Shown: one piece after another, positions 1 through 64,000 of the stretch | Layout: every line of letters starts with the position of its first letter | Position numbering within the stretch: the stretch's first letter is position 1 | The notes under the pieces: generated by a model | Told to the model about the DNA's origin: nothing | Databases searched by the model: none | What the model saw: the letters and a program-made list of their open reading frames with translations, nothing else | Assembly: GCA_013360215.1 (NCBI GenBank) | Contig: JABWCP010000001.1 | Coordinates: 215,144 to 279,143, forward strand | Direction: 5' to 3' | DNA from: a bacterium | GTDB taxonomy: Bacteria; CLD3; SB21 | Length of the DNA stretch: 64,000 nucleotides | Translations under genes and position numbers: made by a program

Positions 1-541
<541 letters not shown>

Positions 542-1747
542 TTAATGAGCATTGATTGATGAAAAAACGGATCGCGCCGACGCGGGCGTTGCAGGCGTAT
601 TGTGTTGACACTGACGCAAAGCCGACGCCAAGTCTTCAATCAAATCGGATGTTTCTTCGATACCGACCGATAAGCGTACAATCCGGTCATTGATACCGGC
701 TTTTTCCCGCAACTCGGCATCCATCGAAGCATGAGACATTGTGGCCGGATGTTCGATCAGGGATTCTACGCCGCCGAGGGACTCCGCCAACGTAAACAAT
801 TTGGTACCTTTGAGAAGCCGGCGCATAGACTCCGAGTCCCCGTCCAGTTCAAATGAAACCATTCCGCCAAAACCGTATTGCTGACATCGAGCCAAGGCAT
901 GATTTGGATGTGACGGAAGTCCGGGGTAAAAAACCCGCCGTACCTGGGGATGTTCGGAGAGAAATCGCGCTACCGCCAGCGCATTGCGCTCATGCGCTTG
1001 CATGCGCGCCACAAGAGTTTTGATTCCGCGCAGTACAAGCCAGCAATCAAAAGGCGCCGCACCCAAACCCAATGCGTTGACAAGAAATTTGAGACGCTCG
1101 GCCAAATTTGAGTCCTTGACAACCACGGCACCGCCGACTACATCGCTGTGACCGTTGAGATATTTAGTCGTCGAATGCACGATGATATCGGCTCCCAATT
1201 CAAATGGCCGCTGGAAATACGGTGAGAGAAATGTGTTATCTACAATGGATAAACCTCTTCGTGCACGCGCTATAGCCGTAATCGCTCGGATGTCCACGAT
1301 ATTGAGCAACGGATTGCTTGGCGTTTCGATCCATATTCCGCGCGTTTCAGGCAACCATGCAGCTTCTACCGATTTCAGATCACACATGTCTACATACGTA
1401 ACACGCAGACCAAACAATTCACTGTACGTCCTCAGTAATCTTTCTGTGCCGCCGTAACAATCATGTGTACACAAAATATGATCGCCGCTTTTGAAAAAAT
1501 GCAGCGCCGTCGCGACGGCCGCCATTCCTGTAGCTACGGCACGCGCGCATATCCCACCTTCAAGCGCGGCTATATTTTCTTCCAAAGCCGAGCGCGTCGG
1601 ATTGCCCGAACGCGTATAATCATATCCTTTAGTAAGTCCCGTCTCTTCAAATCGAAATGTCGAAGACGTATAGATCGGTGTGGTGACGCTGTTGTAGGCC
1701 GTATCTTTGTTGACGCCGGCATGGATCGCAGAAGTTCCGAATTTCAT
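542..1747 (-). CDS. metB: Cystathionine gamma-synthase / trans-sulfuration PLP enzyme
   Basis: 401 residues, full length for the family. Fold-type I PLP enzyme: the SGNPT motif is near residue 50, the ETPSNP motif near 141-146, and the PLP-binding lysine is K195 in STTKYLNGHSD. It would condense activated homoserine with cysteine to cystathionine; a cystathionine gamma-lyase or O-acetylhomoserine sulfhydrylase cannot be excluded from sequence alone. The SAM-I riboswitch directly upstream and metY directly downstream favour a biosynthetic (MetB) role. The start ATG follows AAAGGAA with 4 bases between. The last 25 residues are low in conservation-like features and rich in Ala/Ser. Confidence 0.87.
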   Translation of the reverse strand: MKFGTSAIHAGVNKDTAYNSVTTPIYTSSTFRFEETGLTKGYDYTRSGNPTRSALEENIAALEGGICARAVATGMAAVATALHFFKSGDHILCTHDCYGGTERLLRTYSELFGLRVTYVDMCDLKSVEAAWLPETRGIWIETPSNPLLNIVDIRAITAIARARRGLSIVDNTFLSPYFQRPFELGADIIVHSTTKYLNGHSDVVGGAVVVKDSNLAERLKFLVNALGLGAAPFDCWLVLRGIKTLVARMQAHERNALAVARFLSEHPQVRRVFYPGLPSHPNHALARCQQYGFGGMVSFELDGDSESMRRLLKGTKLFTLAESLGGVESLIEHPATMSHASMDAELREKAGINDRIVRLSVGIEETSDLIEDLASALRQCQHNTPATPASARSVFSSINAH

Positions 1748-1765
1748 GATGTTCCTTTCATTTTA

Positions 1766-1801
1766 AAAAAAATAAGCCTCTCCCGGGAGATTGGAAGAGG
1801 C
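1766..1801 (-). terminator. Intrinsic terminator (expression platform) of the SAM-I riboswitch
   Basis: In the minus-strand transcript a 9-bp stem (arms at 1793-1801 and 1776-1784, one G-U pair, 8-base loop) is followed by a run of eight U (plus strand 1765-1772) about 18 bases before the metB ATG. The 5' arm can instead pair with the purine-rich segment that begins in the 3' P1 strand of the aptamer (around 1801-1816), giving an antiterminator. This is the standard OFF-switch arrangement: SAM binding holds P1 and frees the terminator. Confidence 0.85.
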
Positions 1802-1811
1802 CTAGGCTTCT

Positions 1812-1947
1812 TCTCTCATCTTTCCCGAAACCAATACCGTTCGGTATCGGCGGGCAGGATGCGGCACCGGGCATGCACAGGACGTCACTATGCATCGGTT
1901 GCCAAGGCTTCACAGGGCCTGATCCCTCAGCCTTTCGCGATAAGAGT
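1812..1947 (-). ncRNA. SAM-I (S-box) riboswitch aptamer controlling metB-metY
   Basis: On the minus strand the RNA starts with CUCUUAUC (plus 1939-1946), followed by the S-box core with GCUGAGGGA, a GGCCC block, UGAAGCC and GGCAACC, and ends with GGAAAGAUGAGAG. The first and last segments pair as P1 (1939-1946 with 1813-1820, one G-U). The order and spacing of these blocks match the SAM-I consensus closely, and the position upstream of methionine genes with a terminator behind it fits. It is expected to switch off metB and metY when S-adenosylmethionine is plentiful. Confidence 0.96.
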
Positions 1948-1995
1948 GTATGTCGTTGGTTGTTTAAGTCATTTTATTCTTTGTTTGAGTGTAAA

Positions 1996-2028
1996 ACAAA
2001 AAGCCCTTCCGTTTTATCGGAAGGGCTT
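1996..2028 (-). terminator. Terminator in the met leader, upstream of the SAM-I aptamer
   Basis: A perfect 11-bp stem (2018-2028 with 2001-2011, 6-base loop) is followed in the minus-strand transcript by UUUGUUUU. It is too far from asd (stop at 2241) to be just its terminator, because a strong promoter lies between them. The 5' arm of this stem can also pair, over 10 perfect bases, with a copy of the 3' arm that lies inside the upstream leader ORF (2068-2077), so the hairpin looks like part of an attenuator. Confidence 0.82.
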
Positions 2029-2053
2029 GAAGTAAAAATATTCTACTTATTTG

Positions 2054-2116
2054 CTATAAATGGATATAGCCCTTCCGCGTACAGGTGCACATGCACATCT
2101 GCATCATCGTGGGCAT
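2054..2116 (-). CDS. Putative Met/Cys-rich leader peptide (20 aa)
   Basis: A 20-codon frame starting with ATG at 2116-2114 and ending with TAG at 2056-2054. Met occupies positions 1, 4, 5, 7 and 9 and Cys positions 8, 10 and 12, so eight of the first twelve codons are Met or Cys. Codons 14-16 contain the sequence that can act as antiterminator partner for the terminator 26 bases beyond the stop. It lies about 40 bases downstream of a sigma-70-like promoter and upstream of the metB-metY genes. There is no convincing Shine-Dalgarno sequence, which is the main weakness. The composition and position suggest a translated sensor for charged Met/Cys tRNA (inference). Confidence 0.55.
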   Translation of the reverse strand: MPTMMQMCMCTCTRKGYIHL

Positions 2117-2163
2117 TATATTCTGAGCTGTTTTTGTGTTGCTAAATAAAATCATAATGAAAT

Positions 2164-2193
2164 AATATATACGCCGCACCCCACCCTTGTCAA
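2164..2193 (-). promoter_or_regulatory. Sigma-70-type promoter of the met leader-metB-metY operon
   Basis: On the minus strand, TTGACA (2193-2188) and TATATT (2169-2164) are 18 bp apart; a shifted TATATA gives 16 bp. The predicted transcript starts near 2157, about 40 bases before the leader ORF. It lies between asd and the leader, so metB-metY have their own promoter. Confidence 0.75.
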
Positions 2194-2240
2194 GAGGAAT
2201 CATCGTTTTGTCTAAAAAACTTTTCATTTATTTGATTTTT

Positions 2241-3293
2241 TTATTCCAATAAACCTTTAGCGTGAAGCAATTCGGCATTGAGTACCGCTCCTCCGGCCGC
2301 ACCACGAACCGTATTATGAACCAAACAAGAAAACTTGAGGTTGCCTGAACGGTCGTATCGAATACGGCCGACCGACGCAGCCATTGATTTTTCCAAAGTA
2401 ACATCACGGCGCGGTTGCGGACGGTCATCGCCTTCGATGACGACGATAGGTCTTATCGGCGCGAGCGGTAAATTCAGTTCCTGCGGCGCACTTTTAAATT
2501 CAGACAACTTTTGTTTGATATCGCCGATTGCAGGCTGCTGTTTTAATTTCGCTGTAACACTCGCCAAGTGCCCGTCCAATACGGGAACTCGGTGTACGGA
2601 GGCGCTGATCGCAATCGAAGCGAACTGAATGCGATCCTGTAACATTTGTCCCCAAATTTTTAAAGGTTCGGTTTCAATTTTTTCTTCTTCACCGGAAATA
2701 TACGGAATCACATTTCCTAAAATATCCATCGAAGGCACGCCCGGATAACCGGCGCCGGAAATCGCTTGCAGTGTGGTCACATCTACCGATACGACACCGT
2801 AATGCTGATGCAATACATGCACAATAGGAACAAACCCCATGATCGCACAGTTGGAATTGGTTACAATATACCCTCGATCAAAACCGCGATTCTTTTTCTG
2901 AATTTCTATTAACCGCGTGTGATCTGCATTGACCTCCGGAAAAAGCAAAGGTACATCTTCATCCATCCGGTAATTTTTGGCATTACTTACGACAACATAA
3001 CCGGCGCGGGCCAACTCCATTTCGATCGCGCCGGCAACTGAAGAATCCAATGCCGAAAACATCACACGCGCATCCATTCCCGGAGAACATGGCTGCACGA
3101 TCATTTCCCCGATACGCGAAGGCAAAACACTGTCCAGTTTCCATGTATTGAGATCGTTGTATTTTTTCCCGACGGATCGTTCCGAAGCCGCCAATGCAGT
3201 AATTTCAAAATATGGATGGGCGTGAAGCAATTCGATGAAACGCTGACCCACCGTGCCTGTCGCTCCCAAAATTCCTACTTTTATTTTTTTCAC
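2241..3293 (-). CDS. asd: Aspartate-semialdehyde dehydrogenase
   Basis: 350 residues. The N-terminal Rossmann motif is GATGTVGQR (10-18), the catalytic cysteine is C149 in SNCA, and the pattern resembles the archaeal/fungal-type ASADH branch more than the E. coli type. It reduces aspartyl phosphate to aspartate semialdehyde, the branch point to Lys, Thr and Met, consistent with the downstream metB-metY genes. The start is GTG at 3293-3291: the ATG four bases earlier is out of frame and stops at once. AGGAG precedes the start. A U-tract terminator ends directly before this ribosome binding site (see 3304-3336). Confidence 0.93.
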   Translation of the reverse strand: MKKIKVGILGATGTVGQRFIELLHAHPYFEITALAASERSVGKKYNDLNTWKLDSVLPSRIGEMIVQPCSPGMDARVMFSALDSSVAGAIEMELARAGYVVVSNAKNYRMDEDVPLLFPEVNADHTRLIEIQKKNRGFDRGYIVTNSNCAIMGFVPIVHVLHQHYGVVSVDVTTLQAISGAGYPGVPSMDILGNVIPYISGEEEKIETEPLKIWGQMLQDRIQFASIAISASVHRVPVLDGHLASVTAKLKQQPAIGDIKQKLSEFKSAPQELNLPLAPIRPIVVIEGDDRPQPRRDVTLEKSMAASVGRIRYDRSGNLKFSCLVHNTVRGAAGGAVLNAELLHAKGLLE

Positions 3294-3303
3294 ATTGACT
3301 CCT

Positions 3304-3336
3304 AAAAAAAATTAGCCGGGCTGTGAACCCGGCTGT
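3304..3336 (-). terminator. Intrinsic terminator immediately upstream of the asd start
   Basis: A 7-bp GC-only-but-one stem (AGCCGGG and its complement at 3314-3320 and 3328-3334, 7-base loop) followed in the minus transcript by AA and eight U. The U-tract is directly followed by the asd Shine-Dalgarno (AGGAG). The arrangement is that of an attenuator in the 5' UTR of asd, or a terminator for a small upstream gene with asd expressed by read-through. Confidence 0.75.
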
Positions 3337-3369
3337 TATTAAAAATATATAAATAACTAGATCAGACGT

Positions 3370-3468
3370 TCAGCGTCGCATTCGATGGTGCATAACCATA
3401 CGTTTTCGCTTACCGTTAGACATTCGGCACGAAAGTATGTTCGTTAATTTTAGCGCTGAAATCTTCAT
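3370..3468 (-). CDS. Possible small basic protein or leader ORF upstream of asd (32 aa)
   Basis: ATG at 3468-3466 and TGA at 3372-3370. The last 17 codons (from an internal ATG) are very basic and Met/His-rich, with a SNGKRKR start and an MHHRMRR end. This resembles the short Lys/Arg-rich AURKAIP1/COX24-like ribosomal peptides of related bacteria, but is shorter. No clear ribosome binding site precedes either start. It could also be a leader peptide for asd. No alternative pairing with the following terminator was found. Confidence 0.28.
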   Translation of the reverse strand: MKISALKLTNILSCRMSNGKRKRMVMHHRMRR

Positions 3469-3516
3469 TTATTAAATCGTTTTTTATTATCAATTATTCT
3501 TCAATACTAACTTATA

Positions 3517-4056
3517 CTAAAGAGAAACGAAAAAAGCAAATCCGGTTATTGCGATAGCAATAGAACCCAGTACCATACTGAACAACCAAAGTTTGCGATT
3601 GCCTGCGATCATTGCCACAGCCGCAAGAATGATGGCTATTTGATAGAAACCTTCGGCATAGTCGTATTTATCTTCGATCTCAGCCGCCTGATCGGAAAGC
3701 TTCTCGTGCTCTTCCGCTTTGGCTTTTATCTCTTTTTTCTCCGTATCATAACGTGCTACTTCCGCATCAAACTTCTCAAGCTTAACCTGAATTTCTTTTT
3801 TATAGCTTTCGGCCAGGGACGGATCAGCGAGTTGTGTTTCAAACATTTTACGATTTACTTCATAGAGCGCTTGTTTGGTGCTCTTCGCTTGGAAATACGA
3901 CCATTGATTATTGGCCAAACCGCGATGAATCATGATATCATCATTGGCATTGCCGCCCAAAATGGAAGAAATGGATAAAAATACGCCGATAATCGCCGTG
4001 CTCAACGCCGCGCCTTTTTCCAATAGTTCGTCATTTTGTTCCTTTTCATCAGCCAT
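3517..4056 (-). CDS. DUF4337 family membrane protein
   Basis: 179 residues. One hydrophobic segment near 17-34, a Gly-Asn-rich turn (GGNANDD), the conserved NNQWSYFQAKS block at about 49-59, a charged coiled-coil stretch (80-130), and two transmembrane segments at the C-terminus (about 138-155 and 158-177). This order matches DUF4337, whose function is unknown. It would sit in the inner membrane with the coiled coil on one side. It lies 40 bp downstream of topA on the same strand with AGGAGG before the ATG; cotranscription with topA is possible. Confidence 0.8.
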   Translation of the reverse strand: MADEKEQNDELLEKGAALSTAIIGVFLSISSILGGNANDDIMIHRGLANNQWSYFQAKSTKQALYEVNRKMFETQLADPSLAESYKKEIQVKLEKFDAEVARYDTEKKEIKAKAEEHEKLSDQAAEIEDKYDYAEGFYQIAIILAAVAMIAGNRKLWLFSMVLGSIAIAITGFAFFVSL

Positions 4057-4096
4057 AAATATTTCTCCTCCTAAATATTAAACTGAACCTTAAAAT

Positions 4097-6670
4097 TTAT
4101 TCCCCTTCATTAAAGGAAATCGATTCGTTTTCAGGTTGTTCTTTCATCACCGACGTATCCGCCGGCAAAATCTCTTCGTGATTGCAAGTCATACATAAAA
4201 GGAAATCACCTTTACGTTTGCTGGTCTTTTTGACCATAAACGCAGCATCGCAATGCGGGCAACGTGTTGCTACCGGCTCGTTCCACGATACAAAATCACA
4301 ATTAGGATAATTCGCACAACCGTAGAAAAATTTACCATACCGTGAACGACGGCGTATCAACTGACCGCCGTCTTTAGGACAAATCACGTCTTTGATAATA
4401 TCATCCGGATGCGCTTTAGCCGTTTTACAAGTCGGGTAATTGGAACAACCGAGAAACTTGCCGCCGCGACTTTGGCGCACAACCATAGGACTTCCGCAGT
4501 TCGGACATTTTTCATCGGTCACTTCCGGCGGTGGTGCGGCTTCGCCGTCTTTAGACACTTTTTTGATATTCTTACATTCCGGATAACCTGTACAGGACAT
4601 AAATTTTCCAAAACGACCCCACTTGATTACCATCGGTTTACCGCAGATTTCGCAAGTCTCATCCGTTTTTTCCTGCACCGATTCTTTGATCGCATCTTTT
4701 TTACTTTCCACATCCTTCATGTTTTTTACGAAAGGATTGTAGAAATCATCGAGCACTTTTTTATAACCCAGTTCGCCGGATTCGATCTTATCCAGTTCTT
4801 CTTCCATCTCCGCGGTAAACTGGACATTAAAAAGCGCATTAAAATGATCGTTCAGCACTTTATTGACACTCTTACCGAGATCGGTCGCATACAGCTTGCG
4901 CTCGCGCAGTTCGGCGTATTCGCGTTCCACGATCGTACCGACGATCATCGCGTAAGTGCTGGGACGGCCAATGCCGATATTGTCTAATTCTTTTATGAGC
5001 GAACTTTCCGTAAAACGTGCAGGCGGTTTGGTAAAATGCTGCTCCGGCAAAAGTTCATGCAACTTGAGTACATCATTGATCTTCAGATTGGCCGGCAGTA
5101 AACCGCTGTTATCCTCTTCTTCACCATTGTCCTGCGTTTTATCACCTTCGTCGCGACCTTCTTCATATACCTGCAAAAATCCTTTAAAAGTCACAACGGA
5201 ACCTGTAGTACGAAACAGGTATTCGTCGGCGGAAATATCAATGGTCGTCTGATCCAGCTCGGCCGGAGTCATCTGCGATGCTACAAAACGATTCCAAATC
5301 AATTCGTACAGTTTGGCCTGCTGCGGCGTGAGATATTTATTTACGGTTTTAGGCGTGAATTTCACATTTGTGGGACGTATCGCTTCGTGCGCATCTTGCA
5401 CATTGGCTTTTTTACTTTTGAACTGATTAGGCGTATGAGGAATATATTCGCGGCCGTAGCTGCCCATGATATATTCACGCACCGAAACCAACGCTGTATC
5501 GGCTACACGCGTAGAATCCGTACGCATGTAGGTAATAAGACCCGTAAGTCCCTCGCTGCCAAGATCAATACCTTCATACAGCTGCTGCGCGAGCATCATG
5601 GTCAACTTAGGTGAAAAACCGAGCTTTCGTGAAGCTTCCTGTTGTAGCGAGCTCGTAACAAAAGGCGCCGAGGGATTACGTCGCGCTTCACGCTTGCGAA
5701 TATCTTTGATCAGAAAATTTTTCTTACGAATGTCTTCAACAAAACGGTGTGCAACGTCGCCGCTGGCTATATCTACTTTTTTCCCGTCTATAGAATGCAG
5801 ATGCGCCAAAAAGGCCTCTGTCGGTTCATCCTGCACTTTTGCATGGATGCTCCAGTATTCCTGGGGAACAAAAGCATTGATTTCTTCTTCACGTTTGCAA
5901 ACCAGTTGCAAAGCGACGGACTGTACGCGACCTGCCGACGTCCCGCGGCGAACAACGCCCCAAAGGTATCGACTCACACCATAACCGACGATGCGATCCA
6001 GTACACGGCGCGCCTGCTGCGACTGAACTAATTTGGGATCAATTTTCGTCGGTGTGCGCATTGCCTCTTCGACACCGCTTTTGGTGATTTCATTAAAAAG
6101 TACACGCGATATGCTGGGATTATGCTTTTCGATTTCACCGGCGATGTGCCATGCGATCGCTTCACCTTCGCGATCAGGGTCGGTCGCGATAAATACGTTT
6201 TTTGTGGAAGCGGCCAACGTTTTTAGTTTACGGATGACATCCTGCTTGCCGTCAATAATGCGGTACTCGGGGGTAAAACCGTTTTCGATATCAATACCGA
6301 GTTTATTCGACGGAAGATTTTTGATGTGCCCGACCGAAGCTTCGACATGAAATGATTTGCCTAAGTATTTATTGATCGTTTTGGCTTTGGAAGGCGACTC
6401 GACGATCACCAGCGATTTATTGGTACGCTCAATATTATCGGGTATTGTGATCTCAATGTCTTCTTTGACCGTCTTAGCACGAACAAACGGTTTACGACCG
6501 CCGCGTGTACGTTTGGCGGGTGCGGATTCGACGGCTGTTTTTTCCTCCGCGACGGAGGTTTTTGTTTTTCTAACCGATTTTTCCTTAACCGGCTTTTCAG
6601 CGGTATCCGATTTGACGGCTTTAGGCTTAACGGTTTTTGTAGTCTTCTTTTTTCCGGATGATACTGCCAT
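4097..6670 (-). CDS. topA: DNA topoisomerase I
   Basis: 857 residues. The Toprim domain starts near residue 86 with its DPDRE acidic motif at 164-168; the catalytic tyrosine is Y381 in ITYMRTDSTR. The C-terminus carries three CxxC-type zinc ribbons plus a fourth, degenerate one (from about residue 680), as in long bacterial TopA proteins. The first 80 residues are an unusual Lys/Ala/Val-rich basic tail with no recognisable fold, probably for DNA binding. It relaxes negative supercoils by single-strand passage. The start ATG has a weak ribosome binding site (GAGAG 13 bases away). Confidence 0.97.
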   Translation of the reverse strand: MAVSSGKKKTTKTVKPKAVKSDTAEKPVKEKSVRKTKTSVAEEKTAVESAPAKRTRGGRKPFVRAKTVKEDIEITIPDNIERTNKSLVIVESPSKAKTINKYLGKSFHVEASVGHIKNLPSNKLGIDIENGFTPEYRIIDGKQDVIRKLKTLAASTKNVFIATDPDREGEAIAWHIAGEIEKHNPSISRVLFNEITKSGVEEAMRTPTKIDPKLVQSQQARRVLDRIVGYGVSRYLWGVVRRGTSAGRVQSVALQLVCKREEEINAFVPQEYWSIHAKVQDEPTEAFLAHLHSIDGKKVDIASGDVAHRFVEDIRKKNFLIKDIRKREARRNPSAPFVTSSLQQEASRKLGFSPKLTMMLAQQLYEGIDLGSEGLTGLITYMRTDSTRVADTALVSVREYIMGSYGREYIPHTPNQFKSKKANVQDAHEAIRPTNVKFTPKTVNKYLTPQQAKLYELIWNRFVASQMTPAELDQTTIDISADEYLFRTTGSVVTFKGFLQVYEEGRDEGDKTQDNGEEEDNSGLLPANLKINDVLKLHELLPEQHFTKPPARFTESSLIKELDNIGIGRPSTYAMIVGTIVEREYAELRERKLYATDLGKSVNKVLNDHFNALFNVQFTAEMEEELDKIESGELGYKKVLDDFYNPFVKNMKDVESKKDAIKESVQEKTDETCEICGKPMVIKWGRFGKFMSCTGYPECKNIKKVSKDGEAAPPPEVTDEKCPNCGSPMVVRQSRGGKFLGCSNYPTCKTAKAHPDDIIKDVICPKDGGQLIRRRSRYGKFFYGCANYPNCDFVSWNEPVATRCPHCDAAFMVKKTSKRKGDFLLCMTCNHEEILPADTSVMKEQPENESISFNEGE

Positions 6671-6691
6671 AATTATGAATTTCTCTCAATC

Positions 6692-6721
6692 GTTATACAA
6701 AAAGCGGATTCAATTTATCAA
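6692..6721 (-). promoter_or_regulatory. Likely topA promoter
   Basis: On the minus strand TTGATA (6721-6716) and TATAAC (6697-6692), 18 bp apart. The transcript would begin about 15 bases before the topA ATG, leaving a very short leader. Confidence 0.5.
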
Positions 6722-6755
6722 AAAACGATGGAAATGCAAGATGGTGCGAAAAAAA

Positions 6756-8000
6756 CTATACTTCGGCCACCGGTTCCATCGCAACCGGCGCCTCGTCCAA
6801 TTTCAGATCACGGCTTTTGAGAATAAAAGCCATGACCGCGGCAACGGCCATCAGCACAAAAGCAAAATAATACGGTGATTTATGTCCGGCATAGTCATAC
6901 GCCGCACCGCCGATGAACGGACCGATCATCCGTCCTAAACTGGCAAAACTCTGTGCAATACCAAGAATCGAGCCTTGCTCTGACACATCGGCCAAACGCG
7001 ATGTAAGACCCATCGTCGTCGGCGCTAAACACGAACTGCCCATCGAGATCAACGCGGTCGAAATTATAAGTAAAACAATACCACCGATTGGCAAATATGC
7101 CGACAAAGGAAAAGTAATAAAACCGATCGCCATAGCGATAGCTCCAAAACTGATCAAACGCTGTTCACCAAAGCGGTGATTCAGTCTGCCGATCAAACCG
7201 CCTTGAATGATTACACTCACGATTCCGATTTCTACAAAAAACCATCCCATCGCCGAACTCGTCAGACGAAATGGCTCTTCCATAATAAACAGAGGGAACG
7301 TCGCATAGATACTGGAAAAAGCAATCGTCACAATAAAAAAGAAAATCATCAGTAAGCCCAGGTTTTCTTTTTTTATGGCGCGCTGTAAACCGCGCACATC
7401 TATAAGATGATGCGCTTTTATTTCATCCTGCTTGGTTTGTGCCAGAGATTCCGGCAGCATAAAATAAGCCATGAAAAAATTGATCAACGACAACCCCACT
7501 GCGATCCAACCGGGAATCGCAAAACGATACGCTCCAAACGCTTCGCCGGAAAAAACACCGCCGATTAACGGCCCAAAGACAAATCCAAGACCAAATGCCG
7601 CGCCGATCAATCCCATACCTTTGGCGCGTTCCTTGGCCGAAGTGACATCGCTGATATAAGCTTGTGCCACGGAAATATTCGCGTTACCGATCCCGGACAT
7701 GATACGTGCCAAAAAAAGCAACCACAGTGCGAACGCATTGGCAAAAATGATATATCCGATAACTGAACAAAATATCGTCACCAATAAAACCGGCCTTCTC
7801 CCGTAACGATCCGAAATACGTCCCCATAAAGGCATAAATAAAAATGACATGAGTGAAAAAACACTCAATAACAAACCGATCGTCGTGCCCGATGCGTCAA
7901 ACTGCTGCGCATAAAACGGTAATAACGGTATTACAATACCAAAACTTACCAGATCAATAAATACCGTAATAAAAATAACCGTAAGCGGAGAACGCTTCAT
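6756..8000 (-). CDS. MFS transporter, DHA1/TetA-like
   Basis: 414 residues with about twelve hydrophobic segments. The start has the VFIDLVSFGIVIPLLP signature of the TetA/TCR1 drug-proton antiporter group, and the loop between helices 2 and 3 has GRISDRYGRRP (MFS motif A). It is an inner-membrane transporter; the substrate cannot be told from sequence. AGGAG lies 4 bases before the ATG. It is 7 bp downstream of the other MFS gene, so the two are a tight pair, and its product may be coexpressed with that transporter. Confidence 0.88.
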   Translation of the reverse strand: MKRSPLTVIFITVFIDLVSFGIVIPLLPFYAQQFDASGTTIGLLLSVFSLMSFLFMPLWGRISDRYGRRPVLLVTIFCSVIGYIIFANAFALWLLFLARIMSGIGNANISVAQAYISDVTSAKERAKGMGLIGAAFGLGFVFGPLIGGVFSGEAFGAYRFAIPGWIAVGLSLINFFMAYFMLPESLAQTKQDEIKAHHLIDVRGLQRAIKKENLGLLMIFFFIVTIAFSSIYATFPLFIMEEPFRLTSSAMGWFFVEIGIVSVIIQGGLIGRLNHRFGEQRLISFGAIAMAIGFITFPLSAYLPIGGIVLLIISTALISMGSSCLAPTTMGLTSRLADVSEQGSILGIAQSFASLGRMIGPFIGGAAYDYAGHKSPYYFAFVLMAVAAVMAFILKSRDLKLDEAPVAMEPVAEV

Positions 8001-8007
8001 ACAACTC

Positions 8008-9339
8008 CTATGATGCAGGCACTTCGGCTGACTTGGGAACTCGTACCATCGTCAGCAATATCATACCCAGAATAAAAAAAACTATTAGCGATACAATGGA
8101 TAAACGGGACGAACCGGTCGCTTGCCGAATGACGGCAAACACAAGCGGACCCCATATCGCAGAAAACTTGGTAAATACAGAATAAAACGCATAATACTCG
8201 GCAGAAGATTCTTTGGGAATCATCGCACCGTAATACGAACGGCTCAGCGCTTGCGACCCACCCATGACGATGCCGACCACCACGCCCAGCGCCATATATT
8301 CAGCCGAAGTAGTCATCCCATACGCATACAAGACGACCAACGACCACCCGACCAATGTCGTAAGAATCGCCTTTTGTGTACTCCAACGTTCGGCGAGTTT
8401 ACTGAAAAGTAGTGCACCGAACATGGCCACGATCTGGATCACAAAAAGTGTGATCATGAGTACCGAAGTCGAGAGACCGAGTTCTTCTTTCCCGTAGATA
8501 GTTGCCATGACTATCGTAGTTTGAATACCTTCGTTATACAACATAAAAGCGATAAGAAAAATTAACAGATACGGCGTGGAAACTATTTTTTTAAGTACAC
8601 CGACCGTCCGACGTAATCCGAGACGAATATACGCTATGACTTTGGGCGAACTTCTTAAATCATCAGGTATGTTTTCCGTCGCAGGCGCTTCGTGTACATA
8701 TTTCCAAGTAAAAATAGAAAACCCGGCCCACCACAAACCGGAAAATGCCAGTACCAAACGAACTGCCATCGTACCGGTCAATCCCAACGCATCGTGTCCT
8801 AAAATAAGACCGAGGCATAACAAAAACTGGATGTCGCTTCCGATATAACCATACGCGAAACCTTTCCCGGATACCCAATCCATCTGCCCGGGCGGAGCGA
8901 CATGCGGCAAAAAAGCGTCATAAAAAATGTTTCCGCCGACAAAACCGATTTGGGCGATGATCAGAAAAATCATAGTCATCCATACATCACCGGACCCGCA
9001 AAAAAACAGAAGTACGGTAAAAAGACTACCGGTATAACAAAACACCATCAGAAATTTCTTTTTGGCAGCGGTAAAATCAGCGATCGCACCTAACATCGGT
9101 GCACAAAGAAATACAAATAGCGCCGAGCTGCTGATCATAAAGCCCCACAGCGATGTCGCACTATACAGTGTGCCGCCGATATCAAAACCCTCTTTGGGTA
9201 CGACGACATCGGCAAAATACACCGGCAATACCGCCGTGACAACGGTAAGTATGAAGGCCGAATTGGCCCAATCGTACATACACCACCCCCAAATGGATTT
9301 TTTTTCAGAGGGCGTTAACGCAGGATGCCGGGATATCAA
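8008..9339 (-). CDS. MFS transporter, Atg22/UMF1-like
   Basis: 443 residues, about twelve transmembrane segments. The WGWCMYDWANSAF motif at 17-29 is the hallmark of the Atg22/UMF1 (vacuole effluxer-like) MFS family, which in fungi exports amino acids from the vacuole; the bacterial substrate is unknown. The start is TTG at 9339 with GGAG seven bases upstream; no in-frame ATG exists before residue 21. First gene of a two-transporter unit with the TetA-like gene. Confidence 0.85.
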   Translation of the reverse strand: MISRHPALTPSEKKSIWGWCMYDWANSAFILTVVTAVLPVYFADVVVPKEGFDIGGTLYSATSLWGFMISSSALFVFLCAPMLGAIADFTAAKKKFLMVFCYTGSLFTVLLFFCGSGDVWMTMIFLIIAQIGFVGGNIFYDAFLPHVAPPGQMDWVSGKGFAYGYIGSDIQFLLCLGLILGHDALGLTGTMAVRLVLAFSGLWWAGFSIFTWKYVHEAPATENIPDDLRSSPKVIAYIRLGLRRTVGVLKKIVSTPYLLIFLIAFMLYNEGIQTTIVMATIYGKEELGLSTSVLMITLFVIQIVAMFGALLFSKLAERWSTQKAILTTLVGWSLVVLYAYGMTTSAEYMALGVVVGIVMGGSQALSRSYYGAMIPKESSAEYYAFYSVFTKFSAIWGPLVFAVIRQATGSSRLSIVSLIVFFILGMILLTMVRVPKSAEVPAS

Positions 9340-9402
9340 TCGTTAGCTCCGTTTTTGTAGTCGCGCAAAATAAGCGATCATCCGTCGAATGTCAAATTGC
9401 AA

Positions 9403-9431
9403 TTGCACAATGTTTGGCGATGTTCTATATT
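9403..9431 (+). promoter_or_regulatory. Likely purQ promoter
   Basis: TTGCAC (9403-9408) and TATATT (9426-9431) with a 17-bp spacer, about 25 bases before the purQ ATG. Confidence 0.55.
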
Positions 9432-9456
9432 CCCCGCATTCAAAAAAGGAGTTATC

Positions 9457-10158
9457 ATGAAAACGGGTGTTGTCGTATTTCCGGGTTCCAATTGCGATCA
9501 CGATGCTTTTTACACGGCCGGTGAACTGATCGGCCACAAAGCAGAATACATTTGGCACAAAGACCGTAAAGACCTTCGATCGTTTGATCTCATCATCGTA
9601 CCCGGCGGTTTTTCGTATGGCGACTACCTGCGAACCGGCGCCATTGCCCGTTTCGCGCCGATCATGCAGGATGTGATGGATTTTGCAAAATATGGCGGTA
9701 CCGTTTTCGGTGTCTGCAATGGTTTTCAGATTCTGACCGAAGCCGGTTTACTGCCCGGGGCCTTATTGCGCAACAGCCACCTGCACTACGTGTGTAAAAA
9801 TATTTACCTTCGCGCGGAAAATGATAATTCGCGATTTACCAATACGCTGAAAAAAGGCGAAGTGCTCATGGTGCCGATAGCGCACGGTGAAGGCAATTAT
9901 TTTGCCGACAACGAGACGCTCAAACGGCTTGAAGGCGACAACCGTGTTCTTTTTCGCTATTGCACGGAAAACGGAACGATCAACGCCGATGGCAATCCCA
10001 ATGGTTCTCTGAATAATATTGCCGGTATCATGAATGAAAACGGTAATGTCGCCGGTATGATGCCGCATCCGGAGCGTTGTGCAGATCCGGCTTTAGGTCA
10101 AAATGACGGGCTCAAAGTTTTTGAATCGCTGCTTATAGCGCGGCAAAAAGCGGCATAA
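9457..10158 (+). CDS. purQ: Phosphoribosylformylglycinamidine synthase, glutaminase subunit
   Basis: 233 residues. Class I glutamine amidotransferase: nucleophile C87 in FGVCNGFQ, oxyanion GG near 50-51, and the MPHPER catalytic His-Glu near the C-terminus. It supplies ammonia to PurL for FGAM synthesis in purine biosynthesis. The ATG at 9457 is chosen because AAGGAG lies 6 bases before it and the family starts with this strand; upstream in-frame codons are in the promoter. No purL or purS is adjacent. The last 41 codons are duplicated at 13130-13253. Confidence 0.96.
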   Translation: MKTGVVVFPGSNCDHDAFYTAGELIGHKAEYIWHKDRKDLRSFDLIIVPGGFSYGDYLRTGAIARFAPIMQDVMDFAKYGGTVFGVCNGFQILTEAGLLPGALLRNSHLHYVCKNIYLRAENDNSRFTNTLKKGEVLMVPIAHGEGNYFADNETLKRLEGDNRVLFRYCTENGTINADGNPNGSLNNIAGIMNENGNVAGMMPHPERCADPALGQNDGLKVFESLLIARQKAA

Positions 10159-10282
10159 TTTTTTACGCCATCATTTTCCAAACATCATAACCGAAACGAA
10201 GTATCAATCCGCCGACGACGACGAGAAATACGTATCGGATAAACCGATTGCCTTTCAATACAGCCATTCGGCTGCCCACCAC
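10035..10282. repeat. Left copy of a 248-bp direct repeat flanking an insertion
   Basis: Matches 13130-13376 with four substitutions and a one-base indel. It contains the end of purQ (plus strand) and the end of the TSUP permease gene (minus strand). The match breaks off sharply at both ends. The 2847 bp between the copies hold two lipoprotein genes. Recombination between the copies would restore a simple convergent purQ/TSUP junction. Confidence 0.95.
10163..10282 (-). pseudogene. 3' fragment of the TSUP permease gene
   Basis: Encodes, in an intact frame, the last 39 residues of the permease whose complete gene is at 13257-14042, including the WKMMA end. It has no start and joins unrelated AT-rich DNA at 10283. 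A by-product of the duplication. Confidence 0.9.
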
Positions 10283-10593
10283 TTTGTACAGATCATTGTC
10301 GAAATGAAGTGAAGCGAATTCCGGAACGATATGATCGCAAAATGCAATTTATATAATGTAACCCATAAAATTAAACCTTACGATTTCCTCTATCGCGAAC
10401 TAAATTCTTTAAACTTTTCTAACAAGATTTTATCGTTTTGATTCTCGACAACTTTATTTACATGCTTATCAAGTTATTCATTTTCACGCACAAATGTTTT
10501 ATTAAACTTTTTTCATGACCATGTTTTTACATCACTTATTTAATTTTCTGAATCAAGCCCGAAATAATTTCTGCATAAATCCGATAAGCAGAT
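10283..10593. other. AT-rich gap, left end of the insertion
   Basis: 311 bp without a credible gene, hairpin or promoter. It is clearly more AT-rich than the surroundings and has no terminal inverted repeat with the right end of the insertion. Confidence 0.6.
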
Positions 10594-11535
10594 TTAATTA
10601 TTACACTGGCATGAATCCCTTAGCGATTTCACAACAAAATGCGTGTTGATGGAATTATAGGCGCCGAAGTAGCCCGCGATTTTAGCTCCGTCCTGATTTG
10701 TAATATTCGAACGGTACGTAATCGGAGTGGCCGCCGATCGCCAATGCAAAAGTGAGTCGAACAAATCATACCCGAACCCAGTATCTTCACCCATGCCCCA
10801 TGCTCTAGTCAGTACCGTATCAAAGGCCATGACGGTCTCGGATATATTTGTGTACTCCACACCTCCGCATAATTCGATGATTACCGCAGAACCACTATTG
10901 TTAGAAGACTGTAGGTGCGCGGTCTCATCAAACTTAGACCTGTAAATATAGGCGCCGGTCACCGCGGGCCCTGATATATAAGCGACCGCACCGCAGAAAT
11001 CACTCTCGGGCGTATTCTTCTTAGGATAGAGCACGGTCGTATCTCCGGGAGACAAACTCGTGATCGTAATGTGATCCGGAACTCTGACCATCGCTTGATA
11101 AACCTTACCCCCCGGCCTAGTGACCTTGAGCGTGCAGGTTTGAAGCGCCGAGATGTGTAGCGCATTGGATACGTCACGATAGGTCCCCTTACCCACGTTT
11201 TGAAGCTCGACCGTCTGACCCGAAGACGTTATAAATACCTGTGCGTCGTCGTGATACTTCAGCAGCGCATAGTATTCGTTTTGAAACTGACGTAACTGAA
11301 TTTTCAAAAGGTAATCTTGAATATTGGCACCGTCGGTTGAGTCGGGAACAATGGTCAACAGTCGTCCTACGAAAACTTCGACAGGATTGATCCGATCCTC
11401 GTCCGGGGCTACATGTGCGATGACAAACTCACGATCTTTATCCAAGAAGCCTTCATATGGCTTTTTTTTATCATCCGTACAACCGGAACATCCGCATAGT
11501 ACGATGGATATAAAAGCTAAAACAAATTTATTCAT
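10594..11535 (-). CDS. Putative lipoprotein, DUF4249-like
   Basis: 313 residues. The N-terminus has a short signal and a lipobox ending at C16 (VLCGC), so the mature protein is probably anchored in a membrane. The middle (about 70-160) reads as beta-strand repeats with a pattern of a Gly-Thr-Tyr turn followed by an ALQTCTLKVTRPGG-like strand and a MVRVPDHI step, and the end has KIAGYFGAYN. This order resembles DUF4249 lipoproteins of Bacteroidetes that accompany SusC/TonB-type systems, but no receptor gene is near. Second gene of the insertion, 65 bp after the other lipoprotein gene with a terminator-like hairpin between. Confidence 0.5.
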   Translation of the reverse strand: MNKFVLAFISIVLCGCSGCTDDKKKPYEGFLDKDREFVIAHVAPDEDRINPVEVFVGRLLTIVPDSTDGANIQDYLLKIQLRQFQNEYYALLKYHDDAQVFITSSGQTVELQNVGKGTYRDVSNALHISALQTCTLKVTRPGGKVYQAMVRVPDHITITSLSPGDTTVLYPKKNTPESDFCGAVAYISGPAVTGAYIYRSKFDETAHLQSSNNSGSAVIIELCGGVEYTNISETVMAFDTVLTRAWGMGEDTGFGYDLFDSLLHWRSAATPITYRSNITNQDGAKIAGYFGAYNSINTHFVVKSLRDSCQCNN

Positions 11536-11554
11536 AGGGCTCCTAAAATAACAA

Positions 11555-11580
11555 ACTATCCGGTCGCAAAACCGGATAGT
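11555..11580 (-). terminator. Hairpin between the two insertion lipoprotein genes
   Basis: A perfect 10-bp stem (11555-11564 with 11571-11580) and 6-base loop, followed on the minus strand by TTGTTATTTT. It would end, at least partly, transcription of the 11601-12743 gene before the 10594-11535 gene, lowering the expression of the second. Confidence 0.7.
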
Positions 11581-11600
11581 CTGAAAAGAAAAAAGATTAA

Positions 11601-12743
11601 TTACTGTACAATCTGCTTAATAATCCAATCTACATCTGTCAAAGCGCCCCCATCAGCGTTTGCAGTTTCAATATAGTGTTCACCGTTGTTTGTACGAGCG
11701 TATAGTGTTCTCGCATTTATGCTCTTGATGGCGCCTTTCTGATATCTATCATCATTGAGCGATGTCTTCAAATCAACATAATAGGCGCTGTTCTCTTGAA
11801 GCTTTTTGGTATTGTCCGTCATGTCATAGTAGTCGGTGAGAATCTCGCTCGTGGTACCAACCTGCTGATTACGATTGTATCGACCCTGAACATAATTTCC
11901 CGAACTCCAATCCGCCTCGATAGCTACCATACGAACACTGTCTGTCAGATTATCAACGCGGATCAACGAGATTTCCTGCCCATCAGACGTCGGATACCAT
12001 AAGTTCTTGTCGTTTACATCCATATAATAACGTGAATTTCCTGCGGCATCCTCTCTGGTATTGCCATTGAAAACGTGATCTGTCGTACCGTTAAAGTAGC
12101 TATTGATTGGATGTGATCCGTTTGAAAAATACACTTCAAATTCTTCATCGCTTTCGTCTTGTTTTACTTTCACTTTAATCGATCGGCATGCAAAAAAAGT
12201 ACCGGCAATCTGCATGCTTTTGGAAAGAGTATGGGGTTCCAAGGAAGTAGATTTAATAAAAAAAATGAGTTTGTCGGTTTGTTTATCGGGATCGAGTTGA
12301 ACGGTCGTTTCCGATACGGACTGTCCGTCAAAATAGAAAACGGGCATATCCATCACAGGAAGACCAGTCAATTCTTCCTGAATGGAAGGAGAGAAATTAT
12401 ACACGTCCGGATCAAGGCCTACATAGTAAGGTGTTGTACCTAGAGATTTAGAAAGGGACTTGACATTGGAATTGTCATACATCTCGATTTCAATATCCTG
12501 AACAAATCCGTTACTCTTCGACAATTTTATTGAGCTCGGCAGATCGGCGGATTTCACAGCGCCTTTTTTTAATTTTTCAATAAGAGTTTGATCGATCCAA
12601 CTGGGATCGCTTGCAAGAGTCTGGGCCATCTCATTAAGTGTTTCGCGAATTTCCACATCTTCCAGCGATGCGTTGTCCATCTGTTGATGATCGGTACAGG
12701 AAGCAATCATCACGAAGACCATAAGCAAAGGAAATTTTTTCAT
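11601..12743 (-). CDS. Putative lipoprotein of unknown family
   Basis: 380 residues from the ATG at 12743, which follows GGAG and is the start of a typical lipoprotein signal with lipobox MIASC (C16). An upstream in-frame extension exists but lacks a signal and a ribosome binding site. The mature part is Asp/Ser/Asn-rich without recognised motifs; it contains a stretch about residues 140-230 with alternating beta-like segments. First gene of the insertion, with a promoter and a 340-base 5' leader that includes a pentanucleotide repeat. Confidence 0.7.
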   Translation of the reverse strand: MKKFPLLMVFVMIASCTDHQQMDNASLEDVEIRETLNEMAQTLASDPSWIDQTLIEKLKKGAVKSADLPSSIKLSKSNGFVQDIEIEMYDNSNVKSLSKSLGTTPYYVGLDPDVYNFSPSIQEELTGLPVMDMPVFYFDGQSVSETTVQLDPDKQTDKLIFFIKSTSLEPHTLSKSMQIAGTFFACRSIKVKVKQDESDEEFEVYFSNGSHPINSYFNGTTDHVFNGNTREDAAGNSRYYMDVNDKNLWYPTSDGQEISLIRVDNLTDSVRMVAIEADWSSGNYVQGRYNRNQQVGTTSEILTDYYDMTDNTKKLQENSAYYVDLKTSLNDDRYQKGAIKSINARTLYARTNNGEHYIETANADGGALTDVDWIIKQIVQ

Positions 12744-12945
12744 GGGAACTCCATGGTTGAGGAACAGGTTGCATTTAGGCGTAAAACATCCTATAGTTAC
12801 AACTGAGGAAGGCGGTATTACTAAAAAATTCAAAGCTCCGAAGCACTGAATTCGGTAATATTGTTCTTCCTTTTTTTGTTCCAGGTTAAACAAAGCAAGT
12901 TAATTACGGCATCTGCCTTTATTTGATGAAGTCGTTCACCTCCTT

Positions 12946-13071
12946 CAAATAACAATTTTAAGTACTCCAATAATGATTAAAAAAAACCATTGGATTGGAT
13001 TGGATTGGATTGGATTGGATTGGATTGGATTGGATTGGATTGGATTGGATTCTACTTAGAAATCCCCTCAT
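12946..13071 (-). CDS. Possible 41-codon ORF spanning the pentanucleotide repeat
   Basis: ATG at 13071-13069, seven codons, then twenty codons made by the repeat (four IQSNP units), then fourteen codons to TGA. It lies about 15 bases after the predicted transcription start. No ribosome binding site is visible, so translation is doubtful, but each gain or loss of a 5-base unit would shift its frame. Confidence 0.25.
12991..13050. repeat. Pentanucleotide microsatellite, 12 copies of TGGAT
   Basis: Sixty bases of perfect TGGAT units (ATCCA on the transcribed minus strand) with only partial units at each side. It is inside the insertion, within the predicted 5' leader of the lipoprotein gene. 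Such perfect short repeats are prone to slippage. Confidence 0.98.
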
Positions 13072-13091
13072 CCCATTTCATACGACGTGTA

Positions 13092-13120
13092 ATGATACTA
13101 TAGCAACCTTGAATTGTCAA
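13092..13120 (-). promoter_or_regulatory. Promoter of the insertion lipoprotein genes
   Basis: On the minus strand TTGACA (13120-13115), 17-bp spacer, TATCAT (13097-13092). It lies 10 bp inside the right repeat of the insertion and upstream of the microsatellite. Confidence 0.7.
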
Positions 13121-13129
13121 GAAAATTCT

Positions 13130-13253
13130 TGAAAACGGTAATGTCGCCGGTATGATGCCGCATCCGGAGCGTTGTGCAGATCCGGCTTTAGGTCAAAATG
13201 ACGGACTCAAAGTTTTTGAATCGCTGCTTATAGCGCTGCAAAAAGCGGCATGA
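13130..13253 (+). pseudogene. 3' fragment of purQ
   Basis: Reads in frame through the last 40 residues of PurQ (with one Arg to Leu change near the end) to a TGA where the true gene has TAA. No start codon region remains. Marks the right junction of the insertion. Confidence 0.92.
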
Positions 13254-13376
13254 TTTTTACGCCATCATTTTCCAAACATCATAACCGAAACGAAGTATCA
13301 ATCCGCCGACGACGACGAGAAATACGTATCGGATAAACCGATTACCTTTCAATACAGCCATTCGGCTGCCCACCAC
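13130..13376. repeat. Right copy of the 248-bp direct repeat
   Basis: Partner of 10035-10282, about 98 percent identical. Contains the purQ 3' fragment and the 3' part of the complete TSUP permease gene. Confidence 0.95.
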
Positions 13377-14042
13377 CGAACCCGCAATCTGACAAAACGC
13401 CATCGGTATGGCCAACTTCCAGAACACAAACCCGTTCGTAATAAAAAATATCAGCGATGCGATGTCGGCGACGACGTTGACAATTTTGGCCATTGCGGAT
13501 GATTTCAAAAAACTAAATCCGATAACCGAAACAAACGCAAATACAAGCAGACTGCCCGTACCCGGTCCAAAAAAACCATTATAAAAGCCGAGCACGGCAC
13601 ACACAAGTATCGCCGTAGCCGGTAACCGCCAATCTGAAAACGTATGATCATCGGTATGACCCAGATTTTTTTTCATATATGTATAGGCTGCTACGGCTAC
13701 CATGATTATGAGCATCAGTGGCTTGAGCACGTCGGGCTTGAGTAATCGCGAAACCGCGGCGCCTGTGTAGGACATCACCGCGGCCGAAAACGCACATAAT
13801 AAGAGCATTTTAACAGGAATTTGGGTGTGACGCAGATAATGTCGCGCCGCTACGATGGTTCCAGGAATCGAAGAAAAACGATTGGTACCGATCACCATCG
13901 AAACCGGAGCAGTCGGAAATCCTACAAATAAAAAAGGTACTGTAACCAATCCCCCGCCGCCGACGATCGCATCCACAAATCCGGCCAAAAAAGCAAACCC
14001 GCAAACACCTATAAAAAGTAATGAAATGAATTCAAATTCCAT
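13257..14042 (-). CDS. TSUP family permease (TauE/SafE-like)
   Basis: 261 residues, about eight hydrophobic segments. The AIVGGGGLVTVP motif at 25-36 and the second half-repeat FYNGFFGPGTGSL are the signature of the TauE/SafE sulfite/sulfonate exporter family. Located in the inner membrane; it may move sulfite, sulfoacetate or similar anions, but the actual substrate is unknown. Its 3' end is duplicated 3.1 kb to the left. No sulfur genes are adjacent. Confidence 0.88.
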   Translation of the reverse strand: MEFEFISLLFIGVCGFAFLAGFVDAIVGGGGLVTVPFLFVGFPTAPVSMVIGTNRFSSIPGTIVAARHYLRHTQIPVKMLLLCAFSAAVMSYTGAAVSRLLKPDVLKPLMLIIMVAVAAYTYMKKNLGHTDDHTFSDWRLPATAILVCAVLGFYNGFFGPGTGSLLVFAFVSVIGFSFLKSSAMAKIVNVVADIASLIFFITNGFVFWKLAIPMAFCQIAGSVVGSRMAVLKGNRFIRYVFLVVVGGLILRFGYDVWKMMA

Positions 14043-14084
14043 GAATAATCTCTATGCATGATGATTTAATATGATAAAAGACGG

Positions 14085-14834
14085 CTACGCTTCCGACCGC
14101 TTGACATAACGTTCGATCTCCTGAAATATTTTGTGTAACAAACGCACGTCACGGTCTTCCAACGGTGTACGCCCCAGTATGCGCCGGACGCCCAGTAAAA
14201 AATCTTCATTGGTTTTTCGTGGTTTAAATTTTACTGCTTCCAGTACGCGTTGTATTCTTTCATATAATATTTCCATATCTGCCGGTTTGGCCATATCCCA
14301 CACAAACTGCGGATTGCCCGTAAGTCGCGCGGCGAATACTTCATACAAATAGATCATAACCGCATGCGAAAGATTGAGCGAATTTTGAACCGGAGCGGTC
14401 GTCACGGTAGAGAGCACTCGGCACGCATGCACATCTTCGGTTGACAAACCATTTTTTTCTCCACCGAAAACCAAGGCACATGAAGTAACGGGCGAAAAGG
14501 CCGCCATTTGTTGCGCGATTTCGCGCGGTGTAAAACTCGGGAAATGCGTTTCACGACGGCGATTACTTGTGGCAACAGAAAACTGAATACCCTTCAAGGC
14601 GTCGGTAAGTGTCGGATAGATCTGCGCCGAATGAAGTATGTCCTCCGCTTTCACAGCCATCCACAAGGCTTCACGATCCAAATGATCGCATGGACGCACC
14701 AAACGCAAATCCTTCATGCCAAAATTTTTCATGGCGCGAGCGACCGAACCGATATTTCCGGGTGCTTGCGGTTCGACGAGAATAACAGCTATCGAGGTAA
14801 GATCGGGATAAACAAAATCCTTTTGCGGCGTCAC
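14085..14834 (-). CDS. TrmJ/SpoU-type tRNA 2'-O-methyltransferase
   Basis: 249 residues. SPOUT motifs: PGNIGSVARAM (25-35), LVFGGEKNGLS (121-131) and NSLNLSHAV (151-159), as in TrmJ, which methylates the ribose of tRNA position 32. A C-terminal helical extension of about 80 residues is also TrmJ-like. The start is GTG at 14834, overlapping the stop of the PAS gene (GTGA) with AAAGG upstream, so the genes are translationally coupled. Other TrmH-family targets are possible. Confidence 0.85.
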   Translation of the reverse strand: MTPQKDFVYPDLTSIAVILVEPQAPGNIGSVARAMKNFGMKDLRLVRPCDHLDREALWMAVKAEDILHSAQIYPTLTDALKGIQFSVATSNRRRETHFPSFTPREIAQQMAAFSPVTSCALVFGGEKNGLSTEDVHACRVLSTVTTAPVQNSLNLSHAVMIYLYEVFAARLTGNPQFVWDMAKPADMEILYERIQRVLEAVKFKPRKTNEDFLLGVRRILGRTPLEDRDVRLLHKIFQEIERYVKRSEA

Positions 14835-15553
14835 TTCGACCTTTCATCAAGCTTTTTGAGGCGCTCCTTGAGGCGGGCTTCGATATCTAAAAGAGGGGCC
14901 GGTGCACCGTTCATTTGCACCGTATCGATCGGTTCGCCGCTGACTTGCATTTCGCGCACCAAGTCCTGCAAAGTGTCAATCACCGCCGTTATACGCCGCG
15001 TTTCATGCGTACATACCCGCACCAGATCGTGATAGACGGCCAGTTGATTGAGTTCCAGCGACACTTCACTTTTGGCGGATATTACAGCGGAAGCATTGCG
15101 AATATGGTGCGACAGCGTGGTCAATGCTTCGACTAAAGCTTGTATCTGCCCGGCCTGACGTTGGCTTTCGATGAGATGAATCAGTAGCCGATTCTGATCC
15201 GTAATATCTTTGGCGATAAACGATACCGCTACGACATTTTCGTTTTCATCCGTCACCGGTGAAACGGTAATGTAGGCCGATACGACATGCCCGTCTTTGC
15301 GGGTAAGTTCGGTTTCCAAATTTTTGAGCGCACCGTGATCAAACACCTCAATCGCCATTGCACGCATATGGCGTTTGTCATCCAGCGGCGATAGAACATC
15401 CACACTGTGGCCAAGAACGTCTTCCTTGCCATATCCGAGCAATTCACGCGCTCCATCATTCCACGATAAAATAATCTGCGATGGACTGACGGTAAAAATC
15501 GCGTCGCCGGCACGCTGTATCAATGATCCGAAATATTTTTCGATATGATCCAT
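14831..15553 (-). CDS. PAS-domain protein with a histidine-kinase-like helical half but no ATPase domain
   Basis: 240 residues from the ATG at 15553 (GGAGGAGG about 11 bases upstream; an in-frame TTG eight codons earlier is less likely). The PAS domain spans about 5-120 (a SWNDGARELLGY core and an FIAKDITDQ exit), followed by a long helical region 125-235 containing LSHHIRN (H149/H150), which looks like the phospho-acceptor helix of a histidine kinase. No HATPase_c motif follows. It may be a phosphotransfer or dimeric sensor. It lies between the YfiH and TrmJ genes in one tight unit. Confidence 0.7.
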   Translation of the reverse strand: MDHIEKYFGSLIQRAGDAIFTVSPSQIILSWNDGARELLGYGKEDVLGHSVDVLSPLDDKRHMRAMAIEVFDHGALKNLETELTRKDGHVVSAYITVSPVTDENENVVAVSFIAKDITDQNRLLIHLIESQRQAGQIQALVEALTTLSHHIRNASAVISAKSEVSLELNQLAVYHDLVRVCTHETRRITAVIDTLQDLVREMQVSGEPIDTVQMNGAPAPLLDIEARLKERLKKLDERSK

Positions 15554-15557
15554 CGGG

Positions 15558-16331
15558 TCAGTTCCTCCTCCCAATCACGCCGACCATACGGCCAGAACGG
15601 CCCCCGGCAGCGCGGTGCGAATAGTATATATCCGGTTGGCACATCGTACAGGCAGCGGTCACGACGATATGACCGACGCCGGCTTCATCTAATTGTGTGG
15701 CATTAGCTTTCCATAAATCAAGATGCGGTTTCGGGTAGTCGCGACGATTGACAAACGCCGTATCAAACATTGACGCAACCTCATCACTGACTTCATAATG
15801 ATCCGCGCCGATGGACGGCCCAAGGACCGCCACGGCATGACCCAATGAACATCCGAATGTTTGTTGAATAGAAGCCATCGTTTTTTTGATAATTTGTTTC
15901 TGCGTTCCGCGCCAGCCTGCATGTATCACAGCGATGATACGATGCGCAGGCTCATAAAATAAAACCGGTACACAATCCGCCGCGACGACGGTCAGAAATT
16001 TTTTCGACTGGTCGGTATACATCGCATCGGTATCGGCACAGAGGGTTTGCTCCTGCAAAAAAACGACGCGATCTTCGTGCACCTGATGCTGTCGAATTAC
16101 ATCATTCATATCTACACCGAGCGCTCGCCAAAACCGTTGCCGATTTTCTTCGACACGATGCGGATTATCATCCGTGCTCAGTCCAAGATTGAGCCCTTTG
16201 TAATCCCCCTCGCTGACACCGCCGATGCGCGTGGACATCACAGCCATCACGTCGGGAAATTTTTCGAGCGCCGGAAACCGGCAAAGGCGCAATCCGTCTT
16301 TTTCTTCGAAAATCATGGAGGGTTCAGGCAC
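15558..16331 (-). CDS. YfiH/PgeF (DUF152, multicopper-oxidase-fold purine nucleosidase) protein
   Basis: 257 residues, full length. H82, C120 and H137 form the zinc-site triad of the family (QHQVH, AADCVP, HAGWRG motifs), and the YSHRA...GR signature near the C-terminus is present. Members were called polyphenol oxidase or laccase-domain proteins; characterised ones act on purine nucleosides or proofread peptidoglycan synthesis. The start is GTG at 16331, with GGAG seven bases upstream, overlapping the CDF gene end by 8 bp. Coupled to the CDF transporter upstream. Confidence 0.88.
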   Translation of the reverse strand: MPEPSMIFEEKDGLRLCRFPALEKFPDVMAVMSTRIGGVSEGDYKGLNLGLSTDDNPHRVEENRQRFWRALGVDMNDVIRQHQVHEDRVVFLQEQTLCADTDAMYTDQSKKFLTVVAADCVPVLFYEPAHRIIAVIHAGWRGTQKQIIKKTMASIQQTFGCSLGHAVAVLGPSIGADHYEVSDEVASMFDTAFVNRRDYPKPHLDLWKANATQLDEAGVGHIVVTAACTMCQPDIYYSHRAAGGRSGRMVGVIGRRN

Positions 16332-17709
16332 GCGCTAACTCCGGGTGAATGACAATGGATGAAATCTCCGGAATATTCCGATGAATTCGGTTTTCGAGTC
16401 TTGTCGTTATGGCGTGTACCTCATCGAGCGATAAATCGCCGGGCACCACGCAATTGAGCATCATTTTTTTATGACCTCCGATATCCATCACGATAAAATC
16501 GCTGCATGCCAGCACCGGCTGTGTATCAGCCGCAATAGCCCGTACGGCGGCGATGAGCGGCTTGCTTTGGTCCGTAATGTCAAATGCTTGCACAACCCGA
16601 TCCCGCGCATCTTCGATATGCACTTTTACATCCTTAATCTCCGGAATTTTTTCCATCAATCGGCTTTCAATGCGCGATGACGCTTCATGCGCTTCGTCAA
16701 ATCTCTGATGGCTTTCACATTCCAAATGAAAATCCACAAAATATCCGTTGGTAACCCGTTGTGCACGTACATTGTGGCATGCAAGACCTTCTTGTACGAC
16801 GATCATCCGGATTTTATCAATGATACTTTCATCGTCGGTTTCCTGCGGCTCCATATGAATGATCACATCCGCATTGGGCACGATTTCATGAATGCGCGTT
16901 TCCACAGCATCGGCGACATGATGCGCCATTTCGAAAGGCACCGTACGCTTGACATCAATATACATGTCCACAAACACTTTCGAACCCGACTGACGAACCC
17001 GCAAATGGCGATACCGCTCTACACCGTCTAAACTGACCAGCGCCGTTCTGATGCGCTGTTCAATATCTTTAGGCATGGAGTCCGTCAAAGCATCAATCGT
17101 TTCTTTGAGTAATTTACCGCTGATCACAAGCACAAATAACGCCACGCCGATAGCCGCAAGCGAATCGCCTTGATGAAATCCCAACGCTGTGGAAATAAGG
17201 CCTATGATTACAACCGACGAACTCCAAATATCCGACGAAAAGTGCAGTGCGTCAGCTTCCAGCGCCTGACTGCGATACGTTTTGGCAATACGCGCAAGTG
17301 CCCGAGACCGGGAATAATCCACGATGATGGAAACTATAATTACAACAAAACTCCATACATTCACCTCCACCTGCACATCGCCGGACATCAAACGCTCTAC
17401 GGCCGCGCGAATGATAAAAAAGCAAGTCAGGATCAATAATCCCGTTTGCAGCAGCGCCGATATGTTTTCGACTTTACCGTGACCATAGGAATGATCGTCA
17501 TCGGCCGGCTTATCGGATATACGCACAGCTACATACGTCAGAAGCGCAGCGCCCAGATCCAGCGCTGAATGGGCCGCTTCGGATAATATACCGAGACTGC
17601 CGGTGGCTAAACCTGCAGCCAATTTCATACCGGTTAAAAAAATAGCCGCTAATACGGAGGTCAAAGCCACCCGCATTTTGTCGGAGTGCATGGATTGTGA
17701 GAATGTCAT
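16324..17709 (-). CDS. Cation diffusion facilitator family transporter
   Basis: 461 residues. The HSALD motif (H47-D51) and the second HFSSD site (about 153-157) are the transport-site residues; a DDHSYGHGKVE motif follows. Six transmembrane segments are predicted, then an unusually long C-terminal half with about three ZT-dimer-like repeats (roughly 205-280, 290-370 and 380-455), instead of the usual one. It exports a divalent metal (Zn, Fe or Mn) in exchange for protons. First gene of the unit that runs to TrmJ. Confidence 0.9.
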   Translation of the reverse strand: MTFSQSMHSDKMRVALTSVLAAIFLTGMKLAAGLATGSLGILSEAAHSALDLGAALLTYVAVRISDKPADDDHSYGHGKVENISALLQTGLLILTCFFIIRAAVERLMSGDVQVEVNVWSFVVIIVSIIVDYSRSRALARIAKTYRSQALEADALHFSSDIWSSSVVIIGLISTALGFHQGDSLAAIGVALFVLVISGKLLKETIDALTDSMPKDIEQRIRTALVSLDGVERYRHLRVRQSGSKVFVDMYIDVKRTVPFEMAHHVADAVETRIHEIVPNADVIIHMEPQETDDESIIDKIRMIVVQEGLACHNVRAQRVTNGYFVDFHLECESHQRFDEAHEASSRIESRLMEKIPEIKDVKVHIEDARDRVVQAFDITDQSKPLIAAVRAIAADTQPVLACSDFIVMDIGGHKKMMLNCVVPGDLSLDEVHAITTRLENRIHRNIPEISSIVIHPELARA

Positions 17710-17739
17710 TTAATAAAGTATTCGGTTTATTACCCGCGC

Positions 17740-17768
17740 AATGTAGAAAACGCCCCATCTATTGTCAA
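17740..17768 (-). promoter_or_regulatory. Promoter of the CDF-YfiH-PAS-TrmJ unit
   Basis: On the minus strand TTGACA (17768-17763), 17-bp spacer, TACATT (17745-17740), about 30 bases before the CDF start. Confidence 0.7.
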
Positions 17769-17872
17769 GGCGGGTAATTATCAAAAAATAAAAACCTGCT
17801 GACATAAGGATGTCAGTCATGCACCTTATTTTTTGATAAAATAATTAACAAAAAATAAAATGAAAGGCGATC

Positions 17873-18253
17873 ATGAACTACCAACGTTTTATTTCTCTGT
17901 TTTTTTTCGCAATGTTATTTTTGAACTTAAGTGCTTGCCAAACCAATACTCAAACTCCGTCAAATGAGTATGTAACGGAAGTGGCTGTTATTAAAATCAA
18001 ACCGGAGTTTGTGTCGCGTATGCCGGATATTGTCGCTGAAGCCAAATCCATTATCGGCACGTACGAAGGATTTATATCATGGGAAAACATGCGTGCTGAC
18101 GACACGTCGCGTGTTTTTGTAGATATTTTACGATGGAAAACCAAAAAACATGCCGATCAGGCCTTTGTAAAATTTCATTCCACCGAATCGTGCTCTCGTT
18201 TAATGAACGCTCTCGAAAAAGATGTCTATTTCGGTCATGTTCGCCACTATTAA
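17873..18253 (+). CDS. Small lipoprotein with antibiotic-biosynthesis-monooxygenase-like domain
   Basis: 126 residues. Signal peptide with lipobox LSAC (C22). Residues about 33-120 have the pattern of the ABM ferredoxin-like fold (a VAVIKIKPEF strand, a SIIGTYEGFISWENMR turn, an FVDILRWKTKKHADQA step), found in quinol monooxygenase and other small dimeric enzymes. The catalytic role is unclear, and export as a lipoprotein is unusual for the fold. The gene is the first of a plus-strand run to 20842. Confidence 0.65.
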   Translation: MNYQRFISLFFFAMLFLNLSACQTNTQTPSNEYVTEVAVIKIKPEFVSRMPDIVAEAKSIIGTYEGFISWENMRADDTSRVFVDILRWKTKKHADQAFVKFHSTESCSRLMNALEKDVYFGHVRHY

Positions 18254-18292
18254 TTTACGCTTTTTGCATTAAACACTAATTTGAAATTAACT

Positions 18293-18823
18293 ATGAATAT
18301 CACTGCACACTTACATAAATTCGAATCCATCGCAAACGATTGGATGGCGGCTTTGGACACGTATGATGAACGAAATTTCAATCGTAAACCGGACCAAGAA
18401 AGTTGGTCCATTGGGCAGGTGTATTACCACCTCGTACACGGCACACAAAATTTTCATCTCCGCATGGTGCGGCAATGTATGGATAACCCGGCCCATGCTC
18501 ATGAGAAAAAAACCTTTCCGGGAAAAATTGTGTTTTTCATGGGCCGCTTTCCCCCGATACGCATCAAAGTACCCCCTTCCGACATGTACACACCCAAACA
18601 GCCGGAATCCATTGCCGCCATACGCCGCGATTTGAATACTTTGATCGGAACCATGCCAACGATTGCTAACGAACTATCACAGAAACAACATCAGGGCAAG
18701 GCACAACACCCCCGATTCGGATATTTGAGCGGCGACGAATGGTTTGCCATGATCCAAATGCATTTTCGACATCACTTGTATCAAAAAAATCGTCTTGATA
18801 GTTTCTTACAGAAAGGAGCATAA
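18293..18823 (+). CDS. DinB-like family protein
   Basis: 176 residues from the ATG at 18293. Four-helix DinB/YfiT-type bundle with histidines in VYYHLVHGTQNFHLRM (about 43-58) and in HFRHHLYQ near the C-terminus, the usual metal site. DinB-like proteins include thiol-dependent hydrolases and transferases; the specific role is unknown. An in-frame TTG 4 codons upstream is not favoured. It is 2 bp from the next gene, so part of an operon. Confidence 0.78.
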   Translation: MNITAHLHKFESIANDWMAALDTYDERNFNRKPDQESWSIGQVYYHLVHGTQNFHLRMVRQCMDNPAHAHEKKTFPGKIVFFMGRFPPIRIKVPPSDMYTPKQPESIAAIRRDLNTLIGTMPTIANELSQKQHQGKAQHPRFGYLSGDEWFAMIQMHFRHHLYQKNRLDSFLQKGA

Positions 18824-18825
18824 CG

Positions 18826-19203
18826 ATGAATACCAAAATATTGGGATTGTGCTCTGTAATACATCACGTCACGGATCTGGAAACGGCCAAACGTTGGTAT
18901 GCCGATGCGTTTGGTGTAAAGCCCTATTTCGATCAACCTTTTTATGTCGGATTTCAATTCGGCGGATTCGAACTTGGTCTTGATCCGGATCCTAAACAAT
19001 ACAATTCACCTGGATTCGGCAGTATTACCTATTGGCGCACCGACAATGTGCAAGCTATGTTTGATCATCTTATCCGGTCAGGCGCTCAAGCCAACGAGCA
19101 TCCAAACTGTGTTGGCGGCGATCTTATCATCGCATCGGTGCGCGATCCGTTTGGTAATGTGATCGGATTGATGTACAATCCTGAATTCAAAATAACGGAA
19201 TGA
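18826..19203 (+). CDS. VOC (glyoxalase/bleomycin-resistance) family protein
   Basis: 125 residues. Two beta-alpha-beta-beta-beta modules: one with VIHHVTDLETAKRWYADAFG and one ending in RDPFGNVIGLMYNPE, the family hallmark. Probably a dimeric metal-dependent enzyme or binding protein; no substrate indicated. AAAGGAG lies 7 bases before the ATG. Embedded in the DinB-AlkC cluster. Confidence 0.85.
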   Translation: MNTKILGLCSVIHHVTDLETAKRWYADAFGVKPYFDQPFYVGFQFGGFELGLDPDPKQYNSPGFGSITYWRTDNVQAMFDHLIRSGAQANEHPNCVGGDLIIASVRDPFGNVIGLMYNPEFKITE

Positions 19204-19206
19204 CCT

Positions 19207-20310
19207 ATGGCAGAACCATTAAAAAATATGTTTTCCAGATCGTTTGTCGAAACTTTAGGCGATCAGGTTCAAACCGTTTATTCGAGTTTTGACAAACGGG
19301 CATTTACGAATTTTATTTTTGATCACGCATGGTCTCAGCGCGAACTCAAAGATCGAATGCATCATATTTCCTCCGGTCTCAGATCTCATTTACCTGAGGA
19401 TTACCGAAAGGCGCTCGGTATTCTCATTCATGTGACGAAACGTTTTCGTATGAATAATACCAATGTATCGTTTACGGATATGGTGTTTCCGGATTTCGTA
19501 GAACACTTCGGACTTGACGATTTGGAGTCATCCATACCGGCATTGGAATTATTCACCCAAGTTTCAAGCGCTGAATTCGCCATCAGGCCTTTTATTCTTC
19601 GTTATCCGGACATCATGTTACAGCAAATGCTCGTTTGGAGTCGGCACAGTAGTCCGCATGTACGCCGATTGGCCAGCGAAGGTTGCCGTCCGCGACTGCC
19701 ATGGGCTATCGCATTACCTGTGTTTCAAAAAGACCCGGCTCCGATTCTGCCGATTTTAGAAAATCTTAAGGCTGATCCTTCAGAATATGTTCGCCGAAGC
19801 GTGGCGAATAACCTGAACGACATAACCAAGGATAATCCGGAAATCGTACTGCAGATCGCAGAACGCTGGCGAGGTTTGTCTACGGAAACAGACAAATTGG
19901 TCAAACACGCCTGTCGCACGCTTTTGAAACGCGGGAACAAAAAAGCGCTCTCAATTTTTGGAACGCATGATGCCTCCGGCGTTTCAGTGCTTTCATTTGT
20001 ATCCAAGAAGAAAAAAATATTTATCGGTGATACGTTGGATTTTGAAGCGGAAATTCGGATCCGGAAAGTCAAAACACTTCGCATCGAATACGCGATTGAT
20101 TTTGTCAAATCCGGAGGAAAAATCAGCCGCAAAGTCTTCAAATGGCGTGAAGGTCCTTATGATAACGGTTCTTTGAAGTTGAACAAAAGGCATCGTTTTC
20201 AAAATTTTACGACGCGCAAGCATTATCCAGGAAAACATGCAATTACTTTGATCATCAATGGTCATCCCATAGCAGACTTGCACATAACGCTTGGCGACCG
20301 CCATGACTAA
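19207..20310 (+). CDS. DNA alkylation repair protein, AlkC-like
   Basis: 367 residues. It starts with the AEPLKNMFS motif and ELKDRMHHIS block of AlkC, then HEAT-like repeats (about 90-250, with VRRLASEGCRPRLPW and YVRRSVANNLND) of the AlkC/AlkD 3-methyladenine glycosylase family. The C-terminal 100 residues form an immunoglobulin-like domain also known from AlkC. It would remove alkylated bases from DNA. It is 3 bp after the VOC gene and overlaps the next HEAT gene by 8 bp. Confidence 0.85.
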   Translation: MAEPLKNMFSRSFVETLGDQVQTVYSSFDKRAFTNFIFDHAWSQRELKDRMHHISSGLRSHLPEDYRKALGILIHVTKRFRMNNTNVSFTDMVFPDFVEHFGLDDLESSIPALELFTQVSSAEFAIRPFILRYPDIMLQQMLVWSRHSSPHVRRLASEGCRPRLPWAIALPVFQKDPAPILPILENLKADPSEYVRRSVANNLNDITKDNPEIVLQIAERWRGLSTETDKLVKHACRTLLKRGNKKALSIFGTHDASGVSVLSFVSKKKKIFIGDTLDFEAEIRIRKVKTLRIEYAIDFVKSGGKISRKVFKWREGPYDNGSLKLNKRHRFQNFTTRKHYPGKHAITLIINGHPIADLHITLGDRHD

Positions 20311-20842
20311 AAGTGAATTAATAAAAATGCTTACCGGTAACGATCGCCGAACCATCGCTAACGCGAATTTGCTAGTAAGTAAGCTGGCTCACGATAGAAC
20401 GGCGCTTAAAAATTTATACCATCTTTTATCGCACGAAGATGCGGATATTTGTTTCCGCGCTTCCGATGCGTTAGAAAAAATCCTACGAAACGAAACCACC
20501 GCTACACGTACTCTATCACCACACCTGGCTAAAGACTGGGTAACGCTGATTAGCAACGAGGCTTTACAGATGCATCTGCCTCTGATTTTGGGTTACGTCG
20601 CATGGAAAAAAAACGATGCCGCTCGAATCAGTACGAATTTGCTTGAACTCGCGCACACCACTAAAAATAAATTTGTTGCCGTTAATGCGATGACCGGCTT
20701 AGCCGATATCGCATTACGGCATACGTGGTTATTACCTACGGTTTGGGGATTATTGGATGAAATGGAAACGAAAGGCAGTGCGGCGCTTCGTGCAAGAGCA
20801 CGTATCCTAAAAAAGAAAATCAATCTTACAACTAAGCTATAA
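20303..20842 (+). CDS. HEAT-repeat-like helical protein
   Basis: 179 residues. Start ATG at 20303 overlaps the end of the AlkC-like gene (ATGACTAA), indicating coupling. The sequence is all-helical with Asn/Leu-rich repeat-like segments (LLSHEDADICFRASDALEKIL is typical of a HEAT turn). No catalytic motif. It probably assists the AlkC-like glycosylase (inference from coupling). Its end overlaps the fRMsr gene on the other strand by 6 bp. Confidence 0.65.
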   Translation: MTKSELIKMLTGNDRRTIANANLLVSKLAHDRTALKNLYHLLSHEDADICFRASDALEKILRNETTATRTLSPHLAKDWVTLISNEALQMHLPLILGYVAWKKNDAARISTNLLELAHTTKNKFVAVNAMTGLADIALRHTWLLPTVWGLLDEMETKGSAALRARARILKKKINLTTKL

Positions 20843-21337
20843 ATTCTTTGGCCAAGTGGTATGTTTCATAAAAATATCAACGAATTCCTCCAGACCGGCC
20901 CGATCCGTTTCGTCAAAACGAGCCATCTGAGGGCTATCCAAATCCAGAACTCCGAATAACTGTTCTCCCGAAATCAGAGGGATCACAATTTCAGAATTCG
21001 AAGCACTGTCGCACGCGATATGCCCCGGGAAAGCATGCACATCCTTCACTACAACAGTTTTTCTCTGTTGAGCGGCCGTACCACATACCCCCTTGCCCAT
21101 AGCGATGTGAACACAAGCAGGTTTACCTTGAAAAGGGCCTACCACCAATTCACCGCCTTTATAAAAATAAAAACCGGCCCAATTAAGTGCTGGCAACGTA
21201 TAATATAATAAAGAAGAAGCGTTGGCTGCGTTGGCAATGAGATCGTTTTCACCTTCAAGCAAATGATGAATCTGGGTATGCAATGCAGCATACATTTCGG
21301 ACTTGGTGCTATATTCGGTGGAGTGCGTCTCAAACAT
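20837..21337 (-). CDS. msrC: Free methionine-(R)-sulfoxide reductase (GAF domain)
   Basis: 166 residues, one GAF domain. C75, C85 (GKGVCG) and C109 (HIACD) correspond to the three cysteines of E. coli fRMsr (C84, C94, C118). NWAGFYF and LDLDSP motifs are present. It reduces free Met-R-sulfoxide back to methionine in the cytoplasm, a repair or scavenging role that links to the methionine genes at the left end. Single gene, convergent with the HEAT gene. Confidence 0.92.
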   Translation of the reverse strand: MFETHSTEYSTKSEMYAALHTQIHHLLEGENDLIANAANASSLLYYTLPALNWAGFYFYKGGELVVGPFQGKPACVHIAMGKGVCGTAAQQRKTVVVKDVHAFPGHIACDSASNSEIVIPLISGEQLFGVLDLDSPQMARFDETDRAGLEEFVDIFMKHTTWPKNL

Positions 21338-21570
21338 ATAATTTGACCCTATATCAAAAGTTCAGTTCAATATAATACTTTTATCTTTAAGCTAACGTAA
21401 AGTACATTTTTCATTTCAAAAAACAACTTGATTTTCTATTCAAAATCATTACAATTACGTCTAAGAAAGGCCGATATTAAATCTCATATCGTTGATCGTA
21501 TAACATCCCTCAAAAAAGATGCGCATCGCGATGTGACTTATTTTTTTAGTACAAATTAAAAAATATTTAC

Positions 21571-22194
21571 ATGAGCAAGAAACCTATTACCAACAAAGAC
21601 GTAACGCCGCGAATGTTTGAAAGTGATTTTTTGGAGTTTTTTTCCAAAGTACACTTTAGCGTTCCGTTGATCGTATTTATTCCTGTAATTTCTTATTTCA
21701 TCTATCAGAGTTTATGGATTGAAAAGTCAGATCTAAAACACTTTTTGTTTTGGATTTTAGCCGGACTCGCCGTTTGGACTCTGACGGAATATGTTTTGCA
21801 CCGTTTTGTTTTTCATTTCACGCCGCGTGGCGCTCTGATGGAACGCATACATTTCATTTTTCACGGTGTGCACCACGATTATCCCAATGATTCTAAACGC
21901 CTTGTCATGCCCCCGGCAGCGAGCATTCCGTTAGCTGCATTATTCTATTTTTTATTTTTAATTATATTTGGATCAAATATCGCTCCCATGTTTTCTGGTT
22001 TTTTGATCGGGTATTTGTGGTATGATATGACGCATTATGCCATACATCATTTCAACATGCACTCGGCGTTTTGGTTAGCTATAAAAAATCATCACATGAA
22101 GCATCATTTTCAGAATCCGGAAAAAGGGTTCGGAGTCAGTACGCCCATTTGGGATTACGTATGGCAAACTATGTTTCCTGTTAAAAATAAATAA
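21571..22194 (+). CDS. Fatty acid hydroxylase/sterol desaturase family protein
   Basis: 207 residues with four hydrophobic segments. The histidine clusters HRFVFH, HGVHHDYP, HYAIHH and HHMKHHF, with the YVLHRFVFH and TPIWDYVWQT frames, match the FA2H/ceramide hydroxylase-like di-iron membrane oxygenases. It would hydroxylate fatty acyl chains in the membrane; the true substrate is unknown. Transcribed rightwards, 34 bp (or more) before the following gene. Confidence 0.87.
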   Translation: MSKKPITNKDVTPRMFESDFLEFFSKVHFSVPLIVFIPVISYFIYQSLWIEKSDLKHFLFWILAGLAVWTLTEYVLHRFVFHFTPRGALMERIHFIFHGVHHDYPNDSKRLVMPPAASIPLAALFYFLFLIIFGSNIAPMFSGFLIGYLWYDMTHYAIHHFNMHSAFWLAIKNHHMKHHFQNPEKGFGVSTPIWDYVWQTMFPVKNK

Positions 22195-22236
22195 AAATAT
22201 TTTAAGTAGTCTGAGTAATTTTGGGAAGTGGTCTAT

Positions 22237-23247
22237 ATGATTATTAGACGATGCGAATCCGGTAAGCCCCGTAAGTGTTTTGATCCAATTATTATTATAA
22301 TAATGGTTGGACTGTTTTCAAACAATGCCCCGTCATCCGCTCAAGACCGGTATGATCCTGAATTAAATCGTAAGCCATATATACCAAACGTCACAAAAAA
22401 CGCTGACGCAAGCAGTAAAGACACTATTAATTCTGAACACAGACCACAGCAAAAAATTAAATCCAACCTTATCGATTACAAGCAAAAGAAAATTCATTTT
22501 TTCTTAACTTATGGACGTTCGCTAATGCGCGATTATGAACAAACTATCAAGTATATACGCGCATCCGGATATCCATACGTATTAGCCGAAATATCTGACC
22601 CTGATGAAAAGAAAGTTAAACCTCAAATTTTCCAAATCGGGGTACAATACAACATTAACGACCGTTTTATAGTTGAATTTTCCAACACGCGAATTCTAGC
22701 TCAGAAAATTTCAGGAAGCAATTGGGTTGCCGGTATAAATGAATCCGTACCGGGAATAGGTGATTTACTTTTTGATATTGTTCAAGCTTCCAAAACATCA
22801 ATTCTACAACCGGGCGTTAGATATATTTTGATGCCATTAAATATAGAAAGTCGACTTGAAATTACTACCGGCTTGGGGTTGTCTTATGCAAGCTACCATT
22901 TGACATCAACAAATTATTATAAACAGAATTACGGTACTTATCGCGTACCGGTAATAATTAATGCAAAAAAAGAATCCAGTAAATTTGATCGAAACGCTTT
23001 CGGAATGTATTGCGATTTAGGTATGGAGTTTTATTGGTCAAAATTGATAAGTACGCAATTTAAAATTGAACAGCGTTATGCTCAAACAATAAATATACCA
23101 GAACAACAATTCAGCTACATTGTTAGAAAAAAGGACAACCTTTCAGGATCATATATTGAAGAAACTCAAACACGGTTTTTTAAAAAACAAAAAATTGATC
23201 ACTCCGGCTTTATATTAAGTTCAACACTTCGTATACATTTGTTCTGA
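22237..23247 (+). CDS. Predicted outer-membrane beta-barrel protein of unknown family
   Basis: 336 residues from ATG 22237 (a GTG three codons earlier is also possible). Signal-like segment (PIIIIIMVGLF to AQ, about residues 17-36), then a short linker and a series of amphipathic strands rich in Tyr, Ile and Asn ending with the LRIHLF aromatic C-terminus typical of OM barrels. No family recognised. Monocistronic by appearance. Confidence 0.65.
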   Translation: MIIRRCESGKPRKCFDPIIIIIMVGLFSNNAPSSAQDRYDPELNRKPYIPNVTKNADASSKDTINSEHRPQQKIKSNLIDYKQKKIHFFLTYGRSLMRDYEQTIKYIRASGYPYVLAEISDPDEKKVKPQIFQIGVQYNINDRFIVEFSNTRILAQKISGSNWVAGINESVPGIGDLLFDIVQASKTSILQPGVRYILMPLNIESRLEITTGLGLSYASYHLTSTNYYKQNYGTYRVPVIINAKKESSKFDRNAFGMYCDLGMEFYWSKLISTQFKIEQRYAQTINIPEQQFSYIVRKKDNLSGSYIEETQTRFFKKQKIDHSGFILSSTLRIHLF

Positions 23248-23431
23248 TTAGAAAGATATACGATACCTACATTATGCAAACATAATCTATTTGATTTTTA
23301 GCTCTATCTTTAATATTATTTTCAACTTAAGCGACTGTATTTTCAATTACGATCTGCAATTGCTATGCATGCTGATAGTAATCACCATCGGACGTATTGT
23401 TTTACTTTTTAAATGTTAGAATTCATCCCCA

Positions 23432-24655
23432 ATGATGCGTGGTTTTGAAAAGGCAGCGGATATTTTGGAATTGGATACCGGTGTTCGCCAATACCTCCTT
23501 ACGCCTGAAAAACAAGTTACTGTATCCATTCCAGTAGTACTTGAAGACGGTTCAATCAAAGTTTTTAAAGGCTTCCGGGTCATACATAGCACCGTTCGAG
23601 GCCCCTCCAAAGGTGGAATTCGAGTTTCTCCGAAAGCCACGCTTGAAGAAACAACCGCTTTGGCCGCATGGATGACGTGGAAGTGCGCCGTAGTAAATAT
23701 TCCGTTCGGTGGAGCAAAGGGCGCCATTGAGTGCGATCCTTCTCGACTTACGGAATCGACCTACGAAAAAATTATTCGCCGTTATACGGCCAATTTGTTT
23801 GAAATTTTCGGCCCCGATAAAGATATACCGGCACCGGACAACAATACCGGTGAACGCGAAATGGGATGGATCATGGATACATACAGCATGCATGTCCGGC
23901 GAACCGAGACCGCCGTGGTGACGGGAAAACCGCTCATTATGGGCGGTTCTCACGGAAGACGCGACGCCACCGGCCGTGGTATTATGCTGATTGCCCTTGC
24001 CGCGATGAAACAGCGTAACATACCGACTAAAGAAGCGCGCATCGTTATCCAAGGATTTGGTTCCGTTGGTGCAACCGCCGCTCAACTTTTGTATGAAAAC
24101 GGATGCAAAATCATCGGGATCGGTGATGCGAGTGGGTCTTATTTTTCTGAAAAAGGCATCAATATTTCTGATGCAATCCGATTTGCTCAACAAAACCGTC
24201 GTTCTTTATCCGGATACCCCAACGCACAGAAAATAACGAATGAAGAATTATTGATGCTAGATTGCGATGTGTTAATACCTGCAGCTATGGAAAACCAAAT
24301 TCATTCGGAGAACGCATCCAAAGTGCAGGCTAAAATAATATGCGAAGGGGCCAATGGCCCGATCACGCCGGAGGCTGATACTTTGCTGCATGAACGCGGC
24401 ATCTTGGTTGTACCGGACATTTTAGCCAATGCCGGCGGTGTTACAGTCTCCTATTTTGAATGGGTACAAAATAGAATAGGTTTTTTTTGGCCGTTGCATG
24501 AAGTGCATGATCGCCTTGAACGTATTATGATCGAAAGTTTCGAATCGGTTCACGCCGCCGCACTTCGCCACGCCCAGTCCATGCGCGTCGGCGCTTACAT
24601 ACTGGCGCTTGACCGCGTCACTCAGGTTTTAAGACTTCGTGGAATTTATGCTTAA
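23432..24655 (+). CDS. gdhA: Glutamate (Leu/Phe/Val) dehydrogenase
   Basis: 407 residues. FRVIHSTVRGPSKGGIR substrate-binding region, MTWKCAVVNIPFGGAKGAI catalytic lysine region, and the NAD(P)-binding GFGSVGA motif near residue 210. It interconverts glutamate and 2-oxoglutarate; cofactor specificity cannot be set from sequence. The gene name is a family-level choice. The preceding 180 bp hold no clear gene. Confidence 0.92.
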   Translation: MMRGFEKAADILELDTGVRQYLLTPEKQVTVSIPVVLEDGSIKVFKGFRVIHSTVRGPSKGGIRVSPKATLEETTALAAWMTWKCAVVNIPFGGAKGAIECDPSRLTESTYEKIIRRYTANLFEIFGPDKDIPAPDNNTGEREMGWIMDTYSMHVRRTETAVVTGKPLIMGGSHGRRDATGRGIMLIALAAMKQRNIPTKEARIVIQGFGSVGATAAQLLYENGCKIIGIGDASGSYFSEKGINISDAIRFAQQNRRSLSGYPNAQKITNEELLMLDCDVLIPAAMENQIHSENASKVQAKIICEGANGPITPEADTLLHERGILVVPDILANAGGVTVSYFEWVQNRIGFFWPLHEVHDRLERIMIESFESVHAAALRHAQSMRVGAYILALDRVTQVLRLRGIYA

Positions 24656-24688
24656 TTTATGAAATAAAGAGAGTAAGGACTTTTTCTG

Positions 24689-25411
24689 ATGCCTAAAAAA
24701 ATTCTGATCGTTGACGATAACAAAACCGTGCGCACCTTATTAAGCATTAATTTGCGCAAAGAAAATTTTGAAGTCATCGAAGCCGAAAATGGCGCCGAAG
24801 GTTTACAGATGGTCAATGACCATTTACCCGACCTCGTGATATCAGACATTATCATGCCACAAATGGACGGTTTTGAATTTTGCCGTAAAGTACGAGAAAC
24901 TTCAAAATCACCCATGGTGCCCTTTATGTTCCTGACGTCTATTGATCAGGTTGCAACGGAATTACGCGGCCTTCGAACCGGAGCAGACGACTACCTCATC
25001 AAATCGAATATTAAAAAAGAAGAGTTGGTCGGAAAAGTATCCGCCATGCTCCAAAAATCAAACGAATACAAACAAGCCGAAAATCAGATGCAAGAAGGCT
25101 TGTATGGTAAATTTAGCGACTTAAGTCTTGTGGATGTATTCCAACTTTTGATTATGAATAAAAAAACCGGCTTGCTGACGATCACCCGTGACAGCGACAA
25201 AGCCGAAATCACATTCGAAGACGGACGCATGTTGCATGCCGAATACAAACAGTTTGTCGGTGAAGAAGCCGTGTATAATCTCGGCGAATGGAAAACTGGG
25301 GTCTTTAAATTTGAATCCGTTGAACCGAAGGTGACGCCGACCATCCATTCGGCCACCATGAATATTTTGATGGAATATTGCCGCATCACCGATGAAAACA
25401 AACTGAACTGA
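24689..25411 (+). CDS. Response regulator: receiver plus DUF4388 (PATAN-type) domain, 1 of 3
   Basis: 240 residues. Receiver 1-125: acidic D9-D10, phospho-acceptor D53 (LVISDIIMP), Thr and Lys of the KSN region conserved. The second half (about 140-235) is a DUF4388/PATAN domain with the KTGLLTITRDSDKAEITFEDGRMLHAEY motif, a module found in cyanobacterial and delta-proteobacterial signalling proteins. No DNA-binding domain. SD AAGGA precedes. It starts a three-gene run and probably relays a phospho-signal to a partner protein. Confidence 0.9.
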   Translation: MPKKILIVDDNKTVRTLLSINLRKENFEVIEAENGAEGLQMVNDHLPDLVISDIIMPQMDGFEFCRKVRETSKSPMVPFMFLTSIDQVATELRGLRTGADDYLIKSNIKKEELVGKVSAMLQKSNEYKQAENQMQEGLYGKFSDLSLVDVFQLLIMNKKTGLLTITRDSDKAEITFEDGRMLHAEYKQFVGEEAVYNLGEWKTGVFKFESVEPKVTPTIHSATMNILMEYCRITDENKLN

Positions 25412-25431
25412 AGCTGAGGAGAAAAACGGCT

Positions 25432-26166
25432 ATGGCAGAAACAAAAAAAACTCGCTCCAAACTGCTCCTCGTAGATGCCGATGAACAGGCGCGCCTGCTT
25501 ATTAAAGAAAATCTTATCAAAGAAGATTATATCGTTTTTGATACCGGCAATGGAAACGTGGCCTTGGAAATCGTCAACCGCGAAAAACCGGATCTGGTAA
25601 TCAGCGATATTTTTCTTGGTGAGATGAATGGTTTTGAATTGTGCCAACGGATTCGCGATACATCCAACGTACCAACCGTACCATTCGTATTTTTTACGGC
25701 CATTGACGACATGCTGACCGAAATCCGCGGCTTCCGCTGCGGTGCCAATGATTATCTCGTCAAACGCCACACCAAACGACAAGATCTTTTGCTTCGGATC
25801 GAAAGCATGGTCAGTCAGGTTAATGCTTTTGAAAAAGAAAAAGCGACGTTGCGTGACGGATTCCTCGGTAAGCTCGGCGACGTCAGCGTGATTGACGTTC
25901 TCCAGCTTTTAGCGAATACCGCTAAAACAGGCAACCTGCTGATTTCAGACGGTACGATCGAAGGCAACGTGTATTTTATGAAGGGTCAAATTTTTAATGC
26001 TACGCTCGGTCACGTTCAAGGCGAAGACGCTATTTATGACATGATATACTGGGAAGACGGATTTTTTCGGTTTACACAGGAAGAAATCCCGCGCCAAAGT
26101 GTCATCGCATCGCCGACCAATAAAATCATCAGTAAATGCAGACGTTTGCTTGGGAAAGAAGAATAG
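25432..26166 (+). CDS. Response regulator: receiver plus DUF4388 domain, 2 of 3
   Basis: 244 residues, same layout as the previous gene: receiver with D15, D17 and phospho-acceptor D59 (LVISDIFLG), then a DUF4388 domain (AKTGNLLISDGTIEGNVYFMKG). About half the positions agree with gene 1, so a tandem duplication is likely. It is 20 bp after gene 1, with GAGGAG upstream, and so in one operon. Confidence 0.9.
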   Translation: MAETKKTRSKLLLVDADEQARLLIKENLIKEDYIVFDTGNGNVALEIVNREKPDLVISDIFLGEMNGFELCQRIRDTSNVPTVPFVFFTAIDDMLTEIRGFRCGANDYLVKRHTKRQDLLLRIESMVSQVNAFEKEKATLRDGFLGKLGDVSVIDVLQLLANTAKTGNLLISDGTIEGNVYFMKGQIFNATLGHVQGEDAIYDMIYWEDGFFRFTQEEIPRQSVIASPTNKIISKCRRLLGKEE

Positions 26167-26203
26167 TTTTCAAATATATTTTACTTATACACCATAGACT
26201 GCC

Positions 26204-27265
26204 ATGAAAGATCACATCCTCGTGGTTGACGACGAACTGGACGCCGTTGACCCACTTATTCGCGTACTCCAGCATGACGGTTATGAAGTTGATTACGCAG
26301 CCAATGCGAAAGAAGCATTGGGCTATGTAAAAACAACATCGTATCAGCTCATCCTGATGGATGTCATGATGCCCGGCATGAGCGGTTACCAACTTTTGAA
26401 AAAGCTTCAAGAAGACGAGGAAACAGCATATATACCGGTCATTTTCGTTACCGGCCATTTTAATGCGGAGGAAATCGTCAAAGGGCTGGAAGCCGGTGCG
26501 GTTGATGCCATAAGCAAACCTTTTCACATCGCAGAGGTTGTCACACGCGGAAAAGTGCGCATCGCCGAGTCCAAACTTAAACGTCGTTATACACCCATTC
26601 ACCATTTCTTTGCCGAAGCACAGGAAAAAGAACAAAGCCGTCGCACGGGCTGTTTCGAATTTTTTGATAAATCTAAAAATAAAGTCGGCGACGTTTTTGT
26701 CAGCGAAGGCAAGATTGTTTACGCGACAAGCAAAAACGCCATCAAAGAAGACGCTTTTCTTCAACTCGCATCGATGAAAGATATCACTTATATTTTTCAG
26801 GAAGGTGTACGCTCTCAAAATACCAGTTTTTCGGCCAGTGTAACGAGCCTCATCTTAGAAGCCTCCAAGATCGTTGATGAATTGGAAGCCAAAGAAATAC
26901 GCGATGAAGATCAAAAACGTGTTCTCGTGATTGATCGAGACCGTATTCCCCGAATTCTTGCGAGCCGCGCCCTTAAATCGGCCGGTTATGCTCCGACCGT
27001 AACGAGTCCCGATGAAGTAACACAAGACATTATTTCCAAATACGATCCGCATGTGGTGATCGTAGATCCGCAAGATTGTGAATTAGTCCTTAACAAAGTG
27101 GCTCTCACCCGGCCATCCCGCCAACCCATTCCGCTCATCGTGTACGGTGATCAGGATCAGTTAGAAAAACACGACGCGCTTCGCAAATACCATATCAAAG
27201 CGTTTGTTGACAAGGCACAAACTAATGAATCGCTTGCCCATGCCGTTTTTCAGGCGCTGAAATAA
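26204..27265 (+). CDS. Response regulator with two receiver-type domains around a DUF4388-like domain, 3 of 3
   Basis: 353 residues. Receiver 1 (1-125): VVDDE, phospho-acceptor D53 (LMDVMMPG), ISKPF switch lysine. Middle (about 145-230): a DUF4388-like domain (GDVFVSEGKIVYATSK). Receiver 2 (about 235-353) is degenerate: acceptor-like D in VIVDPQD, no normal lysine loop. Third in the operon, 37 bp after gene 2. The second receiver may be a regulatory or dimerising pseudo-receiver. Confidence 0.85.
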   Translation: MKDHILVVDDELDAVDPLIRVLQHDGYEVDYAANAKEALGYVKTTSYQLILMDVMMPGMSGYQLLKKLQEDEETAYIPVIFVTGHFNAEEIVKGLEAGAVDAISKPFHIAEVVTRGKVRIAESKLKRRYTPIHHFFAEAQEKEQSRRTGCFEFFDKSKNKVGDVFVSEGKIVYATSKNAIKEDAFLQLASMKDITYIFQEGVRSQNTSFSASVTSLILEASKIVDELEAKEIRDEDQKRVLVIDRDRIPRILASRALKSAGYAPTVTSPDEVTQDIISKYDPHVVIVDPQDCELVLNKVALTRPSRQPIPLIVYGDQDQLEKHDALRKYHIKAFVDKAQTNESLAHAVFQALK

Positions 27266-27289
27266 TATCGGGCGGTTCCGCCGTGAATC

Positions 27290-28192
27290 ATGCAACCCAA
27301 GAAAAAAAAATCACGCTCCAGCACACGTACTAAGAAAAAAAAAGACTTCTGGTGGGAAGTTGATCTCGGTCATATCGTTAATCTCGAAGCTACACAAGCT
27401 TTATTGTTCGAATTAGGCTCCACCGGCTCCATCGAAACGGCAACGGGGCTCACGGCTTATTTTCAACCGGCTGATTATTCCTCAGAAAAAACACTTCATG
27501 CTAAACTCGCACCGCGACTTGGACCGGGCACGACAATTCACATTCGCCCAATGGCCGCTCAAGATTGGGAAAGCGAATGGAAGAAAAATTTCAAACCGCG
27601 ACGTGTTGGAAAACACTTTATCGTGCGCCCCTCATGGGAAAAATACAAACGTAAACCCAAAGATATCATCTTGGTTATTGACCCTAAAATGTCATTTGGT
27701 ACGGGAACGCATGAAACAACACAGTTAGTTTTAGGTTTTATCGAATCGTTTCCCGTTAAAAACAAAATACTGTTAGATGTCGGCAGCGGGACGGGAATAC
27801 TGGCGATCGCCGCCGCTAAGTCCAGTGCACGCGCTGTTTATGGTTTTGATGTGGATACGAATGCCTTTGAAAATGCCGAAGAAAACATTCGTCGTAATCG
27901 CGTTTCAGCCCGTGTAAAAACGGCACTAACCACTATCGAAACCCTGCCGCCTAAATGGCCCGAACGTTACGATATAATACTAGCCAATATCCAACGCGCG
28001 GTATTCGAGATGCCCGGGTTTATGGAAAATTTGAACCAAAAAATGAAACCTGCCGGAATGATGATTCTTTCTGGAATCCTTGCCATCGAAGATGAACGCA
28101 TGCGCATGTTGTTTTCTGAACATAATCTGCATGTCAGTGAATTTCGAGCCGATGGCGAATGGGTCGCTTACGTACTGCAAAGGACATCGTGA
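27290..28192 (+). CDS. prmA: Ribosomal protein L11 methyltransferase
   Basis: 300 residues. N-terminal Lys-rich stretch (15 residues), a ferredoxin-like N-domain, then the SAM-binding core with DPKMSFGTGTHETT and LLDVGSGTGILAIAA (about 140-170) and LANIQRAV (NPPY-like N at about 230). It trimethylates ribosomal protein L11. The stop overlaps the ATG of the Ppx/GppA gene by one base. Confidence 0.92.
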   Translation: MQPKKKKSRSSTRTKKKKDFWWEVDLGHIVNLEATQALLFELGSTGSIETATGLTAYFQPADYSSEKTLHAKLAPRLGPGTTIHIRPMAAQDWESEWKKNFKPRRVGKHFIVRPSWEKYKRKPKDIILVIDPKMSFGTGTHETTQLVLGFIESFPVKNKILLDVGSGTGILAIAAAKSSARAVYGFDVDTNAFENAEENIRRNRVSARVKTALTTIETLPPKWPERYDIILANIQRAVFEMPGFMENLNQKMKPAGMMILSGILAIEDERMRMLFSEHNLHVSEFRADGEWVAYVLQRTS

Positions 28193-29124
28193 TGCGGATC
28201 GCCTCAATTGACATCGGCACCAATACAGTACTTTTACTCATCGCTGAAGCGGATTCCACCGGCCATTTGCACACACTTTTTGAAAAGCAGCGTATCATCA
28301 GACTCGGAAAAAACGTGGACGCTCAAAAAAATATCGCGCACGAGGGATTGGATAAACTGACACATGTTTTAACTGAATATGTGCAAGATGCCGCAAATCA
28401 TCAGGCCGCTAAAATCGTCATCGGCGCCACCAGCGCCATGCGCGACGCCGCAAACAAAGAAACAATTTTAAATGAAATTTATCGTCGTACCGGTCAACGT
28501 ATTCAAATTTTAACCGGTGATGAAGAAGCCCAGTGGACGTTTCAAGGCGGTTGCCTTGCTCTTCCCCCATCGGCGCACCACCCCATTCTCTTGATTGATA
28601 TCGGCGGCGGAAGTACTGAGTTCGTTGTCGGCTCCGCTTCCGATATGACGTTCAAAAAAAGTTTGAACATTGGCGCGGTTCGTATGACGGAGCGTTTTAT
28701 CAATCATGATCCGCCGCTTCAATCCGAATTGGAAAGCCTTCGCCGGTATGTAAACAGCGAATTTGACACTCATTTATCCGGTATAAAAAATATTCAACCC
28801 GCCCATGCACTCGGTGTTGCCGGTACCGTTACTACATTATGTGCGATGTTGCAAGCACTCCCACATTATGATCCCAACCGCATCAACGGTTATATGATTG
28901 ATAAAGCGGCGTTGGATTCGCTGATCGAAAAAATGAGCGACCTTACCCTCGAAGAACGTCGTAAGATGCCGGGATTGGAACCGGAGCGTGCGGATGTTAT
29001 TATTGCGGGGGCGACGATTTTGTCGGAAATACTTTCTTTTTTTAATTTAGATAAAATCACGGTCAGCAATTTTGGCTTACGTTACGGTCTCATACTAAGA
29101 GAGCTTGCAAGTCATGGTCAATGA
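28192..29124 (+). CDS. Ppx/GppA phosphatase family protein
   Basis: 310 residues. ASKHA-fold exopolyphosphatase/pppGpp phosphatase: IDIGTNTVLLLIAE at 5-18, the second phosphate motif LIDIGGGSTEF, and EERRKMPGLEPERADVIIAGA. The short single-domain form. It degrades polyphosphate or pppGpp. The Ppk1 gene is 26 kb away. It overlaps prmA by 1 bp and the NMO gene by 11 bp, forming one operon. Confidence 0.9.
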   Translation: MRIASIDIGTNTVLLLIAEADSTGHLHTLFEKQRIIRLGKNVDAQKNIAHEGLDKLTHVLTEYVQDAANHQAAKIVIGATSAMRDAANKETILNEIYRRTGQRIQILTGDEEAQWTFQGGCLALPPSAHHPILLIDIGGGSTEFVVGSASDMTFKKSLNIGAVRMTERFINHDPPLQSELESLRRYVNSEFDTHLSGIKNIQPAHALGVAGTVTTLCAMLQALPHYDPNRINGYMIDKAALDSLIEKMSDLTLEERRKMPGLEPERADVIIAGATILSEILSFFNLDKITVSNFGLRYGLILRELASHGQ

Positions 29125-30097
29125 AACCGCATTTACGCATCATGCCGGTGTGCAATACCCTATTCTTTGCGGGGCTATGTATCCGTGCAGCAATCCGGAG
29201 CTTGTTGCCGCTGTTTCTGCGGCTGGAGGACTCGGCATCATACAACCCTTATCGCTTACCTACGTTCATAAATACGACTTTCGCCAAGGCCTTCGTTATA
29301 TTCGTTCTCTGACGGATAAACCCATAGCACTCAACGCGACAGTCGAAAAGTCATCGCGCGTTTATGAAGATCGTTTGCGACAGTGGATTGATATCGCGCT
29401 GGAAGAAGGTATCCGTTTTTTTGACACATCACTTGGCAATCCGCGCTGGGTCGTAGATCGTGTCGCACCATACCAGGGCATCGTCTATCATAAAGTCACC
29501 GAACGCAAATGGGCGGAGAAAGCGATGGATGCCGGAGTACACGGCCTCATTGCCGTCAATGCCCGCGCGGGAGGACATGCCGGCCATCTTTCGCCCCAGC
29601 AACTGTATGATGCGCTGGCCGATACCGGTTTGCCGATTCTGTGCGCCGGTGGTATCGGTGATGAGAACGATTATGCAGACACCTTAAAAATCGGTTATGC
29701 AGGCGTCATGATGGCCACCCGATTTATTGCTACCACCGAATGTACGGCACACGAGGATTACAAACGAGCCATCGTACAAGCCGGCGAAGCAGATATCGTT
29801 CATACAGAACGCGTTACGGGCGTACCATTGGCCGTGATAAAAACCGAATATGTCGAGCGCGTCGGGTACAAAACGGGTACCATAGCGCGCCTGATGCTCA
29901 AACATCGCCAATTAAAAAAAATGATGCGTTTGATTTATGCATTGCGGTCCATGCGTCAGTTAAAGCGCTCATCATTGCAAGGCAAGATGTCTACACGCGA
30001 TTATTATCAAGCCGGTAAAAGCGTCGCCGGTGTCCATGCCGTCGAATCCGTGGCGGCCATCATCGCACGTTTTGTTCGATCTACAAAACCAAAATAA
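29114..30097 (+). CDS. Nitronate monooxygenase family FMN enzyme
   Basis: 327 residues from ATG 29114 (TTG 3 codons upstream is alternative). TIM barrel with MYPCSNPELVAAVSAAGGLGII near the start, NARAGGHAGH phosphate/FMN loop, and GGIGDENDYADTLKIGYAGVMMATRF. These belong to the NMO/FabK-type 2-nitropropane dioxygenase family. It would oxidise alkyl nitronates or act as a related FMN-dependent enzyme. Fourth gene in the prmA operon, 24 bp before hutU. Confidence 0.85.
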   Translation: MVNETAFTHHAGVQYPILCGAMYPCSNPELVAAVSAAGGLGIIQPLSLTYVHKYDFRQGLRYIRSLTDKPIALNATVEKSSRVYEDRLRQWIDIALEEGIRFFDTSLGNPRWVVDRVAPYQGIVYHKVTERKWAEKAMDAGVHGLIAVNARAGGHAGHLSPQQLYDALADTGLPILCAGGIGDENDYADTLKIGYAGVMMATRFIATTECTAHEDYKRAIVQAGEADIVHTERVTGVPLAVIKTEYVERVGYKTGTIARLMLKHRQLKKMMRLIYALRSMRQLKRSSLQGKMSTRDYYQAGKSVAGVHAVESVAAIIARFVRSTKPK

Positions 30098-30121
30098 TTG
30101 TAATCATAAAGGAATTCATCT

Positions 30122-31768
30122 ATGCGAACCATACGCGCACCCCGAGGCACTACACTTACCTGCAAAAACTGGCTTACCGAAGCGCCTTTACGCATGCTCA
30201 TGAATAATCTTGATCCCGACGTAGCGGAACGTCCGGAAGATCTTGTGGTGTATGGTGGCATCGGCAAAGCAGCCCGCAATTGGGATTGTTTTGACGCGAT
30301 CGTAAAAAGTCTTACCAATTTGGCAATGGATGAAACTCTGCTCGTTCAATCCGGAAAACCGGTCGCCGTTTTCAAAACCCATGCCGACGCACCGCGCGTT
30401 ATTATAGCCAATTCCAACATCGTTCCGCATTGGGCAACATGGGAAAATTTTCGCGAATATGAAAAATTAGGCTTGATCATGTATGGACAGATGACCGCCG
30501 GAAGCTGGATTTATATTGGTACTCAAGGCATTTTGCAAGGTACGTATGAAACTTTTGCCGAGTGCGGGCGCAAACATTTTAAAGGCACTTTACGCGGTAC
30601 GATCACGCTGACGGCCGGATTGGGCGGTATGGGCGGTGCGCAGCCATTGGCTGTCACAATGAATGACGGCGTGGCTATTTGTATTGAAGTTGATCGCACC
30701 CGTATTCAGCGTCGTTTGGATACACGTTATTGTGATGTTATGGTCGAGTCGCTGGATGAAGCCTGGCGTATGGCAACGGAGTGTAAAGCCAAAGGCGAAG
30801 CCAAATCCATAGGCTTATTGGGAAATGCCGCAGAACTTTTACCAGAAATGCTCAAACGGAATATGATCCCGGACATTGTAACCGATCAAACGTCGGCCCA
30901 TGACGAATTAAACGGCTATATTCCTACGGGTATCTCCGTCGAAGAAGCAGCGGAATGGCGTAAAAATCGCACCCAGGAATATATTAACCGGGCCATGGAA
31001 TCAATGGCCTTTCATGTGCGCGCTATGCTTGATTTTCAAAACCGCGGAGCGATCGTATTTGACTACGGCAATAATATTCGCGGGCAGGCGCTTAAAGTCG
31101 GCGTGACCAATGCGTTTGATTTTCCAGGTTTTGTTCCGGCATTTATTCGTCCGTTATTCTGCGAAGGGCAAGGTCCCTTTCGTTGGGCTGCGCTCTCCGG
31201 CGACCCGGAAGATATTTATGTAACGGACAAAGCTATTATGGAGGCTTTTCCTGAAAAGGCAGGTCTTCAACGTTGGCTGTCGCAAGCCAAAGATCGCATA
31301 GCGTTTCAAGGCCTCCCCAGCCGCATTTGTTGGCTTGGTTACGGAGAACGTGAAAAAGCCGGTTTGATTTTCAACGAATTGGTACGTACTAAAAAGGTAA
31401 AGGCACCCATCGTCATCGGTCGTGATCACTTGGATTGCGGCTCCGTTGCTTCACCTAACAGAGAAACCGAAGCCATGAAAGACGGTTCTGATGCTATCGC
31501 TGACTGGCCGCTATTAAATTTTGCGATCAACGCGGTCAATGGTGCGACGTGGGTATCTTTGCATCACGGCGGCGGCGTGGGGATCGGATACAGCTTACAT
31601 GCAGGTATGGTGATCGTCGCCGATGGTACATCGGAAGCAGCTGTGCGGTTAAAACGGGTGTTAACGTGTGATCCCGGTATGGGCGTTGTCCGACATGTGG
31701 ACGCGGGTTACGATGAAGCCATCAAAGTAGCGAAAGAAAAGAACGTACATATTCCGATGATACGCTAA
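30122..31768 (+). CDS. hutU: Urocanate hydratase
   Basis: 548 residues, full length. [38 protein letters not shown] and [16 protein letters not shown] motifs are those of the NAD-dependent urocanase fold, with the C-terminal [14 protein letters not shown] region. It converts urocanate to imidazolonepropionate in histidine breakdown. hutH, hutI and hutG are not in this window. AAAGGA precedes the ATG. Convergent with and overlapping the DUF4175 gene by 4 bp. Confidence 0.95.
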
Positions 31769-34700
31769 TCGTTTTTTGGCAAACCGGTTTTTTCGCCAAG
31801 TTCGTCGAAATAGCGTTTGATCAGATCCTGATAATCTTTAGCATAACCTTGTTTCATTTGGCGCAATAATTCCTGACGTAAAAAATTGCGACGATCCGTC
31901 AGATTTTCAGGCAATGCGCGCGGAGAAACCGTATCATAATTTTTTCCGGATTCGCCTTTTCGTTTTTCGCTCATGTCTTTTTCTTGCATGGAAGTCGAAG
32001 CATCCAGCATACGCTGAAGTATTTTCTGCTGCCGTTCGATGGTCTTACGATTAACTTGATTGGACTGCATGTCTTTGATGACCTCTTCCATCTCTTTAGC
32101 CAAATTACCTAGCTGCCCTTTTAAGCCTTGTTGAGCGCCGGCTTGATCTTTCATGGCTTCCATAGATTGTTTGAGCGCCTGTTGCTCCGCCATCATACGA
32201 CCGAGTTGTGCTTGCTGTTCCTGCGATAGTCCGCCCGGGTTATTATCTTGACCCTCCATCAACGATGACATTCCCTGATTAATCCCCCTTTGTTTTCCAG
32301 CCGCCTCACGCATCTGTTCCATCAGCTCTTCCATTCCTGTACCGGATTGGCCGTTATTCATCTTATCCATGCTCAGAAGCAATAACTTGATCGCTTCATT
32401 GACGGATACCATAGCCGCTGTTTGTGAATTGACCGCTTGTGGCGTATTACGTTCTTCCATGGCCTTCACCGCGGTCTGCATTTGCCCCATTGCCTGGCCG
32501 ACGGTTCTACCGAGCGGTGTATTCACAAAGAAAGTTTTATTGGAAAGCTCCAAGAGGTTTTCCGTAACGATACCCATATTGGATAAAATGTCTGACTGAT
32601 CTTGTGTCACCTCACGAAAACGAACGCTGGCAAAATTTAACGGCGAAGTCTCGGAAATCAAAGCCTCCTGGTTTTGTGAAATGACCAGCATATCTACGAC
32701 GATTTTTTGCATAGCACGTTTTATAGCCTCATCCTGATTGGCACGATGTTCCTTTTGCGCATCGGCCATAGATCGTGAAAGCGAATCTAAAGATTTATGG
32801 ATGTCCTCTCTGTTTTCTTTTTCTTCTTTCGTTCCTTCTTGTTTATCGCTCATGCCCTGCTGAGATTGTTGCATGCGATTCTGAATGTTGTTTTGTTGCA
32901 GCTGATCTTGCGCCGTATTGAGCTTTTGATTGGATTGATTATTATTTAATTCCTTTACTAATTTTTGTAACTCATCCGATTTTTTCTTCAGATCATCGAT
33001 GTTTTTCCGAATGCGTTCTTGTTCCTTGATTGCGGCGTTCCGTTCATTATCATTTTTCAAATTCGACGCCATCCGATCCAGATATTTTTGTTGCTTTTCC
33101 AAGTCTTCTGCTGTGCGGCGCAACTGATCAAACATCTGTTCGGCTTTGATACGCTTGAGCAATTCGACAGTCCGATCGACATTTTTTTTGAACGCCTCTT
33201 GATCCATTTTAAAATTCTTAAGCGCATCCCGCATTTGGTTGGGGTTAAAATTATTTTCCATAGCCTGCTGCATTTTTTGCATCAATTCCTGCATTTCTTT
33301 GGAATTAATCTCGCTAAGTAGCTTTTGCAGTTCCTGATATTTTTGAACCGTTTCGGGTGTAAGTAGATTTTGTTCTTTAAGCTTATCCGTCATTTCTTCT
33401 AAGCTCTTTTGAATGGACTCCGCTTTCTTTTGAAGCTCCTCTTGTTTTTCGACAAGCTGTTTTATCTTTTCCTTGTCCTTCCACTCCGGTTTTTTATCTT
33501 TGAGCATCTCACGATGTACTTCTTCAAGCGATTTTTTTATTTCTTCGCTTTCTTTGGCAATTTCCTCAGCCGCTTGGATCTGTTGATCTTGCTTTTGATT
33601 GGTTTCTGCAAAAATTTCTTCCATCGAAGGAAACCGCAGACGACGCTCGACACTTTTTGTTTTTTTCGGCCCGGAAACGGCATCATTATCCCACACTTCG
33701 AGATAAAAGCCGATCACGTCTTCCGGTTGTAAAAGCAGTTTTGAGAATTCCCAATTATAAACGACATCAAATTCGCTCTGATCGCTGCGAATCAAAAAAC
33801 TCAAATCTTCGGTGGTATATGTTTCCGGAATCGGCAGAACACCGCGGGTATGCATCAATTTATAGTTTAGCACAATTCGGCTTACACCAAAGTCATCCTG
33901 CACATCGGCCACGATCTTCTGAAGCATAGCTTCGGTGATATCGCCGTCCTTTTCGGGAATATTCAATTGAACCAGCGGATATAAATCATCTTGCACATCT
34001 ATACGATATTCGACCGGATCTTCACTGGGTGTTCCTTCGTTATCCATCATCACAAAATGATAGGTTCCCGACTTCATTACTTTAAAAACACCCTCGGCTT
34101 TTTCAGAATTAAACACCGAAGTTTTCAGCGGTATTGAAGTCGAATCGGAAAAGACAATACGCGCTTCTTGCAATGATTTTGTCGCTTCCATGGTAACCCG
34201 GACACGGGACCCCTTGAGGGCTTGTATATCACCGTTATTGGCTTCTAAGACACGATGTTCGATGCGCGCATAGTTCGGGGATTCGATTTCGATCTGAAGG
34301 CGTTTTACCGACGGACGACGCATCACACGAAGCGTGTTTTTTTCTGAAACCGCAGCACGTTTGCGGCTATTTTCTATGTATGAAAATTTGAACCAATATG
34401 TCAGTTCCTGACGGAGGTTTTGTAACTCCAACGAGTAAAATCGTGCCGTATCTTTTTTCATGACGGCTTCGGTCACCTGTTCTACGCCGGACAGCTGTGT
34501 TAAGAGTTGCACGGCATCCGGCATCACCGCGTCGGAAGTCAGCGGAATAATTTCGACGCTAATTTTACGATTCTGGCCTTGGAGTATATCGGTCGTTCCC
34601 GGTACTATCACCCATCGGTACGGAATGACTTCCATCGGCTTTTTTCCCGGATCGGCTAGCCGCGCAAATGCGTCAGTCAAAGGACGATTAAAAAGTAAAA

Positions 34701-35229
34701 AAACAAAACTTGCCGTAATAACAACGACGGATGTATATCGCCATGTTTTGCGAAGTACTGTACGATCGGCTACGCTGGCGATATCATACTTTTCAAGTGT
34801 AGCATGTATTGTTTGTATCGCCGCTATGATCATGGGCTCGGAAACTTTTTCTTTGCCTTCGCGCAATTCCCCAAAAAGCTGCAACGCATTCAAAAGACGA
34901 TCTTTAATTTCTGGAAACCGTTGACCGATCTGCTGCGCTAAAGCAAAATCTGATGAAGCTGCAACAACGCCGAACAAACGCAAAATCGGCGAAACGATAT
35001 AGAATGCAATTATCACACAGGCGATCATAAGTCCGCTCATCGCCAATACCCATCGCCCTACCACATCCGGATCAGAGAGTACTTCAATACTTGCCGTTAA
35101 GAGAGCGAGTAACAGTAACAAAGCCGTGCCGCGAAGGGCATTCGTTTGAAAATAAAGACGATTCTCTTCACGACGAAGCCGCATTAGCGGAATCTGTAAT
35201 GACCGGTATAAGGAATCTGTATCGTGCAT
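31765..35229 (-). CDS. DUF4175 family large membrane protein
   Basis: 1154 residues. N-terminal transmembrane segments (about 30-46, 60-90 and 168-184), a periplasmic-like beta-rich region (about 190-530) and a very long coiled coil with many Glu/Lys/Gln/Met (about 545-1100). The start ([20 protein letters not shown]) is typical of DUF4175 proteins in this group. Its function is unknown; the shape suggests a cell-envelope tether. It is 70 bp after pruA on the same strand with a terminator between, so transcribed separately. Confidence 0.82.
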
Positions 35230-35242
35230 ATTAGTAAAATAA

Positions 35243-35273
35243 AAAACCGACAGGATAATACCTATCGGTTTTT
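35243..35273 (-). terminator. pruA terminator
   Basis: A 10-bp stem with one mismatch and a TATTAT loop, then a run of U on the minus strand (TTTTTTATTTT). It lies between pruA (upstream) and the DUF4175 gene. Confidence 0.8.
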
Positions 35274-35298
35274 ACGAATCCGTTCAAAAACTGTTGCA

Positions 35299-36882
35299 TT
35301 ATTTTATTTTTTCGCTGACGACTTTAGCTTGTGTAAATAGCATCAGATAATCTCGTCCACCCGCTTTGGAGTCGGTACCGCTCATGTTGAAACCGCCGAA
35401 CGGATGTACGCCGACCAATGCCCCGGTACATTTACGATTCAAGTACAGATTTCCTGCATGAAATTCATTGCGCGCACGTTCCAATTTTTTACGGCTTTTC
35501 GTAAAAATAGCGCCGGTCAAACCGTATTCCGTATTGTTCGCGATTTCCAACGCTTCATCAAAATTTTTGGCTTTAATGATAGCCAGCACCGGGCCAAAAA
35601 TTTCTTCCTGCGAAATCGTATCTTTGGGTTTCACATTGTCAAAAATTGTCGGCATCAAAAAGCTTCCCTGCGTGTCATCTTTCACGCCGCCCAGCAGAAG
35701 TTCGGCACCCTCTTGTTTGGCTTTATCAATATACCACATCATTTTTCCAAGCGCTTTATCATTGATCACTGGGCCCATATAGTTTTTAGAATCAGCTGGA
35801 TTACCGACGGTCAATGTTTTCGCTTTGGCGATCAATTTTTCAGTGAACTTTTTATGAACGCTCTCGACGACAATCGCCCGGGAACATGCGGAGCACTTTT
35901 GACCGGAGAATCCAAACGCCGAATACAACACACCGTCCACGGCTTTATCCAAATCCGCCTCATTGTCAACGATGATCGAATCTTTGCCGCCCATCTCCGC
36001 AATCACGCGCTTGATCCAAAGCTGACCGGGTTGTGTTTCTGCGGCAACTTTATTGATATGCAAACCTACGGTCTTTGAGCCGGTGAATGCGATAAAACGT
36101 GTCAATGCATGTTTAGTGATGACATCACCCATACCGGAACCGGGTCCCGGAAGAAAATTGATAACCCCTTTCGGTACTCCTACTTCTTCCATCAACGCAA
36201 CAAATTTAGCTGCAATCGTCGGTGAATCACTCGACGGCTTGAGTACAACTGTATTACCGGAAACAATGGCGGCCGTTGTCATACCGACAAGAATGGCCAG
36301 CGGAAAATTCCACGGCGGAATCACGGCACCGACACCCAAAGGAATATACATCAGTTGGTTATCTTCGCCGGCTATTTTAGTCAATGGTTGCTCCGACGCA
36401 TAACGCAGCATTTCGCGCCCGTAAAATTCCATAAAGTCAATAGCTTCGGCCGTATCGCCATCGGCTTCAGCCCAACTTTTCCCGACTTCATAAACCATCA
36501 TTGCCGAAAATTCGTGTTTACGCTTACGCATAATTGAAGCAGCCTTGAATAAATATGATGCGCGTTTTTCGGGTGCGACACGACTCCATTTTTTAAAAGC
36601 TTCAGCCGCCGTTTCTACTGCTTTATTAGCTAATTCTTCATTGCCATCATAAAAAATACCGATGAGCTGCTCACGATTGGACGGATTACGTGATTCCATT
36701 TTGTGATTGGTACGAATACGGTCACCGCCGATAATGATATGGTATTCTTTGCCCAATTCTTTGGAAATCTTTTCCAAGGCTTTTTCAAATGATTTACGGT
36801 TCGCAGGTTTCGAAAAATCCGTAAACGGTTCATTTTTGAATACGCTGTATTTGAAGGTTTTCTTTTTACGTGCCGTTGCCAT
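35299..36882 (-). CDS. pruA: L-glutamate gamma-semialdehyde (1-pyrroline-5-carboxylate) dehydrogenase
   Basis: 527 residues. Aldehyde dehydrogenase fold: PWNFPLAI, EMGGKDSIIVDNEAD, and the catalytic cysteine in FGFSGQKCSACSRAI (about residue 325). The N-terminal KNEPFTDFSKPANRKSF block fits the single-domain P5CDH (DUR1-like/RocA-type) group, which oxidises glutamate semialdehyde to glutamate. Pairs with GDH and HutU in amino acid catabolism. A promoter is present 80 bases upstream. Confidence 0.93.
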   Translation of the reverse strand: MATARKKKTFKYSVFKNEPFTDFSKPANRKSFEKALEKISKELGKEYHIIIGGDRIRTNHKMESRNPSNREQLIGIFYDGNEELANKAVETAAEAFKKWSRVAPEKRASYLFKAASIMRKRKHEFSAMMVYEVGKSWAEADGDTAEAIDFMEFYGREMLRYASEQPLTKIAGEDNQLMYIPLGVGAVIPPWNFPLAILVGMTTAAIVSGNTVVLKPSSDSPTIAAKFVALMEEVGVPKGVINFLPGPGSGMGDVITKHALTRFIAFTGSKTVGLHINKVAAETQPGQLWIKRVIAEMGGKDSIIVDNEADLDKAVDGVLYSAFGFSGQKCSACSRAIVVESVHKKFTEKLIAKAKTLTVGNPADSKNYMGPVINDKALGKMMWYIDKAKQEGAELLLGGVKDDTQGSFLMPTIFDNVKPKDTISQEEIFGPVLAIIKAKNFDEALEIANNTEYGLTGAIFTKSRKKLERARNEFHAGNLYLNRKCTGALVGVHPFGGFNMSGTDSKAGGRDYLMLFTQAKVVSEKIK

Positions 36883-36937
36883 ACGTTTGCTCCTGCATTC
36901 GATCTAAGTGAATTTTTTGAATCAAAATTACTTTTCG

Positions 36938-36966
36938 AATATAGCGAATATGATAAAAATCTACAA
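36938..36966 (-). promoter_or_regulatory. Likely pruA promoter
   Basis: On the minus strand TTGTAG (36966-36961), 17-bp spacer, TATATT (36943-36938). It is 55 bases before the pruA ATG. The -10 lies inside an AT-rich palindrome-like stretch (TTCGAATATAGCGAATA). Confidence 0.5.
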
Positions 36967-37096
36967 GAAAATAGCGTATGCGATAAGATACATATTCACT
37001 TTTTTCACACTCACTAAAGCCCGGCTGCATTGTAAATAAAAGCTTTAAGAATGGCACAAGGTTTGAGTGTAATCGGTTATCAAACCGGAGTTGTGT

Positions 37097-37963
37097 ATGA
37101 AAATCATATCTGAAGCATGGTTCAAACGGCATCGCTGGACTTTATTGGTTTTTCTGTTTTTAGTTTTTCGACCGCACATTACAGCCGCTATTCGCAATCA
37201 TGTAGTTATTCCATTCAAAAAACATATTCTGCACGATCACCGCACCATGCCTTCTAAAAAGCTACTCAAACCCAAAGCCAAATTAAGTGTACATTATGCC
37301 GGTATAGTGTTGCTGAATGATACAGGCGACACGGAAGATGACGGATGTTCCGATGAAGACGGCGATGCTTGTTCGACTGAGTCCGAATACTACGAAACCG
37401 AGGACGATACTGAGGATGATGGCTGCAGTGATGAAGAAGACGATAGCTGCGAATCGTCTGATGAGGAATCCGATGACAGCGATTATTCGGAAGATGACGG
37501 ATGTTCCGATGATGAAGGATGCGAATCCGACGACGAGGATACATACTCTTCGGATGATTCCGATTATTATGAAGACGATGGATGCTCCTGCCAAGGCGAA
37601 ACTGTGGTATACTCCGATGATACGCCTGAGAATTATTATAATAGCACTCTGAGCGTACATTTCTCAGTCTATACAGGGGGCGCGGATTGGACGATCCGCA
37701 TCGAAGATACCTACGGGAAAACGTTGTACACGATGATGCGAATAGATAATGTGGCGTCGGGGAATTATTCGTACAGTTGGAGCGGTGACTATTACGATGG
37801 CGCCATCGGACAAAGTCGTTTTATCCTGCCGGGAAGTTATTACGTTGTACTCCAGCGAAGGGACGGCGGTGTCTACCAAAGTAAAAAATCATTTACTTAT
37901 GATTCAAAAAACGGATTTCAGGTGGACGGTCTGAATATCAATGAAATCAACTTTATGTATTAA
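37097..37963 (+). CDS. Secreted acidic protein with four cysteine-containing 26-residue repeats and an FlgD-like C-terminal domain
   Basis: 288 residues from ATG 37097. Signal or anchor segment 13-31. Residues 75-170 are almost only Asp, Glu, Ser, Tyr, Thr, Gly and Cys, with DDGCS at 81-85, 107-111, 133-137 and 160-164 (period 26-27) and eight cysteines in pairs (84/92, 110/118, 136/142, 163/165). The C-terminus (185-272) is a beta-sandwich with the IEDTYGKTLYT...GNYSYSWSGDYYDG...PGSYYVVL pattern of FlgD-Ig-type domains. It resembles calcium-binding TSP3-like acidic repeats. It is likely extracellular or surface-linked. Confidence 0.75.
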   Translation: MKIISEAWFKRHRWTLLVFLFLVFRPHITAAIRNHVVIPFKKHILHDHRTMPSKKLLKPKAKLSVHYAGIVLLNDTGDTEDDGCSDEDGDACSTESEYYETEDDTEDDGCSDEEDDSCESSDEESDDSDYSEDDGCSDDEGCESDDEDTYSSDDSDYYEDDGCSCQGETVVYSDDTPENYYNSTLSVHFSVYTGGADWTIRIEDTYGKTLYTMMRIDNVASGNYSYSWSGDYYDGAIGQSRFILPGSYYVVLQRRDGGVYQSKKSFTYDSKNGFQVDGLNINEINFMY

Positions 37964-38630
37964 TCGTTCGCAGTATGCTTTTAAGCCGAAGATCAAGCGT
38001 ATCAAAATCGGTATACCCATTGGCTATCAGATAGGCTTGATCTCCGGCACGAAATACCAGTGCCGGATACCCTTGAATACCTAAATAATGTACGTCCCTA
38101 AATTCCCGTTGCGCGGTCTCACGCCACACCGGATCATTCACCGCAAGAATAAATTCATTTCCGTCTAATCCGAATTGTTCTGCCACGGTTGCATATAAAT
38201 CCGGTTGATTAGTATCGGCTCCGTTCACAAAATGACGTGATTGAACCTCGGACGCAAACTCAAATGCCATTTCAGGCTTTGCCTTTTTACATACGGCCAA
38301 CGCTACCGCAGGAGGCAACGAATCCAATACAAACCGTCCTTGTTCAACCAAATCACGATACGGTTTCCCGAATGTAACGCCCGTCATAGTCTCTAACCTC
38401 GGCATCACGTCTAAAATATAATGCGACATGAAACCGATAGGTTTCACTCTATCGCCCACAGCCAATCCTCCGCTCATGATTGCGAACGGTATTTCCCTGG
38501 AATAGTTTTTCCTTAGTCGTTGAACAACCGGGCCAAAACCGTAGCACCAACCACACAACGTATCAAAAATATAAATGATTTCTACATCTGTGGCGATCGT
38601 TTCTACTGAACCGGATTTGTCTGAAGACAT
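37953..38630 (-). CDS. DsbA-family thiol-disulfide oxidoreductase-like protein
   Basis: 225 residues. CGWCYGF (C26-C29) active site and a thioredoxin fold with an inserted helical domain of the DsbA/FrnE family; EIIYIFDTLC is the first strand. No signal peptide, so it is cytoplasmic. It could isomerise a hydroxychromene-like substrate or act as a disulfide enzyme. Its 3' end overlaps the acidic Cys-repeat gene on the other strand by 11 bp. Confidence 0.85.
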   Translation of the reverse strand: MSSDKSGSVETIATDVEIIYIFDTLCGWCYGFGPVVQRLRKNYSREIPFAIMSGGLAVGDRVKPIGFMSHYILDVMPRLETMTGVTFGKPYRDLVEQGRFVLDSLPPAVALAVCKKAKPEMAFEFASEVQSRHFVNGADTNQPDLYATVAEQFGLDGNEFILAVNDPVWRETAQREFRDVHYLGIQGYPALVFRAGDQAYLIANGYTDFDTLDLRLKSILRTINT

Positions 38631-38752
38631 AGAATAGTACCAATGGTATTGTTATAAAAAAACCAACGCTTGCGCGATGGTTTGTATTTCCAAAAAAATT
38701 TCAGATCGAACACTATTTACATGCATGCCGCGGTTTTGAGAAAATTAATACT

Positions 38753-39964
38753 TTACTCGAAACGCAATGCCTCTATCGGATTGAGCGACGCGGCTTTGCG
38801 GGCAGGATAAAAACCAAAGAAAATGCCGACGCCGGCGGCGAAAGACATTGAAACAACTACGGAAACCATCGAAATACTGACGGCCCAACTCGTAAATGTC
38901 TCAACCAAATAACCGATCACTACACCCAGTATCATGCCGATCACGCCTCCGGTAAGACTCAGTACTACGGCTTCGACAAGAAACTGTAACAAAATGTGTT
39001 TTTCCGTTGCACCGATCGCCATACGAATGCCGATTTCACGTGTTCGTTCTGTTACAGAAACCAGCATGATATTCATAATGCCTATGCCGCCTACCAGTAG
39101 TGAAATCGACGCTACGATAATCATGAGTAGCGATACTGTTTTGGAAATGGACTTGGCAATTTCATTGACTTGCTCTTGTGTACGTATCGTAAAATCATCA
39201 TCACCGTAAGCAGGAATACGATGTTCCTGACGCAAAATCTGACGAATTTCCTCCATTGCCGTATTCATGTCCTGACTTGTTCGCACGGAAACATAGATAT
39301 AATCAATATTTTTGTCACCCGTCAGTCGTTTATCATAAGTCGTATATGGAATGATGATCATATCGTCCTGATCTTGACCGGACGCCAATTGACCTTTCGA
39401 TTCGAGCACACCGGCAACACGAAACGGGATATTCTGGATACGAACTATTTCCCCTGTCGGATCGCTTTGCCCGAAAAGATTGACTGCCACGGTTGAGCCA
39501 AGTACACAGACTTTGTTTCCGGAACGATAATCCTGATCCGTAAACATCGCACCATGCATCATACCCCAATTGCGTATGGTCGTAAAACTTGTATTGACGC
39601 CATATACTTGGGATGCCCAGTTACGTTCCGATGAAACGACATTAGTTACAAGACGAATCACCGGCGTTTGTGCCGTGACTAATTCCGACCCGCGCACGAT
39701 AGCGTCGCCATCACTGGGTTGCAACTCTTTCATCGCACGTATTCGGATACCGCCCGCTGTCATACCGCCGGAACGAATCGTAATCATATTGGTACCAAAG
39801 GCGGCCGTCTGATTATCAATTTCTTTTTGTGCACCGGCACCCACACCGGTCATGGCGATAATAGAGCCTACGCCGATCACGATCCCCAGCATTGTAAGCG
39901 CCGAACGCATTTTATTACGCATAAGCGCATTAAATGCAATTTTGAATATATTTGAAAAACCCAT
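38753..39964 (-). CDS. MacB-type ABC transporter permease (FtsX fold)
   Basis: 403 residues with four transmembrane segments (about 18-42, 275-300, 325-355 and 365-392) around a large periplasmic MacB core. The SMLGIVIGVGSIIAMTGVG and ERTREIGIRMAIGA blocks are typical of FtsX/MacB permeases. Unlike E. coli MacB, the ATPase is a separate upstream gene. It would drive substrates from the periplasm to TolC in the efflux system. 11 bp after the ATPase gene. Confidence 0.92.
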   Translation of the reverse strand: MGFSNIFKIAFNALMRNKMRSALTMLGIVIGVGSIIAMTGVGAGAQKEIDNQTAAFGTNMITIRSGGMTAGGIRIRAMKELQPSDGDAIVRGSELVTAQTPVIRLVTNVVSSERNWASQVYGVNTSFTTIRNWGMMHGAMFTDQDYRSGNKVCVLGSTVAVNLFGQSDPTGEIVRIQNIPFRVAGVLESKGQLASGQDQDDMIIIPYTTYDKRLTGDKNIDYIYVSVRTSQDMNTAMEEIRQILRQEHRIPAYGDDDFTIRTQEQVNEIAKSISKTVSLLMIIVASISLLVGGIGIMNIMLVSVTERTREIGIRMAIGATEKHILLQFLVEAVVLSLTGGVIGMILGVVIGYLVETFTSWAVSISMVSVVVSMSFAAGVGIFFGFYPARKAASLNPIEALRFE

Positions 39965-39975
39965 ATCAATTCCTG

Positions 39976-40776
39976 TTAAGCATTATCAACGATGGAAGTT
40001 GCAAGCACCTTACGCATTTCCTCTTCGGGTTCGAGACGACGTTCGACCATAAAATCCTTAATAATACGGCCGTCACGAAAAACAACATTGCGTTTACAAT
40101 ATTGTGCAATATCGTTTTCATGTGTCACAAGTACGATCGTAATACCTTGATCGTTGAGACGCATAAAAATCTGCATGATTTCGATGCTCGTTTTACTGTC
40201 CAGGTTCCCGGTTGGTTCGTCGGCGAGAATCATGGATGGATGTGCCGCCAAAGCACGCGCAATCGCAACACGCTGTTGTTGTCCACCGGAAAGTTCGTTG
40301 GGTTTGTGATCATAACGTTTTTCCAGGCCTACCGCTTTAAGCGCTTCCATGGCACGATCGTGCCGTTCTTTGGGAGCTACGCCTTGATAGAGCATCGGCA
40401 ATTCCACGTTTTCGATAGCACTCGTACGCGACAATAGATTGAACCCCTGAAAAACAAATCCGATTTTAAAACTACGTATGCGCGCCAGATCGGTTTTGGT
40501 CATATGACCTGTGGATACGCCGTCTAAAAGGTATTCCCCGGATGTCGGTTGGTCGAGGCATCCAAGCGTATTCATAAATGTTGATTTGCCCGATCCGGAA
40601 GACCCCATGATCGCAACAAATTCACCTTCGTAAATATCCAGCGATACACCGCGTAAGGCCATCACCTCGATGTCACCCATTCGGTATGTTTTTTTGATGT
40701 TGCGAACGGATAACAATGGTTTGGATCCGGCACGCTCCATCAAAGGATGAAATATTTGTTGTGTAGGTTGACTCAT
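39976..40776 (-). CDS. ABC transporter ATP-binding protein (MacB/LolD-type)
   Basis: 266 residues from the ATG at 40776. Walker [10 protein letters not shown] at 58-66, Q-loop, signature [15 protein letters not shown] and Walker [13 protein letters not shown]. It belongs to the LolCDE/MacB family ATPases that pair with FtsX-fold permeases. The start is 13 bp after the MacA-type gene; upstream in-frame codons lie inside that gene and are not used. No strong ribosome binding site. Confidence 0.92.
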
Positions 40777-40789
40777 ATTTAATGATGTA

Positions 40790-41947
40790 TTATTTCTTTG
40801 GTGCAAAGCGATCGCGTGCACTACCTGGTGCCGCAACAGTGCTGATGCCGGTTACCAATATCTGCTCTATTGTAAGTTGATCGCCTCGAATTTCGGTATA
40901 CTGGCCGTCCGTTAATCCCGGATCGACGATGATCGGCGCCAGTTCACCGGATTGTAATGCCCAAACCATTGCGCTGTTTTTTAGATCAAATTTATCGCCG
41001 TACATTGCCGAATATTTCTTGAATTGCTCCTGCGTCAGTGCCGGTTGAAATCGCAATGCCATATTTGGAACTTTTACCACATCTTTTTTGGTGTCAACGA
41101 TGATAGACAAATTGGCTGTCATGCCCGGCAACAATTTATTGTCGCGATTCTCTACTTCGATGATCACTTCATAGCTAACCAAGTTCTGTGTAGTAATCGG
41201 CTGCAAACGAACCTGTGCCACACGACCTTTAAATTTTTCATCCGGGTACGCATCCACATAAAAAGACACTTCTTGATTCACTTTTACTTTGCCGATATCC
41301 ACTTCATCGATCGTTGCCTCGACCTGAATTTTGCTGAGATCATTGGCAATGACAAAAAGAATCGGCGCCTGAAGACTTGCGGCGACAGTTTGTCCGACAT
41401 CCACATTGCGCGATATGACCACGCCGTCTATCGGAGAGACGATGGATGTATAGCGGAGCGATACTTCCGCACGATTATAGGCGGCCATAGCTTGTTTGTA
41501 TTGCGCTCCGGCCAAATTGTAATTAGTCAGCGCCTCATCTTTTTCCGATTGAGAAATCAATTTTCGATCAAAAAGTTCGGTAGCTCGATCGAGCGTTTTT
41601 TTCGATTGTTCTACTTGCGCTTTGGCCTTTTCCGCATTGGCTTCGGCTTCTAAAAGTTGTGCTTTTAAAAATGTAGGATCAATTTCGGCAATCTCCTGCC
41701 CTTTGCGCACCTTCTGATTAAAATCGGCAAAGATGCGTGAAATCGTGCCCGTGATCTGAGTACCGACTTGCACGCGCGTGACCGGATTGACTTTGCCGGT
41801 CGCCGTGATGACCACGGAAATATCGCCGCGCGTAACGGATTCCGTTTTATAACCCCCGGCAGCGGTTGATCCGCCCCACACAATCCATCCGAGGATTACG
41901 GCCACAAGCACGGCAATACCTCCGATGATCCATATTTTCTTATTCAT
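40790..41947 (-). CDS. MacA-type periplasmic adaptor (HlyD/RND family)
   Basis: 385 residues. N-terminal membrane anchor (about 5-25), biotinyl-lipoyl halves (residues 40-80 and 160-185, with a GQEIAEIDPTFLKAQL hairpin entry), coiled-coil hairpin (about 80-150), then beta-barrel domain. It bridges the inner-membrane ABC transporter to TolC. GGAG lies 6 bases before the ATG. Second in the operon, 19 bp after the TolC-like gene. Confidence 0.92.
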   Translation of the reverse strand: MNKKIWIIGGIAVLVAVILGWIVWGGSTAAGGYKTESVTRGDISVVITATGKVNPVTRVQVGTQITGTISRIFADFNQKVRKGQEIAEIDPTFLKAQLLEAEANAEKAKAQVEQSKKTLDRATELFDRKLISQSEKDEALTNYNLAGAQYKQAMAAYNRAEVSLRYTSIVSPIDGVVISRNVDVGQTVAASLQAPILFVIANDLSKIQVEATIDEVDIGKVKVNQEVSFYVDAYPDEKFKGRVAQVRLQPITTQNLVSYEVIIEVENRDNKLLPGMTANLSIIVDTKKDVVKVPNMALRFQPALTQEQFKKYSAMYGDKFDLKNSAMVWALQSGELAPIIVDPGLTDGQYTEIRGDQLTIEQILVTGISTVAAPGSARDRFAPKK

Positions 41948-41966
41948 GTATAGCTCCTAAAAACAA

Positions 41967-43322
41967 TTATTTTCGCAAAGTTCCGATTGTGCGCTGAAAA
42001 CGCGCCAGTTCGATTTTGTAATTATATAATGCTGTTGTACGTTCTATGCGCGCATTGGCTACTGAAAAATTGGCATCCGTCACTTCGATGGCTGAACCGA
42101 CACCGGTGTCAAATCGCCCCTCCGCCAGATTGAGATTACGCTCCGTTTGAGTAACTATACGCTCGGTTGATTTGTATCGTTCTTCCGCAAACTTCACACT
42201 GTAATATCTTTCCTGCACTTCCTGAGCAATGCGTTGTTTCGTAGTATTGTACTGCGAACTTGCAATACGAATCCCGCCTTGCGCTTCGGATATATCGGCA
42301 CGTACATTGAGGCCTTGAAAAATCGGAAACTCAAAATTCACGCCGATGTTATAACCGATCTTGAACTTGTCTTTTGTTTCCCCGGTAGTCAATGTGTTAC
42401 GCACGATATATGGGCCAAAACCACCCGAAGCTGTGATAATGGGATAATATTGGCTTTTGGCTGCACTCAATGCAGAACGCCATGCTTGGACTCGCATTTC
42501 CGAAGCCGCTACCTCACGACGTCCGGTAAACGCAGAATTGATAGATTCTCTGAGATTCGCGTTAAAAGCTACATAATTTTCATGAGACGCCACTTTATAA
42601 CTTGTTACGTCGTCCGTCCAATCGGCCACGCCCATAGCGCTATTGAGGCTTACTTTTGCTAATTGTAATTTTCCTCGCGCATTCGTCAATTCAAGTTCAG
42701 CGTTAGAAACTTCAAGCTCCGCTTTATAAACTTCCGACTCTGGAATTTTTCCTACGGCAAAAAAACCACGCGCACGCTCTAAGTGTTTTCGCGATTGCGT
42801 TACTCGCTCCTCATTGATTTTTAAAATTTGTTGCGCAAGCACGTAGTTGTAATAACTCGTATGAACATTGAGTATCACATCATCTTCGGTAGCTTGCAGA
42901 GACATCTCAGCAGCGCGAATTAATTTGCTTTTGGATTCGAGCGATTTATCCGTACGACCAAAATCATAAATCGGTTGTTTGACGGTAAGTCGTATGGTGG
43001 GAATAAAATCCGTGTTGTTTTTAGGTTCGATCACCGGTGCCTGAGCTATTGCATTGGAAGACCCAAGAGGTGTATTGGTCACATAAGCCCCTGCTTCCAT
43101 TTGAATCTGCGGAAAACGAAGTGAGCGCACCTGCGTATAATCGGATTCGGCCGTGATAATAGCACCTTGCGCTGCACCGAGAGCCGGTTGATTTTTGAGA
43201 GCAATCTCAATACAGCGATCAAGCGTAAGCGTGTCCTCTGTCGAAATGGTAATAACTTCTTGCGACCATCCGCTCCGCGCGGCCAATATTACCCACACAA
43301 AAATAAATTTCATACAACGCAT
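41967..43322 (-). CDS. TolC family outer-membrane factor
   Basis: 451 residues. Signal peptide to about residue 20, then two long alpha-helical repeats with a LTLDRCIEIALKNQPAL start typical for OEP domains and the second YKIELARFQRTIGTL at the end. It forms the outer-membrane exit duct of the MacA-ABC efflux system. First gene of the operon; AAAGGA seven bases upstream of ATG 43322. Confidence 0.92.
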   Translation of the reverse strand: MRCMKFIFVWVILAARSGWSQEVITISTEDTLTLDRCIEIALKNQPALGAAQGAIITAESDYTQVRSLRFPQIQMEAGAYVTNTPLGSSNAIAQAPVIEPKNNTDFIPTIRLTVKQPIYDFGRTDKSLESKSKLIRAAEMSLQATEDDVILNVHTSYYNYVLAQQILKINEERVTQSRKHLERARGFFAVGKIPESEVYKAELEVSNAELELTNARGKLQLAKVSLNSAMGVADWTDDVTSYKVASHENYVAFNANLRESINSAFTGRREVAASEMRVQAWRSALSAAKSQYYPIITASGGFGPYIVRNTLTTGETKDKFKIGYNIGVNFEFPIFQGLNVRADISEAQGGIRIASSQYNTTKQRIAQEVQERYYSVKFAEERYKSTERIVTQTERNLNLAEGRFDTGVGSAIEVTDANFSVANARIERTTALYNYKIELARFQRTIGTLRK

Positions 43323-43396
43323 GTTTTTTCCTTTGAGTAACGATTCAGTCTTTGATCTACAAACCCCATGCCAAACGTTATTTTGATAAACCCATA

Positions 43397-43412
43397 TTTT
43401 ACACCGTGAAAA
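43397..43412. promoter_or_regulatory. Operator-like palindrome overlapping the efflux promoter
   Basis: The minus-strand motif TTTCACGGTGTAAAA shares 13 of 15 bases with the perfect palindrome at 43454-43468. It covers the -10 and start of the predicted promoter of the tolC operon. Likely a repressor site. Confidence 0.5.
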
Positions 43413-43436
43413 TACTAATATTAATTTCTATTGCAA
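43409..43436 (-). promoter_or_regulatory. Likely promoter of the efflux operon
   Basis: On the minus strand TTGCAA (43436-43431), 16-bp spacer, TATTTT (43414-43409), about 85 bases before the TolC start and sandwiched between the two operator-like sites. Confidence 0.45.
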
Positions 43437-43453
43437 TACTTCACATGCTTAAT

Positions 43454-43468
43454 TTTCACAGTGTGAAA
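43454..43468. promoter_or_regulatory. Perfect palindrome, second operator-like site
   Basis: TTTCACA-G-TGTGAAA, seven-base perfect arms around one base, 57 bp centre-to-centre from the site at 43397-43412. It is next to the end of the tatD gene. Confidence 0.5.
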
Positions 43469-43469
43469 T

Positions 43470-44249
43470 TCAGTGGGTCATTCCGAAAATGCGTCGGGCG
43501 TTAGCTGAAGTGATCGACTCGGTTTCACCCACTGTCCATTTGTTTATTTCACTTAACTTTTCGGCCGTAAAACGTAAATTTGCCGACTCATTACGTTTTC
43601 CGCGGTGCGGAACCGGTGTCAAAAATGGCGCATCCGTTTCGATCAAAATACGATCGTGCGGTATCATAGGAATGATGGAAGGCAGATGGCTTTTTTTATA
43701 GGTAATGTTCCCTGAAAAAGAGATATAAAAATTCAAATCCAGCGCTTGTTTTACAGCCTCTGCATCACCGGAAAAGCAATGCATTATTCCTCTTAAATTA
43801 CTCAATTTCCCGTTTTCCTTCTCCTCCTGCAGTACGCTGATGATATCGTGATTGGCTTCTCTGTTATGAATAATGATCGGCTTGTCATAAACACACGCCA
43901 TTCTGATAAAAGAACGGAATAGGGGGAGTTGTTGCTCCGGTGCCGCTTCCTTCCAATAATAGTCAAGCCCCGTTTCGCCGACAGCCACGCACTTGGGATG
44001 TTGTATCAGTTTTTCATAGTGCGGCATCATAGATGATTGGTATGTATGAGCATCGGCAGGATGATGCGCTACGGCAAAAAAAACGAAGTCATACTTTTCA
44101 GCAATCGTTTTAGCTCGTTCAGCCGATTGTAAATTGGTACCGATAGTCACGATCGTATCTACTCCCGCTTCGCGCGCACGTGCGATCATCGCTTCGCGGT
44201 CATCGTCAAACAAATCGTAATCCAGATGCGCATGCGTATCAAACAACAT
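43470..44249 (-). CDS. tatD: TatD family metal-dependent DNase
   Basis: 259 residues from the ATG at 44249. H6 and H8 of DTHAHLD bind the metal, with VGETGLDYYW (Glu) and ETDAPFLTP (Asp) completing the TatD site. It is a 3' exonuclease/DNase of the amidohydrolase superfamily. The ATG at 44249 is 4 bases after the TamB stop; upstream in-frame codons lie in the TamB gene and are rejected. Cotranscribed with tamB. Confidence 0.93.
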   Translation of the reverse strand: MLFDTHAHLDYDLFDDDREAMIARAREAGVDTIVTIGTNLQSAERAKTIAEKYDFVFFAVAHHPADAHTYQSSMMPHYEKLIQHPKCVAVGETGLDYYWKEAAPEQQLPLFRSFIRMACVYDKPIIIHNREANHDIISVLQEEKENGKLSNLRGIMHCFSGDAEAVKQALDLNFYISFSGNITYKKSHLPSIIPMIPHDRILIETDAPFLTPVPHRGKRNESANLRFTAEKLSEINKWTVGETESITSANARRIFGMTH

Positions 44250-44253
44250 AGAA

Positions 44254-47200
44254 TCAGTATTCTTTCCGGAAGTAGAGCAGAAGGTTAAAAATGTCGGGTT
44301 GATCCGTTTTTTCCTGCGGTGGTTGCTTATATTCAAATTCGAGTGTTTTTTTCCAGGATTTTAAAAATTTGCGAACACCCCACACGCTATCGGCCACAAC
44401 TTCCAATGTGATGGATCGTCCGACAGTAGGGTCCGTACCGCCTGAAAAATTTACCGAAACTGTTTCACTGATGCGTTTGCCAACCTCGATCGTTGCCTTG
44501 CTCGCATCCGACGTGCTGGGTATGTATTCCAATTTTGATAATCCGGCCTTGTTGGCTACGATATTCAACACTTGATTGATCGCTGTTTGCTGCACAATAT
44601 CTTTTGCTTGCGACGCATCCACCTTGGCCAAATCTTTAGTCTTTACCCCGAGTACCAGGTAAGACAAAATATCCGCGGGCTCTGTCAAATCCGGCAATGG
44701 TGAATCTTCCGTTCCGCGTTCGACGGCCGAAATGGCCACTTCCGGTTTGAGTAATTTACCGGTTACCTGAATGCGTGCTTCGGCAGGAATACTTTGACCT
44801 TCCGAATCTTTGTATTCAAATCGCTTCTTAGCGACGATATCCAAATTTGGATTGACTCCGGGTTCACCCGTAAATACGATGTCGCCTTTTTCGATATTAA
44901 ACGCAATACTCAGATAAGCATATTTCCCACCCGGACGCGTTTTCACGTCACCGCTTAGGAAAAATTCTTCGGATTCCGGTGGTTTGGTTACACCGATATT
45001 CCCATAGAGCGTAAGTAACATTTCCGCGCTTCGAATCGCATTATCCGCATTTTCCGGCAAATCAATATTGACATCTAAATCTAGATTTTTGTAAAAATCA
45101 ATGGAGTGCTTCTCGCCTTTTTTAGCTGGTGCTGACGCCGTGGCTAACTTGGCTTTACGAGGGTCCACGACCCAAATTTCAGAATTATTAATCACCAGAT
45201 CACCCGAAATCTGCGTATAATATAGCGTGGGCGCTTTAACTGTCATTTTACCTGATATAGAAGCCGTATGAAGATACGAGGTTTCTGATTTCGTATTGAT
45301 AGGTACAAAGTCAGTAAACTGTGCATTGATGAGATAGCTTATTTTATCAACGTTTTCAAATTTGAAGTCCTTGAGGACATCGCCGAGATCCACCGAACCT
45401 TGCGCAAAAAGCCTCGAACGCGGATCTTTCCCCGATTGGACAAATAACGTATCCAAAAAAACACGCTCCGGCGTCAATTTGACATACATACTGATATTTC
45501 TAAAAGTCTGCCCCAAAGTTGATCGCGGAAACGTAATTTGACCGCCTTCTATTTTAACTTCACCTTCCAGTTTTGGTTTTTCTTTATTGCCACTGATCGT
45601 CATATCTACTTTGATATCACCACGATTGAGGCGAAGCGACCGCCCAAAAAAAGACTGCAAAAACCGCAAATCAATACCTTCGCTGTGCATCTTAAAATTC
45701 ATCGGGCGATTGGTAAAACGTTCTTTGACATCTTTAAACGAAAGATCTATCGGTACATATCCGCCCATCGTAAGCGATTTTTCTGAATTTTGATTGAGCG
45801 TCATATTGACCTGAATTTTGCGATTCAGATACTGCATGTTTCCGAGAAAGTTTTCATACGTAAATTCGGAGGCTTTACCTTTGGTGATACTCCAGTCGGC
45901 CAAAATTACCGGTTTCTCAAATGTACCTTTGAGGCTCGCCGTCATATTGAGAATACCTTCGACAACCGATTGTTTGGAACCTATCAAAGCATTGGCGCGC
46001 GACAAATCCAAATCCTTGAGCTTAATATCAAGATTTTGATCGCCGGCTATGTCCGCTTTACCGGCCAGGCTTACTGATCCACGTCCGATGTCTAAATTGA
46101 AATTTCTAAACTCATACTGATTTTTTTCGATGTCAAAAAATATGTCAACAGGCTGACTGTTCTTCCACGACTCCGTCCACCGCTCAAATGTCGTATCAAT
46201 CATTGCATCTTCGCCGAGTTTTTGTGATACTTCCCGTGTCCGCATGGACTTACCGTTGATCTTGAGGAAGAGTTCATCAAAAAACAACTCACCTCGTTTT
46301 TCATTTTCCAAAACTAAACTTCCGCGCACACTCGCAAAAGCATCGGCCGTATCCTGCGATCCGGAAACCTCAAATAATGTACGGCCTTTTTCTTTGGTTA
46401 TAGATGTGGTAAAGTCCCTAAAAACCATACCTTCCATATTGACCATGTGGGTATACAAAAAAACATCGCCGATAATGGTGGTATCTTCGCGGCGAAAATC
46501 CAATGCGCGTGCTAATTGGTTGGGCGAAAGATTATCAAAAAAATAACTAAACTGCATGGAATCAATTGTGATACCGGAAAAAATAAAATTGGTCAGAGTC
46601 AAAAAACCGGCCGTCGTCATTTTATTGGGCGTTCCGCGAAGGCTTCCGTTATACTTTAATTTCAAGTTCAGTGAATCTTTGAGTAAACTATCATTACCCA
46701 AATATTTTTTTAGAAGCGTGAAATCAACAGTCTCCATCGTGTATTTGAGGTTGACTGACGAATCTAACCCCACCGAACCCGAAGCCGTAACATTGGCCAG
46801 CGGTGTTCTTAGTTTTACTTCGTTGAGTGTCAAGCGACCGTTCTGCTGACTGGCATCAAATGTAAGATTTTGAAGTTCGCGGCCTAAAATTTTTGACGAA
46901 TCCGAAACCACGCGCACTTGGCCTTTGGCCGTTTTAGGGTTGAGGCCTTTGCCGTCATAGGCTAGCGAAAGATTGATTGAGCTCTGCAGCGATGTGTCAC
47001 CGACGACATCCGCGATATTGATCGAACGTAACCGTGTTTGAAGGTGGTACGTTTCATCAATTAGATTATAATATCCATCGCAATTAAAATTCCCGGCTGT
47101 TGTTATTCCCTCAAATTTAGTCAATTGAGCTTTCCCATTTTGCACGTCCGCGTTGATCGTAAAGCGATCAATGCCAATCCCGTAAGCTTTGGATTTGACT

Positions 47201-48411
47201 AATTGGAGTTCGAGTTTACTCGTTAGAGTTTTAGGCTCTATACCCGCACCCTCAGCACGAATATGTCCGTTGATATTGGTAAAAAGATCAGGATTATCCG
47301 CAAAAGCAGCCGCATTGATACCCAAAAACTCAAGCTCGGTTACATAACGCAATGGTTCGTCGGCGCCAAAATGTACGTCTGCAAATCCACGTAATGTACC
47401 GGCCGGTGTATGAATGCGCAGATCACTGATGGTTGCAGTTCTATCATTGCCTGTGGCGAGCGCTTCAAATTCGATCTTATCAATGTTCCGCATTTGAACA
47501 GGTGCAAACCTGCGAATATCCGAAAGATGTAAAGGCTGTGTTTTAATGTCGGCTGTATATTGTAAAGCAATACCCCGCGCACTGTCCGGTAGCAGGAATC
47601 GTCCTTTGACATACACATCCGTCTGGTCAGTAACAAATCGAAATTCATTGATATCCAACCATAACGAATCCCGTTTTTCCGGATGATTGATCTGATAATA
47701 CAATGAACGCGCTAATAAGTGGGCTGAAACGTCCAATCCGATATTTTTGATATCAAGCGAATCCGTTTTGACTGTTTCTTTAGCTTTGTTCAATTTGTTT
47801 TTAGTCAAAAGAAACGCTAACTGATCCAGTTTAATATTTTGTTTATTGGGTGACGCTTTGACGTTCATACGTACATTAAGATTTTGAAGTGCACCGTCAA
47901 AAGCAGGTAGTTGGACTTTTACGTGACCTTCCTCTATTGAGAACTCATCCAAATTAATGGTAAAACCAGCCAGAGGTTCCGCCGCGCTATCTACTGGCTC
48001 CGGTTCTATAGGTTTGGCTAAACGTGCCAGATTGATTACCCCGTTGGTATCGCCGATAGCGTGAATAAAAGGTTTACGGATACGAATATGGTCAACTTGA
48101 ATTTGTTTATTGAAAATCGCCAAAGGAGAAATGGCCACATCTACAGATTCAAACGCCAATACGGAGGTATCACCAAAAGCGATCCGCCCGTCAAATACGC
48201 TTATGTGCGTGAGAAAATTACCTTCGATTTTGCCTATAGTTAGTTTCGCGTAGAGTGATTTATTAGCAATGCGTTCGATCTCTCCGCGCAAAATATTCTT
48301 GACCCATGGCAACTGAATGGCCGCAAGAACAAGCCCGATGAGAAGTACGATAGATACAACCGTACCGATTATAATTTTGAGAGTGTTGCGAAGTGCCAGT
48401 TTTAATGTCAT
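44254..48411 (-). CDS. tamB: TamB-type translocation and assembly module protein
   Basis: 1385 residues. N-terminal transmembrane anchor (about 11-33), then a very long beta-helical repetitive region with many asymmetrical strands (DUF490/TamB domain), ending in a C-terminal strand with FNLLLYFRKEY. TamB works with TamA or a BamA relative to insert outer-membrane proteins or carry phospholipids. No TamA neighbour is present. It shares a transcript with TatD. About 10 percent longer than E. coli TamB. Confidence 0.9.
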   Translation of the reverse strand: MTLKLALRNTLKIIIGTVVSIVLLIGLVLAAIQLPWVKNILRGEIERIANKSLYAKLTIGKIEGNFLTHISVFDGRIAFGDTSVLAFESVDVAISPLAIFNKQIQVDHIRIRKPFIHAIGDTNGVINLARLAKPIEPEPVDSAAEPLAGFTINLDEFSIEEGHVKVQLPAFDGALQNLNVRMNVKASPNKQNIKLDQLAFLLTKNKLNKAKETVKTDSLDIKNIGLDVSAHLLARSLYYQINHPEKRDSLWLDINEFRFVTDQTDVYVKGRFLLPDSARGIALQYTADIKTQPLHLSDIRRFAPVQMRNIDKIEFEALATGNDRTATISDLRIHTPAGTLRGFADVHFGADEPLRYVTELEFLGINAAAFADNPDLFTNINGHIRAEGAGIEPKTLTSKLELQLVKSKAYGIGIDRFTINADVQNGKAQLTKFEGITTAGNFNCDGYYNLIDETYHLQTRLRSINIADVVGDTSLQSSINLSLAYDGKGLNPKTAKGQVRVVSDSSKILGRELQNLTFDASQQNGRLTLNEVKLRTPLANVTASGSVGLDSSVNLKYTMETVDFTLLKKYLGNDSLLKDSLNLKLKYNGSLRGTPNKMTTAGFLTLTNFIFSGITIDSMQFSYFFDNLSPNQLARALDFRREDTTIIGDVFLYTHMVNMEGMVFRDFTTSITKEKGRTLFEVSGSQDTADAFASVRGSLVLENEKRGELFFDELFLKINGKSMRTREVSQKLGEDAMIDTTFERWTESWKNSQPVDIFFDIEKNQYEFRNFNLDIGRGSVSLAGKADIAGDQNLDIKLKDLDLSRANALIGSKQSVVEGILNMTASLKGTFEKPVILADWSITKGKASEFTYENFLGNMQYLNRKIQVNMTLNQNSEKSLTMGGYVPIDLSFKDVKERFTNRPMNFKMHSEGIDLRFLQSFFGRSLRLNRGDIKVDMTISGNKEKPKLEGEVKIEGGQITFPRSTLGQTFRNISMYVKLTPERVFLDTLFVQSGKDPRSRLFAQGSVDLGDVLKDFKFENVDKISYLINAQFTDFVPINTKSETSYLHTASISGKMTVKAPTLYYTQISGDLVINNSEIWVVDPRKAKLATASAPAKKGEKHSIDFYKNLDLDVNIDLPENADNAIRSAEMLLTLYGNIGVTKPPESEEFFLSGDVKTRPGGKYAYLSIAFNIEKGDIVFTGEPGVNPNLDIVAKKRFEYKDSEGQSIPAEARIQVTGKLLKPEVAISAVERGTEDSPLPDLTEPADILSYLVLGVKTKDLAKVDASQAKDIVQQTAINQVLNIVANKAGLSKLEYIPSTSDASKATIEVGKRISETVSVNFSGGTDPTVGRSITLEVVADSVWGVRKFLKSWKKTLEFEYKQPPQEKTDQPDIFNLLLYFRKEY

Positions 48412-48550
48412 ATCAAAAATTATTAATGAAAACCGTGGCGGAAACTACAAAAAATACTTCTCACTTTCAAACGATTTACCTACAAAATTGTTTTGTCTTT
48501 TATCCGTGTATGTATATTTTTCAACATCATGATGTAAATTCGGAGAACGC

Positions 48551-49624
48551 ATGTATCAATCTATTATCAGACCTATTCTTTTTCGATTTGACCCTGAAGT
48601 TGTGCACGAAACCATATCACGCGGGCTATTTGCAAGCGAGCCGTTACTTAGACATATAAATTTCTTATTCTGTAATAATTCCTCTGTCCTTTCGCAGACC
48701 CTACATGATATTAATTTTACAAACCCTATAGGACTGGCGGCCGGTTTTGATAAGTATGGCATGGGTGTTCCGGTTTGGCCGCATTTGGGTTTCGGTTTTG
48801 CTGAGATCGGTACGATAACCGGGCAAGCACAAGATGGCAACCCGCGGCCTCGTTTATTCAGGTTACCGGAAAACAAGGCACTAATCAATCGCTTTGGCTT
48901 TAATAATCATGGCGCTGATCAGACTGCACAGACTCTTGCGCAGTGGAAACGTGAAAATACGTTGCACCGAATACCTCTCGGCATCAATATCGGTAAAACA
49001 AAAATTGTTTCGCTTGATCACGCTGTCGAAGATTACGCTTATACGTTTTCCCGTTTGTTTGATTACGGCGATTATTTTGTCGTCAATGTGAGCTCACCCA
49101 ATACGCCCAATCTGCGCAAACTTCAGGACAAAGCTTTTCTCGATGCGATATTTTCGTCCCTCATGAAGATAAACCGTGAGCAAAGCGGTAGCAAACTGCT
49201 TAAACCGCTGTTTGTCAAAATAGCGCCGGACCTTACACTTTCACAGATTGACGATGTGTTAAGTTCAATTGAAAACCACAAATTACATGGTATCATTGCA
49301 ACCAATACGACGATAACGCGTGAAAATATAAATTCGAGATACGCAGGTGAAACCGGAGGATTGAGCGGATTTCCACTCCGTGGTATGTCAACGGAGATTA
49401 TACGTTACATTCACAAAGTTACATCGGGAAAGCTGACGATTATCGGCGCCGGAGGTGTTTTTACAGCTGAAGATGCGTATGAAAAAATAAAAGCCGGTGC
49501 GTCATTAATACAAATATATACCGGATTTATCTATGAGGGGCCACGTTTTTGTCATAATCTAAATGCTGGTTTATTAAAACTTATGAAACGTGATGGAATC
49601 AATTCTATAAAAAATATCAATTGA
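48551..49624 (+). CDS. pyrD: Dihydroorotate dehydrogenase (quinone), class 2
   Basis: 357 residues. Membrane-targeting N-terminal helix (residues 1-40), then FMN barrel with NPIGLAAGFDKYG, the catalytic serine region VNVSSPNTPNLRKLQ and IGAGGVFTAEDAYEKIKAGASL, class-2 features (quinone-linked). It makes orotate in pyrimidine synthesis. Divergent from tamB; GGAG lies 6 bases before ATG. Confidence 0.96.
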   Translation: MYQSIIRPILFRFDPEVVHETISRGLFASEPLLRHINFLFCNNSSVLSQTLHDINFTNPIGLAAGFDKYGMGVPVWPHLGFGFAEIGTITGQAQDGNPRPRLFRLPENKALINRFGFNNHGADQTAQTLAQWKRENTLHRIPLGINIGKTKIVSLDHAVEDYAYTFSRLFDYGDYFVVNVSSPNTPNLRKLQDKAFLDAIFSSLMKINREQSGSKLLKPLFVKIAPDLTLSQIDDVLSSIENHKLHGIIATNTTITRENINSRYAGETGGLSGFPLRGMSTEIIRYIHKVTSGKLTIIGAGGVFTAEDAYEKIKAGASLIQIYTGFIYEGPRFCHNLNAGLLKLMKRDGINSIKNIN

Positions 49625-49680
49625 GATGATAAATATATTAGATATGCTTATAGTATTTGGTTTGACAGTTTGATATTTAA

Positions 49681-49710
49681 ATGACCTTCTGTAGCGTTAC
49701 AGAAGGTCAT
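49681..49710. terminator. Bidirectional terminator between pyrD and an OM gene
   Basis: A perfect 13-bp stem with a GCGT loop (ATGACCTTCTGTA and its complement). It has A/T-rich sides and serves the convergent genes on both sides. Confidence 0.8.
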
Positions 49711-49763
49711 TTATAATACTAATTTCCAATACTTACGAATACCATTTAAACCTTATGTTATTG

Positions 49764-50564
49764 TTAGTAGGACATTGAGATACTCAATCCAATTACTTTT
49801 CCCATACCATTTGAAATTTCTTCATCCATTGGAATTTTTAAAAATAGCCCCGGTCGTATCCGATCATGTTTCAAATAAGCCGAAACTTCAACGGTGCTAA
49901 GATGCCGATCTGAAATATTACCATCTTCAGTAAAGATAACTACACCTTCGTAACCCATGGATGCCCCGAATTTTTCCAAATCCAATCCGCAGTACACTCC
50001 ATAATTCGCCCATAAATCTGTCGGATCTTCAACTTCACTATCAGTAAAATGTGACACCGAAGTACCCAATCGAAACCCCATATACGATCCTTTATCCATA
50101 ATTTTATGACGTTGAACCATTATTGAACCTGTAATAACGTCTGCACCGTAGGCATACATTCGCTCATAGTCTGCAGAACCACCAATAAGATTAGCTAGAA
50201 ACTTGTCGTCACTCGCTGTAGGTAGCCTGAGACCTATATCCGTAAACCATTCATCATTGTTGTTCATTCGAAATCCGAGGTAGATATTAGACAAAGCAAA
50301 TTCATCTTCTTTAAAACCATTTCGTTCATATGAAAAATTACAGAATGGCACTTCAATTCGAACGGCACTTCCGGAGGCCAAAGTCGTCTGAAATGTTATG
50401 TCGTATAATCCTGTTATTGCATTGTAACCTTTTGAATCAAAATCGGGGTGATAAAAATCAATTGAAAATTTACCACGAGTTGTCGGATTCATCCAATCCA
50501 TTTGTGCGTGGGTGATATGTACCACACCTAAAATTAACAATAATAGGAACATTGTTTTTTTCAT
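49764..50564 (-). CDS. Predicted outer-membrane beta-barrel protein of unknown family
   Basis: 266 residues. Signal peptide with cleavage near residue 20 (ITHAQ), then amphipathic strands (FYHPDFDSKGYNAITGLYDITF and GFRLGTSV) and a C-terminal GLSISMSY aromatic end typical of barrels. Gly/Asp-rich. No family recognised; resembles porin-like or MetA-pathway-like OM proteins only in shape. Confidence 0.65.
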   Translation of the reverse strand: MKKTMFLLLLILGVVHITHAQMDWMNPTTRGKFSIDFYHPDFDSKGYNAITGLYDITFQTTLASGSAVRIEVPFCNFSYERNGFKEDEFALSNIYLGFRMNNNDEWFTDIGLRLPTASDDKFLANLIGGSADYERMYAYGADVITGSIMVQRHKIMDKGSYMGFRLGTSVSHFTDSEVEDPTDLWANYGVYCGLDLEKFGASMGYEGVVIFTEDGNISDRHLSTVEVSAYLKHDRIRPGLFLKIPMDEEISNGMGKVIGLSISMSY

Positions 50565-50650
50565 ACGTTCTCCCTTGAATGATTTTTTAAAAAATAGAGA
50601 CGACTTCTACAAACTTATAATATCCCAATCACACATTGCTTAAAGATTAT

Positions 50651-51334
50651 TCATCGTCCCGGCTTAGATATTGTCCCTTCAATGGATACATTAACAACAG
50701 ACGAATCCGTAGTTGCTGGGCCACTAATCCGCGCCCATGCTTGCACGGTAATCCTTTTGGATCCGTTCAAACCAGTAACATCCCAATCAAATGTGGTATT
50801 GTTAGTCAACGTCTTGCGGGAAAGCCGTTTGTTGTCAATATAACAAACCATACTATCAACCGACGACGCGGCAACATTTGTAACCTTAGCTTTTATTGAA
50901 TAAATACCTGCGCTAGCAGAGATAAATGCCGCATCCGTAGGTTGTGTGATTTCTACTATGGGTGTACCGATATTGGTGACTTTAATCGTGATATTTTTAC
51001 TGGTACTTTTGTTAGATTCATTGATAACTTTACTCTTTATTACGTAATCACCCGGTAAAAAAGGCGCCCTATAAGTTACTGTTGATCCATTAATAGCGCC
51101 CTCAAATGATCCCCCATTGTTGGTACTGATGGTCCAAACATAGTCCAACTGTTCATCGTTCAAATCGCGTGCTGAAACGGTTATGTTTGTTGTATCATTT
51201 ACAAGTATGGTATTTCTTGCAGCCGTGATGCCATCAATAACCGGAGCATCGGCACTAACGCTGTCCCCTATGGGTTGACATGCAGCAAAACAAAAAACAG
51301 TGATTGTTGATAAAAGTATTAAATTAAAGCGCAT
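50651..51334 (-). CDS. Lipoprotein with Ig-like/PKD-type repeats
   Basis: 227 residues. Lipobox FAAC (C19). Two immunoglobulin-like beta-sandwich domains: 1 (about 35-120) with DEQLDYVWTISTNNGGSFEG (PKD-like Trp) and 2 (about 128-215) with IKAKVTNVAASSVDSMVCYIDN and WDVTGLNGSKRITVQAWA. Such domains bind partners or sugars at the cell surface. Third gene in the CsgG-like operon, 8 bp after the Omp28-like gene. Confidence 0.75.
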   Translation of the reverse strand: MRFNLILLSTITVFCFAACQPIGDSVSADAPVIDGITAARNTILVNDTTNITVSARDLNDEQLDYVWTISTNNGGSFEGAINGSTVTYRAPFLPGDYVIKSKVINESNKSTSKNITIKVTNIGTPIVEITQPTDAAFISASAGIYSIKAKVTNVAASSVDSMVCYIDNKRLSRKTLTNNTTFDWDVTGLNGSKRITVQAWARISGPATTDSSVVNVSIEGTISKPGR

Positions 51335-51342
51335 TTTTCCTC

Positions 51343-52134
51343 CTAAAACGCCCGCGCGGCTTGAAGAATACGGCCGTTTAACGCAGACTTAATAATAACA
51401 ACCACACCGATTTGCGATTGCACATAGCTAGATTTGAGATTGATCGGATCAGTCGTAAATTCATAAATTGTCTTAGCCGGTATGAGTGGTAACGTCTCCG
51501 ATGGTCGCACTTCGCGAACGGTATAATGCCCGCTTGGCATGCCTTTGTCCTCATAGACGATATACTCGATTTTGGCATTAGTAAGATCTTCATCGCCGTA
51601 GCGTGCGATCTGTATGTCTAACGTCAATTGGGATGCCTCTATTTTTTTTGTCGCCGTGACATACAGCTTTTCTTTATTGGAAACTAGAGAATCTAAAACC
51701 GTTTGGTACCGTTGTTTGGCAACACTTAATGACGAAGCGCCCTGCACAGCAACAGATTTCCCATTAAAAAATGTATGCGGAAATCCGCGCGAAGCCGACC
51801 CTTTGTACTCATTGGCGTATCGCAATTCATTATCCGATATGGCTAGCGAATCCTCAAATCCGCCTGAATTGGGAGTCATGTGATACTCCAGTGTAATCAA
51901 ATTATTATCGTAGCGTTCTTCCAATTCGTATAATGCATTTAGAGAATACGTATTGAATTCAGGAGCCGTGACATTCACATTGGTATTGATAATGACAAAA
52001 TTTTCGACTACGGCTATTTGATCCGCGGCCGCATTGGGATTTTTAGGATCTAGCGTGTTGTCATGTTTTAAATCACAACCGGCGTTGCTGGCAATGATCA
52101 CTAAAATAAAAAAATATGTTTGAATTAATTTCAT
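51343..52134 (-). CDS. Omp28-like lipoprotein (thioredoxin-fold, no CxxC)
   Basis: 263 residues from the ATG at 52134; an in-frame TTG at 52143 is less likely. Lipobox SNAGC (C20). The body has the Omp28 pattern: a strand VVENFVIINT, ALYELEERYDNNLITLEYHM, a GSASRGFPHTFFNG cis-Pro region, and a beta-rich tail. The usual CxxC is missing, so it is a structural relative. Second gene in the operon. Confidence 0.7.
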   Translation of the reverse strand: MKLIQTYFFILVIIASNAGCDLKHDNTLDPKNPNAAADQIAVVENFVIINTNVNVTAPEFNTYSLNALYELEERYDNNLITLEYHMTPNSGGFEDSLAISDNELRYANEYKGSASRGFPHTFFNGKSVAVQGASSLSVAKQRYQTVLDSLVSNKEKLYVTATKKIEASQLTLDIQIARYGDEDLTNAKIEYIVYEDKGMPSGHYTVREVRPSETLPLIPAKTIYEFTTDPINLKSSYVQSQIGVVVIIKSALNGRILQAARAF

Positions 52135-52139
52135 AATTT

Positions 52140-53000
52140 TCAAAATGAGAATGAAAGGTTTAGCCCTGACGTTTTAGAATCAATATACGGTGCGACAGCA
52201 AAATTACTTATTTCAGGTAAATCCATATCCGCCAAAACTTCACGATCGGAAGAAGCGTTTTTTATAAATGCATAAACTAAACCGATCGCTGTAGCTGCGG
52301 TGCCGACCTGAAGCGAAATCGTCGCTTTATTCCAACGATCTGCTTTTTTATAGCGTGCATTCATTTTTGCAAGATCGGTAGTACCGCGATACGCCGCACG
52401 CAAATCAGAAGTTTTTTGCGCTGCTAAATAGGCTCCGCCGCCAAGGACTAACGTGGCAATGGCGAATTCTTTGACCGGTGCTCCACCCAACTTCATAGAC
52501 GGTATTTTTTTGCCTTCGCCGGATAATTCGTAAGCTATATTATTAGCTAATAACCGCGCCATCGTATTCACATTCTTGCGTGATGGCCCTGTGACCTTCT
52601 CAGCGATAACCTGACCGCTGGAAATACGCGTAACGGCTACGTCAATACGTAAGCGACCTTCCGCCTCAGAAACTTCACCGGTGATCACATAGTCCGCTCC
52701 GATCAAATTCCCGACCTTCGCTTGTTTATCCTTATCTTCGGACAGATCACTTAAAACAAAATCCTGTTCTTTCAATACCGCATCCAGCTTTTCACGTTCG
52801 ACGATGACAACGGAGCGCGTTTGTGCAAGTTCCGTTTTGAGTAAGGTGGGGAAGGATTTTGCTACTTCGTCTAAATAAAATTTCTCTGAAGTGTTGTGAA
52901 AACTTAGAATAGCAGCTACCGGTTTTTCCTGTGAAAAAATCGGAACCACGGCAACAAACAGCAACCATAAACCACTAAAAATACAACGTATAAAGATCAT
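52140..53000 (-). CDS. CsgG-like secretion/lipoprotein-associated protein
   Basis: 286 residues from ATG 53000 (GGGG 6 bases upstream); the first 22 codons of the longer frame overlap the neighbour and are not used. Signal segment 1-25, then a CsgG/FlgO-type domain (about 30-165) with AAILSFHNTSEKFY, VIVEREKLDAVLKEQDF, VGNLIGADYVITGEV. The second half (170-286) has a Gly-Ala-rich hydrophobic segment and a C-terminal SFSF strand. First gene of the three-gene unit; probable curli-channel-like or LPP-assembly function. Confidence 0.75.
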   Translation of the reverse strand: MIFIRCIFSGLWLLFVAVVPIFSQEKPVAAILSFHNTSEKFYLDEVAKSFPTLLKTELAQTRSVVIVEREKLDAVLKEQDFVLSDLSEDKDKQAKVGNLIGADYVITGEVSEAEGRLRIDVAVTRISSGQVIAEKVTGPSRKNVNTMARLLANNIAYELSGEGKKIPSMKLGGAPVKEFAIATLVLGGGAYLAAQKTSDLRAAYRGTTDLAKMNARYKKADRWNKATISLQVGTAATAIGLVYAFIKNASSDREVLADMDLPEISNFAVAPYIDSKTSGLNLSFSF

Positions 53001-53058
53001 GAGTACCCCTATTTCTGAATATCGTTCATTCAAGAAACGACGTATAGGTAAACGAATT

Positions 53059-53916
53059 TTAACCAAAAAGTTTCAAAGCATTTTCACGAACTATTTTTAG
53101 TTTGGCGGTTTCATCGAGCGGTAAAGAAAGAAATTCATCGGCGTTTTTACGCATATCATCTACCTGCGGGCCCGGCCAATCCGTACCAAAATATACCTTA
53201 TCCGCTATTTCCTCAAGACGGGGAAAATAATCCGTCAGTATTTTTTTGGGAGGAATGGAGGAAATATCAATCGACACATTTTTATGACGGCGCACAAGAT
53301 AAAAAGCCGTCTCCATCCATAGCGGCCTCCCGCCGTGCGCCATGATGATTTTGAGATTGGGAAAATCTACCGCTACATCATCCACATGAATCGGATCACC
53401 GTACTTGATACGCGCTCCCGCAAAAAAAGACGTACCGGTATGTATCATCACCGGTATTCCCCACTCTTCACAGCGACGGTAAATAATTTCCAAGTTTTTC
53501 ATGCCGTTCAAATAATCATTTGGATAATAGAGCTGATGCGGCGGATGCACCTTGATGGCGCGAATGCCGAGATCGTGAATCAATCGGTGTATATCCGCTT
53601 CGGCATCTTTGGTGAATCGAGGATGTACAGATCCATAGGCGATAAACCGATCCGGAGCATATTTTTGATACGCCGACGAAAAATCATTGGATGAATCGTC
53701 AAAACCCATCAGATCAGGGCTTACATAGTTGATCAAACCTACTTTTTCTATATCGGCCTTATCCATCAACGCGATCAACTTGGCCGGGTTTTTCATAATA
53801 TCCAGAAGTTGATCGTAGTTCTCTTTCCCGTGGGCCATACGCGTGCGTATCTCCGGCTTCAATTGCCACCACGGCTGGATATGAATGTGAATATCTATAA
53901 TCTTGATGCGAGACAT
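53059..53916 (-). CDS. Amidohydrolase (TIM-barrel metal-dependent hydrolase)
   Basis: 285 residues. IDIHIHIQPWW metal motif at residues 7-17, KVHPPHQLYY, VMIHTGTS, MAHGGRPLW, and FGTDWPG, as in the amidohydrolase-2 (PF04909) decarboxylase/hydrolase family. Substrate unknown. 2 bp after the DUF3467 gene, so in one operon with it. Confidence 0.88.
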   Translation of the reverse strand: MSRIKIIDIHIHIQPWWQLKPEIRTRMAHGKENYDQLLDIMKNPAKLIALMDKADIEKVGLINYVSPDLMGFDDSSNDFSSAYQKYAPDRFIAYGSVHPRFTKDAEADIHRLIHDLGIRAIKVHPPHQLYYPNDYLNGMKNLEIIYRRCEEWGIPVMIHTGTSFFAGARIKYGDPIHVDDVAVDFPNLKIIMAHGGRPLWMETAFYLVRRHKNVSIDISSIPPKKILTDYFPRLEEIADKVYFGTDWPGPQVDDMRKNADEFLSLPLDETAKLKIVRENALKLFG

Positions 53917-53918
53917 GA

Positions 53919-54209
53919 TTACGCCTGAAAACCAAATGGATTTTTAGGTTCGCTGGCTTCTTCGATTTTACCGAATTGTTCTTCGTAGTGGCGCATATTT
54001 TGTGCAAGGGCCGCGATGACACGTTTGACATGACCGGGGCTCATAACGATTCGGGCATTAACTACACCTGTCGGAGGCGTTACCAGCATAAAATCGAGTA
54101 TAAATTCTTCTTTGGAGTGCGCTACGACCATATTATTGGCATACGTTCCGGATTGTTTTTCAGGGGGAAAGTGAATTTGGATTTCCTGCATTTTCTTTTC
54201 TTCAGCCAT
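53919..54209 (-). CDS. DUF3467 protein
   Basis: 96 residues. QIHFPPEKQSGTYANNMVVAHSKEEFILDFM and the SPGHVKRVIAALAQNMRHYEEQFG helix are the DUF3467 signature. Function unknown; small cytoplasmic protein. It precedes the amidohydrolase by 2 bp and is 48 bp after the SRPBCC gene. Confidence 0.9.
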   Translation of the reverse strand: MAEEKKMQEIQIHFPPEKQSGTYANNMVVAHSKEEFILDFMLVTPPTGVVNARIVMSPGHVKRVIAALAQNMRHYEEQFGKIEEASEPKNPFGFQA

Positions 54210-54257
54210 AAACTCCTCTGAGGTTATTCTTAACGCTATCAGTTAAATAATAAAAAT

Positions 54258-54860
54258 TTACTTTTCACACAATCGCTTTAGTTCAGACAAATTACGATCA
54301 TTGATTTGATAAGCTCCATTTTTTGATAACCACGCTTTGACGCCGCCCCAGAACCCTTGGACCGTTCGCTGCTCTGTCATAGTCAGCGTTGTCATACCTT
54401 CGCCGGTTGGGAATAACGTAACAGATTGGGCCAAACCATGAAAAGGACCGCCTTCAACACGTAGTGAAAACGCATGCGGTGGATTAGTTTCGGTAATCCT
54501 ACACACCATTTTAAGTTGATTGACCCCTTTGTCAACGAGCGCAGAACCGCCTTGTGCAATATATTGCCGCACTGTATCAAGCCGCACACCCGCACCCACA
54601 ACGCCGTTTCCGGATGGCAATTGCAATAACAATTGCATCAATTGATCCCCGTCTATTTTTTCCAGCGACAATTGAGCCGCTTGTGCCAGAGCGTGCCAAG
54701 CCGGCAAATCCATCGCTCTTTCATATACGACCGGCGGAGCCGCTTTGATCATTATTGTTGTTTCAGCGGTATAATGCTTCGGAAGAAAAAAAGCGGCTAT
54801 GACCGCCACGCCTAACATTGCTAAAGAAAAATATATCAGACGAAATAATAATCGTATCAT
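54258..54860 (-). CDS. SRPBCC (START-like) domain membrane-anchored protein
   Basis: 200 residues. N-terminal transmembrane segment (about 7-27), then a polyketide-cyclase/START-like lipid-binding fold: the first strand has TAETTIMIKAAPPVVYERAMDLPAW, typical of the family. Function unknown; may bind a hydrophobic ligand at the membrane. Upstream of the DUF3467 gene. Confidence 0.75.
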   Translation of the reverse strand: MIRLLFRLIYFSLAMLGVAVIAAFFLPKHYTAETTIMIKAAPPVVYERAMDLPAWHALAQAAQLSLEKIDGDQLMQLLLQLPSGNGVVGAGVRLDTVRQYIAQGGSALVDKGVNQLKMVCRITETNPPHAFSLRVEGGPFHGLAQSVTLFPTGEGMTTLTMTEQRTVQGFWGGVKAWLSKNGAYQINDRNLSELKRLCEK

Positions 54861-55037
54861 AGCTTAGAAGTTAGAATTCCATACCGCTAAAGGCAAGCGC
54901 ATTCTAAGGAATCACAAAAACACATGTCTTATTATTTATTATGAATATGTTAAACGATGTCTTTTCTTGCAGACCATGCGAGGATTACTTAACTTAAAAA
55001 ACATTGCTAAAAAATATAGTCAATCATTATCACTGCT

Positions 55038-57200
55038 ATGAACGAATCTCCCAAAACGGTTTCCGATCCTGCCGAAAGCGACTCAACGGGTGTTTTTAAC
55101 CCCAAATCATTTGATAAATCTGAACATTTTGCAAACCGCGAACTGAGTTGGCTGGAATTTAATCGGCGCGTACTCGAGGAAGCGCAAGACCCGGCGGTGC
55201 CTCTGCTGGAACGCCTCAAGTTCCTCTCTATATTTAGTACAAATTTAGACGAGTTCTTTATGGTTCGCGTGGCCGGTGTATCGCGGCAGATCGATGCGAA
55301 TGTGCTTCATAAAGGAGCCGACGGACTTTTGCCTCGCGATGTGATGGACGCGATGTCGCGGCGAATTCATGAAATTGCTATCATCCAACATGATTATTTT
55401 TTCGATGTGTTGATTCCTCAACTTCAGAAGGAGAACATCGCCATACTTAAACCCGGCGAATTATCGACCGAACAAAATAATTTTGTACGCGATTACTTCC
55501 AAAATACTGTGGTTTCCATCCTTACGCCGCTGGCGATTGATCCGAGCCACCCGTTTCCCCATTTGGCCAATCGCGCATTGTGTTTAGTATCTGAAGTCGA
55601 ACCCAAAATTGAGAGTAAATTACCGAAGACCAACCTCGTCGTCGTTCCCATTTCCCTGAATGTCATTCCTCGTTTTGTGCGATTGCCGTCGGCGGAAGGA
55701 ACTTATCAATTTATTCTGTTGGAGGACTTGATTCGCACGTGTATCAATGATCTATTCATCGGTTATGAAGTAAAGAATTGTTTTACGATTCGGGTGACAC
55801 GGGACTCCGATCTGACTTACGACGAAGATCCTTCGGAAGATCTTATCAAAACTATTTCCGAATCTTTGCGTAACCGCAGAAAGGGAGCGGCTGTTCGCTT
55901 GCAATATGAACGCGGCCTACCGGATAGTTTACTCAAGCTACTTCTCCGTGAACTGGATCTTCAATACGAGGATTTGTACCCCTCGCGGGGATTTATTTGT
56001 CTTTCCGATTTGATGAATTTGTATCAACAGCTTGACATTGCATCACTCAAAGACCCGCTTTTTCCTCCGCATCACATTCCGGAGCTTGAAACCGGTGCGG
56101 ATATGTTTAGTATTATTCGCAGCGGTGATATTCTCACCCATCATCCATACCAGAGCTTTGAATACGTCACACGATTTGTGCGTGAAGCGGCGGAAGACCC
56201 GAGTGTACTGGCAATCAAAATGACGCTTTATCGTATTGCGGCTAATTCCCCGATTGCGCAAGCATTGCAGTTAGCTGCCGAGCGCGGCAAAGAAGTAGCC
56301 GTCCTAGTAGAACTCAAAGCACGTTTTGATGAAGAAGCCAATATCCAATGGGCACGCAAACTCGAAGATGCCGGAGCGCATGTGATCTACGGCATGGCCG
56401 GACTTAAAACACACTGTAAAGTATGCCTTATCGTGCGTCAGGAAAAAAACAAAATCCGTCGTTATTGTCATTTATCGACAGGAAACTATAATGAACGCAC
56501 GGCGCAAATATACGGTGATCTGGGCTTATTTACGGCGCATCCGCGTTTTGGTGAAGACTTGACCAATTTGTTTAATGTTTTGACCGGATATTCTGCCCCG
56601 CCCAAATTTCATCGCATCAAAATTGCTCCGACGGATTTGCGCGATACATTTATCAATAAAATCCGACGTGAAGTCAATCACGTCCGTGATGGTAAACCCG
56701 GTCTTCTCATTGCCAAAATGAATGCCTTGGTAGATAAACAGATTATTTTGGAATTGTATCGTGCAAGCCAGGCCGGTGTTCAGATCAAATGCATCATTCG
56801 CGGAATTTGTTGTTTGAAACCCGGCGTAAAGGGGTTGTCAGAAAACATTGAAGTAGTCAGTATCATTGATCGTTTTCTTGAGCACGCGCGTATTTTTTAT
56901 TTTCACAACAATGACCAACCGGAGTATTGGCTCGCCAGTTCGGACTGGATGCCGCGTAACTTGGACCAACGCGTCGAAGTCATGTTTCCTATACTGGAAC
57001 CGCGCCATCAGCAAACGGTGATGACCGTACTCCAAACGCAGCTCGGCGATAATGTAAAAGCCCGCCGGTTTTCAGCCGACGGGACTTATGTACGAGTCAA
57101 AAATGATCGTAAAAAAATTCGTTCGCAGCAGGTACTGTACGAAATAGCTGGTAAGTTAGCCAAAATTTACACCGTCAACGAATCCAAAATATTCAAATAA
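55038..57200 (+). CDS. ppk: Polyphosphate kinase 1
   Basis: 720 residues. RELSWLEFNRRVLEEAQD N-domain motif, GLKTHCKV (phospho-His site near residue 455), and the second HKD-type SSDWMPRNLDQRVEVMFP. PPK1 makes polyphosphate from ATP. Its 3' end overlaps the rsgA gene by 34 bp on the other strand. Linked by function to the Ppx/GppA phosphatase at 28 kb. Confidence 0.96.
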   Translation: MNESPKTVSDPAESDSTGVFNPKSFDKSEHFANRELSWLEFNRRVLEEAQDPAVPLLERLKFLSIFSTNLDEFFMVRVAGVSRQIDANVLHKGADGLLPRDVMDAMSRRIHEIAIIQHDYFFDVLIPQLQKENIAILKPGELSTEQNNFVRDYFQNTVVSILTPLAIDPSHPFPHLANRALCLVSEVEPKIESKLPKTNLVVVPISLNVIPRFVRLPSAEGTYQFILLEDLIRTCINDLFIGYEVKNCFTIRVTRDSDLTYDEDPSEDLIKTISESLRNRRKGAAVRLQYERGLPDSLLKLLLRELDLQYEDLYPSRGFICLSDLMNLYQQLDIASLKDPLFPPHHIPELETGADMFSIIRSGDILTHHPYQSFEYVTRFVREAAEDPSVLAIKMTLYRIAANSPIAQALQLAAERGKEVAVLVELKARFDEEANIQWARKLEDAGAHVIYGMAGLKTHCKVCLIVRQEKNKIRRYCHLSTGNYNERTAQIYGDLGLFTAHPRFGEDLTNLFNVLTGYSAPPKFHRIKIAPTDLRDTFINKIRREVNHVRDGKPGLLIAKMNALVDKQIILELYRASQAGVQIKCIIRGICCLKPGVKGLSENIEVVSIIDRFLEHARIFYFHNNDQPEYWLASSDWMPRNLDQRVEVMFPILEPRHQQTVMTVLQTQLGDNVKARRFSADGTYVRVKNDRKKIRSQQVLYEIAGKLAKIYTVNESKIFK

Positions 57201-58567
57201 TTCTGATAGCGTTCTTCTGAAATCTCTCCGGTTTCTACGGCCTTTTTGACTTTACAATTCGGTTCATCCGCATGATTACAATCGGGAATAGAACATTGGT
57301 GATTGTAATTTCGGAAATCACGGAAGTATTTTTTAAGATCTTTTTTCTCAATACTCGATATCTCATATTCGGTAACACCCGGCGTATCGATCAGAACAAT
57401 TCCTTCCTTCCCGCGCAAACAATTTACTTGGCGGGTAGTTTCCACAATATCATCTACGATCGTCAAGTCATATTCTTCGGGATTATCCGGCAATCGTGCA
57501 CTTTCTTCTTCGAGTATAAGCTCCGCCAGCGTAGTTTTCCCGACTCCTTGATGACCGGTAAATAACGAAGCCTTTTGTTTGACGGCAGCTTTGAGCTCAT
57601 TCACACTGGAGAGCACGGCGGACGAGGTAAATATGACGCGATATCCCATCTGTTTATAGACTTCCATCTGCTCTAGAAACATATTATCATCGGCCAAATC
57701 AATTTTATGACAAACGATCAGTGGTTTGAAACCTTTACGCTCGCACACCAGCAAATGCCGATCCAGCCAATCCGTACGCAACACCGGCTCCATCACCGAC
57801 AGGACTAAAACGATTTGGTTGACATTAGCTGCTAATACCAAATCACCCTGACGTTCGCGTGCACCGGGAGCTAACACAAAATTCTGACGCGGTTCATATT
57901 TCTCGATCACGCCGCGCATCTCAGGTTGGATTTGAATTCGGACACGGTCGCCGATATACAATGGGCCTTGACGCGTGATATACTCCTGAACCGTACATGC
58001 ATATTCTTTATTTTCCGCTAAAACAGTGTACACTGAACCGTTCATTCCGCAGATATATCCGCCAAGAACTCGGTTTTTCTGTACAACCGGCGGTTTAGAT
58101 TCCGGTCTGCGATCGCGATCTTGGGGACGCTGCTGACCGCCGCGGCGATCCTCTTTACGAGGCGCTTCGCTTTTCTTTGGTACATTATTATTCTTTTTCT
58201 GCTCATTACGATCGCGATTCGGATCATTGGGCCGGCCGTCGTTTTTGCGATCACGATCATTGCGGTTATTCTGAAAATTCTTTTTAAAAGGTTTTTCAGA
58301 AAAAAATCGTTTGTCCTGCGGGTTATTACGATTGCCCTCGCGTGAAGACTCTTTGCGTTGATTATCGCGTTGCGGCTTATTGTTATTCTGCTGATCGCGC
58401 TGCTGTTGCTGATGGCGAGGTTGATCTTTAGGAGTAACCTGAGGTTTTACTTGCTCTTTCGGGCTATTATCCGTAGGCGATTTGGGTACATCTTTGTTGG
58501 CCTTAATCTTGGCATTAAGATCATCCAGATATTTTTTGGACCAATCATTGTTCGTCGGTTCAGACAT
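57167..58567 (-). CDS. rsgA: Ribosome-dependent GTPase RsgA with a 165-residue disordered basic N-terminal extension
   Basis: 466 residues versus about 300 for usual RsgA. Residues 1-165 are Asn/Gln/Arg/Lys/Asp/Pro-rich with no fold. The OB domain starts near 167, then the circularly permuted GTPase: G4 is HKID (287-290; Asn replaced by His), G1 is GHQGVGKTT (338-346), DTPG G3 near 395, and the zinc-binding C-terminus with CSIPDCNH and C in PNCKV. It matures the 30S subunit. SD AGGAG upstream. Confidence 0.92.
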   Translation of the reverse strand: MSEPTNNDWSKKYLDDLNAKIKANKDVPKSPTDNSPKEQVKPQVTPKDQPRHQQQQRDQQNNNKPQRDNQRKESSREGNRNNPQDKRFFSEKPFKKNFQNNRNDRDRKNDGRPNDPNRDRNEQKKNNNVPKKSEAPRKEDRRGGQQRPQDRDRRPESKPPVVQKNRVLGGYICGMNGSVYTVLAENKEYACTVQEYITRQGPLYIGDRVRIQIQPEMRGVIEKYEPRQNFVLAPGARERQGDLVLAANVNQIVLVLSVMEPVLRTDWLDRHLLVCERKGFKPLIVCHKIDLADDNMFLEQMEVYKQMGYRVIFTSSAVLSSVNELKAAVKQKASLFTGHQGVGKTTLAELILEEESARLPDNPEEYDLTIVDDIVETTRQVNCLRGKEGIVLIDTPGVTEYEISSIEKKDLKKYFRDFRNYNHQCSIPDCNHADEPNCKVKKAVETGEISEERYQNYLNILDSLTV

Positions 58568-58575
58568 AAAACTCC

Positions 58576-59073
58576 TTACTTCTTCATCTGCGAAAATTCA
58601 GCCAACAGACGGTCATACGTCTGCTCTAAGTATTCAGGCATCACTTTGGTGTCCATGATTACCGGCATAAAATTGGTATCGCCGTTCCATCGCGGCACGA
58701 CGTGCATGTGGACGTGGTCGTCAATGCCCGCTCCGGCGGTTCGTCCGAGATTAAATCCGATGTTAAAACCATCCGGTTTGACACTGCGCTGAAATGCTGT
58801 AACGCATTTTTGTGTGGTCGTCATCATGTCCAATAGCGTTTCGGGCGGCAAAGCATTGATGTCCGGAGCATGTTGGTAAGGCACCACCATCAAATGACCG
58901 TTGTTGTACGGATATAAGTTCATTATTACAAAATTATGCGTCGAGCGAAAAAGGATCATGTTTTCACGGTCCCGATCTTCTTGCGGTTTAAAACAAAAGA
59001 TACATCCTTCGCCTTCATTTTTGTCGCCGGCTTTGATATACCGCATGCGCCAGGGTGCCCATAAATGTTCCAC
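58576..59073 (-). CDS. HIT family protein
   Basis: 165 residues. Histidine triad H120, H122, H124 in DDHVHMHVVPRW, CxxC zinc pair C24/C27 (GCIFC), and the start MEHLWAPWRMRYI typical of the AP4A hydrolase/phosphorylase-like branch. A nucleotide hydrolase. 9 bp before rsgA on the same strand, so likely in one operon. Confidence 0.93.
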   Translation of the reverse strand: MEHLWAPWRMRYIKAGDKNEGEGCIFCFKPQEDRDRENMILFRSTHNFVIMNLYPYNNGHLMVVPYQHAPDINALPPETLLDMMTTTQKCVTAFQRSVKPDGFNIGFNLGRTAGAGIDDHVHMHVVPRWNGDTNFMPVIMDTKVMPEYLEQTYDRLLAEFSQMKK

Positions 59074-59100
59074 TACGTTTACTCCATCCTAAGTATAAAA

Positions 59101-61212
59101 TTATGCCGGTTCGATCCATCGTCCTTCGCGGCGAATAAGATCAATAAGCTTTTGATCGGCATCGGCCATATCAATATTACGCTCGACTAATTCTTTTCCA
59201 ATATACAGATTGATCTTCCCGGCGCTGGCTCCGACATATCCGAAATCAGCATCGGCCATTTCGCCCGGTCCGTTGACGATACAACCCATAATAGCGATTT
59301 TAACGCCTTTCAAATGACCGGTCTTGGATTTGATACGTGCAGTAACTTCCTGCAAATCAAACAATGTTCGGCCGCACGAGGGGCACGAAATGTATTCCGT
59401 TTTGGAAACACGTAAGCGAGCCGCTTGCAAAATGTTATACGCTAAGCGCACGGTTTCTTCCGACGCCATAGCCCGGCAATCTAAATAAATAACATCGCCA
59501 ATGCCATCGGAAAGCAGAGAACCAATGTGCGAAGCTGCATCAAATAAGGGATTCGCTTTATGTTCAAAATGCAAAACCATCGGCGTATTAAAACCGGCTG
59601 CATTCAGCTGAGCAATCAGTATCCGATGTGAAGCAATAAAATCACTATCTTGAATCGAAATAATCAAATTACTAAATCCCGCTTCGTGTGCTATCTGAGC
59701 AACGCGGATCGCCATCCAGCCTGTTTTTTCCGATGATGATTGGACATGTCGATCAACGAAAGAAGGTATCTCAGTCGGTGAAAAATGAATCTGCAAAATT
59801 TTTTTCTCGAAACCGGCTATTGATTCGATAAGTTTACGAACATGCGCTTCGTACACATCGGCCGTCCACGCCTTATCCGGAGTCCAACGTACGCCATCAG
59901 TAAAAGGAAGTACAGCACAAGCCATATCTGTCGAATGCCTACAATCCGCCATCAAAGCTACAGTTAATAAATCCTTTTCAATCGTTTCACGCATGCGTTT
60001 CCATGCCGTGATATCCTGATAATTGCGTACCGGTGCGTACAACATCTCGGCTTTAAAGGGATTATCGGTTTGGTGTGCGGAAAGCTGTTTGATTTCATTT
60101 ACAACCTGCATCGTATCATGGATATCACTCCGCAGCGGGAGAGCAACACGCACATGATGCACACCGCCGGCATTAAGCGCCGCTGTTTCAACGACTTGCG
60201 TCCATCTTCGATGGTATTGAAACGGGTCCCGCGGTTCTTTAAGACGAATTTCTAAGGCAGCTTTTTCTGCATCAAAAATTACGTTCTGACGATTAAATTT
60301 ATCCGCTATGGCGCGGGCGGCCGGTATTTCGTGTATTGAATCTTCGGTTAACGAAACACGTATCGTGTCACCGATACCCTCTTCCAATAATGTACCTATG
60401 CCTAGCGCTGATTTGATACGGCCGTCTTCGCCGTCGCCGGCTTCCGTTACGCCAAGATGAAAAGGGTAATCCATACCCAATTCATACATCCGCGCGGCAA
60501 GCAGACGATACGCGGCGATCATCACCTGCGTATTCGACGATTTCATCGAAAGAACAATATCGTGATAATCGTAGTGTTCGCAAATTCTAACAAATTCGAG
60601 CGCGGACTCCACCATACCAAGCGGGGTATCGCCATAGCGATTCATTATTCGATCGGATAACGAACCGTGATTGGTGCCGATTCGCATTGCGACGCCGCGT
60701 TCTTTGCATTTGAGAACCAACGGTTTGAAGGCTTCTTCGATACGTTCAAGTTCGCGAGTATAATCATTTTCGGAATATTCGATTACGGCAAATTTCTTTT
60801 TGTCTGCATAGTTACCGGGATTGATACGTATTTTTTCTACATACTCGGCGGCTTTTAAAGCGGCATTCGGAGTAAAGTGAATGTCCGCAACCAACGGAAC
60901 CTTGATACCGCGTTTACGCAGTCCTTCGCGTATCGCACCTAGATTTTCGGCATCTTTGATCGAAGGCGCGGTAATGCGAACGATTTCACAACCAACATTC
61001 ACAAGATCAATGACTTGACGGATTGTAGCTTCGGTATCTAATGTATCCGAAGTCGTCATGGATTGGATTCGAATGGGATTGGAACCACCGATTCCGATAT
61101 CGCCCACCATCACCTCGCGGGTAGGTCGCCGACGGTAGGTAAACCGGTATTCACTATAGCGAAAGAGTTTACTTGAGTTCAATATTTGCGGGATAGCAGT
61201 CCGAGGTTCCAT
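59101..61212 (-). CDS. ispG: (E)-4-hydroxy-3-methylbut-2-enyl-diphosphate synthase, long form
   Basis: 703 residues, i.e. the three-domain form found in plants, Chlamydia and the Bacteroidetes/Chlorobi group, with an inserted middle domain (about 290-580). The N-terminal barrel has PIRIQSMTTSDTLD. The 4Fe-4S ligands are C610 and C613 (CPSC) and C644 (GCIVNGPGE). It makes HMBPP in the MEP isoprenoid pathway. 9 bp after the unknown Cys-rich gene. Confidence 0.95.
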   Translation of the reverse strand: MEPRTAIPQILNSSKLFRYSEYRFTYRRRPTREVMVGDIGIGGSNPIRIQSMTTSDTLDTEATIRQVIDLVNVGCEIVRITAPSIKDAENLGAIREGLRKRGIKVPLVADIHFTPNAALKAAEYVEKIRINPGNYADKKKFAVIEYSENDYTRELERIEEAFKPLVLKCKERGVAMRIGTNHGSLSDRIMNRYGDTPLGMVESALEFVRICEHYDYHDIVLSMKSSNTQVMIAAYRLLAARMYELGMDYPFHLGVTEAGDGEDGRIKSALGIGTLLEEGIGDTIRVSLTEDSIHEIPAARAIADKFNRQNVIFDAEKAALEIRLKEPRDPFQYHRRWTQVVETAALNAGGVHHVRVALPLRSDIHDTMQVVNEIKQLSAHQTDNPFKAEMLYAPVRNYQDITAWKRMRETIEKDLLTVALMADCRHSTDMACAVLPFTDGVRWTPDKAWTADVYEAHVRKLIESIAGFEKKILQIHFSPTEIPSFVDRHVQSSSEKTGWMAIRVAQIAHEAGFSNLIISIQDSDFIASHRILIAQLNAAGFNTPMVLHFEHKANPLFDAASHIGSLLSDGIGDVIYLDCRAMASEETVRLAYNILQAARLRVSKTEYISCPSCGRTLFDLQEVTARIKSKTGHLKGVKIAIMGCIVNGPGEMADADFGYVGASAGKINLYIGKELVERNIDMADADQKLIDLIRREGRWIEPA

Positions 61213-61221
61213 GCCAAATAA

Positions 61222-61968
61222 TTACGCCTTTGCGCTCGCCGTAATACGCCGGACGCCCGCCTCGATTTTTTTGAAAATTTTTTCTCGTTTTTCAGTACTT
61301 TCGTCTTCCGGGACAGTCAAAGCCAACACGCAGTCACCATGCGCGCTACCGATGAGTTTGGCCTCAACCATAAGTTTGGCCTCACCAATGATAACAGGTT
61401 GAATCATATGCGAATCGGTAAATCCTTGTCCTACGGCTACATTCATTGCTTGGATGACATTACGGAGCGAATCGCCCGACAACACGCGGGAACCGACCGT
61501 TTTGATTGGGTGCTTTTGAATGTCATACAGTCCGGCGGCCGCATAATGATTTTCATTAATATGATACATCAGCAGCATCAGAATTCCTTCTTCATTTTGT
61601 TGTGAACGCTGCTTACGGCGATCAAAACAACTGCGGATAACCTCAATCTGAGCGCGTAATTTATTGCCTGCGCATACCGGATGTGAAACAAAACATGATC
61701 GTCCGCGGCAAGTATCAATGGGTTCGCCACAAAGTTGGCCGCGCCAATACTCCGTGGTCGGCATCATGTGCGATGTGATCATTTCGCGCGTTATCGGCTT
61801 ACCTGCTTCGTCGCGCCCGATGTAAAGCGCCGCATCCCACATAAATTCTTGAATGTCTGATAATTGATACGGATTAGCTTTTGCAATAACTTCGTCAAAA
61901 GCTGTTTTACTATAAACCGATTTTATCAGATTTACTTTAAATTCGCGTGATAAACCTTCCTGTGGCAT
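61222..61968 (-). CDS. Conserved-looking protein of unknown function with a cysteine cluster
   Basis: 248 residues. I do not recognise the family. Cysteines 80, 87, 92 and 99 are spaced C-x6-C-x4-C-x6-C, followed by C114 (SCFD), in a short His/Arg-rich segment, suggesting metal or iron-sulfur binding. The rest mixes helices and a beta-rich C-half (SHMIQPVIIGEAKLMVEAKLIG). No signal peptide. It is 9 bp upstream of ispG and 34 bp after gpsA, so it probably belongs to the same operon; linkage to an Fe-S enzyme is a hint, not proof. Confidence 0.75.
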   Translation of the reverse strand: MPQEGLSREFKVNLIKSVYSKTAFDEVIAKANPYQLSDIQEFMWDAALYIGRDEAGKPITREMITSHMMPTTEYWRGQLCGEPIDTCRGRSCFVSHPVCAGNKLRAQIEVIRSCFDRRKQRSQQNEEGILMLLMYHINENHYAAAGLYDIQKHPIKTVGSRVLSGDSLRNVIQAMNVAVGQGFTDSHMIQPVIIGEAKLMVEAKLIGSAHGDCVLALTVPEDESTEKREKIFKKIEAGVRRITASAKA

Positions 61969-62002
61969 ATTGATTTCCTTGTTTCTGCCTTGTTAAAGAG
62001 GC

Positions 62003-63019
62003 TCAGGCTTCCGATTTGGATTCGCGCGTCATCAGATCATATACCGCCGCGCGCGGATCTTTATTTTCAAATATAACACGGTATACCTGTTCTATAATGG
62101 GCATTTCTATGCCGTGTTTTTGAGCTAACGCATAAGCCGCTTTGGCTGTCTTAACGCCTTCGGCAACCATTTTCATGGAGGCTAAAATTTCTTCGAGTTT
62201 TTTTCCTTGTCCTAATTGAATACCGACGCTGCGATTTCGACTCAGATCACCGGTGCATGTCAGAACCAAGTCTCCCATGCCCGAAAGACCCAAAAAGGTC
62301 ATCTCTTTGGCTCCCATTTTTTTTCCGAGACGCAATATCTCCGCAACACCTCGCGTTATGAGCGCCGCACGAGTATTATGCCCATAACCAAGCCCATCAC
62401 TGATGCCCGCCGCAATGGCGATAACATTTTTGAGCGCACTCGCCAGTTCCGATCCGACAATATCATCCGTTGTGTATACACGAAAACGCTCACTGGAAAA
62501 AATTTTCTGGCAATATTGAGCAGCGGACGGATTTTTAGAAGAAATCGTAACGGCCGTCGGCGCACCGAGTGCCACTTCGCGTGCAAAACTCGGTCCCGAT
62601 AAAAAGGCCAGTTGACTGTGTTTTGATGGTGGAATAATCTGAAGCAATAATTCCGACATGGTCAACAAAGATTCATTTTCAATTCCTTTGGTACAATTGA
62701 GAATGATCGCATCGTCTTCCAAAAAAGGAACGGCACGCTGCATGACGTCTCGCGTTGCATGGGATGGATTAACCTGCAAAACCAGTTTTTTACCACGCAC
62801 AGTTTGCTGTAAATCAGATGTAGCCGTCAGACTATTAGGTAAAACGACACCCGGTAAATAGGTTTTGTTTTCCCGTTGGGTCTGCATGTATTCAGCGGCT
62901 TGTGCATCATGTGCCCAAATTGTAACAGGATAACCGTTACGTGCCAAATGAATAGCCATGGCTGTCCCAAAACTTCCACCGCCAATCACACCGACTTCTA
63001 CTAATTCTTTTGTATTCAT
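62003..63019 (-). CDS. gpsA: Glycerol-3-phosphate dehydrogenase [NAD(P)+]
   Basis: 338 residues. GVIGGGSFGTAMA dinucleotide motif near 10, NCTKGIE, LSGPSFAREVALGAPTAV and SALKNVIAIAAGISDGLG (catalytic Lys) of the GpsA family. It makes sn-glycerol-3-phosphate for phospholipids. The start ATG has no Shine-Dalgarno and lies where transcription should begin (see promoter). First gene of a unit with the Cys-rich protein and ispG. Confidence 0.95.
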   Translation of the reverse strand: MNTKELVEVGVIGGGSFGTAMAIHLARNGYPVTIWAHDAQAAEYMQTQRENKTYLPGVVLPNSLTATSDLQQTVRGKKLVLQVNPSHATRDVMQRAVPFLEDDAIILNCTKGIENESLLTMSELLLQIIPPSKHSQLAFLSGPSFAREVALGAPTAVTISSKNPSAAQYCQKIFSSERFRVYTTDDIVGSELASALKNVIAIAAGISDGLGYGHNTRAALITRGVAEILRLGKKMGAKEMTFLGLSGMGDLVLTCTGDLSRNRSVGIQLGQGKKLEEILASMKMVAEGVKTAKAAYALAQKHGIEMPIIEQVYRVIFENKDPRAAVYDLMTRESKSEA

Positions 63020-63025
63020 GAGGAA

Positions 63026-63054
63026 AATATAGTATACGTTGTTTATTATATCAA
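63026..63054 (-). promoter_or_regulatory. gpsA promoter giving a probable leaderless mRNA
   Basis: On the minus strand TTGATA (63054-63049), 17-bp spacer, TATATT (63031-63026). Only 6 bases separate the -10 from the gpsA ATG at 63019, so the start site would be at or next to the A of ATG. Confidence 0.65.
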
Positions 63055-63161
63055 GACTTATTAAAACACAAATTTTACAATAAGTTAGTTTTAACTTGAA
63101 TTTTTATTGTATCGGTAATACTTTTCCCATGTTCAAGCACTTTTCTTAGGAGAAATATTTG

Positions 63162-63719
63162 ATGAAAATTTATCTCGAAGCCGGAGTCGGCTTCCAATCC
63201 GGAACAGACGCGTATGGTAATGAAATTACCGGCTCATCTAACACAGAGTTAACCGTAAAATATTTACAAGAATATTTAAACAACCAATCTGACATACGGG
63301 ATCGAAAAACGGAAGTAATAACCACCTCCAACGCCGCCACCGTACTTGAAACGATGCAACCTGAAGATATTTTTTTGACCGTACATCTAAATTATTACAG
63401 GCAATCCCAAGGTGTGGGCTTACGCGGGTTTTATCGCAGCTCCCGTAAGCTTAATTCCGAAAAGTGCAAAGCTTTGGCTATTACTGTTACCAAAGCATTG
63501 CATGATCACACGGACGTATACTATCACGGCGTCTTCAATGAGCAACGAAATAATAAACCTCAACTCGAACCGATTTTGTCTACTAAAGCTACAGCCGCTT
63601 TGGTAGAAGTCGGTTTTAATGATGATTTTAAAACAAAATCACAATCTGAAATGTTGCATAAAAATTTAGCAGAGGGTTTAGGTAAAGGTTTAGTTCGTCA
63701 CATAAACGCTATACGCTAA
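63162..63719 (+). CDS. Amidase_3-like protein lacking the first metal histidine
   Basis: 185 residues from ATG 63162 (AGGAG upstream; a TTG one codon before is alternative). The fold looks like N-acetylmuramoyl-L-alanine amidase (Amidase_3): E29 (NTEL), H75 (FLTVHLNYY, equivalent of the SIHANA His) and E149 (ALVEVGF) are present, but the usual GHGG histidine is replaced by V9 (EAGVGF). No signal peptide. It may be inactive or bind something else. Divergent from gpsA. Confidence 0.6.
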   Translation: MKIYLEAGVGFQSGTDAYGNEITGSSNTELTVKYLQEYLNNQSDIRDRKTEVITTSNAATVLETMQPEDIFLTVHLNYYRQSQGVGLRGFYRSSRKLNSEKCKALAITVTKALHDHTDVYYHGVFNEQRNNKPQLEPILSTKATAALVEVGFNDDFKTKSQSEMLHKNLAEGLGKGLVRHINAIR

Positions 63720-63826
63720 AAGTGACCATAAGACAAAAAAACTGTATTATTGTATTAGTATAATTACAATTGGATAGGTCACTTTCCTTTGACAAAAGTC
63801 GACTTAAAGTTCATTTTAATAAATAC

Positions 63827-63855
63827 TTGACATTGCACCAATAATCATTTATTTT
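63827..63855 (+). promoter_or_regulatory. Promoter of the gene at the right end
   Basis: TTGACA (63827-63832), 17-bp spacer, TATTTT (63850-63855), about 100 bases before the ATG at 63955. Confidence 0.6.
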
Positions 63856-63954
63856 TTCTCAAATTACCGTCTTAATAGCTTAATAGCTTAAATCAAGAAT
63901 TATACTGATTAATATTAAAATTTATTTATAAACATCCGAAATTCGGAGGAATGT

Positions 63955-64000
63955 ATGTTGCGTAAAAAATTGATTTGGCTGAGTATGTTAATGGCAACTT
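63955..64000 (+). CDS. Start of a probably secreted protein (cut by window edge)
   Basis: ATG at 63955 preceded by GGAGG and 5 bases. The fifteen visible codons give an N-terminus with LRKK followed by a hydrophobic stretch (LIWLSMLMAT), typical of a signal peptide. Nothing more can be said. Confidence 0.7.
   Translation, partial: MLRKKLIWLSMLMAT

Follow-up and report, generated by a model that had tools for sequence, protein, structure and literature searches.

The operon that begins with metB and metY is preceded, within the stretch of bacterial DNA analysed here (the window, 64 kb), by two regulatory elements of different kinds: a putative attenuator with a leader ORF rich in Met and Cys codons and, behind it, a SAM-I riboswitch. 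The best explanation of this arrangement, to which we assign a probability of roughly 0.7, is that the attenuator and the riboswitch, the latter as an OFF switch, act in series with an AND output. Two sensors in series before metB-metY had already been proposed in a sequence-only reading of the same DNA, and the sequence anatomy and the tests against chance support this proposal well. The 10-nt antiterminator arm within the ORF, metX as a further operon gene and a possible leaderless start are new with respect to that reading. The locus is real as sequence anatomy and very likely functional, and it probably forms a true AND gate.

All elements are situated on the minus strand, such that window coordinates decrease along the transcript; the elements, their order and strand, the alternative pairings, the promoter match and the rarity of the pattern are established by the data given below. 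The gene asd (3293-2241) lies upstream on the same strand and is followed by the met promoter, TTGACA and TATATT with a spacer of 18 nt (2193-2164), which agrees with the consensus at 11 of 12 positions. The leader ORF MPTMMQMCMCTCTRKGYIHL (20 codons) extends from an ATG at 2116 to a TAG at 2054, and an intrinsic terminator with its U tract is situated behind it (2028-1991, stem 2028-2001). After a gap of 54 nt (the spacing had been given as 50 bases), the SAM-I aptamer (1946-1813) and a second intrinsic terminator with U tract (1804-1765, stem 1804-1773) follow. The first gene of the operon, metB (1747-542), is cystathionine gamma-synthase-like: its best NCBIfam models are cystathionine gamma-synthases, and it scores below their equivalog cut-offs. 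The second gene, metY (508-1, running past the window end), codes for an O-acetylhomoserine/O-acetylserine sulfhydrylase (TIGR01326, 705 bits); metX, above the cut-off of the PRK00175 MetX model, is third, and a short-chain dehydrogenase gene comes after it. A second metB-like gene, 52% identical to the operon copy and common to the family relatives, is found on contig C3 of the same genome. Upstream of asd, 20 nt before its start, an intrinsic terminator with T8 (3334-3314, minus strand) is preceded by a short basic Met-containing ORF, MSNGKRKRMVMHHRMRR (3423-3370, minus strand); folding gave no antiterminator, and this terminator, rejected as a further attenuator, may be an ordinary one.

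As read from the sequence, the upstream element has the full anatomy of an attenuator. The leader ORF contains Met at codons 1, 4, 5, 7 and 9 and Cys at codons 8, 10 and 12. Eight Met/Cys codons within 12 were never reached in 20,000 dinucleotide shuffles (maximum 7, reached twice), and a scan of 1.67 Mb of sequence yielded just two further sites with at least 7 in 12. Directly behind the Met/Cys run of the leader, codons 14-17 contain region 2, CGGAAGGGCU (2077-2068), which is an exact 10-nt copy of the 3' arm of the leader terminator (region 4, 2011-2002) and is therefore able to pair, as the 5' arm of an antiterminator, with the terminator 5' arm (region 3, 2027-2018). A repeat of this kind arose in 2 of 20,000 shuffles, and of the 76 intrinsic terminators in about 0.85 of the 3.72 Mb of this genome, no other is preceded by an arm copy of at least 8 nt. 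The terminator itself consists of an 11-bp stem with 7 G-C pairs and a 6-nt loop, followed by TTTGTTTT. In the minimum-energy fold, a protector-like hairpin 1:2 (2114-2069) pairs the start codon and the Met/Cys codons with the GGGC of region 2, and the energies of the three structures are balanced (1:2 -18.3, 2:3 -19.1, 3:4 -19.3 kcal/mol). Inspection revealed no Shine-Dalgarno sequence before the 20-codon ORF, such that its translation is uncertain; a further ATG in the same frame, located at 2155 and 9 nt behind the -10 element, would yield a form of 33 amino acids and suggests leaderless translation.

Concerning the position of a stalled ribosome, a model was used in which the ribosome footprint was hidden codon by codon and the nascent RNA was folded up to region 3. 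The mean 2:3 pairing probability is 0.90-0.91 as long as the A site is within codons 1-9; codon 10 still gives 0.81 and codon 11 gives 0.35, and the value drops to 0.00 for codons 12-20 and is 0.16 for the stop codon. By this profile, a stall at Met codons 4, 5, 7 and 9 or at Cys codon 8 would open the gate, and one at Cys codon 12 would not. All four footprint sizes preserve the switch between codons 9 and 12. A ribosome of the smallest footprint leaves 2:3 free to form once more when it is at the stop codon (0.9), such that termination would need a ribosome over region 2 while regions 3 and 4 are being transcribed. When no ribosome is present, 2:3 likewise prevails in the nascent RNA at equilibrium (0.91), and termination without translation thus depends on kinetic trapping in 1:2.

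The aptamer and terminator claimed for the downstream element were both recovered. The aptamer matches the complete RF00162 model (positions 1-108) with 67.5 bits against a gathering threshold of 44.4 (E 1.4e-13), and is the sole Rfam hit in the 64-kb window, in which no T-box was hit either; weak matches to the PyrG and rnk leaders over the leader region scored far below gathering and were rejected, and a tRNA scan and a tandem-repeat search gave nothing relevant. P1 pairs completely and coexists in the full fold with the terminator, a 12-bp stem followed by T8. When the 5' strand of P1 is masked, part of its 3' strand enters an antiterminator (1817-1787) and the terminator is excluded; in these folds, the arrangement of P1, antiterminator and terminator is the standard S-box OFF design. 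In the full transcript, the leader and SAM-I modules are separate folding units with no cross pair above 0.2. The same genome possesses a second, ordinary SAM-I element before metK, with its own promoter directly in front. A boxA-like motif, GTTCTTT, which relatives and homologues repeatedly carry between the -10 element and the aptamer in the leaders of metK and metB (L001, L003, L004, L045, L046, L049), is absent in front of the window aptamer.

From these features we infer that the upstream promoter is used, that ribosomes stall, that SAM is bound and that the two gates give an AND output. One transcript would start near 2157 and would have two terminators to pass before metB. The first gate would be ribosome-mediated attenuation of the classical type: a shortage of Met-tRNA or Cys-tRNA would stall a ribosome in codons 4-10 and leave region 2 free to pair with region 3, which would block the 3:4 terminator and allow RNA polymerase to continue; if both are abundant, the ribosome would proceed over region 2 and the 3:4 terminator would form. 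The second gate would be the SAM-I OFF switch, in which SAM would stabilise P1 and free the second terminator, and in which the 3' strand of P1 would be taken into the antiterminator when SAM is absent. The operon would thus be fully on only at low charging with Met or Cys and at low SAM. The genes fit both signals, since cystathionine synthase uses cysteine and MetY-type enzymes make homocysteine or cysteine. A control by "precursor amino acids", as it had been worded, is apt for cysteine, a substrate of the MetB step, but not for methionine, which is the end product. A counterpoint to a Met-sensing gate is that Met starvation also limits the initiator tRNA.

Whether both terminators lie on one transcript, as had been claimed, depends on the promoters. 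The upstream promoter scores 13.7, which roughly one position in 60 kb attains and none of 5000 shuffles of that stretch reaches, and its architecture is that of the promoters immediately in front of SAM-I in relatives and homologues; compared with the homologues that carry SAM-I only, where the promoter precedes the riboswitch, the strong promoter here precedes the leader instead. These observations favour the claim. A separate start between 1947 and 2000 had been named as the observation against it, and the gap between leader terminator and aptamer indeed contains a single promoter-like match, TTGTTT-17-TAAAAT (1999-1971, score 9.8), which gives weak support to a possible bypass promoter. 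If this promoter fed SAM-I directly, the leader would govern only the transcripts from upstream, and the locus would combine SAM control with an optional Met/Cys boost rather than an AND. The match ends 24 nt before the aptamer, within the 12-44 nt found between -10 element and aptamer at homologous loci; however, the gap is AT-rich and an equal or higher score was obtained in 152 of 5000 gap shuffles, the candidate -35 falls inside the U tract of the leader terminator, and TTGACA is kept by all promoters of the SAM-I-only homologues and of metK. We consider two parallel promoters unlikely, although no other alternative fares as well.

Still less likely is a locus in which the attenuator works and has taken over from a SAM-I element that no longer responds to SAM. 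This idea is raised by two junctions of the aptamer, J1/2, which reads GCGA (1938-1935), and J3/4, which reads GCAU (1862-1859) in place of the AA found in 73 of 74 parsed aptamers, and by the score of 67.5 bits, which lies under the 68-88 bits of close homologues. Judged from these deviations, the affinity for SAM may be altered. Against such a loss of response, the score is far above gathering, P1, the alternative antiterminator and the terminator are intact, and a C at the same position of J1/2 is also present in five other parsed loci. Least probable of all is that the terminator at 2028-2001 merely marks the 3' end of asd, the Met/Cys ORF being accidental and metB being controlled by SAM-I only from the weak gap promoter: asd does lie upstream on the same strand with its stop codon 213 nt before this terminator, no other terminator was found between asd and the leader, and the ORF has no Shine-Dalgarno sequence, but the antiterminator repeat (unique among the 76 terminators) and the Met/Cys run each exceed chance and are mutually in register, a near-consensus promoter is situated between asd and the ORF, and SAM-I would be left with just a weak promoter.

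The serial arrangement of attenuator and riboswitch can also be viewed in the light of related loci. None of eight relatives of the same family or class possesses metX, the proteins that match MetY best in them are more remote paralogues of about 40% identity, and in those relatives that have SAM-I the element is located before metK. Horizontal acquisition of the operon is suggested by the lack of metX and of a true metY in the family relatives. The closest metB homologues elsewhere (65-73% identity) stem from MAGs labelled Bacteroidetes, KSB1, Acidobacteria and Ignavibacteriae. Four close homologues exhibit the order promoter, SAM-I, metB and lack a comparable leader ORF or attenuator, and a fifth (L047) gave no SAM-I hit. 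The leader would accordingly be an addition at this locus, and the simplest reading is that a SAM-I-metB operon was acquired horizontally and that a leader attenuator now separates its promoter from its riboswitch. The leader pattern ATGNNNNNNATGATGNNNATGTGY is present, among 21 genomes, in its own genome alone. A DNA search for leader homologues in 386 genomes returned short matches only, the best of which, at the terminator palindrome (E 2e-5), was taken as chance. The upstream 450 nt were also compared among 153 distinct SAM-I loci. This set, most of which came from two surveys that each covered about 390 genomes, contains the window locus itself and one locus whose position is unverified; within it, no other locus has more than 4 Met/Cys codons in 10 or a terminator with an antiterminator copy of at least 8 nt. 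That the leader is a single instance, with no homologue in these searches, counts against the serial reading.

Ribosome-mediated transcription attenuators are known from amino-acid operons, among them the trp, his, thr and ilv leaders. A further leader attenuator is the Cys leader uORFC-8-2 before cysS in Rhodobacterales (PMC8632094). With all of these, the locus shares a short ORF enriched in codons for the regulated amino acids, alternative antiterminator and terminator structures and the predicted read-through upon stalling, whereas its codons are a mixture of Met and Cys, the operon is a met operon and no homologue family is detectable. Concerning the riboswitch, aptamer, P1, antiterminator and terminator before a met gene are those of SAM-I (S-box, RF00162) in general; unlike the usual SAM-I, the aptamer is situated behind a leader attenuator and deviates in J1/2 and J3/4. 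Two riboswitches in tandem, SAM-I and AdoCbl, precede metE and likewise place two serial gates with a Boolean output before a met gene, whereas there both gates are riboswitches and here one is predicted to be a translated leader. The SAM-I/AdoCbl pair as such is cited in PMC7270179. The SAM-I riboswitch of the Xanthomonas campestris met operon also binds uncharged initiator tRNA (PMC7270179), such that one leader answers to both SAM and Met-tRNA charging; there, however, the expression platform binds the tRNA directly and controls translation, whereas here the sensing of charging would fall, via ribosome stalling, to a distinct leader peptide upstream. In Salmonella, tandem attenuators are described for mgtCBR (PMC3641672); two attenuation controls with short ORFs are likewise arranged in series in one long leader there, but the signals are different and no metabolite riboswitch of the SAM-I class appears.

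Both parts of the locus are thus of known kinds, whereas their combination and the Met/Cys specificity appear new, on the basis of a single instance. The open-access literature searched contains no Met leader of this attenuator kind and no described class of Met-sensing leader attenuators, perhaps because Met starvation blocks initiation too. Equally, no Met/Cys leader in series with SAM-I was found there, such that the pairing stands, as had been suspected, as undescribed, with its novelty provisional. A survey of 2010 noted that leader-peptide systems had until then been reported only from Proteobacteria and Actinobacteria, to which it added Firmicutes (PMC2965389). We regard it as fairly probable that the locus represents a natural AND gate built from a Met/Cys stalling attenuator and a SAM-I riboswitch, with the leader inserted between promoter and riboswitch of an acquired met operon, in a phylum in which leader-peptide attenuation is hardly described. 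The homologues with SAM-I only would form, together with this locus, a before-and-after pair in which the gain of a second gate is directly testable. If the reading is true, a serial attenuator and riboswitch would combine tRNA charging with a metabolite signal and would do so with no protein regulator.
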